NCBI GenBank assembly: GCA_020073585.1
Contig: JAIQEV010000035.1
Span: forward strand, 1 to 39,321
Source: Terriglobia bacterium
Lineage (GTDB): Bacteria; Acidobacteriota; Terriglobia; Acidiferrales; UBA7541
Reading direction: 5' to 3'
DNA: 39,321 nucleotides
Shown here: piece after piece, positions 1 to 39,321 of the stretch
How the letters are laid out: each line of letters opens with the position of its first letter
Position numbering within the stretch: position 1 is the first letter of the stretch
Notes under the pieces: generated by a model
What the model was told of the DNA's origin: nothing
What the model saw: the letters and a program-made list of their open reading frames with translations, nothing else
The model's database searches: none
Translations under genes and position numbers: made by a program

Positions 1-1756
1 TGTTCTCGATGATCTTGCGCCAGCCGATGCCGGTGTTGTAGGCGCAGAAGGAGATTTCGCCCTGCTGCGTGCCGTAGGGAATGATGCACATTTCGGTGCG
101 GCGGAAGTCGTAGTTGAAGAGATCCTGGAACCACATTCCGGCGATGAACAGGAAATTCCAGGGGTCGCTCTGGCGGCGCTTGATAGCGTCTTCGTAAGTA
201 CGATCCGGGGAAGTCTTGCCGTACTTGAACTCGGACTTCTTGGTAAGCGCCCAGGTCTTGTCGAACTTCTTGAAAAGATCCATGAGCGTGAGGCCCTTGG
301 GGGCCTGGAAGGGCTTGTAGTTCTTGAGCAGGGCGAGGCCCATCATGAAGTTCGAGAGGCTCTTGCCACGGGCGGCGTCGGTGATAGCGGTGACGTCCTT
401 GACCAGCTGCGGAGCATCCAGGAAGCGCGGCACGGGCGCCCACTCCTTGGTCTCCTTGTTGATCATGATGGCCGTGCCCACGCCGCAGTTGGGGTGGCAG
501 CCGCAGGAAAGCGCGCCCCACTGCGATTCCGGGCCGTGCACCAGGTCGGAGAAGCCGGCGAAGGTGGAGATGAAGGAGATGGGGAACCAGTCGCGGGTGG
601 GCTCGACCTTGCCCACCTGGGCGCTGACGTCGTTGGCCAGGTGCGAGAGGGTGTAGCGCTGGCGGAGACGGCGCTCCGGGGTGATGTCCTCATCGCGGCC
701 GGTGAAGGAGACCGGCTGGAAGCTGACGAAGGCGATTTTCTTGGGGTTCTCCATCGCGAACTTGACGATGGTGCCGACCTGGTCGTTGTTGACGTTGTTG
801 ACGATGGTCACGACCAGGACGATCTCGATGCCCGCCTCGTGCATGTTTTCGATGGCGCGCAATTTGACGTCGAAGAGATTGCCGACCTGGCGGTGGCTGT
901 TGGCGTCGTTGCCGATGCCGTCAAACTGCAGATAGGCGTAGCGCAGCCCGGCTTCGAAAGCCTGGCGGCAGAACTCCTTGCTCTTGGCGAACTCGATGCC
1001 GTTGGTGGCGGCCTGCACGCTATTGTAGCCGACTTTGCGCGAGTAGCGGATGGCGTCCAGGAAGTACGGGCTCATGGTGGGCTCGCCGCCGGAGAACTGC
1101 ACGGACATCTGGCGGCGGGGCTTGATCTTGACGGCGTTGTCCAGGACTTCCTGGACCTCTTCCCAGGAGAGTTCGTGGACGTAGCCGACCTGGTTGGCGT
1201 CCATGAAGCAGGGGTCGCACATCATGTTGCAGCGGTTGGTGAGGTCCACGGTGAGGACCGCGCCGCGGCCGTAGCGCACGTTGCTGGAGCCGTGCTTGTG
1301 CAGGTCTTCGTCGTTGTGCGCGGGGATGTCGCGGCCGGGGAAGTTCTGCTCGATCCAGTTGAGGAACTTGGCATCGTAGGCCATCAGGTCTTCATAGTGG
1401 CCGTGGATGGGGCATTCCTTGACCATCCAGACCTGGCCGTCGCGCTCGATGATCTGGGCCTTGATCTCGCCGACCTTCTCGTTCATCAGGTCGCGCCAGT
1501 CCTTCTTGCCGTTGATGATGGCGTCGCGCGCTTCTTTCACGCAGTCGGGGCAGAGAGAATCGGTTTGCCGGGGCCAGCCGAGCGTGGGCTTGGATTTTTC
1601 CCAGGACTTGAGCAGCGGCTTCTCCGACCACTGGGGAGTGAAGGAAGGGTTCGGATTGCGCTGGTTGAAAAGTTGGACAGTGTTGAAAGTGAGGCCCGCC
1701 ACCTTGCAGACGGCCGCGTCCACAGCCCTCATGACCTGTGTGCCGATCTTAGACAT
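1..1756 (-). CDS. Radical SAM protein, tetraether / membrane-spanning lipid synthase-like (Tes/Mss type), C-terminus cut by window edge
   Basis: 585 codons are visible. The start is ATG at 1756 behind a GAGAGG ribosome site, and the frame runs off the left edge. Seen: CPDC (C69, C72) and CPIHG (C115) N-terminal cysteine motifs; the radical SAM cluster motif CNMMCDPC (C176, C180, C183); SAM-contacting GGEP at about 223-226; and a further cysteine group CGCHPNC (C418, C420, C424). Known: archaeal tetraether lipid synthase (Tes) has a similar architecture, with an N-terminal SLCPxC...CPxHG module, a radical SAM core and auxiliary clusters, and joins lipid tails by C-C bonds. Bacterial relatives (Mss) are linked to membrane-spanning fatty acids such as iso-diabolic acid. 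Inferred: it couples acyl or alkyl chain ends. It stands alone here, without lipid genes beside it. Radical SAM is near certain; the Tes/Mss assignment is likely but made by eye. Confidence 0.8.
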   Translation of the reverse strand, partial: MSKIGTQVMRAVDAAVCKVAGLTFNTVQLFNQRNPNPSFTPQWSEKPLLKSWEKSKPTLGWPRQTDSLCPDCVKEARDAIINGKKDWRDLMNEKVGEIKAQIIERDGQVWMVKECPIHGHYEDLMAYDAKFLNWIEQNFPGRDIPAHNDEDLHKHGSSNVRYGRGAVLTVDLTNRCNMMCDPCFMDANQVGYVHELSWEEVQEVLDNAVKIKPRRQMSVQFSGGEPTMSPYFLDAIRYSRKVGYNSVQAATNGIEFAKSKEFCRQAFEAGLRYAYLQFDGIGNDANSHRQVGNLFDVKLRAIENMHEAGIEIVLVVTIVNNVNNDQVGTIVKFAMENPKKIAFVSFQPVSFTGRDEDITPERRLRQRYTLSHLANDVSAQVGKVEPTRDWFPISFISTFAGFSDLVHGPESQWGALSCGCHPNCGVGTAIMINKETKEWAPVPRFLDAPQLVKDVTAITDAARGKSLSNFMMGLALLKNYKPFQAPKGLTLMDLFKKFDKTWALTKKSEFKYGKTSPDRTYEDAIKRRQSDPWNFLFIAGMWFQDLFNYDFRRTEMCIIPYGTQQGEISFCAYNTGIGWRKIIEN

Positions 1757-2450
1757 GCTTCTATGCCCTCTCTTTATCTGGAGCGACCGCAAAGCGGTCG
1801 ACTCATTCGAAACTTCGATCCCGTTACATCCCCTGCGAATGGGAAACCCCAGAGTGGTCTGGATGAATCCCCACGGGCCCTGTCAGGCTACCATGCCCGA
1901 CCTACCAGGTCTAAGTCTTTGAGCCAGCGTAGCTTGCCTGTTCCCGGGCGGCAAATCCAGCGCCTTGCGGCGAATGGGCGGGATCGGGGGTCGAACGGTC
2001 GCCTGCGGCAGCCAATGGGGAAAACCGCGGAGTGCTTACCAGGTTACTTTCAGGTCCTTCCGGCCATTTTTCCTCTATTTCCGCAGGCGGCTCCGGGAGG
2101 TTTGCGTGCGCTGCAGCGATCCGCGCGTCCCGCCCCGGCCCGCCGCGCCGCGGCTTGCGGTAATAAGCCTCGTGGCCAATCAATGATTTTTTACGGAGGC
2201 GAACCGTGTTATCTTCGCTGACGGGATCCCCTCTCCCTGGCGGCAACTGCCCCACCCCATCTGGGCCTGGTGCGCAGCAAAACCTCTCCCGGTTCGGACG
2301 GCAAAGTTTCCGCAGCGTCGCAATCCATCCATATTTGCAGCCGGCAGGTGCAACTCCGACGGATCCGCGAAGCGCAACGAGAAAGCAGTTGACCTCACTG
2401 CCGGGAACCCGGGCTCATGCGAACGAGCAAAGTTGGTTAGGAGGAAGCTG
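1757..2450. other. Intergenic region between divergent genes; no convincing gene
   Basis: 694 bases separate the radical SAM gene (minus) from the OmpA-family gene (plus). The frames crossing it have atypical, Pro/Ser/Gly/Arg-rich translations and no recognisable domain. It holds palindrome copy 1 and presumably both promoters. One plus-strand frame (2206-2451) has a GGAGG site six bases before a GTG, and its TGA overlaps the ATG of the next gene. It could be a leader peptide but looks unlike a protein. No tRNA or recognisable riboswitch was found. Confidence 0.6.
1784..1800. repeat. Dispersed 15-bp palindrome GACCGC-AAA-GCGGTC (copy 1)
   Basis: A perfect inverted repeat with 7-bp arms and a 3-nt loop, lying in the leader about 28 nt upstream of the radical SAM start. 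The same palindrome with a different triloop recurs at 12379 and 16370, always between genes. No T-run follows, so it is not a standard terminator. Confidence 0.7.
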
Positions 2451-4229
2451 ATGTGGACGAAACGCTTTATCTTTAGCGTTGCGATGGCTCTTGCTCTGTT
2501 GCTGACAGGCGCCACCGCCACTCTTGCCCAGGACGGCAAACTCAAAATTCACGCCACGCCGAAAGAGGCTTACGTCTTCGTGGACGGCCAGGCCATGAAG
2601 GAAGCCAGCCTCGGCTCGATCAAGCTCGCGCCGGGCGAGCACAAGGTGGAGCTGCGCAACTACGGCTACAAGCCGGCCACGCGCAGCGTCACCATCACTG
2701 CCGGAAAGACCAGCACCCTGGACGTCGCGCTGGAAGCCATTCCGGGAACGGTCTCCGGCCCGTGGGGCGCCCTGACCATTGAGGGAGCCGCGCGCAACGC
2801 GGTGCTGCTGAACGGCAAGACGCCCGAATTCTTCGTGGGGCACGGGGACGAGTTCGACCACGAATGGTGGTGGAAGCAGGAGCTGGTGGTGCCGCCGGGC
2901 ACGCACCAGGTCACCATCCTCGGGGGCGACAAGGAAATCTGGTCCGGGGCCGTGAACGTTCCCGCCGGGCAGCGCGTGGTGCTCGATGCGCACAAGGGTG
3001 TGCGCAAGACCGTGGCCTGGCCGCGCGGCGAGCAGCTCAAGGACGTGGCGCGGTTCAAGGCGGGCATTGCCAGCACGACCGTGGCCGTGGCCAAGCCGAC
3101 GGCGCAACTCTCCGCCAGCGGAGCCGAAGTGAGCTGCGGGAGTTCGGCGCAGCTCAAGTGGTCCTCGACGGATGCGGTGCACGCGGAAATCAGCAACGTG
3201 GGGGCCGTGGCCACCTCCGGCGAACAGACTGTAGCGCCGAAGCAGAACACCACCTATACGCTGACCGCGTCCGGGCCCGGCGGCGCGGCAACGGCTAGCG
3301 CGAGCGTGAACGTCAATGCCGCCATCCAGGCCAAGCTGGAGCTGACGCCCGCGGAGATTCACTACAAGCGCGTGGGCGACCAGGTTGTGGAGCAGGGCAG
3401 CGCCACGCTGACGTGGGCGGCGAACAACGCCGACGCCATCGCCCTGGAACCCTTCGGCGCGGTCGGGGCCAGCGGCAACCGCAGCATCGCCGCGGAGCCG
3501 CAGAAGAAGGATCCCGGGGCCGTGGATGAGACCGTCACCTACACCTTGAACGCCAAGAACGCCTGCGGCGGCGCGGAAACCCGCACCGCCACGCTGCACA
3601 TCACCGGCGTGATCGAATCCCCGGTGGTGAAGCAACTGGAAGCCCGTCTGGCGCTGCACAGCATCTACTTCCCCACCGATCAGCCGACCGCCAGAAAACC
3701 GGATGGCGGGCTGCTCGCCAGCCAGCAGCAGACGCTGACATCGCTGGCCGCGGACTTCAAGAAATATCTGACGCTCAAGCCGGAAGCGCACCTGATCCTC
3801 AGCGGCCACGCCGACCAGCGCGGGGCCGCAGGCTACAACAAGGCCCTGTCGGAGCGGCGGGTGGAGCGCACCAAGCGCTTCCTCGTGGAACAGGGTGTGC
3901 CGGTGGCCAGCCTCGAGACCAAGTCCTTCGGCAGCGAGGAGAACCTGCAAGCTCCCGAGGTCAAGAAATTGATCGAGGAGAATCCCGATCTGAAGGATGC
4001 GGATCGCAGCAAGCTGCTCCAGAACCTGGACGTCATTGTCCTGGCTAACAACCGCCGCGTGGACGTGACCCTGAGCACCACCGGACAGGAGTCGATCCGG
4101 CACTACCCGTTCAACGCCGCAGATTCCCTGACCCTGCTGAGCAAGAAGGGTGTGGGGAAAGAGAAGGTCAAAGCACCTGCGGAAACGAAGGCGCCTGCAG
4201 CCAAGAAGAAGACCAAGAAGCAGCCGTAG
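2451..4229 (+). CDS. OmpA-family envelope protein with PEGA and Ig-like domains
   Basis: 592 residues. ATG at 2451 sits 6 nt after AGGAGG, which decides the start over an in-frame TTG at 2433. In order: a signal peptide ending near TLAQ; a PEGA domain at about 25-95; a linker and Ig-like segments at about 210-390 with repeated YTL-type strands; a C-terminal OmpA domain at about 400-555; and a Lys/Ala/Pro-rich tail. The OmpA part keeps the peptidoglycan-binding pattern (GHADQRG, NKALSERR, NRRV) but carries an extra charged loop of roughly 35 residues before NRRV. Inferred role: an outer-membrane or periplasmic protein anchored to the cell wall by diaminopimelate binding. It is monocistronic, followed by a strong stem-loop at 4257. 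Confidence 0.85.
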   Translation: MWTKRFIFSVAMALALLLTGATATLAQDGKLKIHATPKEAYVFVDGQAMKEASLGSIKLAPGEHKVELRNYGYKPATRSVTITAGKTSTLDVALEAIPGTVSGPWGALTIEGAARNAVLLNGKTPEFFVGHGDEFDHEWWWKQELVVPPGTHQVTILGGDKEIWSGAVNVPAGQRVVLDAHKGVRKTVAWPRGEQLKDVARFKAGIASTTVAVAKPTAQLSASGAEVSCGSSAQLKWSSTDAVHAEISNVGAVATSGEQTVAPKQNTTYTLTASGPGGAATASASVNVNAAIQAKLELTPAEIHYKRVGDQVVEQGSATLTWAANNADAIALEPFGAVGASGNRSIAAEPQKKDPGAVDETVTYTLNAKNACGGAETRTATLHITGVIESPVVKQLEARLALHSIYFPTDQPTARKPDGGLLASQQQTLTSLAADFKKYLTLKPEAHLILSGHADQRGAAGYNKALSERRVERTKRFLVEQGVPVASLETKSFGSEENLQAPEVKKLIEENPDLKDADRSKLLQNLDVIVLANNRRVDVTLSTTGQESIRHYPFNAADSLTLLSKKGVGKEKVKAPAETKAPAAKKKTKKQP

Positions 4230-4256
4230 TCGGAAGCAGCGTCACGATGGCCGCCG

Positions 4257-4291
4257 CGCAGGCGGGTTTTCCCCGGGGAAACCCGCCTGCG
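4257..4291. other. Strong stem-loop downstream of the OmpA-family gene
   Basis: A 13-bp perfect stem (4257-4269 with 4279-4291) encloses a 9-nt loop that is itself CCCCGGGG-rich. It starts 27 nt after the OmpA stop. No T-tract follows on either strand, so it may stabilise the mRNA 3' end or act as a Rho-assisted stop rather than a classical intrinsic terminator. Confidence 0.6.
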
Positions 4292-4383
4292 ATGGCAAGC
4301 AATATAGCTCCCGCACGCCCCGTCACTCCCCGCAAGCCCCTCGTGGTGATTTCGCCGCGCAGGAAGGGAAAATTCGCACCCAT

Positions 4384-4429
4384 AAAAAAATTGCCCCGTG
4401 GAAGAGGTTGTTCTTTCTTCCACAGGGCA
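4384..4429 (-). terminator. Intrinsic terminator of the TPR/GIY-YIG-like gene
   Basis: On the minus strand a 14-bp stem (4416-4429 with 4392-4405, one mismatch) is followed by a run of seven T (4390-4384). It begins about 26 nt past the stop of the gene ending at 4456. This is a canonical Rho-independent terminator. Confidence 0.85.
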
Positions 4430-4455
4430 CGGGGCACGGAACGCCGCCGTAGCGG

Positions 4456-5532
4456 CTAGTCGTTGAGCACGGGACGCAGCAAGGCAATGACGAAATGGGC
4501 GAAGGTGGAAGCGCCTTCATCGAGCTGCACCCAGCGCACCACGCAGTGATCGTTGACGTACTTGCTGACGCGGGCTTCGGGAACGCCCAGATGATCGGCG
4601 AAGCGTTCCTTGATCGATTCCTCGCCGCGGCGTGAAGTGCCGGTGCTGCGCAGGAAATTGGCGATACCGATGCGCAGAGTGGCGCAGTTCTCCGCGTAGT
4701 AATAGGTGGTCTGGTCGGCGTCGGTGATCAGAAACACGCCGGGTCCCGCCGGGGCGCGGTCGGCATGCTCCATGCGTGAGAGCGGGCTAGCCAGCAGGCG
4801 GCGCAACTGCATCTCCAGGTGCGCGAGGCGCGAGGAAAGCGCAGGATCTCCGGAACGCGCACGCGGCCCGGGTCCGGTGGCCTCCCCGCTGGAGATGTAC
4901 GCAGGCTCATGCTCGACGCGGCGGATCACCGGGGCAGCCGCAGGGAGTTCCACGCGGGGTTCCAGCGCTTCCGGGCGGGCCGGCCGCGCGAATGTTTCCG
5001 CCGCTGCCGGGGTCACCGCCGCCGCTTCTCTTCCGCGACGGTGCTTGCGTCCACCGCGGCGTCCGCGGCGGCGGCGCTTGCGCTCCGCCGGAGCGCCGCC
5101 CTCGGCGGAACCACCTTCGTCCGCCGCGCTCGCGGCACTCAATGGGGCTGCCGGTTCGGCTTCCGCGGCGCCGCCTGGAAATGGTTCTTCGATCGAAAAA
5201 TTCGTTTCGGATTCGAACACTTGTCCTCCGGCCTCTCCGGCCGTGCTGCTCAGTTCCGCTTCGTGCGGTCGTTCTGTGACGGCGCCGCCCTCAAGGCGCG
5301 CCGCTGCCTCTTCCGCCTTTTTTTTCCAGTCGGCCCGGCGGAAGCCTTCGGAAGCCGTGCGAAACCAGCGCGCGGCTTGCGCCGCCTGCCCCGCAGCCTC
5401 GAAGTGCTGCGCCAGTTCGAACGCAGCCATGGCGTCGCGCGTCTTCTCGTAGAGTTTCTCGAGTTGGCCAGCGGGGTCGGCACCCGTGCGGGCGCGGCGG
5501 ATGCGTGCTTGGATCTGCTTCCAATCAGCCAT
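4456..5532 (-). CDS. Uncharacterised protein: TPR-like N-terminus, basic low-complexity linker, degenerate GIY-YIG-like C-terminus
   Basis: 358 residues, no signal peptide. About 1-85 is Ala-rich and helical, like TPR repeats (AFELAQHFEAAG, ARWFRTASEGF). The middle is disordered, with an Arg/Lys/Gly block (KRRRRGRRGGRKHRRG) suited to nucleic-acid binding. The last ~95 residues run PGVFLITDADQTTYYYAEN...LRIGI...ALLRPVLND. By eye these follow the PGVYL...LYVGKA...LR...PRYN pattern of UvrC-type GIY-YIG domains. The two motif tyrosines, glycine and catalytic Glu are changed, while an Arg and the final Asn remain. If homologous it is probably not an active nuclease; this is my inference. It is divergent from the FecR-like gene and has its own terminator. 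Confidence 0.7.
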   Translation of the reverse strand: MADWKQIQARIRRARTGADPAGQLEKLYEKTRDAMAAFELAQHFEAAGQAAQAARWFRTASEGFRRADWKKKAEEAAARLEGGAVTERPHEAELSSTAGEAGGQVFESETNFSIEEPFPGGAAEAEPAAPLSAASAADEGGSAEGGAPAERKRRRRGRRGGRKHRRGREAAAVTPAAAETFARPARPEALEPRVELPAAAPVIRRVEHEPAYISSGEATGPGPRARSGDPALSSRLAHLEMQLRRLLASPLSRMEHADRAPAGPGVFLITDADQTTYYYAENCATLRIGIANFLRSTGTSRRGEESIKERFADHLGVPEARVSKYVNDHCVVRWVQLDEGASTFAHFVIALLRPVLND

Positions 5533-5727
5533 GCTGCTTCCGCATTGTAACAGTGTGGGGACCAGGAGGCCAGAAGCATGGCAGTGGGGGACTGGAGGGC
5601 CCCCACAAAAGTACTAGTACAAAGGTATTATTGCTCCTAATAGTCCCCAAAACATTTCCACAGATAAGTCATTGACTTGGTACTATAAATCTCGTACTCT
5701 CCTTCCTAGTCCTCCGGAGGTGCCAGA
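5533..5727. promoter_or_regulatory. Divergent, locally AT-rich promoter region with palindrome GTACTAGTAC
   Basis: This 195-bp gap separates two divergent genes. It holds a stem-loop (5584-5590 with 5600-5606), a perfect 10-bp palindrome at 5611-5620, an interrupted TATTA/TAATA inverted repeat just after it, and a TACTATAAAT stretch near 5679-5688 that could be a -10 element for the plus gene. The AT-richness stands out from its surroundings. The operator and promoter roles are inferred; no -35 box was convincing. Confidence 0.45.
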
Positions 5728-6414
5728 GTGGTTTTCCTGCGTGGCCTAGCAACTGCTTTTGTATGTGTAATTTTGCTCGTGCCTTCTTTGCCTGCCAGCC
5801 CTTCGACCGCCCTGGGTACGGTAGTAGCCGCAGAACGCGCTCGTAGCAACGAATCGGCCATTTCCGCGGGAACTACCCTGTTTGGGGGCGAACGCCTGAG
5901 CACGGATGCGCAGGGTGCAATGCAGGCGCGCATGGGCAATGCCCGCATCTACCTCGGCGCAGCGAGTTCCGCCACGCTGACGAGCGAAGCGGGGATACCA
6001 TCCGCAACGCTGATGGCCGGCACACTGACCTTTTCCGCAGCCAGCGCCAACAGTTTCGAGTTGCGCGCCGCTGACGCCTGGATTCGCGCGCAGAGCGATA
6101 GTCCCACCGTGGCGCAAGTGACCCTGGTTGGCCCCAAGGAAATGATCATAACCAGCCGCCGCGGGCCGCTCTCCATCACCATCGGCGAGGAAATGAAGGT
6201 GATTCCCGAAGCCGGCTCCTACCGTGTGCTCCTGGACCCTCCGGCCGTGCCGGAAGCGCAGGGACCGCGCGGGGCAGGCTCCGGCGCGGGCGCCGGCTCA
6301 CCGCAGAAGGCTGCGCGGTCCAAAGATCGCATTTTGATCCTGCTGCTGGCCGCGAGCGCGGGGCTAACGGTCTTCGCCGTGCACGAAATCTTCGAAAGCC
6401 CGAGCCGGCCGTAA
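5728..6414 (+). CDS. FecR-like domain membrane protein
   Basis: 228 residues from a GTG at 5728, supported by GGAGG seven bases upstream. A signal peptide or N-terminal anchor (LATAFVCVILLVPSLPA) is followed by a beta-rich FecR-like region at about 30-170 (GTTLFGGERLSTDAQG, ARIYLGAASSATL, FELRAADAWIRAQ). Then comes a Pro/Gly/Ala linker and a C-terminal transmembrane helix (ILILLLAASAGLTVFAV). FecR domains normally sense envelope signals and act with ECF sigma factors, but no sigma factor lies nearby. In this context a surface or periplasmic structural role is equally possible. It is monocistronic, divergent from the preceding gene, and ends at a bidirectional terminator. Confidence 0.7.
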   Translation: MVFLRGLATAFVCVILLVPSLPASPSTALGTVVAAERARSNESAISAGTTLFGGERLSTDAQGAMQARMGNARIYLGAASSATLTSEAGIPSATLMAGTLTFSAASANSFELRAADAWIRAQSDSPTVAQVTLVGPKEMIITSRRGPLSITIGEEMKVIPEAGSYRVLLDPPAVPEAQGPRGAGSGAGAGSPQKAARSKDRILILLLAASAGLTVFAVHEIFESPSRP

Positions 6415-6446
6415 CGTTTTTCCAATTCTTTTCGCCATCCTAGAAG

Positions 6447-6483
6447 AAAAGCCCGCGCGTGCCAGCCACGCGCGGGCTTTTTT
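6447..6483. terminator. Bidirectional intrinsic terminator between the FecR-like gene and ridA
   Basis: An 11-bp GC-rich stem (6451-6461 with 6467-6477) has a 5-nt loop, an A-rich flank on the left and a T-run (6478-6483) on the right. It can therefore stop transcription from both converging genes. Confidence 0.9.
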
Positions 6484-6531
6484 GCAGAATCCGCAGCGGT
6501 GCGCATTTCCGCGCCGCTTCCGGCCGACTGG

Positions 6532-6909
6532 CTAGCTCGTGGCGATCGCGTCGATTTCGACGAGCGCATCCTTGGGCAACCGCGCCACCTGGACAGTGGA
6601 GCGCGCCGGCGGGGCCAGCGGAAAGTACTTGCCGTAAACTTCGTTCATCGCCTCGAAATCGTTCAGGTCCTTCAGGTAGACCGTGATCTTGACGATGTGC
6701 TGCATCTTCGAGCCCGCCGCCTCCACGATCCCCTTGAGGTTTTCCATCACGCGCTGGGTCTGCTGCTTGATATCGCCAGCCAGCATCTCCCCGGTCTTGG
6801 GGTCCAGCGCCACCTGGCCGGAAAGGAAGATGAATCCGTTGGCCCGGTTGGCCTGCGAATAGGGTCCAATGGGCTTGGGTCCGCGGTCCGTCAGAACGAC
6901 ATCTTTCAT
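6532..6909 (-). CDS. ridA: RidA family reactive-intermediate deaminase
   Basis: 125 residues, full length for the YjgF/YER057c/UK114 family. RidA hydrolyses enamine/imine intermediates such as 2-aminoacrylate to the keto acid plus ammonia, protecting PLP enzymes in the cytoplasm. Seen: GPYSQA near the N-terminus, FLSGQVALDPKTGEM, and the catalytic-arginine region PARSTVQVARLPKDALVEIDAIA. The start ATG has AAGGAGAG upstream and overlaps the TGA of the preceding M1-like gene as ATGA, so the two are probably translationally coupled. It is the last gene of a run beginning with rel. Confidence 0.93.
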   Translation of the reverse strand: MKDVVLTDRGPKPIGPYSQANRANGFIFLSGQVALDPKTGEMLAGDIKQQTQRVMENLKGIVEAAGSKMQHIVKITVYLKDLNDFEAMNEVYGKYFPLAPPARSTVQVARLPKDALVEIDAIATS

Positions 6910-8432
6910 GGTGTGCTCTCCTTGGAAAAAATGGCTGCCGATGCGGGCTGGCTTTCATAGCGCGCGCGAAATCCTGCGGGTACGCCCGGGTGCTTCATCC
7001 ACAGGCGCACAAACTCCGCGACATTGCGATGGGTCTCCTGCTCGAGGGCCGCGATCAGATCGTTGAGGTTGCAGCCGCGGCCGCGCCGCGCCTGGAGCAT
7101 GTGGCGCAGGGCGCGGCTGAGCGCGGCTTTGCCGAATTCATCCTGCAAGGCGTAGAAGAAAAGCAGGCTCTTTTCCAGCGCCGGCTCGCGTTCCCGCGCT
7201 TGCGGCCCCGTGGGTTGCCGCGGCAGGACCGCCAGGACTGCTTGGATGGTTTCCTGCCGGGCCTGCGGCCCTTGCACCGCTTCGCGGCCGAGGTTCGCCG
7301 CGAAATCGGGCAGCTCGGAAAGCGGAGCCTGCTGCTTCCCCAAGGCGGGATCCTGCCCATAGCCCAGCCAGTTCACGGCCAGCAGCGGCGCCGCGGCCGC
7401 CGCCAGCGCCGCCGGCTCCTGCGCGCGGCCGAGAACGGCGCTATCCAGAAAGGCGCTCTCGGCGATGCCGCCGGGGCGATGCGCGGCCTGCAAATGCTCC
7501 GCGGCGCCGCGCGCGCATCCCGAAATTCCGGGGCACTCCACGATCCACACGTGCCGCCCGCTGCCGCGCTCGCCGAACATTTCGTCATAAGCGGCGAAAG
7601 CGCGCGCGAGAGAGTCCGCCGCGCTCTGCAGCCGGGCGGCGTCCTGCGCTTGCCTGGTCCAGAAATACACGCGACGCGAGCCGGACTTCTTCTGGCTCTC
7701 CCGGTACGCGCCGGCGGTCACAAAGGGGTAACGATCGCGCGCGTGCTGCGCAAAGCGGACGCGCACTTCCCCACCCGCCGGCACTCGGCCCGCTTCCTCG
7801 CCGCTGGCATGCACGAGAAATCCCTGCGGCACGCCCACGGACAGATCCCACTGCGCCGGGGCGGCGCCCCCGCTGGCGAAAAGTCCCGGAGGCGGGAGCA
7901 AACGCGGGACCCAGTCCTCCGCGGGCAGATAGAAAGCATCGGAGGCGAAATCGAGCTGCGCGGAATCAGCCTCGGGGCGCAGCAGATCACAGGCGAACTG
8001 CAGGGCGTGGCGCTGGCGGAGACCCCAGGCGGCAGGAAGCGTCAACTGCGCAATGCGGCTGCCGTTTTCCACGCGCACCGCGCCAGGCAACGGCGCGCCG
8101 TCCAGGGCAAAGCGCAATTCGCTGGCGTGAAAGTAGCGTTGTTCGGGGAGGAGCACTTCCAGGGCCGCCAGGGGCTGCGTGCCGGTGTTGAGGAGACGGA
8201 ACTCCCCCGTGATTTCGATGCGCGGCCCGCTAGGAACGAAATGTACGTTCACGGTCTGCTTTTCGACGGTATAGCCGGGGCCGAGGGGCACGGCGCACGC
8301 GCCGGCACCCAGCGCCGCAAAGAGCAGCACGGCGGAAAAGACCAGGCGGCGATGGCACGGAGGCGGCACGCTGCGACGATTGTAGCGAGCCCGGAGGGGC
8401 AGCGGAAGCAAAACTCGCGAGGGCGTGCTCAT
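6906..8432 (-). CDS. Secreted protein resembling M1 peptidases but without the HExxH zinc site
   Basis: 508 residues from ATG 8432, which lies just past the upstream stop but has no clear ribosome site. An in-frame GTG closer to the signal peptide is an alternative. A signal peptide (LVFSAVLLFAALGAGACA) precedes a beta-sandwich N-terminal region (VNVHFVPSGPRIEITGEFRLLN, LEVLLPEQRYF) typical of the M1 aminopeptidase leading domain. A helical domain follows, in which no HExxH...E motif can be found where the catalytic core should be. Likely a non-catalytic M1-like or M61-like relative in the periplasm; function unknown. It sits 13 nt after the lipoprotein gene and overlaps ridA by 4 nt, so it is in the rel-ridA operon. 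Confidence 0.65.
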   Translation of the reverse strand: MSTPSRVLLPLPLRARYNRRSVPPPCHRRLVFSAVLLFAALGAGACAVPLGPGYTVEKQTVNVHFVPSGPRIEITGEFRLLNTGTQPLAALEVLLPEQRYFHASELRFALDGAPLPGAVRVENGSRIAQLTLPAAWGLRQRHALQFACDLLRPEADSAQLDFASDAFYLPAEDWVPRLLPPPGLFASGGAAPAQWDLSVGVPQGFLVHASGEEAGRVPAGGEVRVRFAQHARDRYPFVTAGAYRESQKKSGSRRVYFWTRQAQDAARLQSAADSLARAFAAYDEMFGERGSGRHVWIVECPGISGCARGAAEHLQAAHRPGGIAESAFLDSAVLGRAQEPAALAAAAAPLLAVNWLGYGQDPALGKQQAPLSELPDFAANLGREAVQGPQARQETIQAVLAVLPRQPTGPQAREREPALEKSLLFFYALQDEFGKAALSRALRHMLQARRGRGCNLNDLIAALEQETHRNVAEFVRLWMKHPGVPAGFRARYESQPASAAIFSKESTP

Positions 8433-8445
8433 GGACACGGGGGGC

Positions 8446-9045
8446 TCAGCGGCGGCGGCGGTAGCGGCGGACGAAGCCGGTCTGGTTACGGGCCCGCTCG
8501 CGCGCCGCACTCTCGCGCTCGGCTTGCTCGTCGGTCATCCCTTCGTTGATGCGCTGCAGGATCTGGCTCTCGGTAAGGCCCGTGTTTTTCAGCCGGCCGA
8601 TGGCCGCGCCGGACAGCGTCGGAAGACCCTGCGCCCGGCGCTGCAGAACGTGGAGCACGAAGGAGGTGGAGAGGCCGGTGAGGCGCAGGGTGACCGCATC
8701 GAGGCTCAGAGTGTCGATGCGATCGGTTTGCGCCATGTCCAGAATCTCCGGTTCGCTGAAGCCGCCGCGGACCAGATTGACCACGGCATCGGCGCTGGCG
8801 AAAGTGTGCTTGTGGTCATGGGCCATGCGGATCAGGCTGACGCAGGCGTCGTCGGAAATCCCGGCCTGCTTGACCTTCACGAGTTGCGCGACTTCCAGGT
8901 CGTCGGTGTTCAGGTCCTTCAGCTCCTGCACCTTGCCGTAAAACATTCCGGCCTGGTCCAGGGCGCGGTAATCGGTGAGGAGATGACGGCCGCAGCCTCC
9001 CGCCAGACCGAGTGCGAGTATCCCAAGAAGAAGATGTAGCCGCAT
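8446..9045 (-). CDS. Putative lipoprotein of unknown function
   Basis: 199 residues from ATG 9045. The frame stays open upstream, but this start gives a proper lipoprotein signal (LLLGILALGLAGGC, Cys at about residue 19). The body is mostly helical, with short repeated helix-turn units such as VAQLVKVKQAGISDDACVSL, VNLVRGGFSEPEIL and LKNTGLTESQILQRI. These resemble the small repeats seen in anchored acidobacterial proteins. The C-terminus is strongly Arg-rich (RYRRRR). No enzyme motif. It lies 67 nt after rel and 13 nt before the M1-like gene, suggesting co-transcription. Confidence 0.65.
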   Translation of the reverse strand: MRLHLLLGILALGLAGGCGRHLLTDYRALDQAGMFYGKVQELKDLNTDDLEVAQLVKVKQAGISDDACVSLIRMAHDHKHTFASADAVVNLVRGGFSEPEILDMAQTDRIDTLSLDAVTLRLTGLSTSFVLHVLQRRAQGLPTLSGAAIGRLKNTGLTESQILQRINEGMTDEQAERESAARERARNQTGFVRRYRRRR

Positions 9046-9112
9046 AGGCTCATTGTACCTGGGGGAAGCGGGGAGGCGATTTCCGTGTGCTGTGTGGGAT
9101 ACCGGGAAGGAC

Positions 9113-11332
9113 CTAGACGCGGTAGACGCGCTCGACACGGAACACGCCCGCGATCTTCTTGATGTTCGCGAGGATGCCCTCGAGCTGCCGGCGGTCGGAA
9201 ATGTCCAGGTTGGCCCCGATGCGGGCATTGACGCCGTCGGGCTGGCTCTCCAGGTTGCGGATGTTGGTGCCCGTGGCGCTGATGACCGAGGTGATTTCGG
9301 CCAGCACGCCGGGGCGGTCCTTGGTGCGGATCAGCAACTGCACCGGGAAAGTGGTTTTTCCGGCGCCGCCCCACTCCACGGCGATGCGCCGCTCGGACTG
9401 GTAGAGCAGGTTCTGCACGTTGGGACAGGCGCGGTTATGCACGGCCACGCCGCGTCCGCGGGTAATGTACCCGCTGATCTCGTCGCCGGGAATGGGATTG
9501 CAGCATTTGGCGCGAAAAACCAGCAGGTCGTCGTGGCCGCGCACGACCAACGGCGACTCGTCCATCCCCAGCATGCGCTTGACGGTCTTGACCAGCGGCG
9601 CGGCAGTCTCTTCCGCAGCGGGCTCCGCGCCCGGAGGCGGTTCGCCGAGAATCCGCGCGATGACCTGGCGCGCGGAAAACCTTCCGAAGCCTACGGCGGC
9701 GTAGAGATCCTCGGGGCGGCCGCCGGCTCCGCAGTCCGAGGCCGCGCGCGCCAGGTCTTCTTCGGCGATTTTCTTCAGGCTGCGCCCGAAATGGCGCGCC
9801 TCCTTCTCCAGCAGGCGGCGGCCAATGTCCACGGCCTCGGCGCGCTCCTGCACGCTCACCCAGTGGCGGATCTTGCTCTTGGCGCGCGAGGTTTTGACGA
9901 AGCTGAGCCACTCGCGGCTGGGGGTGTGCCCCTTCTGGGTGAGGATCTCGATGACGTCGCCGTTGGCGATCTCGTGGCGCAGGGAGACCATCTGCCCGTT
10001 GAGCTTGGCGCCCACGCACTGGTGCCCGATCTCGGTGTGCACGGTGTAGGCAAAATCCACCGGGGTGGCCCCGCGCGGCAACTCCAGCACGCGCCCCTTG
10101 GGGGTGAAGGCGTAGACCTCGACCGGGGAGAGATCCATCTTCAGCGTGGAGAGGAATTCGCCCGGCTCCTGCATGTCCTGGGTCCACTCCAGCAAGTGGC
10201 GCATCCAGCCGATGCGCCGGTCGTCGGCGCCCGAGGCGCTCTTGCCGTCCTTGTATTTCCAGTGCGCGGCGACGCCTTCCTCGGCGATGCGGTGCATCTC
10301 CTGCGTGCGGATCTGCACCTCGAAGGGCTGCCCGCCATGGATCACCGTGGTATGCAGGGACTGGTAGAGATTGGGGCGCGGCATGGCGATGTAGTCCTTG
10401 AAGCGCCCGGGCACCGGCCGCCAGATCTGGTGGATGACGCCGAGCGCCGCATAGCAGTTGCGCTCGGTATCGGTGAGGACGCGGACCGCCAGCCAGTCGT
10501 AGATCTGCTCGAGGGGCCGCTGCTGGCGCAGGCTCTTGCGATGCAGCGAGTACAGGCCCTTCACCCGCCCCTCGACCTCCGCGGGGACGCCGCTGGCGAC
10601 CAGCTTCTTGCGGATGGTGTCCTGCACTTCGTCCAGGAATTTCTGGTGGGCCTTGCTCTTTTCCGCCACTTCCTTCTGCAGTTCCAGATAGGCGTCCGGC
10701 TCGAGGTGCGGAAAGGCCAAATCTTCCAGTTCGCCGCGGAGCACGCTCATGCCCAGGCGGTGGGCGATAGGGGCATAGAGCTCCAGGGTCTCGCGGGCGA
10801 TGCGCTTCTGCTTCTCGGGGTCGAGATACTCCAGGGTGCGCATGTTGTGCAGGCGGTCGGCCAACTTGACCAGGACCACGCGGACGTCGTTGACCATGGC
10901 CAGCAGCATCTTGCGGACGTTTTCGGCCTGGCGGGCTTCCGGGGCCAGCAGATCGAGGCGGCTGATCTTGGTGACGCCCTCGACCAGCCGCGCCGTCTCT
11001 TCTCCGAAAAGCTCGGCGAGCTTGGCCAGGGGCAGCTTGGTGTCTTCGACGACGTCGTGCAGCAGGGCCGCCGCCAGGGTGGTGGCGTCCATGCGCAGGT
11101 CGGCCAGAATGTGCGCCACCTCGAGGGGATGCGAAAGGTAGGGCTCGCCGGATTGGCGGGTCTGCGACTTGTGCTGGCGGCTGGCCAGCTCGTAGGCGCG
11201 GCGCACCAACTCGGCGTCTTCTCCCGGACGGTTCCGACGCAGCTTCTGCAGCAGCTCTTCGAAACGCAACTCCAGCTGCCGCGCGGTGCGGTCCCGGGTG
11301 AAACTGACCAGCGGATTGTGCAGTCCGGGCAT
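9113..11332 (-). CDS. rel: Bifunctional (p)ppGpp synthetase/hydrolase, RelA/SpoT family
   Basis: 739 residues, normal for a long RSH protein. It makes and degrades the stringent-response alarmone (p)ppGpp in the cytoplasm. Domains in order: HD hydrolase at about 45-200 with intact HPLEVAH, LLHDVVEDT and KLADRLHNMRT; synthetase at about 240-370 (GRVKGLYSLHRKS, YQSLHTTV, EVQIRTQEMH, AAHWKYK); TGS at about 400-460 (VYAFTPKGRVLELPRGATPVDFAY); a zinc-finger/helical region with CCNPIPGD; and a C-terminal ACT domain (VQLLIRTKDRPGVLAEI). The complete HD site argues for a bifunctional enzyme rather than synthetase-only RelA. First gene of the run towards ridA. Confidence 0.95.
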   Translation of the reverse strand: MPGLHNPLVSFTRDRTARQLELRFEELLQKLRRNRPGEDAELVRRAYELASRQHKSQTRQSGEPYLSHPLEVAHILADLRMDATTLAAALLHDVVEDTKLPLAKLAELFGEETARLVEGVTKISRLDLLAPEARQAENVRKMLLAMVNDVRVVLVKLADRLHNMRTLEYLDPEKQKRIARETLELYAPIAHRLGMSVLRGELEDLAFPHLEPDAYLELQKEVAEKSKAHQKFLDEVQDTIRKKLVASGVPAEVEGRVKGLYSLHRKSLRQQRPLEQIYDWLAVRVLTDTERNCYAALGVIHQIWRPVPGRFKDYIAMPRPNLYQSLHTTVIHGGQPFEVQIRTQEMHRIAEEGVAAHWKYKDGKSASGADDRRIGWMRHLLEWTQDMQEPGEFLSTLKMDLSPVEVYAFTPKGRVLELPRGATPVDFAYTVHTEIGHQCVGAKLNGQMVSLRHEIANGDVIEILTQKGHTPSREWLSFVKTSRAKSKIRHWVSVQERAEAVDIGRRLLEKEARHFGRSLKKIAEEDLARAASDCGAGGRPEDLYAAVGFGRFSARQVIARILGEPPPGAEPAAEETAAPLVKTVKRMLGMDESPLVVRGHDDLLVFRAKCCNPIPGDEISGYITRGRGVAVHNRACPNVQNLLYQSERRIAVEWGGAGKTTFPVQLLIRTKDRPGVLAEITSVISATGTNIRNLESQPDGVNARIGANLDISDRRQLEGILANIKKIAGVFRVERVYRV

Positions 11333-11400
11333 CTGCTTTTATTCTACGCCGAGAAGCCGGGAGAGTCGAAGCGAAGGCGGCGAAGCGCGAAGCTGTGCTG

Positions 11401-11435
11401 AAAAAGAAACCGGGGCGCAGTAACTCGCGCCCCGG
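11401..11435 (-). terminator. Intrinsic terminator ending the tgt-to-TPR gene run
   Basis: On the minus strand a 9-bp GC stem (11427-11435 with 11410-11418) is followed by TTTCTTTTT (11409-11401). It lies just after the TPR lipoprotein stop and before rel, separating the two runs. Confidence 0.85.
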
Positions 11436-11461
11436 GGAAAAATTGCGTTTCCGGACGGGCC

Positions 11462-12313
11462 TCAGGAAGCAGGCTGCTGCTGCGACTGCTGGTCCAGCTT
11501 CTTCTGTTTGATTTCCTTGACCTTGTCCACGAGATCGTCGGCCTGCTGGAGCAGGGCGGAGCGCTCCTGTTCGGTTTCCACCAAGTCCGCCTTGCGGCGA
11601 TAGAGCAGGTTGAGGTAGGCCAGCGCGTCGTCATAATCCGGGCGCAGCTTGCTGGCCTGGTCCAGGCTCTTGATCCCCTCGTCAACCAGGGAAGCGTACT
11701 TGCCGGCGTAGTCCTGGCGGACGGCCGGGGGCAGGGGCTCGGTGTCCTTCACCTGCTTGCGGACGTTTTCGCGGTTGTAGGCGGCGCGCATCTCGGCGTT
11801 GGCGCGGAAGGCCAAGGTCCAGTCGATCACCCCGACCCAGTAGTACGGCTCGGGATCGTCGGGCTTGATCTGGATGTGCTTCTGGTGAAAGCTCTTGGAC
11901 TCCTCGAACTTCTTGGGCTCGTAGGGCTGGCCGGCCATCTGGAAGAGGATCGAGCCGATGCCGTCAATGGCGCTGAGATTGTTGGCGTTGATATCCAGGA
12001 CCTGCTGATATTCGGAGATCGCCTGCTTGCCGCGATTGACGTTCTCCTCCGACGGCGCCCCCGGAATATAAGTGGTGGCATAGGCGGTGGCCAGGTACAG
12101 GCGGGCGTTCATCAGCGTGGGGTCCGCTTCCTTGGCCTGCTTGAACTGCTCGATGGCCGCGTCATACTGGCCGGCCTTGAAGGAAGCGACGCCCTTGTTG
12201 AGGAGGTCGCGAGCCTTCAGTTTGTTGCAACCCGCCGTGCCCATGGCGAACAGCACCAGAGCTGCAAACACCGTTGCGCGGCGGCCTATCCGAACCCATT
12301 CAGTGAGCTTCAT
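11462..12313 (-). CDS. TPR-repeat lipoprotein
   Basis: 283 residues from ATG 12313; an upstream in-frame ATG at 12325 would add four residues but leaves no room for a ribosome site. A lipoprotein signal ends in FAMGTAGC. TPR units follow (LNKGVASFKAGQYDAAIEQFKQAKEADP, ARLYLATAYA, AISEYQQVLDIN, PYYWVGVIDW, LRPDYDDALAYLNLLYRRKADL), then a charged Gln/Lys-rich tail. It is probably an outer-membrane-anchored scaffold. Its place at the end of the Sec/Ton gene run suggests an envelope assembly or Ton-linked job, but no partner can be named. Confidence 0.8.
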   Translation of the reverse strand: MKLTEWVRIGRRATVFAALVLFAMGTAGCNKLKARDLLNKGVASFKAGQYDAAIEQFKQAKEADPTLMNARLYLATAYATTYIPGAPSEENVNRGKQAISEYQQVLDINANNLSAIDGIGSILFQMAGQPYEPKKFEESKSFHQKHIQIKPDDPEPYYWVGVIDWTLAFRANAEMRAAYNRENVRKQVKDTEPLPPAVRQDYAGKYASLVDEGIKSLDQASKLRPDYDDALAYLNLLYRRKADLVETEQERSALLQQADDLVDKVKEIKQKKLDQQSQQQPAS

Positions 12314-12378
12314 CGGAGCAACCATCCCTGCGTAATTTTTTGGCGCCCCAGCGGGCGGCGCGATTCCATCCGGGGGGC

Positions 12379-12393
12379 GACCGCGGAGCGGTC
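12379..12393. repeat. Dispersed 15-bp palindrome GACCGC-GGA-GCGGTC (copy 2)
   Basis: A 6-bp perfect inverted repeat with a 3-nt loop, in the 101-bp gap between the second exbD and the TPR lipoprotein. It shares its arms with the copies at 1784 and 16370. It could be an intercistronic RNA hairpin or a REP-like element. Confidence 0.7.
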
Positions 12394-12414
12394 ACCCGGC
12401 GTACTGCAGAACGT

Positions 12415-12843
12415 CTACTGGCCGGCTTCGATCTTGGCCGTGATCAATCCGACCTTGTCGATGCCGGCGCTGCGCATGAGGTCGATGGCACGCGCCACTT
12501 CCTGAAACAGCACGTCGTCATCGCCCTTGACGAAAGCCACCTTCTCGGCGCGCTCCTTGAAGATCATTTCCAGGCGCGGCTCCAGGCCGTCCCAGTTGGT
12601 GTCCTCGTTGTTGATCTTCAGCTTGTTGTTGAGCTGCACCTGGACGACGACGGTCTTGTTCTCTAGATCAGGATTTACCTGCTGATCTTTCGGCGGCGGC
12701 TGCGGCACAAGCGTGTCCATGCCCTTCGGCGTCAACGGCGTGATCACCATGAAGATGATGATCAGCACCAGGAGGATGTCGATGAGCGGGACCACGTTCA
12801 TGTCCGCCAGTGCGCCTTTGCTTTCTCCTACCTGCATTCCCAT
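12415..12843 (-). CDS. exbD: ExbD/TolR family biopolymer transport protein (second copy)
   Basis: 142 residues with AGGAGA seven bases before the ATG. A short cytoplasmic N-terminus (MNVVPLIDILLVLIIIFMV) carries the single transmembrane helix with the membrane-embedded Asp that conducts protons. A periplasmic domain follows (VVVQVQLNNKLKIN, VAFVKGDDDVLFQEVARAIDLMRSAGIDKVGL). ExbD works with ExbB to pass the proton motive force to TonB. It is separated from the first exbD by 132 bp containing a 12-bp stem-loop, which may let the two paralogues be made in different amounts. Confidence 0.92.
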   Translation of the reverse strand: MGMQVGESKGALADMNVVPLIDILLVLIIIFMVITPLTPKGMDTLVPQPPPKDQQVNPDLENKTVVVQVQLNNKLKINNEDTNWDGLEPRLEMIFKERAEKVAFVKGDDDVLFQEVARAIDLMRSAGIDKVGLITAKIEAGQ

Positions 12844-12891
12844 TACGGGTCTCCTGTCAGCCGGCGCGTCTTTCCGGAGCCCGGCTGTTTA

Positions 12892-12920
12892 GCCGCGCCG
12901 GAGCCACTCTCCGGCGCGGC
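12892..12920 (-). other. Intercistronic stem-loop between the two exbD genes
   Basis: A perfect 12-bp GC stem (12892-12903 with 12909-12920) with a 5-nt loop and no T-run on either side. Likely an RNA-stability or attenuation element within the polycistronic message; role inferred. Confidence 0.6.
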
Positions 12921-12975
12921 CTGTGCCACACTTGCAAACGAATGACCTGCCTACTTCCTGCCGTACCGCGCCCCC

Positions 12976-13422
12976 TCAGCTAGCGGGAGGAGCCGCGGGC
13001 CGTTCCGGACCCGTGACCTTCTCGGTCAGCAGGCCCAGCGTGTCCACGCCGGCGGAACGGATTTCGTCCACCGCCGCGACCACGTTTTTGTATTTAGCCC
13101 GGGCATCGCTCTTGACGAAGACCGTCTTGTCCAGACGGTTGGCGATGCGGTCCTTGATCTGCCCGGCGAGATCTTCCTTGGCGATTTTGGTGGTGCCTAG
13201 GAAGAGATCCCCGGTCTTGGTGACGGCCACGATGATGGCATCGTCCTTGTCCGCATCGGGCATATCCTTGGGTGTGCGGACCTTGACCATATCCACGGAC
13301 ATGCCCTTCTGGAGCATGGGCGTGACCACCATGAAGATGATCAACAGCACCAACATGATGTCCGCCATGGGAATCACGTTGGGCGTGGACATCTGCGGCC
13401 CTGCTTTGGGCTTATATCCCAT
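12976..13422 (-). CDS. exbD: ExbD/TolR family biopolymer transport protein (first copy)
   Basis: 148 residues. An N-terminal cytoplasmic segment and one transmembrane helix (NVIPMADIMLVLLIIFMVVTPML) with the conserved Asp are followed by a periplasmic domain (IIVAVTKTGDLFLG, VFVKSDARAKYKNVVAAVDEIRSAGVDTLGLL). It starts 3 bases after the exbB stop, so it is clearly co-translated with exbB. It differs clearly from the neighbouring paralogue, so the pair is old rather than a recent duplication. Part of the Ton energy-transduction complex in the inner membrane. Confidence 0.92.
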   Translation of the reverse strand: MGYKPKAGPQMSTPNVIPMADIMLVLLIIFMVVTPMLQKGMSVDMVKVRTPKDMPDADKDDAIIVAVTKTGDLFLGTTKIAKEDLAGQIKDRIANRLDKTVFVKSDARAKYKNVVAAVDEIRSAGVDTLGLLTEKVTGPERPAAPPAS

Positions 13423-13425
13423 CGG

Positions 13426-14145
13426 TTACTTCTTTCCGCCCCGCCGCAGGATGAAGTAGTTGATCAACTCCATCGAGGAGTTGTCCATCTCCACGTCGAA
13501 GGCTTCGACTTTGTTGGTGAAGTAGTTGTAGGCCCACACGGCCGGCACGGCGACGAGCAGACCGAAGGCCGTGGTCACCAGGGCTTCGGCGATACCGCCG
13601 GCGACGGCCGACAGACCGGTGGCCTTTTCGGCCTGAATGCCCTTGAAGGCGTTGATGATGCCGGCGACCGTGCCGAAGAGGCCGACGAAGGGCGCCGTGG
13701 AACCGATGGTGGCCAGAGCGGAAAGGCCGCGCTTCATCTCGGCGTGCACGATGGCCACCGAACGCTCCAGGCCGCGCTTGGCCGCGTCGATCACTTCGGC
13801 GTCCGAGACCTGCTGCGAAGCGGACTGAAATTCCGAAAGGCCCGTGGCCACGACCTTGGCGATGTGGCTCTTCTTGTTGCGTTCGGCGATGGAGATGGCT
13901 TCATCCAGCTTGCCCTCGCGCAGCGCGCCGGCTACCTGCTGAACGAACACGCGCGACTGCTTGCGCGCGGCGCTGTACATCAGCGCGCGGTCAATCATCA
14001 CGCCGAACGAGTAAATGGAGAGGATGAAGAGAATCAGCACGACGATACGCGCCAAAGTGCCCATCGTGGACAACATGGTGCGCAGGTCCCATGTTGATGC
14101 GGTCTGCAACAACATGAACCCGTATACATACAAAGTGGCTACCAT
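13426..14145 (-). CDS. exbB: ExbB/TolQ/MotA family proton channel protein
   Basis: 239 residues; ATG with AAGGAG seven bases upstream. Three transmembrane helices are visible: ARIVVLILFILSIYSFGVMI, ATIGSTAPFVGLFGTVAGIINAF and ALVTTAFGLLVAVPAVWAYNYF. The second and third carry the family's conserved Gly/Thr channel residues, and the cytoplasmic loop between the first and second is the usual length. It forms the pentameric proton channel that, with ExbD, energises TonB. It sits between tonB and exbD in the same orientation with short gaps. Confidence 0.94.
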   Translation of the reverse strand: MVATLYVYGFMLLQTASTWDLRTMLSTMGTLARIVVLILFILSIYSFGVMIDRALMYSAARKQSRVFVQQVAGALREGKLDEAISIAERNKKSHIAKVVATGLSEFQSASQQVSDAEVIDAAKRGLERSVAIVHAEMKRGLSALATIGSTAPFVGLFGTVAGIINAFKGIQAEKATGLSAVAGGIAEALVTTAFGLLVAVPAVWAYNYFTNKVEAFDVEMDNSSMELINYFILRRGGKK

Positions 14146-14227
14146 TCGTTTGCTCCTTAAAGTGTGTTTACAATATCCGCGTTGCGAACAGGCGCGCGCG
14201 GGTCCACCCCCGGCACGCCCGCCCCGA

Positions 14228-14959
14228 CTACTGGTTCAGAGAGAAAATCACATCCACCGTGGTATCTACTTCGACCGGCTCGCCGTTGAGCAGGGTGGGC
14301 TTATACCGCCACTGCCGCACGGCGTCCAGCGCCGCCTGCACCAACAGCGGATGCCCGGCGATCACTTCCAACTGCTGCACCGAACCGTCTTTGGCGATGA
14401 TGGCGTGCAGTTTCACCGTCCCCTGGATGCGCGTCTGGCGCGCCAGCGGAGGATAGAGAGGCTGCACGCGATTCAGGATCATCGCGGCGGTCACGTTGCC
14501 GCCCTGGCGGATGCGCTGCTGCACCGGCTTCGGCGGGGGCGGACCACCCGCGCCGCCGATCACGCCGCCGATCACGCCGCCCATCTGCCCGCCGGGAACG
14601 CCGCCCGGCACGCCGCCGGAAACGCCCGCGCCCATATCCGGCATCTCTTCTTCCTTGATGATCTTGATGTCCTTCGGGATGGCCTTGGGCTGCACCAATT
14701 TCCCGGCCTGCATCAGGTGTTGCACCGGCCGGACCTTGACGATCGCCGCGGCCGCGGGCGGCGGCGGTGGCGGCGGCGGCGGTGGCGGGGCCACCAGCAG
14801 CGTCGCCATCATGGTCTTGGGCAGCGCTTCCGTGTAGATCAGCGGAATGAGAATGAGGATGGCCAGCACGGCCAACTGGAAGATCATGGACACGATAACC
14901 GTCCACTTCTTGTTGGTCTTCTTTGCGGTTGCTCCACATTCCACCAGATCTTCGAACAT
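14228..14959 (-). CDS. tonB: TonB family energy-transducing protein
   Basis: 243 residues; GGAGGT eight bases before the ATG, and only 5 bases after the secF stop. Seen: an N-terminal cytoplasmic stretch and one transmembrane helix (MIFQLAVLAILILIPLIY); a run of 11 prolines; a Gly-Val rich linker (GGVPGGVPGGQMGGVIGGVIGG); and a C-terminal TonB domain with YPPLARQTRIQGTVKLHAII and VRQWRYKPTLLNGEPVEV. It transmits proton-motive energy from ExbBD to outer-membrane receptors. The repeat-rich linker spans the periplasm. No TonB-dependent receptor lies in the window. Confidence 0.94.
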   Translation of the reverse strand: MFEDLVECGATAKKTNKKWTVIVSMIFQLAVLAILILIPLIYTEALPKTMMATLLVAPPPPPPPPPPPAAAAIVKVRPVQHLMQAGKLVQPKAIPKDIKIIKEEEMPDMGAGVSGGVPGGVPGGQMGGVIGGVIGGAGGPPPPKPVQQRIRQGGNVTAAMILNRVQPLYPPLARQTRIQGTVKLHAIIAKDGSVQQLEVIAGHPLLVQAALDAVRQWRYKPTLLNGEPVEVDTTVDVIFSLNQ

Positions 14960-14964
14960 GGGTC

Positions 14965-16227
14965 CTACCTCCTGCCGGCCGCAGCAAGACGCCCATTGGC
15001 CGTCTCACTGCCCCGGGATTTGATGCCGGCTGCGGGTCCGGTCCCTGCTCCCGCCTTCTGGCCGCGCCAGCGATTCCAGGCGACCACCAGCGGAGCAGCA
15101 ATTCCAAAACTGGAATACGTTCCTACCACAATTCCCACCGTCAGGGCAAAGGAGAATGCGCGCAGCACCTGCCCGCCCATCAGAAACAACACCAGCACGG
15201 TGAGAAACGTCAGGCCGCTGGTCAAGATGGTCCGCGAAAGAGTCTGGTTGATCGAAGTGTTGACCACGTCGGCGAACGATTCCTTGCGCAATAAACGGTT
15301 GTTTTCCCGGATGCGGTCGAAAATGACGATGGTGTCGTTCATCGAATACCCCACCAGGGTCAGCAGCGCGGCAATGACCGTGAGCGTAATCTCAAAATGC
15401 AGGAGCGAGAAGAAGCCCAGGGTGATCAGCACGTCGTGAAACACGGCCAAGACGGCGGCGGCTCCGTAAACCAGCTCGAAACGAAAGGCAATATACACCA
15501 ACATGCCCGCCAGCGCCGAGAGAGTCACCCAAATCGCCTGGTGCCGCAACTCCGCGCCGACCTTGGGTCCGACGATCTCCACATTGCGGATGGCGAAGGT
15601 CCCCAGGGAGTAATTTTCCTGGAGCGCGGAAAGCACCGCCGGGGTCGCGCCCTCGACCTTGTTCAGGCCGGCGAAACTGGTCAGCACGCCGCCCGCATCC
15701 TTATCGCGGTACTCCATCAGTTTTTTCGCCAGCAGTGCGTAGCGCTCGGGGGCCGCGGTGCCCGCAGCCAGCGGGTCGCGCTGCGTCAGGAACTGGGCCA
15801 GCGTGGCCGGGGTGGCGGCATTGAAATCCGCCTTCCCGGACGCGCTCACGCCATAGGTGACGCTCAGGGCCTTCAGGATCTGCGCCTTGCCGGCGTCCAG
15901 GGCTTCTTCGCCCTGCCCCTTCTGCTCCAGGCCGATGACCACTTCGTTGGCGCTGGGGTTGGCGCTGGGGTTGGCGATGTCCTCGATCTTCTGAATTTCG
16001 CTCGAGCCGATCCCCTGCGCGGTCAAAGCCTGGCGCAGCTTGTCCACGTCCGGGGGCTGTGCGAAGCGCACGTACACGAGCGTACCACCTTTAAAATCAA
16101 TACCATAGCGGAGGCCGCCCTTGCTGGCCCAGGAGATTCCGCCAAGGAGCAAAAGAAAACCGGACAAGGCAAAGAAATACTTGGCCTTGCCCATCCAGTC
16201 GATATTGGGCTGTTTGAAGAACTCCAT
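14965..16227 (-). CDS. secF: Protein translocase subunit SecF
   Basis: 420 residues, about 100 longer than typical SecF. With SecD it uses the proton gradient to pull proteins out of the SecYEG channel on the periplasmic side. Seen: a first transmembrane helix, YGIDFKGGTLVYVRF; a first periplasmic region that is unusually long (about 50-215) and includes a short NPSANPSAN duplication; then VEIVGPKVGAELR and five further membrane helices with VGYSMNDTIVIFDRIRENNR. The tail (from about 390) is Gly/Ala/Arg-rich. It follows secD after a 160-bp gap and nearly touches tonB. Confidence 0.95.
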   Translation of the reverse strand: MEFFKQPNIDWMGKAKYFFALSGFLLLLGGISWASKGGLRYGIDFKGGTLVYVRFAQPPDVDKLRQALTAQGIGSSEIQKIEDIANPSANPSANEVVIGLEQKGQGEEALDAGKAQILKALSVTYGVSASGKADFNAATPATLAQFLTQRDPLAAGTAAPERYALLAKKLMEYRDKDAGGVLTSFAGLNKVEGATPAVLSALQENYSLGTFAIRNVEIVGPKVGAELRHQAIWVTLSALAGMLVYIAFRFELVYGAAAVLAVFHDVLITLGFFSLLHFEITLTVIAALLTLVGYSMNDTIVIFDRIRENNRLLRKESFADVVNTSINQTLSRTILTSGLTFLTVLVLFLMGGQVLRAFSFALTVGIVVGTYSSFGIAAPLVVAWNRWRGQKAGAGTGPAAGIKSRGSETANGRLAAAGRR

Positions 16228-16273
16228 GTCTTCTTTTGCTTCCCTTCCTTAGACTCCACCCGGCTTCAGATTG

Positions 16274-16289
16274 TTCCCGATTTCGGGAA
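16274..16289. other. Short palindrome between secD and secF
   Basis: TTCCCGA and TCGGGAA, 7-bp arms separated by TT, in the 160-bp secD-secF gap. It could be a weak hairpin or a protein-binding palindrome; nothing else supports a role. Confidence 0.35.
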
Positions 16290-16369
16290 TCTCAGGGACA
16301 GACATTGCTGGCCCTCTGAACCGCGTCGAGGGTACTAGAACTGCGTCCCCCGAAATCCTCTGTATGCGT

Positions 16370-16384
16370 GACCGCGAAGCGGTC
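16370..16384. repeat. Dispersed 15-bp palindrome GACCGC-GAA-GCGGTC (copy 3)
   Basis: Lies 3 nt past the secD stop. It contains GCGAAGC, the sequence known to form an exceptionally stable GNA-triloop DNA mini-hairpin. Shares its arms with the copies at 1784 and 12379. Confidence 0.7.
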
Positions 16385-16387
16385 AAC

Positions 16388-18013
16388 CTAAATGCTCAAT
16401 TCCGCCTGCCGCTCCATCCGCGTCAGGTGATAGCCGAAAATCGTCTTCGACACATAGATCGCCGTGAACAGGTTGGCGAGCAAGCCGATGGTCAGGGAGA
16501 TGGCAAAACCCTTGATCGGCCCGGTCCCGAACAGGAAGAGAAAGACCGCGGAAACCACGGTGGTCACGTGGGTGTCGATGATGGTCAGAAAGGCCTTGCC
16601 GAAACCGGCATCCACCGCCGCCACCGGCGATTTGCCGTTGCGCAGCTCTTCCCGGATGCGCTCGAAGACCAGGACGTTGGAATCCACGCCCATGCCGATG
16701 GTCAGGATGACCCCGGCGATGCCCGGCAAGGTCAGCACCGCGCCAAAGTAGGCCAGCGCGGCCAGCAGGATGACCAGGTTGAGGATCAGCGCGATCACCG
16801 CGTTGGCGCCCGACAGCCGGTAGTAGATGAGCATGAAGATCATCACCACGATCAGGCTGAGGACGGAGGCCTGCAGGCCGTGGCGGATGGAATCCGCGCC
16901 CAGCGACGGCCCTACCGTGCGCTCTTCCAGATACTTGATGGAAGCGGGCAAGGCCCCGGCGCGCAGCACCAGAGCCAAGTCGTGCGCTTCTTCCTGGGTG
17001 AAGGTTCCTTCGATCACCCCGGCATCGTCAATGCGGCTGTTGATACGCGGCGCGGAGTAGACCTTGTGCTCGAGGACGATGGCCATCTGCCGGCCGACGT
17101 TCTGCTCGGTGAAGGGTCCGAAGCGGCGCGCGGCTTCCGTGGACAAACTGAAATTCACTTGGTATTGCCCGGGGACCTGCCCGCGGTTTTCCTGGGCGCT
17201 GCGCAGGTCGCGCCCGGTGACCACCGGAGCGCGGGCCAGCACGTACCAGTTTTCCGCGCCCGCGGCGCTGCCTGCACGGCCTTCGCTGCGCCCGCGGACC
17301 AATTCGCTGCCCGCCGGGAGCACGCCGTTATGGGCGCTGAGCGCGGCAATCTCCGAGGGATACGGGGTGGAATCTTCCACCAGCTTCAGTTCCAGTTGCC
17401 CGCCGGCCTGGATCACGGATTTGGCGCGCGAGGGATCGCCCTCGCCCGGGAGCTGCACGAGAATCTCGTTGTCGTTGCGGCCGTGGAGCTGGATGGTCGG
17501 CTCGGTGAGGCCCAGAGCGTTGATGCGGCGCTCGATGGTCTCCAGCGACTGCTCCATGGTGCGCTGCTGAATGGCGGCGATGGCGCTGGGGCGCAGGGCC
17601 AGCTGGAAGCCGGCATTCTCGCCCGCGGCATAGGACATGTCCCACACGCTGGCCAGTTGCTCGCTGACGTAATCGCGGAACTCCTTGGTGTTGTCGGAGG
17701 CCACGTTGCGCACCAGGATATGGGTATCGTCCACGCGGCGGATCTCATCGTAGCGGATGTTCTTGCTGCGCAACTGCGCGGTCAGACGGTCCACCGTCTG
17801 GTCCGTCTCCTGGCTGATCGCTTCCTGCACCTGCACTTGGAGGATGAGGTGCGTGCCGCCCTGCAGGTCCAGGCCCAGCTTGATCTGGTGGGCGAAGTTG
17901 TCCTGCACCTTGGTCCACGAAGTGGGGAACGACGGCATCCCCACCAGCCCGTAAATGCAGACCAGGATGACTCCGGCAATAAACAGCGCTTTCCACTTCA
18001 GATTGGGATTCAT
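16388..18013 (-). CDS. secD: Protein translocase subunit SecD
   Basis: 541 residues, usual for SecD. An N-terminal helix is followed by the periplasmic P1 region starting KLGLDLQGGTHLILQV. Then come ERRINALGLTEPTIQ and GRNDNEILVQLPGE, the second periplasmic base, and a C-terminal block of five membrane helices with GMGVDSNVLVFERIREELRNGKSPVAAVDAGF. It partners SecF and YajC in the Sec accessory complex of the inner membrane. It lies 39 bp after yajC. Confidence 0.96.
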   Translation of the reverse strand: MNPNLKWKALFIAGVILVCIYGLVGMPSFPTSWTKVQDNFAHQIKLGLDLQGGTHLILQVQVQEAISQETDQTVDRLTAQLRSKNIRYDEIRRVDDTHILVRNVASDNTKEFRDYVSEQLASVWDMSYAAGENAGFQLALRPSAIAAIQQRTMEQSLETIERRINALGLTEPTIQLHGRNDNEILVQLPGEGDPSRAKSVIQAGGQLELKLVEDSTPYPSEIAALSAHNGVLPAGSELVRGRSEGRAGSAAGAENWYVLARAPVVTGRDLRSAQENRGQVPGQYQVNFSLSTEAARRFGPFTEQNVGRQMAIVLEHKVYSAPRINSRIDDAGVIEGTFTQEEAHDLALVLRAGALPASIKYLEERTVGPSLGADSIRHGLQASVLSLIVVMIFMLIYYRLSGANAVIALILNLVILLAALAYFGAVLTLPGIAGVILTIGMGVDSNVLVFERIREELRNGKSPVAAVDAGFGKAFLTIIDTHVTTVVSAVFLFLFGTGPIKGFAISLTIGLLANLFTAIYVSKTIFGYHLTRMERQAELSI

Positions 18014-18052
18014 ATTTAGAAGATCAGAGGCGCGTGTTCGCGGCGCAGGGCT

Positions 18053-18364
18053 TTATTTTTCATCTTCCGAGCCCTCCACCTGCGCAATCGCGGACCGCGC
18101 GATGCGAATTTTAACCTGATCGGCAATGCGCAAAATCACCGCCTCGCCGTCAATGCCGGCGACCGTGCCGTAAATGCCGCCGCTGGTGATGACTTTGTCG
18201 CCGCTTTTCAGCGCCGCCAGCATCGCCTGGACCTTCTTGCGCTGGCGGTTCTGCGGCAGGATCACCAGAAAATAAAAGATGGCTACCGGGATAACAATCA
18301 AGAAGATCGGACTGCCCAGAAGTCCCGAACCGCCCTGCGCCTGCAACCAGATTGCCCCGAACAT
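18053..18364 (-). CDS. yajC: Preprotein translocase subunit YajC
   Basis: 103 residues from ATG 18364; a GTG at 18370 in the same frame would add two residues and cannot be excluded. One transmembrane helix (PIFLIVIPVAIFYFLVILP) precedes the family signature PQNRQRKKVQAMLAALKSGDKVITSGGIYGTV and a small SH3-like cytoplasmic domain, ending in an acidic tail. It is a single-pass partner of SecDF, located between tgt and secD in the classical order. Confidence 0.95.
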   Translation of the reverse strand: MFGAIWLQAQGGSGLLGSPIFLIVIPVAIFYFLVILPQNRQRKKVQAMLAALKSGDKVITSGGIYGTVAGIDGEAVILRIADQVKIRIARSAIAQVEGSEDEK

Positions 18365-18535
18365 TGTCACGTGTCTGCCCGTTCCCTTGCGGCGTCCCCC
18401 GCCGCGGTCCTTGCCTGTGAAGTCCGGCCACCACGAGAGGCCGCCATGCGGCAGGAAGTTCCTCCGCCGGCTGAACTTGCCCGATCCTCTGCTCGAGTGG
18501 ACTTGCGGACGGCGTGCGCTTGCCGGCTCCCGCCA

Positions 18536-19672
18536 TTATACGGGGCCGCCCGCATAGCGCGCGTGCATCTCCGAGGAGAAAGACGCGAGTGTCCCAAACG
18601 CGATAGCCTCGCGGATTTGGCGCATTATGTCAAGGTAAAAGTGGACGTTGTGGTGGGTGGCCAGGATGGCCGCCAGAAGCTCGCCGGAGGAAAAGAGGTG
18701 CCGCAGGTAGGCCCGGGTGTAGCGCGCGCACACTGCGCAGCGGCAACTTTCGTCGATGGGCCGCTGATCGCCGGCATATTGCGCGTTGCGGATGATCATG
18801 CGCCCCTGGCTGGTGTACAGGCAGGCGTGGCGCGCGGCGCGCGTGGGCAGCACGCAATCCATCATGTCAATGCCCAGGGCCACGTAATCGGCGAGCTGCT
18901 CCGGGCGGCCCACGCCCATCAGGTAGCGCGGGCGATCCTTGGGCAGCAGCGCCGTCACCTCTCCGGCCATTTCGCAGGTCATGGCGTGGGGCTCGCCTAC
19001 GGCAAGCCCGCCCACCGCGTAGCCGGGAAAATCGAGATCCAGGAGCTGCCGCGCGCTCTCCCGGCGCAGGTCCGTGAACGTCGCCCCCTGCACGATGCCG
19101 AACTGCGCCTGCTGCGCTTCACCGTTGCGACTGGCGTAGTCCCGGAAATAGTCGCGGGCGCGGCGGGCCCACTGCGTCGTGCGCCGCAACGCGGATTCCG
19201 CGGCGTCGCGCGGCGCGGGCGTCTCGATGCATTCGTCCAGGACCATGGCGATGTCCGAACCCAGCGCCAGTTGGATTTCCGCGGCCTTCTCCGGCGTGAG
19301 CAGATGCTCGGAGCCGTCCAGGTGCGAGCGGAAGCGCACGCCTTCGTCGCTCATCTTGCGCAGATCGGCCAGGCTGAAAACCTGATAGCCGCCGGAATCG
19401 GTGAGGATCGCGCCCTTCCAGGCCATGAACTGGTGCAGCCCGCCCAGCTTGCGGACAAGCTCGTGCCCCGGGCGCAGATAGAGGTGATAGGTATTGGCGA
19501 GGATGATCCCGGCGCCGAGCTCTTCCAGCGTCTCCTGCCGCAGGCTCTTCACCGTGGCCTGCGTGCCCACGGGCATGAACACCGGCGTCTCGATGACCCC
19601 GTGCGGGGTCGTGAGCCGGCCGCGGCGCGCCCCCGCCGGGTCGGTTTTTTCTACTGCGAAGGAAATGCCCAC
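18536..19672 (-). CDS. tgt: Queuine tRNA-ribosyltransferase (tRNA-guanine transglycosylase)
   Basis: 378 residues when started at GTG 19672; the frame is open up to an ATG at 19765, but the extra residues are unlike Tgt. It swaps guanine-34 in GUN-anticodon tRNAs for the queuosine precursor preQ1. Seen: GARRGRLTTPHGVIETPVFMPVG, ILTDSGGYQVFSL (catalytic Asp), IDMMDCVLPTRAARHA (nucleophilic Asp), and the zinc site CRCAVC with a downstream HHNVHFY. Head of the yajC-secDF run, as in many bacteria; the ribosome site is weak. Confidence 0.95.
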   Translation of the reverse strand: MGISFAVEKTDPAGARRGRLTTPHGVIETPVFMPVGTQATVKSLRQETLEELGAGIILANTYHLYLRPGHELVRKLGGLHQFMAWKGAILTDSGGYQVFSLADLRKMSDEGVRFRSHLDGSEHLLTPEKAAEIQLALGSDIAMVLDECIETPAPRDAAESALRRTTQWARRARDYFRDYASRNGEAQQAQFGIVQGATFTDLRRESARQLLDLDFPGYAVGGLAVGEPHAMTCEMAGEVTALLPKDRPRYLMGVGRPEQLADYVALGIDMMDCVLPTRAARHACLYTSQGRMIIRNAQYAGDQRPIDESCRCAVCARYTRAYLRHLFSSGELLAAILATHHNVHFYLDIMRQIREAIAFGTLASFSSEMHARYAGGPV

Positions 19673-19860
19673 CTTGTCAGTGTAGCAGGAGGGAGGCGTG
19701 ACTCGTGACTGGCGAAGAGTTGATAGACGACAGTTACCGGGATAACAGTGCTGCTCAGACTGCACTCCCGGAACTCCTTCCGGCCTGAAAGCGCATCTGG
19801 AACGCGAAGGATGATCGCAGTAATCTGGTGCCGAACCCGGCCGCAGGGGGAGCTCACATC

Positions 19861-20547
19861 ATGGACAGACATGACAATTTTCAATTCATCCTGCTGTTTG
19901 GATTTGTTCTGTCGCTCGCGGGAGTCCTCTTAGGGCAAGGCACCCCCGATACGATATTAGTCGTGAATGGGAGAACTACAGGAGCGGCAGTCCGGCAGAT
20001 CGATGGCCGCTTCTATGTCGATATTGAAACTCTGGCTCAGATCACCAACGGGGTGTTCACCGTCGAGCCCAATCGGATCGTACTGACGATACCTGGCTCG
20101 GACTCCCGCGCTGCGCTTAGTGCCGCACCATCGCAAGCAACACAGGGCCTGTCCAGGGATTTTGCGAAGGCAGCTATCGCCGAATTGGCGGAAATGAGAG
20201 AGTGGCGGGGAGCAATCGGGACAATGATCACTTACGGATTGGCTGTGAGCGGGACGTGGGCTCAGGAATATCAGGCCCGGGTGGAGGAGGGTCTCAAGCA
20301 AGCAGCGGAGGCTGCGTCCACCGAAGCGGACCGAAATGCTCTTCAGCTACTCAGAAATGAATCTGGCAAACTGGCGGGTTGGGCGAGCGTTGTGTTTGCG
20401 GAGCGCCGAGCGCTGAATGCGGCGAGGACAGTGGATCCAAACGCCCTGCAGAACGATGCAGCACTGGCGAAAATCACGAGTTGTGGCCGGTTTCTGAATG
20501 CCATGCTCGTCAGCGGCGATTTTGCCGACGACTCGAGTTGTCATTAG
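19861..20547 (+). CDS. Secreted hypothetical protein with copper-amine-oxidase-N-like region
   Basis: 228 residues; ATG 19861 is preceded by GGGGGAG at a good distance. A signal peptide (FILLFGFVLSLAGVLLGQ) is followed by a short beta region (ILVVNGRTTGAAVRQIDGRFYVDIETLAQIT), like the substrate-free stalk domains annotated as copper amine oxidase N-terminal. The rest is helical, with two cysteines at the end. No catalytic motif. Base composition is visibly less GC-rich than the flanking tgt and ABC genes, hinting at later acquisition. It is alone on its strand, convergent with the Yip1 gene. Function unknown. Confidence 0.6.
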   Translation: MDRHDNFQFILLFGFVLSLAGVLLGQGTPDTILVVNGRTTGAAVRQIDGRFYVDIETLAQITNGVFTVEPNRIVLTIPGSDSRAALSAAPSQATQGLSRDFAKAAIAELAEMREWRGAIGTMITYGLAVSGTWAQEYQARVEEGLKQAAEAASTEADRNALQLLRNESGKLAGWASVVFAERRALNAARTVDPNALQNDAALAKITSCGRFLNAMLVSGDFADDSSCH

Positions 20548-20594
20548 ATTCGTCTGTTAACTCCGCTTCGGAGGCGCATACCTGATCCCATTCT

Positions 20595-21335
20595 TCACAG
20601 CGCGGCCCAGGCCACCTTGCCCAGCACCCACACCGCCCACAAGCCGAAGACCGTGCCGAAGGCCGTGCCCGGCTTGATCTTTTTGGGATTGGCTGCGGAG
20701 AAACCCACCGCCACCAGCGTCAGGCACCACAGCCAGAAGAGGTCCAGCGAACTGCCCAGCGCGGCCAGCCACTTCGGCGCATCCTCGCTGAGGAACGCGG
20801 CGACGTTCGACGCCACCAGGTTCTGCGGGTCCACGTCGCCCGCGGTTTTCAGCGGCAGAATGATCAGCGCCAGAACGCTCTGGATGGCCAGCGGGAGAAA
20901 GGCGTGCGCGGTAATCGCGAAGGACGTCCCGTAGCGCAGCTCCGCGCCGCAAAAGAGATTGAACGCGCCCCAGTAAAGCAGGGCAAAAATCAGAAACAGG
21001 AGCGGCGTGTTCACCACCCCGATGGCGTAGGAAAAATAGGCGGCATACTTGCTCTGCGATTCGGCCACTCTCTCTTTTTCCGCTTCCGGGAGTTGCGCGA
21101 AGCGGGTGTTCTTCTCCGCTTCTTGCCGGATGTAGTCGGCCCAGTTCATCCTGGCGTTGAGCATCGCGCCCACCCCCGTGCCCAGGATCATCAGCAGGGC
21201 CAGCGGAGCGATCCAGCTCGGCCGCCGCGCGATCTCCGCGAATGCCGGCCGGGGATTGAAGAGAGCGCCGGTCAGGCGTCCCAGGTGGTTCACCGCAGCC
21301 GGAGCTTCCGCTGCCGGCACAGGGGTCGTGTCCAT
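20595..21335 (-). CDS. Yip1-domain integral membrane protein
   Basis: 246 residues; ATG 21335 has AGGAGG five bases upstream, which decides it over an in-frame start at 21389. A short N-terminal cytoplasmic segment (LTGALFNPRPAFAEIARRPSW) is the usual lead-in of bacterial Yip1 proteins. Five hydrophobic helices follow: IAPLALLMILGTGVGAML, GVVNTPLLFLIFALLYWGAF, FLPLAIQSVLALIIL, LFWLWCLTLVAVGF and FGLWAVWVLGKVAW. Bacterial members have no assigned function. Independent gene, convergent with the preceding hypothetical. Confidence 0.75.
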   Translation of the reverse strand: MDTTPVPAAEAPAAVNHLGRLTGALFNPRPAFAEIARRPSWIAPLALLMILGTGVGAMLNARMNWADYIRQEAEKNTRFAQLPEAEKERVAESQSKYAAYFSYAIGVVNTPLLFLIFALLYWGAFNLFCGAELRYGTSFAITAHAFLPLAIQSVLALIILPLKTAGDVDPQNLVASNVAAFLSEDAPKWLAALGSSLDLFWLWCLTLVAVGFSAANPKKIKPGTAFGTVFGLWAVWVLGKVAWAAL

Positions 21336-21459
21336 CGCGCCTCCTGGCGAAAGAGATGCTCTTGGGGTCCCTGTTTCCGTACTACGCACGCCACAGAAGA
21401 AAATTGCAACGGCACAGGTTTAACACAAAGGCAGCCGGAAAAAGTTGTTTCTTCGCAAA

Positions 21460-22284
21460 TTACGACTCACTTCTTCCCGGAACCGCGGCCAGCAGCTCCC
21501 GCGTGTAGGCATGTTCGGGCCGCTCCAGCACCTGCTCGGCTCTCCCCACCTCGACAAACTGCCCGGCGCGCATCACCGCAATGCGCGTGGCCATCTGCGC
21601 CACCACCGGCAGGCTGTGCGAAATGAACAGGTAGGTCAGTCCGAACTCGCTCTGCAGCTCCTGCAGGAGCAGGAGCACCTGCGCGCCCACGGAAACGTCC
21701 AGCGCGGAGACCGGCTCGTCGGCCACCACCAGCTTGGGGCGCAGAATCAGCGCCCGCGCAATGCCGATGCGCTGGCGCTGGCCGCCGGAAAATTCGTGCG
21801 GGTAGCGATCGAGGGCGTCGGCGCCCAGACCCACGCGGCGGAGAATCTCCACGGCGCGCTCGCGCCGCTCCGTGCGCGGCTGCTTCGCCTCATGTATCGC
21901 CAGCGGCTCGCCGACAATCTCGCCTACGCGCATGCGCGGATTCAGCGAGGCGTAGGGGTCCTGGAAGACCATCTGCATCTGCCGGCGCAGCGCGCGGAGT
22001 TTTTCGCCGTGCGCCGCGCGCAGGTCTGTGCCCGCGAAGCGCAGCTCGCCCGCGTCCGCCTCGACGAGGCGCAGGACCATGCGCGCCAGCGTGGTCTTGC
22101 CGCAGCCGGATTCGCCGACCACCGCGAGCGTCTCGCCGGGCGCCAGCGCGAAACTCACGCCGTCCACGGCGGTGAATCGCGCAGCGGCGGCCGTACCCCC
22201 TGCGCCATCGGCGAAGACGCCGCCGCCGCGGCGGTAACTCTTCCGCAGATCGCGCGCTTCGAGAAGGATTTCGCCGGCCGTCAT
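21460..22284 (-). CDS. Peptide-type ABC transporter ATP-binding protein (OppF/DppF-like)
   Basis: 274 residues. A complete nucleotide-binding domain: Walker [10 protein letters not shown]-loop [13 protein letters not shown], signature [15 protein letters not shown], Walker [13 protein letters not shown], switch His in [10 protein letters not shown]. Sequence style is that of OppF/DppF. The C-terminal peptide-transporter extension is short, ending soon after [13 protein letters not shown]. It would pair with the OppD-like ATPase at 23095-24060 to power a di/oligopeptide importer, but no permease or binding protein is in the window. The methyltransferase on the other strand separates the two ATPases. 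Confidence 0.88.
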
Positions 22285-22410
22285 CGCCCGTATCTTCGCA
22301 CGCTTCGCTCCGGAGCGCGCCGCGAATTCTCCTCCCGCGGTTCACTGCCCGGCACGCAAGCCGTGGCTTGCGCGCCGAGTTCATCTACAATTCCAGGGGG
22401 AGCGCACACC

Positions 22411-23073
22411 GTGACGAAAAACCCGCTGCGGGAAGCCTGGACGGCCATTATCCGCGCCGAGGATTACGAAACGCACATGGCGGCCGTGGGCCAGGCGCAG
22501 GCCAACGCGCAGCTCGTCGCGGACTATTTCCGCGCTTGCCCGCCGGCGCCGGATGCCGCGGTGCTCTTCGTGGGCGCGGGGACGGGGCAGATGTTCGACT
22601 TCGTCTCCCCGGCGTTTCTGCTTCCCTGTCGCACCACCTTCGCGGACATCAATGCCGGCTATCTGCAGCGGCTTTCCGCGCGGCTGGCGGCCGTGGAGGG
22701 CCTGCGCTGCACGACGGTGTTGGATGATGTGGAAGAGAGCCGGCTGGCTCCCGGGTTCGCGTTGCTTCTGGCGATCCTGGTGCTCGAGCATGTGGATTGG
22801 CGCAAGGCGGTGGCCGTCATGTGCCGGCTGGCAGCGGAGCGCGTGTTCGTCATCATCCAGGAAAATCCGCCGGCGCTGGCCACGCCGCTGACGGAAAGCC
22901 GCACGATTCCGGGGACCATGAATATTTTCAAGGAAGTGCGCTCGCAACTGATTCCCGCGAGCGAGATAGCAGCGGAATTCGGGCGGCACGGATTCACGCC
23001 GGACTACGCGGCGGAGAAAATCGTCGCGGATGAAAAGAAGATGGCCGGCGTCGGTTTTCGGCGCGCGCGCTGA
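22411..23073 (+). CDS. Class I SAM-dependent methyltransferase-like protein
   Basis: 220 residues from GTG 22411, with AGGGGG about ten bases upstream; the frame is open further 5' but only as antisense of the ABC gene. Rossmann motif I LFVGAGTGQMFDF at about 51-63, acidic residue in TFADINAGYLQRL, and a post-core motif (LLLAILVLEHVDWRKAV) are visible. The C-terminal part (VFVIIQENPP...RTIPGTMNIFKEVRSQLIP) looks substrate-specific. Substrate unknown. It lies on the plus strand, wedged between the two peptide ABC ATPases. Confidence 0.72.
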   Translation: MTKNPLREAWTAIIRAEDYETHMAAVGQAQANAQLVADYFRACPPAPDAAVLFVGAGTGQMFDFVSPAFLLPCRTTFADINAGYLQRLSARLAAVEGLRCTTVLDDVEESRLAPGFALLLAILVLEHVDWRKAVAVMCRLAAERVFVIIQENPPALATPLTESRTIPGTMNIFKEVRSQLIPASEIAAEFGRHGFTPDYAAEKIVADEKKMAGVGFRRAR

Positions 23074-23094
23074 GGCGCTTGCCGTGCCCCATCG

Positions 23095-24060
23095 TCAGAC
23101 CAGGACGCAGCGCGCCGCGTGATCCGCGGACACCGCGCGCAATTCCGGCAGCGCGGCGGCGCATTCGGGGCGGCGCTGGGCGCAGCGCGGCTCGAAGGCG
23201 CAGCCCGGCGGCAGCGCCGTAAGCTGCGGCACGGTGCCGGGAATCGGCGCCAGCTTGCTGCGTCGCAGGCGCGGCGACGCCGCGAGCAAGCCTGCGGTAT
23301 ACGGATGCCGCGGCCGCGCCAGCACCTCGTGCGCCGGCCCTTCCTCCACGATCCGCCCCGCGTACATCACCGCCACGCGGCCGGCCACCTGTGCGACCAC
23401 GCCGAGATCGTGGGTGATGAAGAGCAGGCCGAGGCGCAACTCGCGCCGCAGAGTGTCCAGCAAGTCCAGGATCTGCTTCTGCACGGTGACGTCGAGCGCG
23501 GTGGTCGGTTCGTCGGCGATCAGCAGGCGCGGGCCGCCCGCCAACGCCATGGCGATCATGGCGCGCTGGCGCAGGCCGCCGGAGAGCTGGTGGGGAAACT
23601 GCGCCGCGCGATCTCGCGGCTCCGGCACCGCGGCGCGTTCGAGAGCGGCCAGAACGCGCCGCTGCACTTCCGCAGTGGGCAATTCCGGCTCGTGGGCGCG
23701 AATGGCCTCCGCGATCTGCGCGCCGACGCGCATCACCGGGTTCAGCGAGGTCATCGGCTCCTGAAAGACCATGGCGATCTCGCGCCCGCGCACCGCGCGC
23801 CAATCGCGTTCGCCCAACCCCGCGAGATTTTTCCCCGAGAATTGCCCGTCCAGCCGGGCTTCCCCGCCGACCCGCGCGCCCTCCGGCAGCAAGCCCATCA
23901 GCGCCAGCGCCAGCATCGTCTTCCCGCTGCCCGATTCCCCCACGAGCCCCAGCGCTTCGCCCGCGCCGATGCCCAGCGACACGCCGTTCACCGGGCGCAC
24001 CCAGCCCGCCGCCGTCGCCAGCTCCACCGTCAGCCCGCGCACCTCGAGCAGCTTGTCCAC
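23095..24060 (-). CDS. Peptide-type ABC transporter ATP-binding protein (OppD/DppD-like)
   Basis: 321 residues if started at GTG 24060, the usual OppD length; GTG 24075 is an alternative and no site has a good ribosome sequence. Walker A GESGSGKT, Q-loop VFQEPMTSLNPVM, signature LSGGLRQRAMIAMAL, Walker B LLIADEPTTALD, switch His LFITHDLGVV. A full C-terminal oligopeptide extension (RHPYTAGLLAASP, PPGCAFEPRCAQRRPEC) has the cysteines typical of OppD/DppD. The heptamer array at 24077-24106 lies directly upstream of its start. Confidence 0.88.
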   Translation of the reverse strand: MDKLLEVRGLTVELATAAGWVRPVNGVSLGIGAGEALGLVGESGSGKTMLALALMGLLPEGARVGGEARLDGQFSGKNLAGLGERDWRAVRGREIAMVFQEPMTSLNPVMRVGAQIAEAIRAHEPELPTAEVQRRVLAALERAAVPEPRDRAAQFPHQLSGGLRQRAMIAMALAGGPRLLIADEPTTALDVTVQKQILDLLDTLRRELRLGLLFITHDLGVVAQVAGRVAVMYAGRIVEEGPAHEVLARPRHPYTAGLLAASPRLRRSKLAPIPGTVPQLTALPPGCAFEPRCAQRRPECAAALPELRAVSADHAARCVLV

Positions 24061-24076
24061 GCGGCCATCATAGACA

Positions 24077-24106
24077 CGAAATGCGAAACTCGAAATACGA
24101 AATTCG
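24077..24106. repeat. Heptamer tandem array 1 (CGAAAYN x4)
   Basis: Units CGAAATG, CGAAACT, CGAAATA, CGAAATT followed by CG, in perfect 7-nt register. Located between the divergent oppD-like and MFS genes, immediately upstream of the oppD-like start. Same family as arrays at 35143, 35590 and 38097. Confidence 0.8.
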
Positions 24107-24194
24107 CGCCCTTTCCCCATAGCACGTGGCGGGGACACACGCACACGCCGCCTGCGCGAGTCCGGTAGAATGTGTGGGGCTTCTTTTCTTGGCG

Positions 24195-25505
24195 ATGACT
24201 GCCGCGACGACAACCCGGGTGGACTGGAAGCTGATCTTCGCGCAGCGCGGTTTCCGCTATTTTTTCGTGGCCATGTTCGTGTCCCTGTTCGGCAGCGGCA
24301 TGAACTTCACCGGCGTGAGCTGGTACATCCTTTCCACCACGCATTCGACGGTGAAGGTGAGCCTGCAGGTGATCGTGGTGACCCTGCCGGGGATGCTGGT
24401 GCCGTTTCTCGGCGGGGTGCTGATCGACCGCTTCGACCGCCGCTACCTGGGCGTGGCGCTGGACCTGGTGCGCGGCTGCACGGTGCTGGGCACCGCGGCG
24501 CTGGCGCACTGGGGCCACCTCGAGCTGTGGCACCTCTACGCCATGACCCTGGTCAACGGCATGGGCTCCGCGATGTACTGGGCCACGGTCAACGCCCTGG
24601 TGCAGGAGGTGATCCCGCCGAGCCAGTACACCGGCGCCAGCGCGGCCACGCTCATCGGGGTGCAGAGCGGCATGCTCATCGCCGGGTCGTTCGTGGGCTT
24701 CGTCTACGACGGCGCCGGAATCGCCGGCATCCTGGCCATCGACGGCCTGACCTACTTCGTCTCCGCGTTCTGCCTCTACCGCGTGCGGCGCGGCTACATC
24801 TCGCCGCGGCAGCACTTGAAATACCCGCGCGAATTTTCCGAGGCCACCGAAGCCACCGCCGAAGCGCTGGAGAGCGGCGAAATGCCCGCCGTCGCCGAGG
24901 CCGGCCTCTCGCTGGCCATCTACGCCGACCTGAAGGAAGGCTTCGCGTACCTGAAGCGGCAGCCGGTGGTGCGCGCGCTGGGGCTGACGCACGCGGTGAT
25001 GATGGCCAGCGTGGTCAGTGCCAACGTCGTGCTGGTGGCGCTGGCCAACGACATCCTGCACGCCGGCGCGCGCGGCCTGGGCTTTCTGGAAGCCGGCTGG
25101 GCCCTCGGCGCCATTGCCGGCGGGCTCATCGCCAGCCAGCTCCCGCGGACCCTGCGCCTGAACGTTTATGTTCTGGCCATGGCCAGCCTCGCGGCGGCGC
25201 ACCTGGCCATTCCCTTCGTGGCCTTTCTCGCGGGAGCGGTGGCGCTGCAGGCGGCTTCGGGGCTGTGCCGCGCGGTGGGCGGGGTAGTGGCGCAGTCGGC
25301 GCTGCTGGGCATTGTGCCGCGGCACTTCATGGGGCGCACGCAATCGGCCATCGCCATTCTCACCACCTCGCTGCAGGTGTCCATGAGCGTGGCCCTGGGC
25401 TGGATCGCGCAAAGCTCGGGTATCGCCGCAGGCTTCCTGCTGCTGGCCCTGCTTTACGTCGCGGCCACCTTTTCCGCCTCGCGCGCGCGCCAGCTTTTGC
25501 GCTAG
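24195..25505 (+). CDS. Major facilitator superfamily transporter (EntS-like)
   Basis: 436 residues from ATG 24195; the frame is open 5' and the ribosome site is weak. About 12 hydrophobic helices are visible (YFFVAMFVSLFGSGMNFTGV, VTLPGMLVPFLGGVLIDRFDRR, LATLIG..., LGFLEAGWALGAIAGGLIA, LAIPFVAFLAGAVALQAASG). The MFS loop signature appears as GGVLIDRFDRRYLG after the second helix, and a long cytoplasmic loop (about 205-260) lies between the halves. Resembles the multidrug/siderophore exporter group; substrate unknown. Divergent from the oppD-like gene and followed by the dinB gene 36 bp on. Confidence 0.85.
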   Translation: MTAATTTRVDWKLIFAQRGFRYFFVAMFVSLFGSGMNFTGVSWYILSTTHSTVKVSLQVIVVTLPGMLVPFLGGVLIDRFDRRYLGVALDLVRGCTVLGTAALAHWGHLELWHLYAMTLVNGMGSAMYWATVNALVQEVIPPSQYTGASAATLIGVQSGMLIAGSFVGFVYDGAGIAGILAIDGLTYFVSAFCLYRVRRGYISPRQHLKYPREFSEATEATAEALESGEMPAVAEAGLSLAIYADLKEGFAYLKRQPVVRALGLTHAVMMASVVSANVVLVALANDILHAGARGLGFLEAGWALGAIAGGLIASQLPRTLRLNVYVLAMASLAAAHLAIPFVAFLAGAVALQAASGLCRAVGGVVAQSALLGIVPRHFMGRTQSAIAILTTSLQVSMSVALGWIAQSSGIAAGFLLLALLYVAATFSASRARQLLR

Positions 25506-25541
25506 TCTAAAAATATTGCCGTCACGCAGGAGAGACCGCCC

Positions 25542-26045
25542 ATGGAAATCCGCACCATCCAGCCGTTTTTGCGCTATCTCGACAACGTGCGCGAGCGCAC
25601 CCTGCGCGTGGCGCGCTGCATTCCGCCGGACAAGATCGAGTGGAGCTACGCGCCGGAAAAATTTACGCTGGGCGATCTGCTGCGGCACATCGCCGTGGCC
25701 GAGCGCTACATGTGGGCGGAAACCCTGCAGGGGCGTCCGAGCCGCTACACCAGCCACGGCACGGAGCTGGCCGATGGTTACGGGAACGTTCTGGCGTTCA
25801 TGGAGCGGCTGCACGCCGAGTCCATGGAGATTTTCGCGCGACTGAGCGATGAGGACCTGCAGGGCAAACGCAAAACGCCCGGGGACGCGGAAATTCCCGT
25901 CTGGAAATGGCTGCGCGCGATGCTCGAGCACGAAATCCATCACCGCGGGCAGATCTACATCTATCTCGGTATCCTCGGTGTTCCGACGCCCCCGCTCTAC
26001 GGGCTGACCTCGGAGGAAGTGCGCGCGCGCAGCGTCGCTCCCTGA
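25542..26045 (+). CDS. DinB family protein
   Basis: 167 residues; ATG 25542 with AGGAGAG eight bases upstream. A four-helix-bundle fold of the DinB/YfiT superfamily. Candidate metal ligands: His49 in LLRHIAVAERYMW and the HEIHH cluster at 130-134. Family members are metal-dependent thiol transferases or hydrolases in the bacillithiol/mycothiol group, but many are uncharacterised, so the reaction cannot be named. Probably read with the MFS gene. Confidence 0.85.
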   Translation: MEIRTIQPFLRYLDNVRERTLRVARCIPPDKIEWSYAPEKFTLGDLLRHIAVAERYMWAETLQGRPSRYTSHGTELADGYGNVLAFMERLHAESMEIFARLSDEDLQGKRKTPGDAEIPVWKWLRAMLEHEIHHRGQIYIYLGILGVPTPPLYGLTSEEVRARSVAP

Positions 26046-26065
26046 CAGGCCGTGCCGCGCTGCAG

Positions 26066-27937
26066 CTACGCGGGCTCCGCGCCGCCCGGCGCGCGCTTCA
26101 CCACCACCTGCCGCGCCGCGGCCCGTTCACGCCCCATGAAGCGCACCACCTCCTGGTAGAGCTTGCCGCGCAGTTGATTGCGCTCGTTGGCCCGGGTGAT
26201 GTAGCGCACCGAAACTTCGATGCCCATGGGCCCCGGGCGCACACTCATCGCCGGATCGGCGGAGAAGCCGCTCATGCCCTTGGAGCTGGTCACCCGGCGC
26301 CATTCCATCTCGGCCAGCCGCGCGCTTTGCGCCGTCTCCGCCGCCACCAGCTTCTGAATCGCTTCCACCGTCGGATAGGGATCTTCGCCCGACGGCAGCA
26401 CCAGTTGCAGTTCGTCCCACAGCCACTGCCCGGTGGTCGAGAAGTTGAAGTAGTGGCCTTCGATCGCGAAACTGTTGGCGAACGTCACGCGCCGCCCGGT
26501 CGGATGCCCGGAGTCGGTCCAGTTGCCGGTCTCCAGCAGCACCGTGTGAAACGGCCCGATCTCCACGACTTCTCCGGTCACGCCGTTGATCTCCACCCAG
26601 TCGCCCAGATGCATTCCGTTCTTGCCCATCAGCACGAACCAGCCGAAGAAGCCGACAATGAAATCCTTCAGCGCCACGGTCAGGCCTGCGCCCGCGAGCC
26701 CCAGGAACGTTCCCAGTTGGCTGGGCGGCCCGAAAATCACCAGCAGGATGAAGAGCGCCGCGGCCACCTGCAGCGCCACGCGCGTCACGGTGCGCAGCGT
26801 CTGCACCTGGCGGCGGTCTATCGCCAGCTTCCCGAGCAGCTTGTCCAGCAGGCTGCTGAAATAGATGCCGGCCAGCGCAATCGCCAGAATGATCAGCACG
26901 CCGCGCAGCGCATGATTCAGGACGGCCCGCTGCCTCGCCGCCACCGCGTCAATCCACTGTCCGTAGATGCCGGCGAGCTCTTTGTGGGCTCCGATGCGCT
27001 TGTCGAAGGTCGCCAGCGCTTTCTGATCCGCCGCGATCTGTTTCGTTTTCTTGACCAGCGCCGCCGATTGCTCGCGGCTGCGGCCGGGCGGCATCGCCGG
27101 GGCGGGAGCCCCTTCCGGGGACTTTCCGCGCTTCGCGTGATGCGCCAGTTCGGGGGACTTCTCTTTCGCCGCTTCGATCTGCGCCTCGTGCGCGTCGTGC
27201 TGCCCCGCCAAAGCGACCGCCGCGGCCTCGGAGTCCTGCTTCGCGCGCCACAACCGCAGCTGCTTCTCATGCAGCGCCGACCACTGCTGGAAGCGGTGAA
27301 TCAGCCCGCGCTCTTCGGCCGGAGCGGCAGCGTTGGGAATCGCGGACACGTTGCCGTGCGCGCCCGCCTCATGCTCCTGCACCAGCTCCTGAATGCGGTC
27401 CTCGGGATCGCCTCCCGCGCGGATCAGGTCCTGCTTGGCGTCGTCCACTTCGTCCTGATCCAGTTCGAGCTGCGCCTTGGCCAGGTCCAATTCATCGCCT
27501 AGGATTTCCTTCTTCTCACCGCTGGCCTGGGCTTCGGCGGCCGCGAGCTGCGCCACCCGCGCCTGATCGTTCTTCAGCAGGCTCTGCGCCTTCTGCAGGC
27601 GCGCCTGAATCTCCTTGGCCTCGGCGTTCAGCGCCGGCGGGTGTTCGGCCGCCTCGTGCAGCGCCGCGGCAAATGCCAGGTCCACTTCGTAATCCGCAAG
27701 CCGCAGCGCCTCCAGCGCGAGAGGCCGCTCCTCGGGCAGCGTCGCGAGCTGCGCGAGCTGCTGCGCCGTCTTCAGCGGCGATTGATCCACCAGCGGCGCT
27801 GGCGCCGGCACAGCGCGCTTCCCTTTGCCCAGCGAGGGCGGAACCTTGGCCGGCTCACTGGTGCGCAGCAATCCGTACACGGTCGCCCCCAACAGCAGGA
27901 CAAGGACACTCGCGGCGATCTTCTGTGTCGGTCTCAT
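26066..27937 (-). CDS. Mechanosensitive ion channel, MscS family, with long coiled-coil periplasmic region
   Basis: 623 residues. N-terminal signal anchor (VLVLLLGATVYGLL); a roughly 300-residue Ala/Gln/Glu/Lys-rich coiled-coil segment (LRLADYEVDLAFAAALHEAAE, AQLAAAEAQASGEKKEI); then membrane helices and the pore helix region LGTFLGLAGAGLTVALKDFIVGFFGWFVL. The beta domain (LGDWVEINGVTGEVVEIG, TFANSFAIEGHYFNF) and a C-terminal alpha/beta domain follow. It releases solutes on osmotic downshock. The large periplasmic coiled coil places it with the MscK/YbiO/MscM-like long members, not small MscS. Confidence 0.9.
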   Translation of the reverse strand: MRPTQKIAASVLVLLLGATVYGLLRTSEPAKVPPSLGKGKRAVPAPAPLVDQSPLKTAQQLAQLATLPEERPLALEALRLADYEVDLAFAAALHEAAEHPPALNAEAKEIQARLQKAQSLLKNDQARVAQLAAAEAQASGEKKEILGDELDLAKAQLELDQDEVDDAKQDLIRAGGDPEDRIQELVQEHEAGAHGNVSAIPNAAAPAEERGLIHRFQQWSALHEKQLRLWRAKQDSEAAAVALAGQHDAHEAQIEAAKEKSPELAHHAKRGKSPEGAPAPAMPPGRSREQSAALVKKTKQIAADQKALATFDKRIGAHKELAGIYGQWIDAVAARQRAVLNHALRGVLIILAIALAGIYFSSLLDKLLGKLAIDRRQVQTLRTVTRVALQVAAALFILLVIFGPPSQLGTFLGLAGAGLTVALKDFIVGFFGWFVLMGKNGMHLGDWVEINGVTGEVVEIGPFHTVLLETGNWTDSGHPTGRRVTFANSFAIEGHYFNFSTTGQWLWDELQLVLPSGEDPYPTVEAIQKLVAAETAQSARLAEMEWRRVTSSKGMSGFSADPAMSVRPGPMGIEVSVRYITRANERNQLRGKLYQEVVRFMGRERAAARQVVVKRAPGGAEPA

Positions 27938-28064
27938 AGCAAGGCGGTTCCCATTCTAAATAGGTGGGGAGCCCCGCACAACAAAGCCCTGCGCCGGCTG
28001 GGGCAGTTCCCTGCCGAGCCGCCTGCGATAGAGAGGGTCCAATTCCGAGGCATATATTTTGACC

Positions 28065-28097
28065 GTGTCTTAACAATCCCTCTTTCGTGCCGTAACG
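28065..28097 (+). promoter_or_regulatory. Candidate Pho-box-like direct repeats upstream of the phosphoesterase gene
   Basis: GTGTCTTAACA (28065-28075) and GTGCCGTAACG (28087-28097) match at 8 of 11 positions and are exactly 22 bp (two helical turns) apart. PhoB/PhoP operators use 11-bp-phased direct repeats such as TGTCATAA or TTAACA, and the gene downstream is a secreted phosphatase-type enzyme. Suggestive only. Confidence 0.3.
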
Positions 28098-28232
28098 ATC
28101 GCCCCCTACTCTCGCCTCGCCACCGTTCCGAGAAAAACCCCGGGATGGGACGGAGTCCGGTCACAGTCCGCGGCCCGGCTCCAGATCGAGTCCCCGCGCC
28201 AAGCACAACAAATCGCGAAAGGAAAAAGAGAA

Positions 28233-29486
28233 ATGAAAATGAATCTGAATCTGAAGGGCATCGCGGCCTGTTTGCTAGCCGCTACGATGGTCAGTCCGGC
28301 TTTCGCCAACGAGGGTCCCGTTCCCCAGGGCGTTCCGCATCTCGACCACGTCTTCGTCATCATGATGGAAAACCACGGCTATAGCCAGATTCTCAACAAC
28401 CCCAACGCGCCGTTCGTCAACCACTACGCAAAGTCTGCCAATACTGCCAAGAATTACTTCGCCGTCGCCCATCCCAGCCTGACCAACTACCTCGAGGTGG
28501 CCGGCGGATCCAATTTTGGCGTGCTCAGCGACAACAATCCCGATTGGCACAACGCCACGTGCACCACGAACCTCGCTTCCGGCATTGCCAACACCGACAA
28601 CCCGGCGAGCCCCCATGTTTGCCCCATCGACGGCAACGGGACCGACGCAGCCACCCCCGCCATCGACATCACCAATGAGGTTCAAGGCGCTCCGGGTGAA
28701 CTCAATATTGACGGCACTCTGTCCATTCCCGCGGCGACAAACGTCTCCGGCAAGACCATCGCCGATCAGTTGGTTGCCGCCGGACTGAGCTGGAAGAGCT
28801 ATCAGGAAAACTTGCCGCCTGCCGGCGCGGACGGGGTGAACTTCAGCGATGGTTTCTTCACCGACAGCAGCAACATCCCCGGAACCATCCCCGGCGAGAA
28901 ACAGGGCCTCATCAAACTTTACGCTGCCAAGCACAATCCTTTCGTGTACTTCCGCAGCGTGCAGGAAGGTCAAAGTGACGGCCTCGGCCTCGACCGCATC
29001 GTTGGTTTCGCGGGAGCGCGCGGCTTCTTTGAAGACCTCAGTTCCGGGCGCGTGCCGCACTTCTCGTTCATCGCGCCGAATCAGTGCAACGACCAGCACG
29101 GCCGCGGCAATGCCGGCCCGCAGTGCGACTACGATCCCAGCGCCAATGGCACGCAGCAGGGGCTGAACCCGGCATTGATCTATCTGGGCGACCTGGCCGT
29201 ACGCAACATTGTGAAGGCCATTCACAGCTCGCCCGCCTGGCAAGAGGGCCGCAACGCCATCGTGGTCGTATGGGACGAAAACGATTACAGCGTCGCACCG
29301 TCCACCAACCAGGTACTGCTCATCGTGGACACCAACTATGGCCCGCACGGCGTGCAGAGCGCGAATTTCTACACGCACTTCTCGCTGCTCAAGTCGATCG
29401 AAGCGGGTTTGGGCCTGCCCTGTCTGAACCATGCCTGCGACGCAAATAGCAAGGTGATGTCCGACCTGTTCCGCGCCGGTCAATAA
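28233..29486 (+). CDS. Secreted phosphoesterase (acid phosphatase / phospholipase C superfamily)
   Basis: 417 residues, ATG 28233 with AGGAAA upstream. A signal peptide (AACLLAATMVSPAFA) precedes a phosphoesterase fold: DHVFVIMMENHGYSQIL near the N-terminus (metal-ligand region), FAVAHPSLTNYLEVAGG, FSFIAPNQCNDQHGRG, and the conserved C-terminal metal motif VVVWDENDY. Six or more cysteines are consistent with an extracytoplasmic protein. The family includes AcpA-type acid phosphatases and PLCs that release phosphate from organic esters; substrate uncertain. Followed by a strong terminator. Possibly phosphate-regulated (see the candidate direct repeats at 28065). Confidence 0.88.
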   Translation: MKMNLNLKGIAACLLAATMVSPAFANEGPVPQGVPHLDHVFVIMMENHGYSQILNNPNAPFVNHYAKSANTAKNYFAVAHPSLTNYLEVAGGSNFGVLSDNNPDWHNATCTTNLASGIANTDNPASPHVCPIDGNGTDAATPAIDITNEVQGAPGELNIDGTLSIPAATNVSGKTIADQLVAAGLSWKSYQENLPPAGADGVNFSDGFFTDSSNIPGTIPGEKQGLIKLYAAKHNPFVYFRSVQEGQSDGLGLDRIVGFAGARGFFEDLSSGRVPHFSFIAPNQCNDQHGRGNAGPQCDYDPSANGTQQGLNPALIYLGDLAVRNIVKAIHSSPAWQEGRNAIVVVWDENDYSVAPSTNQVLLIVDTNYGPHGVQSANFYTHFSLLKSIEAGLGLPCLNHACDANSKVMSDLFRAGQ

Positions 29487-29544
29487 GGCGGCGTGCCAAA
29501 CGCGCGAAACCAGCGGCTCGCCTTGCATGCAAATCGCAATGCCA

Positions 29545-29576
29545 GGGAAAGGCCCTTCGGGGCCTTTCCCGTTTTT
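29545..29576 (+). terminator. Intrinsic terminator with UUCG tetraloop
   Basis: An 11-bp perfect stem (29545-29555 with 29560-29570), TTCG loop, then GTTTTT. Lies 58 nt past the phosphoesterase stop; on the minus strand it lacks a T-run, so it is directional. Confidence 0.92.
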
Positions 29577-29663
29577 GCTGGTCGCTTACCTTCTCGCCAC
29601 GCCAAACCATCTTCTCCGCCCTGCGGCGGATCTTTTAAGCTAGCCTGGGGTCCGGAGGCCGCC

Positions 29664-30203
29664 TTGGATTCGCGCTTGCCCAGGTTGGTTTTCATTCTGC
29701 TGGCGTTGTACGCGGCCATCCACTTCTCCTACTACTATCCGCAACTGCCCGGCGTGGTGGCTTCGCATTTCGACGTCCACGGCGTAGCGAACGGCTGGCA
29801 GGCGAAATCGGCTTTCTTTTCCGTTCTAATTACCGTGAGCGTCCTGGCCGCGGTAATCGGCTTTGGCATTCCCCGCATCATCGCGGCGGTGCCCCCGCAA
29901 TGGATCAACCTTCCGAACAAGCGCTACTGGCTCGCGCCGGAACATCTCGCGGAGACCCAGGAATTTCTGAGCCGCTATTTTGCGTGGTTCGGCTGCGCCG
30001 TCTTCCTGATCATGATCCTCACCTTCGACTACGCGCTGCAGTCCAATCTGCATCCGGAAGCCCCCCCGGACGTCTCCCGCCTGTGGTACATCCTCGCCGG
30101 CTTTCTCGTGTTCACGATTGTCTGGACCATCCGGATGTTGAGAAAATTCTTCCACCCGCCCATAACCGCCTCGGGAGTTGACGAAAAGCCCCGGGGGGCA
30201 TAG
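29664..30203 (+). CDS. DUF1648-domain integral membrane protein
   Basis: 179 residues from TTG 29664, chosen because GGAGG lies five bases upstream and the first helix follows immediately; the frame is open further 5' across the terminator. Four hydrophobic helices are visible. The DUF1648 pattern appears near the start (LPGVVASHFDVHGVANGWQAKSAFF), as in SdpI-like and YhdP-type membrane proteins. C-terminal KPRGA tail. Function unknown. Confidence 0.72.
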   Translation: MDSRLPRLVFILLALYAAIHFSYYYPQLPGVVASHFDVHGVANGWQAKSAFFSVLITVSVLAAVIGFGIPRIIAAVPPQWINLPNKRYWLAPEHLAETQEFLSRYFAWFGCAVFLIMILTFDYALQSNLHPEAPPDVSRLWYILAGFLVFTIVWTIRMLRKFFHPPITASGVDEKPRGA

Positions 30204-30212
30204 TTTTGGCCG

Positions 30213-30401
30213 GTGAAGATCAGAGATGTCATCCGCATGCTGGAACAAGACGGGTGGGTGCTGGTGAGAACGCGGGGTAGTCACCGCCAATACAAACATG
30301 CTGTTAAACTAGGTCTTGTAACTATCCCCGGAAAGCCGGGCGACGACCTCGCCCCCGGAACATTGAACAGTATTTTGAAACAAGCAGGGTTGAAGTCATG
30401 A
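30213..30401 (+). CDS. hicA: HicA-type mRNA interferase toxin
   Basis: 62 residues from GTG 30213. A double-stranded-RNA-binding-like fold with the catalytic His in TRGSHRQYKH (His24), and GLVTIPGKPGDDLAPGTLNSILKQAGL, all typical of HicA. The toxin cleaves mRNA in a ribosome-independent way. The stop overlaps the hicB start as ATGA. The gene is noticeably less GC-rich than its neighbours, fitting mobile toxin-antitoxin cassettes. Confidence 0.9.
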   Translation: MKIRDVIRMLEQDGWVLVRTRGSHRQYKHAVKLGLVTIPGKPGDDLAPGTLNSILKQAGLKS

Positions 30402-30613
30402 AAAAATATTTGATCGTCATCGAGCCGACACAGACTGGCTTTTCCGCCTACTCCCCGGATCTCCCGGGATGTGTTTCGACGGGCCGGACACGCGAGGAAG
30501 TCGAACTGAGCATGCGGGAAGCGATCGCATTTCACCTCGCTGGCCTGCGCGAGGAAGGCGAGCCCGTGCCCGAACCACATACCTACTCTGCTTACGTCGA
30601 ACTTCCCGCATAA
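30398..30613 (+). CDS. hicB: HicB-type antitoxin (compact form)
   Basis: 71 residues. The partial RNase-H-like HicB fold (YLIVIEPTQTGFSAYSPDLPGCVSTGRTREEVELSMREAIAFHL) is complete. There is no C-terminal ribbon-helix-helix or HTH domain, so it neutralises HicA but may not bind its own operator. Translationally coupled to hicA. Confidence 0.9.
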   Translation: MKKYLIVIEPTQTGFSAYSPDLPGCVSTGRTREEVELSMREAIAFHLAGLREEGEPVPEPHTYSAYVELPA

Positions 30614-30618
30614 CGGTC

Positions 30619-31059
30619 ATGCGCACACTTGTCAGTTGCTTCCTCCTGGCCGCGGTGCCGGGCTTGGCTTTGTTTCTGATTCCATCGCTGGCTCGCGCAT
30701 GCACCTGCGAGGTTTATGGAGACGGCAGTCCACGCTCTAGGATGCATTATGCTAAGGCCGTTTTTATTGGGGAAGTCCTCGAAGTAAGGGAGGCCACAAA
30801 GTCCGAGCGCGAGGAATACTCCAACGCCTACATTGTTCGGATGCGTGTCGATCGTTACTGGAAGGGGATAAAATCCAGCGAAATAAATGTAGAAACTGAC
30901 ATGACCGGTTGCGGTCCCTACTTCCGGGTCGGCGAAAAATTCCTCGTCTACGGCATGGGCAAACGGCTGAACACTGCCTGTTCCGGCACTTGCAAGCTGG
31001 AATACGCCGAAAAAGACCTGAAAGCTCTCGGTCCAGGCAAAGGGTTCAAGGCAAAATGA
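30619..31059 (+). CDS. Secreted TIMP/NTR-like protein
   Basis: 146 residues from ATG 30619, five bases after the hicB stop. A signal peptide (FLLAAVPGLALFLIPSLARA) would be cut just before CTCE. A mature N-terminal Cys-x-Cys followed by AKAVFIGEVLEV...RVDRYWKG...TDMTGCGPYFRVGEKFLVYG and paired cysteines near the C-terminus (ACSGTC) matches the netrin/TIMP-like domain of bacterial proteins. Function unknown. Lower GC than the core genes around it. Possibly co-transcribed with hicAB, though likely unrelated in function. Confidence 0.72.
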   Translation: MRTLVSCFLLAAVPGLALFLIPSLARACTCEVYGDGSPRSRMHYAKAVFIGEVLEVREATKSEREEYSNAYIVRMRVDRYWKGIKSSEINVETDMTGCGPYFRVGEKFLVYGMGKRLNTACSGTCKLEYAEKDLKALGPGKGFKAK

Positions 31060-31062
31060 AAA

Positions 31063-31085
31063 CGCCTCCGAGTTTTTCGGAGGCG
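31063..31085. terminator. Terminator-like hairpin between the TIMP-like gene and rpoD
   Basis: A 9-bp stem (31063-31071 with 31077-31085) with a 5-nt loop lies between convergent genes. On the minus strand it is followed by TTTTCATTTT, so it most likely ends the rpoD message; on the plus strand only CTTTG follows. Confidence 0.7.
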
Positions 31086-31111
31086 CTTTGTGCAAAGCCG
31101 GTCGGATTTTT

Positions 31112-32842
<1,731 letters not shown>

Positions 32843-33353
32843 GAAACTCCTCCGCCTTTACCGCAAACTTTCCGCCCGGCTGCAGCCCGCCCGCTGCGCG
32901 CAACATTTCAGTACTGCCAAGAACCACGCCAGTGCCCCGCGGGGCCCGCATCCGTCAGGAGCAGCCAGGCGCTCCCCGAAGGCGGCCTACCCGCCGCACA
33001 AGGAACAGGTCTCCCTGTTCGGCCATCATTTGTCGTGAGATTCCTTCCGCCCTGCTGCCCGCTCACCGGCTTCCCCGCGCTGTCCATCTTGCGCCGGGGG
33101 AAAAGATGCCCTGCTGCCGGGAACATCCTTACACTCATATAGATGCGAAACGGGGCAGTTCCGTTACCCGCTAAACCCTAGTACGTTACACGCCTGAGTC
33201 CTATCCCGTCAACGTCCTTCTTCCCGCCTCGCCCCGGCGCGCACAATTCCCGCAGGCAGCGCCGTCCCGGGATCTCTCTTGGCCTTCCTGAGGCGCTGGC
33301 GGGCGCCGCGCCCGGCAGCTCAACTGCTACTGTGCGCTAGACTTATCCTCGGG
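32843..33353 (-). other. dnaG-rpoD intergenic region; rpoD leader
   Basis: 511 bases without a convincing gene. It contains a 12-bp palindrome GCCCCGCGGGGC at 32934-32945 and the candidate promoter at 33183-33212. Nothing recognisable as tRNA or riboswitch is seen; a small RNA cannot be excluded. Confidence 0.5.
33183..33212 (-). promoter_or_regulatory. Candidate sigma-70 promoter for rpoD
   Basis: On the minus strand TTGACG (33212-33207) is followed after 18 nt by TAACGT (33188-33183), giving a long rpoD leader of roughly 340 nt. The -35 is good and the -10 is partial; assignment by eye. Confidence 0.35.
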
Positions 33354-35138
33354 CTACTGCGGGCGTTCCGCGGGCGCGGGCGGCGGCAGCATCTGGCGCA
33401 TCAGCGTCTGCTTGCGCTCCAGCAGGGCGCGCATCTGCGGCCCCGGCGCGCTCGCTTCGATCTGCCGCTGCAACTCCGCCAGTTCGCGTTCCATCTGGCG
33501 CTTGCGCAGCGCCTCCAGGCAGCTTTCCGCCTCCGCCCAGGTGGCCTCCATCGGCCCTTCGAAGAGAATCTCGAACAGCAGCCGCCGCTCGCGCTCCTCC
33601 AGCATCCCCGTCAGTTCCGTCACCTGCACCGGCTCCCCGGAAAGATTCGCCAGAATCAACGCGGCGATGATCTTTTCCGTCTCCAGGCCCAGATAGAGCT
33701 GGCTTTCCTGCAGTTGCTGCGCCAGCACCACGCGGAATTCCTCGGCCTCGGCCAGCATGCGGATCAGTCGCCGCTCCACGGGACGCGCCGGGCGGCCCAC
33801 CAGCTCGGGCTTGGCCTTCACCTCGCTGCGCCGCTCCGCCGCGGCCTTGCGCAGCGATTCGCGCAGCACCGGCTCATCCACGCGCAACTGCTGCGAGATG
33901 CGCGTGGCCCACTCCGAGCGCAGCAGCTTGTTGGGAATCTTCTGCAGGTAGGGCATCAGGTAGTTCACCGCGCGCAGCTTGCCCTCCCCGCTCGAGAGGT
34001 CCATCTGCCGCGCCCGCGCGATCAGGTAATCCACGTACGGCGGCGCCTCCTTGAGCTGCTGGAGGTAGGCCTTCGCGCCCTTCTCGCGGATAAACAAGTC
34101 CGGGTCGGCCTTCTTGTCGCCGATCGGCGGCAGCGCCAGCACACGCACTTCGAAATCCTGCTCCAGCAGCAGCGCCAGCGAGCGCTCCGTGGCCGCCTGC
34201 CCCGCCGTGTCCGGGTCGTAGTTCACCACCACGCGCTTGGTGAAGCGCCCCAGGAGCTTGATCTGCGCTTCGGCCAGGCTCGTGCCGCAACTGGCCACCA
34301 CGTTGCTCACCCCCGCGCGGGCCACCGCGATGGCGTCCATGTAGCCTTCGACCAGCACCGCGAAATCCTGGCGGCGCAGCGCTTCCTTGGCGCGGTCCAT
34401 GTGGTAGAGCACGTTGCTCTTCGAATAGATGGGCGTCTCCGGCGAATTCAGGTACTTGGGCATGTCGTCGCCGAGTGCCCGCCCGCCGAAGGCCACGATC
34501 TTTCCCGCTTCGTTGGCGATGGGGAAAATGACGCGGCGTCGAAAGCGGTCGAAGAGCCGGCCGCTCTGATCGCGGGAGATGAGCCCGGACTCCAGGAGGA
34601 GTTTGTCGGGATAGCGCTGTTTCAGATGGCGCAGCAGGACGTCGCCGCCGCTGGGCGCGTAGCCCAGACCGAAGCGCGCCATCGCTTCCTTATCCAGGCC
34701 GCGGTCTTCCAGATACGCGCGCGCCGCCTTGCCCTCCGCCGTGCCCTCCAGGCACTTCACGAAGAACGCCTGGGCCTCGCGGTGCATCTCCACGAGCTGC
34801 GCGCGCTGCTGGTTCTCCTTGCGCTCTTCCGGCGAACGCTCCCGCGGCGCGGGAACCGCGATGCCGCATTTCTCCGCGACCGTGCGCACGGCTTCCGGAA
34901 AGCCGCATTTCTCCATCTCCATGACGAACTGGAAGACGTCGCCGCCGACGCCGCAGCCGAAGCAGTGATAGATCTGCTTCACCGGATGCACCGCGAACGA
35001 CGGCGACTTCTCGGAGTGGAAGGGGCACAGCCCGGTGAAGTTCTGCCCGCTCTTCTTCAGCCGCACGTATTCGCCCACCACGCGGACGATGTCCGCCTGC
35101 TGCTTCACCTTGTCCGCGAATGATCCCGCTTCCGCCAT
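33354..35138 (-). CDS. dnaG: DNA primase
   Basis: 594 residues. Zinc-binding domain with LCPFHSEKSPSFAVHPVKQIYHCFGCGVGGDVF (CHC2), then the TOPRIM core (FAVLVEGYMDAIAVARAGVSNVVASCGTSL, VVNYDPDTAGQAA), then a helical C-terminal DnaB-interacting region ending in Pro/Ala. It makes RNA primers for replication. The nearest AGGAG lies about 32 nt before ATG 35138, overlapping the upstream stop, with heptamer array 2 filling the space between. Translation initiation therefore looks unusual. Confidence 0.97.
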   Translation of the reverse strand: MAEAGSFADKVKQQADIVRVVGEYVRLKKSGQNFTGLCPFHSEKSPSFAVHPVKQIYHCFGCGVGGDVFQFVMEMEKCGFPEAVRTVAEKCGIAVPAPRERSPEERKENQQRAQLVEMHREAQAFFVKCLEGTAEGKAARAYLEDRGLDKEAMARFGLGYAPSGGDVLLRHLKQRYPDKLLLESGLISRDQSGRLFDRFRRRVIFPIANEAGKIVAFGGRALGDDMPKYLNSPETPIYSKSNVLYHMDRAKEALRRQDFAVLVEGYMDAIAVARAGVSNVVASCGTSLAEAQIKLLGRFTKRVVVNYDPDTAGQAATERSLALLLEQDFEVRVLALPPIGDKKADPDLFIREKGAKAYLQQLKEAPPYVDYLIARARQMDLSSGEGKLRAVNYLMPYLQKIPNKLLRSEWATRISQQLRVDEPVLRESLRKAAAERRSEVKAKPELVGRPARPVERRLIRMLAEAEEFRVVLAQQLQESQLYLGLETEKIIAALILANLSGEPVQVTELTGMLEERERRLLFEILFEGPMEATWAEAESCLEALRKRQMERELAELQRQIEASAPGPQMRALLERKQTLMRQMLPPPAPAERPQ

Positions 35139-35142
35139 GGTT

Positions 35143-35170
35143 CGAAGTACGAAATTCGAAACTCGAAATT
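35143..35170. repeat. Heptamer tandem array 2
   Basis: Units CGAAGTA, CGAAATT, CGAAACT, CGAAATT: four in perfect register, 28 bp. It sits between the four-helix-bundle stop and the dnaG start, replacing the normal spacer of dnaG. Confidence 0.8.
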
Positions 35171-35174
35171 GCTC

Positions 35175-35633
35175 CTAACTCTTCGCCTGCGCCTTGGCAC
35201 TCTGCCTGGCCTGCGTGGAACGAATATACCCGTTCAAGGTTTGGATGACACGTTGGGCTAGATCATCCATGAGGCGATGTTCCGCGGCGGTGAAATAGCC
35301 TTCATCCTGGGCTGTGACCAGATGGTCGCGCACTTCAAAGGCCGAACCGCGTGCCTGGCGGCAAAACTGGATATTTTCCTGATACGAATACCGTCCAAAT
35401 CCTTCGGCAATGTTTGCCGTGATGGAGATCGCAGCGCGCCGCACCTGGGAAGCAAGAGAATATTTCTCATCGGGAGGAAACTTTCGAGTCAGCGAGTAGA
35501 TGTTCTTACGCAGCTCCCTGGCCAGTTTCCACACGGCCAAGTCTGTGAAATCCCGGATTCGTGCATCGCCGTGCACCGCGGAAAGGCCGATTTTCGAATT
35601 TCGCATTTCGAGTTTCGGATCAGCCATCTTCAT
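35175..35633 (-). CDS. Four-helix-bundle protein, S23 / 23S rRNA intervening-sequence protein family
   Basis: 152 residues. ATG 35633 overlaps the mutS2 TGA (ATGA). Core motifs DLAVWKLARELRKNIYSLTRKFPPDEKYSLASQVRRAAISITANIAEGFGR and a third helix SAFEVRDHLVTAQDEGYF identify the family, which includes Avd-like proteins and ORFs within 23S rRNA insertions. No rRNA is present here. The first ~15 codons (KLEMRNSKIG) are encoded by heptamer array 3, and array 2 in the opposite orientation follows its stop. Role unknown; small basic protein, probably nucleic-acid binding. Confidence 0.88.
   Translation of the reverse strand: MKMADPKLEMRNSKIGLSAVHGDARIRDFTDLAVWKLARELRKNIYSLTRKFPPDEKYSLASQVRRAAISITANIAEGFGRYSYQENIQFCRQARGSAFEVRDHLVTAQDEGYFTAAEHRLMDDLAQRVIQTLNGYIRSTQARQSAKAQAKS
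35590..35617. repeat. Heptamer tandem array 3 (inverted relative to array 2)
   Basis: Units ATTTTCG, AATTTCG, CATTTCG, AGTTTCG on the plus strand, 28 bp. It overlaps the 5' coding part of the four-helix-bundle gene. With array 2 it forms inverted flanks around that gene. Confidence 0.8.
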
Positions 35634-38068
35634 GCCCGTAATTCTACAACTGTAATGGCTTTGCCGCCGCGCTCTTCGGCTTCGAAGGCAAAGCGCTCGA
35701 CCAGTGGATGGCTGGAAAGAAATTCCGCCAGGCCTTTGCGCAGCGCGCCGGTGCCGTGGCCGTGGATGATGCGCACGCGCACCAGGTTGGCGAGCGTGGC
35801 CTCGTCGAGGAATTTGTCCACGCGGCGCGTGGCTTCCTCCACGGTCAAGCCGATCACGTTGATCTCGCCAGTGGCCGCGCCTTCGCCGGGTGCGGCGTGG
35901 ACCGTGACGCCGCGCGGCTTCCCCGGCGCGGCGGCCTTGCCGGGGGCGCGCGGCGCCTCGACGCCGGTGATCTCCTCGACGGCCACTTTCATGCGCAGCG
36001 GGCCGGCTTCCACTTCGGCGGAGGAGCCATCGAGGCGGCGCAGCACGACCGGCTGGCGAAATCCTTTCACGATGAGGCGCGCGCCGGGCACCAGCCGCTC
36101 CGCGCTGACCGCTTCGGCCGGGGCCACGCCCGGGCCGAGGTCGGCCTGCGATTCCGAAAGCGTTTGCACCACGGCGGCGTTCAGCTCTTCCTTGGCCTCG
36201 CCGCGCACCTCCTGCATCTTGCGCCGCGCGCTCTTCTCCATCTGCGCGCGCAGCTCGCGTTCCTTCACAGCTTCCACAACGCCCGCGACGTTGTGGTCGA
36301 AGCGCTTCTGCATCTCCGCGAATTTCACTTCCAGCTCGGCGATGCGCTTCTGCTGGCGCTCGACCCACTCGGTGCGCAGCTTTTTCCGTTCCTGCTCAAG
36401 CGCGTGGCGCTCGTCGGTCATCTGCTGGCGCATGCGGTCCAGCTCGTCGCGGCTGCGGTGCAGGTAGGCGATCAGGTCGGCGGCCTCGCGCGTCTCCGGC
36501 GCCAGCAGCGCCCGGGCCCGCGCGATGATCGGCGCGCCGATGCCCAGCCGCTGCGCGATGGCGATGCCGCTCGAGCCGCCCGGCACGCCCACCATCAGGC
36601 GGTAGGTCGGCCGCAGGTTCACGTCGTCGAACTCCACCGCGGCGTTGACCACGCCCGGCGTCGTCGAAGCGTAACTCTTCAGCCGGTCGTGGTGTGTGGT
36701 CGCCAGCACGATGCAGTTCTTCGCGCGAAACTCGTCGAGCAGCGCCACGGCCAGCGCAGCGCCCTCTTCCGGCGCCGTGCCTGTGCCCATTTCGTCCACC
36801 AGCACCAGCGAGCGCGGCGTCGCGGCCTCGAGCATCGCTTTCAAGTTGAACATGTGCGCGGAAAACGTGGAGAGGTCCGCGGCAATCGACTGCTCGTCGC
36901 CGATATCCACGAGCACGCGGTCGAAGAGCGGCAGGACCGCGCGCTGCGCCGTCACCGGAATCCCGGACTGCGCGGCCAGGGCGGCCATGCCCGTGGTCTT
37001 CAGCGCCACGGTCTTGCCGCCGGTGTTCGGCCCGCTGATCACCAGCACGCGCTCTTCGCCGCCGAGCGCCAGCGTCATGGGCACGATGGCGCGGCCCTCG
37101 CGCCGCAGCTTGTCCTCCAGCACCGGATGCCGCGCATCCACCAGCTGCAGCGCGGGCGCATCGCTAAACTCCGGAATCGCGGCGTCGAATTCGCGGGCGA
37201 AGCGCGCCCGCGCAAACACGCTGTCCACTTCGGCGATGGTCTGCGCCGCGCGGTGCAGCTCGGGAAGCTGCATCTGCAGCCGCCGGGTCAGCTCCTGCAG
37301 GATGCGGGTGATCTCCGCGGCCTCTTCCTCGGCCAGCTGCACCAGCTGGTTGTTGGCGTCGAGCGCTTCGAGCGGCTCGAGGAAGAGCGTCTGCCCGGTG
37401 GCGCTCGCGCCGTGCACCACGCCGGGCACGGCGCGGCGGTGTTCCGCGCGCACCGGAATCACGAAGCGGTCGTTGCGCAGCGTGACGTAGTCCTCGCCGG
37501 CCCCGGCCCCGCGCGCGCGCAGGATCTGCTTCAGCAATTTCTGGATGGAGTCGCGCGTCTGCACCGCGCTGGCGCGGATGCGGCGCAGCGCCGGCGAGGC
37601 GTCGTCGCTGATTTCGCCGTTCGGGAGGATGCAGCGGCGGATGGCCGTGAGCGGGGCGCGGAAATCGGCGAGCGCAGCCGCGCGCGACGCCAGCTCCGGG
37701 AATTTCTCCGCGGTCTCCCCGCGAAATTGCTGCTGCAGCCAGCCCGCCGTCTCCAGCAGCGACGCCGCATCGAGCAGCTGCGCGGGATCGAGGATCGCGC
37801 CTACCGCGGCGTCCGCGGCGGCTTCTTCCGGCGCCAGCAGCGCCAGCCACGGCTGCGGATCGGCCAGCGCGCCGAAGCCCAGCTCCTGGCCGGCGCGCAG
37901 CCACTCCCGCGCCTCGCGGATCAGCGCGAAGGCCGCGTCCAGCGCGGCGCGCTCCGCGTCCGGGGCCAGCGCGTCCACCGCGCGGCACCCCGGCGCGCAC
38001 GTCGTCCTCCGCCGCAGCAGCTCGCGCAGCCCGTCAAATTCCAGCACCTCGACCGCTGTCCTCGACAT
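35630..38068 (-). CDS. mutS2: Endonuclease MutS2
   Basis: 812 residues from ATG 38068 with AGAGAAG upstream; the frame is open further 5' through the repeat and should not be included. N-terminal MutS-like helical core, then ATPase with Walker A ISGPNTGGKTVALKTTG, VDEMGTGTAPEEGAAL and ATTHHDRLK; a coiled-coil clamp (RDELDRMRQQMTDERHALEQ); and a C-terminal Smr domain (INVIGLTVEEATRRVDKFL, IIHGHGTGALRKGLAEFL). It acts on recombination intermediates and collided ribosomes. The usual Smr LDLR motif reads INVIG, so nuclease activity is uncertain. Coupled to the four-helix-bundle gene. Confidence 0.95.
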   Translation of the reverse strand: MSRTAVEVLEFDGLRELLRRRTTCAPGCRAVDALAPDAERAALDAAFALIREAREWLRAGQELGFGALADPQPWLALLAPEEAAADAAVGAILDPAQLLDAASLLETAGWLQQQFRGETAEKFPELASRAAALADFRAPLTAIRRCILPNGEISDDASPALRRIRASAVQTRDSIQKLLKQILRARGAGAGEDYVTLRNDRFVIPVRAEHRRAVPGVVHGASATGQTLFLEPLEALDANNQLVQLAEEEAAEITRILQELTRRLQMQLPELHRAAQTIAEVDSVFARARFAREFDAAIPEFSDAPALQLVDARHPVLEDKLRREGRAIVPMTLALGGEERVLVISGPNTGGKTVALKTTGMAALAAQSGIPVTAQRAVLPLFDRVLVDIGDEQSIAADLSTFSAHMFNLKAMLEAATPRSLVLVDEMGTGTAPEEGAALAVALLDEFRAKNCIVLATTHHDRLKSYASTTPGVVNAAVEFDDVNLRPTYRLMVGVPGGSSGIAIAQRLGIGAPIIARARALLAPETREAADLIAYLHRSRDELDRMRQQMTDERHALEQERKKLRTEWVERQQKRIAELEVKFAEMQKRFDHNVAGVVEAVKERELRAQMEKSARRKMQEVRGEAKEELNAAVVQTLSESQADLGPGVAPAEAVSAERLVPGARLIVKGFRQPVVLRRLDGSSAEVEAGPLRMKVAVEEITGVEAPRAPGKAAAPGKPRGVTVHAAPGEGAATGEINVIGLTVEEATRRVDKFLDEATLANLVRVRIIHGHGTGALRKGLAEFLSSHPLVERFAFEAEERGGKAITVVELRA

Positions 38069-38096
38069 CTTCTCTTTCGCTGAAACCGAAGGAATC

Positions 38097-38126
38097 CGAA
38101 ACTCGAAATTTGAAACGCGTAACTCG
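38097..38126. repeat. Heptamer tandem array 4 (partly decayed)
   Basis: Units CGAAACT, CGAAATT, TGAAACG, CGTAACT, then CG: four in register, the last two altered. Located in the 59-bp gap between the carboxypeptidase stop and the mutS2 start. Confidence 0.7.
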
Positions 38127-38127
38127 T

Positions 38128-39321
38128 CTAGGGCGCGGCCGGGGCCTGGCCCAGGTCTTCCACCAGGGCGACGCACAACGCATCGAGCGCCGCCGTGGCT
38201 TCGTGATTCGTCGCACCCTGATTGTTCGACAAAATCGCAAAGATCACTTGCCGCCCCCCGGGCAGCTCCGCGAACCCGGAGAGTGAGCGCACGTGCTCGA
38301 CCGAGCCGGTCTTGGCGTGGATGCGCCCCGCCGCCGGCGTATTCTTCAGGCGGTCGAGCAGCGTGCCGTCCGCGCCGGCCACCGGCAGCGACGCGTAGTA
38401 CGCGGGGAACCACGTCTGGCGCGCGGCATACTGCAGCAGCGTGACCACCGCCCGCGGCGTCACCAAGTCGTGCCGCGACAGCCCCGAGCCGTCCGTCTGG
38501 ATGACGTCCCCGGCCGCGATGCCCGCCTCGGCGTAAAACTCCGCGGCAAACTTCGCCAGGTCCTCCGCCGTGCTCCACGGACCTCTCTGCCGCGCCGCCG
38601 CGCGCAGCAGCAGCTCCGTGTGCAGGTTCTCGCTCATTTTGTTCACCGTCTGCACGGCGTCCGCCAGCGGCACCGAGAGATGTTCGGCCAGCACCTGAGA
38701 TTCGCGCGCCGGACCCACGAGGCCATGGGACGCCGGCGGCTCGTGCTGCGCCCGCGCCGTGCCGCGCACACGCACCCCGCGCTCCTCCAGCAAGCGCTTC
38801 AGCAGCGCCGCGGCGTGTTCGGCGGGCTCCTCGATCGCCAGGAGCATCTTGCGCGGCTCGCCCTTCAGCGGATAGGTGCCGCGCAGGACCACCAGCGGCG
38901 CTCCGGGCTCGCGGGTCAGCGTCAGGTCCGGCTTCGCGCCCGGCGGCGACGTGAGCACTTCGTTGCGCAGGGTGAAATCGCGCGTCCACGGCTCGAGAGT
39001 CACCGCCGCGGGCTTTCCCGGTGCCGCGCCCGGCACCAGCGTCAGCGTCACCGTGTTGTCATTTACCACGATGGCGGAGACCGCCGCGCCGTACGACCAC
39101 ACCATGTCGTCCACTTCCCAGCCGCTGGGATAGCGTTCGCGCGGAAAGTAGCTGTCGTCGGCCACCACGTCGCCGCGGATCTCGCGCAGGCCCCGCGCCA
39201 CGGCCTGATCCACCAGCTCCGCCAGCGCTCTCTCCGGCGCGCCGTCGAACTCCGCTTCTTTCACGAAAGGGAACTTGCGGCTGGAAAGATTCGGATCGCC
39301 GCGTCCCACCAGCACCAGGTC
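38128..39321 (-). CDS. dacB: D-alanyl-D-alanine carboxypeptidase/endopeptidase, PBP4 (S13) family, N-terminus cut by window edge
   Basis: 397 residues are visible; the frame continues past the right edge, so the signal peptide and SxxK nucleophile motif are missing. Seen: VGRGDPNLSSR, domain II with RGDVVADDSYFPRERYPSGWEVDD, the SxN motif in VNKMSENLHTELLLRAA, DGSGLSRHDLVTPRAVV, and KTG in GRIHAKTGSVEHVRSLSGFAEL. This periplasmic enzyme trims and cleaves peptidoglycan cross-links. Its stop is followed by heptamer array 4 and mutS2. Confidence 0.93.
   Translation of the reverse strand, partial: DLVLVGRGDPNLSSRKFPFVKEAEFDGAPERALAELVDQAVARGLREIRGDVVADDSYFPRERYPSGWEVDDMVWSYGAAVSAIVVNDNTVTLTLVPGAAPGKPAAVTLEPWTRDFTLRNEVLTSPPGAKPDLTLTREPGAPLVVLRGTYPLKGEPRKMLLAIEEPAEHAAALLKRLLEERGVRVRGTARAQHEPPASHGLVGPARESQVLAEHLSVPLADAVQTVNKMSENLHTELLLRAAARQRGPWSTAEDLAKFAAEFYAEAGIAAGDVIQTDGSGLSRHDLVTPRAVVTLLQYAARQTWFPAYYASLPVAGADGTLLDRLKNTPAAGRIHAKTGSVEHVRSLSGFAELPGGRQVIFAILSNNQGATNHEATAALDALCVALVEDLGQAPAAP

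Follow-up and report, generated by a model that had tools for sequence, protein, structure and literature searches.

A GIY-YIG-derived, probably non-cleaving domain joined to a TPR-like region and an Arg/Gly-rich linker in one family of Acidobacteriota

Locus, neighbourhood and distribution of the gene

The window, that is, the whole stretch of 39,321 nucleotides analysed, carries a gene for a protein of 358 amino acids whose start codon, in the ORF reading, is the ATG at 5530-5532 (Table 1). The limits given by the first-pass annotation, 4456-5532, were correct, and the open reading frame supplies the strand absent from it, which is the minus strand. From N- to C-terminus the protein comprises a TPR-like region, a linker that is predicted to be disordered and contains an Arg/Gly-rich tract, and finally a GIY-YIG-derived pseudonuclease domain, a layout already proposed in that annotation and borne out here by structure matches and profile alignment.

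Table 1. Features of the locus and of the encoded protein, in window coordinates
Feature	Position	Strand	Basis
Tes-like radical-SAM gene, 5' part, cut by the contig edge (neighbour, not in the protein)	1..1792	minus	Tes model, PDB match of orthologue
OmpA/PEGA-domain gene separating the gene from the radical-SAM gene	2433..4229	plus	
Whole gene, 358 aa	4456..5532	minus	ORF; homologues; purifying selection
Residues 1-82, TPR-like module, five helices	5287..5532	minus	AlphaFold, Foldseek, VIA-align
Residues 151-168, RKRRRRGRRGGRKHRRGR basic tract in linker	5029..5082	minus	Pattern search, charge, pLDDT
Residues 230-248, conserved helix before the domain	4789..4845	minus	Helix in both AlphaFold models; conserved in 52 domains
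Residues 255-358, GIY-YIG-derived pseudonuclease domain	4459..4770	minus	AlphaFold, PDB matches, hhalign
G265-V266-F267, GIY remnant, Tyr lost	4732..4740	minus	Column counts, 52 domains
Y279 to R287, YIG remnant and start of following helix	4672..4698	minus	Column counts, 52 domains
A345-H346-F347, catalytic Glu site (now Ala), then invariant His	4492..4500	minus	Column counts
N357, conserved terminal Asn	4462..4464	minus	46/52
Extended -10-like element TGTTACAAT, 11 nt upstream of the ATG	5544..5552	minus	Pattern in orthologue upstream regions

Homologues were found in 56 of the 101 relatives searched, own genome counted, the best match in another genome having an E-value of 6e-215 and the full-length matches 41-93% identity. 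That presence, together with dN/dS values well below 1 in all eight computable pairs, identifies the frame as a real gene. Its distribution follows the family: 56 of 61 genomes of the own family carry it versus none of the 40 others. With a profile of the C-terminal domain (E of 0.01 or better, pieces counted), a match was obtained in 81 of the 95 genomes from the order, all of them among the 89 of the own family and none among the six of two sister families, and among 297 genomes spread over the phylum the only match was to the own genome. The conservation across Acidobacteriota that the first-pass annotation had proposed to check was thus not seen phylum-wide, the gene being confined in the genomes searched to one family. 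The eight family genomes lacking a match to the domain have stated completeness of 59-92%, and one of them (G005) matches residues 1-172 only. Named contigs bearing the gene are labelled as Candidatus Acidiferrales, Terriglobia, Acidobacteria or Acidobacteriota MAGs, and a plasmid collection yielded no homologues. Ten genomes outside the family matched a profile of the N-terminal domain at 1e-3 or better; they were rejected as homologues, the seven of these stretches that were read by eye being other TPR-like proteins devoid of the C-terminal domain.

The gene, its altered domain included, is under strong purifying selection. Nine pairs were picked by hand, one of them saturated and not computable. 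The C-terminal domain gave dN/dS of 0.007-0.082 in seven pairs, with dS for the domain of 0.08-1.74, so that some pairs are not close, and 0.22 between the window and L003; values for the linker were looser (0.08-0.37) and those for the N-terminus were 0.01-0.14. Upstream, 36 of the 40 orthologues compared carry the pattern TGnTA[CTA]A[AT]T at a distance of 6-19 nt from the start codon, against a mean of 0.12 and a maximum of 2 in 500 composition shuffles that did not correct for relatedness, and the remaining four have, by eye, TGnTAGAAT at a similar place. The comparison covered 40 orthologues, L097-L108 being left out. This arrangement points to a putative extended -10 promoter belonging to the gene itself and to a near-leaderless message. 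A conserved CTGnTACAATGC-like block lies immediately 5' of the start codon, at 5533-5560 in the window and in the 40 orthologue upstream regions, and might be taken as a model promoter of the family.

Downstream of the gene comes a Tes-like radical-SAM gene, of which the window holds the 5' part. Of the 58 places where the pseudonuclease gene occurs, distributed over 56 genomes, 49 have the radical-SAM gene following on the same contig and strand, the distance between the match ends being 304-467 bp in 38 of the 49 and 1.0-6.1 kb in 11; in the other nine places it lies on a different contig or went undetected. The contigs of G044, G055 and G038 extend 62, 12.7 and 74 kb in that direction with no radical-SAM match, which means that the two genes are genuinely unlinked in no fewer than three genomes. 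Since in the window the OmpA/PEGA-domain gene sits on the opposite strand between the two, they do not constitute a single simple operon there, and an operon is not conserved. In 14 loci the upstream flank was of several types and the downstream flank more constant. Outside the family the radical-SAM gene was present in 38 of 40 genomes at E of 1e-100 or better; none of these has the pseudonuclease gene, and in 10 such loci inspected by eye no shared gene stood upstream of it. The link between the two genes is suggestive, and descent alone could account for it. As to the nature of the neighbour, its orthologue in L037 scored 323 bits on the Tes model of NCBIfam (cut-off 450) and matched PDB entry 7tol with an E-value of 7.6e-60. 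Tes homologues have been reported in acidobacteria, and two are suggested as possibly involved in the synthesis of brGDGT (PMC8941075), lipids employed as proxies for past temperature (PMC10087280, PMC13274423).

Further copies and neighbours were seen at the locus or in related genomes. A second radical-SAM match in the own genome (C49:1-894) overlaps the window gene along the query (418-727 versus 4-586), and it consequently looks like a second copy, not the missing 3' part. Several genomes of the same genus (G006-G032; for instance G015:C10, G018:C60 and G022:C1) have a second, divergent Tes-like copy with 41-44% identity, and several of families f9 and f10 one with 52-54% identity. Farther upstream of the gene, the minus strand of the window bears a RidA-type (Ribonuc_L-PSP) gene at 6532-6909 and a RelA/SpoT gene at 9113-11332, both with counterparts in L031.

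Layout of the protein and fold of its C-terminal domain

In the full-length AlphaFold model the N-terminal module (residues 1-82) had pLDDT block means of 80-96. Comparison of the model of residues 1-88 with known structures gave Foldseek and VIA-align lists topped mostly by TPR proteins, the VIA-align Z of the best 50 matches ranging from 12.9 to 9.9, a range (below 13) in which similarity between helical arrays can reflect a shared arrangement; on a TPR model the N-terminus of the window protein scored 13.9 bits (cut-off 26.8). The linker, residues 83-227, is predicted to be disordered, with pLDDT mostly below 50. Within it, the RKRRRRGRRGGRKHRRGR tract carries a net charge of +13 in the window, and a pattern for its core was found in 53 of 54 homologues, the single miss (L018) having the variant tract RQRGRRGG. 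The own genome contains a single occurrence of RRRGRRGGR encoded by CGN and GGN codons. A hydrophobic stretch resembling a membrane helix was absent from the five proteins looked at, out of 54. Matches to the Pfam families NFLD, wHTH and YdaS were short and weak, and were taken as chance or as helix-turn-helix-like helices; no Rfam family reached the gathering score in five sources, and a known defence or phage protein was discarded as an identification, there being no PADLOC match and a single PHROGs match at E of 0.35.

The C-terminal domain was left unfolded in the full-length prediction. Residues 228-358 modelled alone, from an alignment of 12 sequences, reached a pLDDT of 81.4 and a pTM of 0.70, two of the five models being confident (pLDDT 81.4, 81.1, 67.0, 56.0 and 43.3). 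The predicted order is beta-beta-alpha-(alpha-alpha)-beta-alpha, with strands at 265-271, 277-283 and 330-336 and helices at 286-295, 307-315, 319-329 and 341-357, so that the model contains the hairpin, helix, third strand and C-terminal helix that define the GIY-YIG superfamily fold. In a Foldseek search of the PDB the best 20 places were shared by R.Eco29kI, UvrC and the N-terminal domain of one plant glutaredoxin, with a best E-value of 4.3e-3 and no match below 1e-3. VIA-align ranked, among the families listed, R.Eco29kI (Z 8.4, rmsd 3.1, 106 residues aligned), UvrC (Z 8.0, rmsd 2.9, 80 residues) and the plant glutaredoxin entry 2lwf (Z 7.7, rmsd 2.3, 85 residues) before phage T4 EndoII (Z 6.9), the PD-T4-3 restriction enzymes (4.9) and Hpy188I (4.1); matches recognisable as other folds began at Z of 3.0. 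Of these, 2lwf, the PD-T4-3 enzymes and Hpy188I are likewise GIY-YIG proteins. A library of viral structures gave nothing under E of 0.001, several of its top matches bearing the names GIY-YIG or endonuclease. The comparison of folds recommended by the first-pass annotation, for which an unrelated fold was the adverse outcome, thus placed GIY-YIG nucleases at the head of the PDB matches of the predicted model.

The relationship was also sought at the level of profiles. The alignment set was built from 54 proteins, divergent members included, and after removal of two duplicate domains contained 52 domains, a subset of those in the 81 genomes that have the C-terminal domain. Three sets of GIY-YIG proteins were used: 17 UvrC-type domains, meaning PF01541 matches in open frames longer than 400 aa plus two fragments placed there (L079, L083); 13 small GIY-YIG proteins; and eight PF20815-type proteins, of which L093-L095 are over the Pfam cut-off and the plasmid proteins L111-L115 were assigned by similarity to L094 or L095. 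In hhalign, 40 of the family domains scored 27.5 against the UvrC-type set, the best of 100 column shuffles being 20.2, and 16.4 against the small proteins (shuffles 17.5). The 52 domains, controlled with 60 column shuffles and with reversed profiles, which scored 10-16, gave 33.4 against the UvrC-type set (shuffle best 19.0), 41.3 over 98 columns against the PF20815 type (20.4) and 49.6 over 111 columns against both sets together (22.2); against the small proteins the score, 16.9, stayed below the shuffle best of 17.6. The best profile match was therefore the PF20815 (GIY_YIG_2) type, and it extended over the domain in full, with the helical pair and the last strand and helix.

Searches on sequence alone gave weak results. 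On PF20815 the window domain scored 16.0 bits, below the cut-off of 22.4, and the whole protein 13.1; matches to this model at up to E of 10 were obtained in 19 of 40 members, the best at 0.0022, and a Pfam scan of eight divergent members had PF20815 as its best match at E of 0.22. An hmmsearch of PDB sequences with the profile of the domain returned no match. Of the five most divergent members, two carry the motif LPASPGVYLV, GIY Tyr included, and the other three similar forms of it, the reading in this branch being (L/V)PASPGVYLV. With the predicted fold and a profile score above all shuffles in agreement, the first-pass proposal of a GIY-YIG-derived domain with UvrC-type layout was upheld, and the domain is very probably homologous to GIY-YIG.

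State of the former active site

The catalytic positions, as in I-TevI and UvrC (R39 and E76 of UvrC), were mapped by alignment and counted over the 52 domains. Neither catalytic residue is kept in any of them. At the site of the catalytic Arg, position 289, there is Ala in 30 domains, Gly in 20, the window among them, and Glu in two; at the site of the catalytic Glu, position 345, there is Ala in 47, as in the window, and Gly in five. The GIY and YIG motifs are altered in part. The GIY Gly (G265) is invariant, and its Tyr column, occupied by F267 in the window, has Phe in 35 domains, Leu in seven, Tyr in five, Trp in three and Ser and Val in one each. The YIG Tyr (Y279) is present in 51 domains, and the column of the YIG Gly never contains Gly, being Glu in 50 (E281 in the window) and Val and Cys in one each. 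The terminal Asn is replaced by Met in five domains and by Ser in one. Several further columns show strong conservation: R287, H346, Y325 and R333 are found in all 52 domains, C283 in 51, H329 in 50 and C330 in 49.

These counts agree with the first-pass annotation in that the catalytic Glu is gone, the terminal Asn is kept and the residues for cleavage are lost, and amend it at two points. Loss of the motif Tyr and Gly residues, as stated there, applies to the GIY Tyr and the YIG Gly, but the GIY Gly and the YIG Tyr have been retained; and the Arg described as kept is indeed universal, but it is R287, which belongs to the 'NLR' stretch and is non-catalytic, whereas the catalytic one has disappeared. 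The search proposed for homologues with intact catalytic residues found none within the family, the intact relatives being the distant proteins of PF20815 type, which by eye keep GIY, YIG, Arg and Glu, unlike the present domain, which has lost Arg and Glu and falls under the Pfam cut-off. Judged from the alignments, classical catalysis has very probably been lost.

A metal site formed by C283, H329, C330 and H346 was considered and rejected as obligate: C330 is absent in three, H329 in two and C283 in one of the 52 domains, and because these losses, by eye, fall in different members, such a site is unlikely. Separately, the five members L097-L101, of genus g12, form the most divergent branch of the family; they retain the GIY Tyr, have Met instead of the terminal Asn and, in three of the five, Gly instead of C330, and they offer a natural intermediate for ordering the losses.

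Possible roles of the altered domain and its significance

The apparent loss of the cutting residues, in a fold kept near-unchanged under selection, suggests that the domain has been turned to binding in place of cutting. The net charge of the pseudonuclease core has a median of 0 (range -3 to +2, n=52) versus +3 in the UvrC-type domains (range -1 to +8, n=17), the ranges overlapping, also with that of the eight PF20815-type domains (-2 to +9). A neutral core speaks against classical DNA clamping of the GIY-YIG kind by the domain itself, and binding of nucleic acid by the Arg/Gly tract appears plausible; the charge data make the tract a likelier place of contact with nucleic acid than the domain. 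Arg/Gly tracts are also known to bind proteins and lipids. The reading we favour, with a probability of about 0.55, is that of a lineage-specific GIY-YIG pseudonuclease, probably cytosolic, whose role would be in binding and as an adaptor, without cleavage. The dead domain would be a protein- or ligand-binding module arranged around the former active-site pocket, which by position would be lined by the conserved Y279, E281, C283, R287 and H346; the Arg/Gly tract would tether the protein to nucleic acid, either RNA or DNA; and the TPR-like N-terminus would recruit a partner protein.

Other explanations start from the same observations. The protein could be an accessory or regulator of the adjoining Tes-like radical-SAM enzyme, presumed to synthesise membrane-spanning lipids; its TPR-like part would dock on the enzyme and its tract would bind an acidic lipid or a transcript, nucleic-acid binding being then secondary or absent. 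The consistently downstream, same-strand position of the radical-SAM gene in the 49 of 58 places sharing a contig, the Tes-like character of the orthologous neighbour and the greater constancy of the downstream flank favour such a role. It is nevertheless unlikely, given the broken linkage in three genomes, the gaps of more than a kilobase in 11 places, the intervening OmpA gene in the window and the promoter-like element that the pseudonuclease gene has of its own; moreover, the radical-SAM gene does without this gene, or any common upstream gene, outside the family, and shared descent could explain the linkage. A still catalytic but rewired enzyme, with the acid moved to E281, the role of the Arg taken by R287 and the centre completed by H346 and Y279, would make sense of the near-invariance of these four residues at or adjoining the old site, as placed by alignment, and of the very strong constraint on the domain, but E281 is Val or Cys in two members and the core is neutral, and we regard it as decidedly improbable. 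Equally doubtful is a combination of such ideas, a neofunctionalised GIY-YIG domain in which Y279, E281, C283, R287 and H346 would form a new ligand-binding or catalytic site, with nucleic-acid binding coupled to the often adjacent Tes-like enzyme.

Two further explanations concern the domain itself. Its resemblance to GIY-YIG might be coincidental and its fold a different alpha/beta one, as could be argued from the weak sequence-only searches, the modest Foldseek E-values and the two confident models out of five; the profile-profile alignments, the predicted fold and the register of residues agree with each other, however, down to the LPASPGVYLV motif or similar forms of it in the five most divergent members, and a coincidence is very improbable. 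A decaying pseudogene or a functionless relic nuclease would be in keeping with the lost catalytic residues, but is refuted by the selection data, dN/dS being far below 1, and it runs against the presence of the gene in most genomes of the family and the conserved promoter-like element, which leaves it a negligible chance.

Several known proteins resemble parts of this one. The N-terminal GIY-YIG domain of UvrC (1yd6, 1ycz) shares with it the predicted fold, the P-G-V-Y/F-L opening, the YIG Tyr, the L-R stretch and the terminal Asn; unlike UvrC, the present domain has neither the catalytic Arg and Glu nor the YIG Gly, its helical pair preceding the last strand is longer, and the protein is devoid of the C-terminal domains of UvrC and is fused to a TPR-like region and an Arg-rich linker. 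R.Eco29kI and T4 EndoII, active enzymes with an intact site, have the fold in common with the present domain, in which the site is not intact. The N-terminal domain of AtGRXS16 (2lwf) is, like the present one, a GIY-YIG-type fold joined to another functional part, the fusion there being to a chloroplast glutaredoxin, unlike here. A parallel in mode is provided by fungal relatives of Dis3/RNase II, which reportedly keep a nuclease fold without catalysis as an RNA-binding protein (PMC8097288); fold and organism are unrelated, and RNA binding is reported for the fungal proteins only. The statement of the first-pass annotation that no family with this architecture had been described held for the portions of the open-access literature covered, subscription papers lying outside that scope, and no combination of TPR and GIY-YIG was found there.

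GIY-YIG domains are known as cutters. The family described here would offer a clear-cut natural case of a GIY-YIG pseudonuclease, in which a dead version of the domain has been fixed, kept under very strong constraint and fused to a TPR-like part and an Arg/Gly tract across a bacterial family. For these acidobacteria it represents an uncharacterised, nearly family-wide gene, often located next to a Tes homologue similar to those for which PMC8941075 suggests a possible part in brGDGT synthesis.
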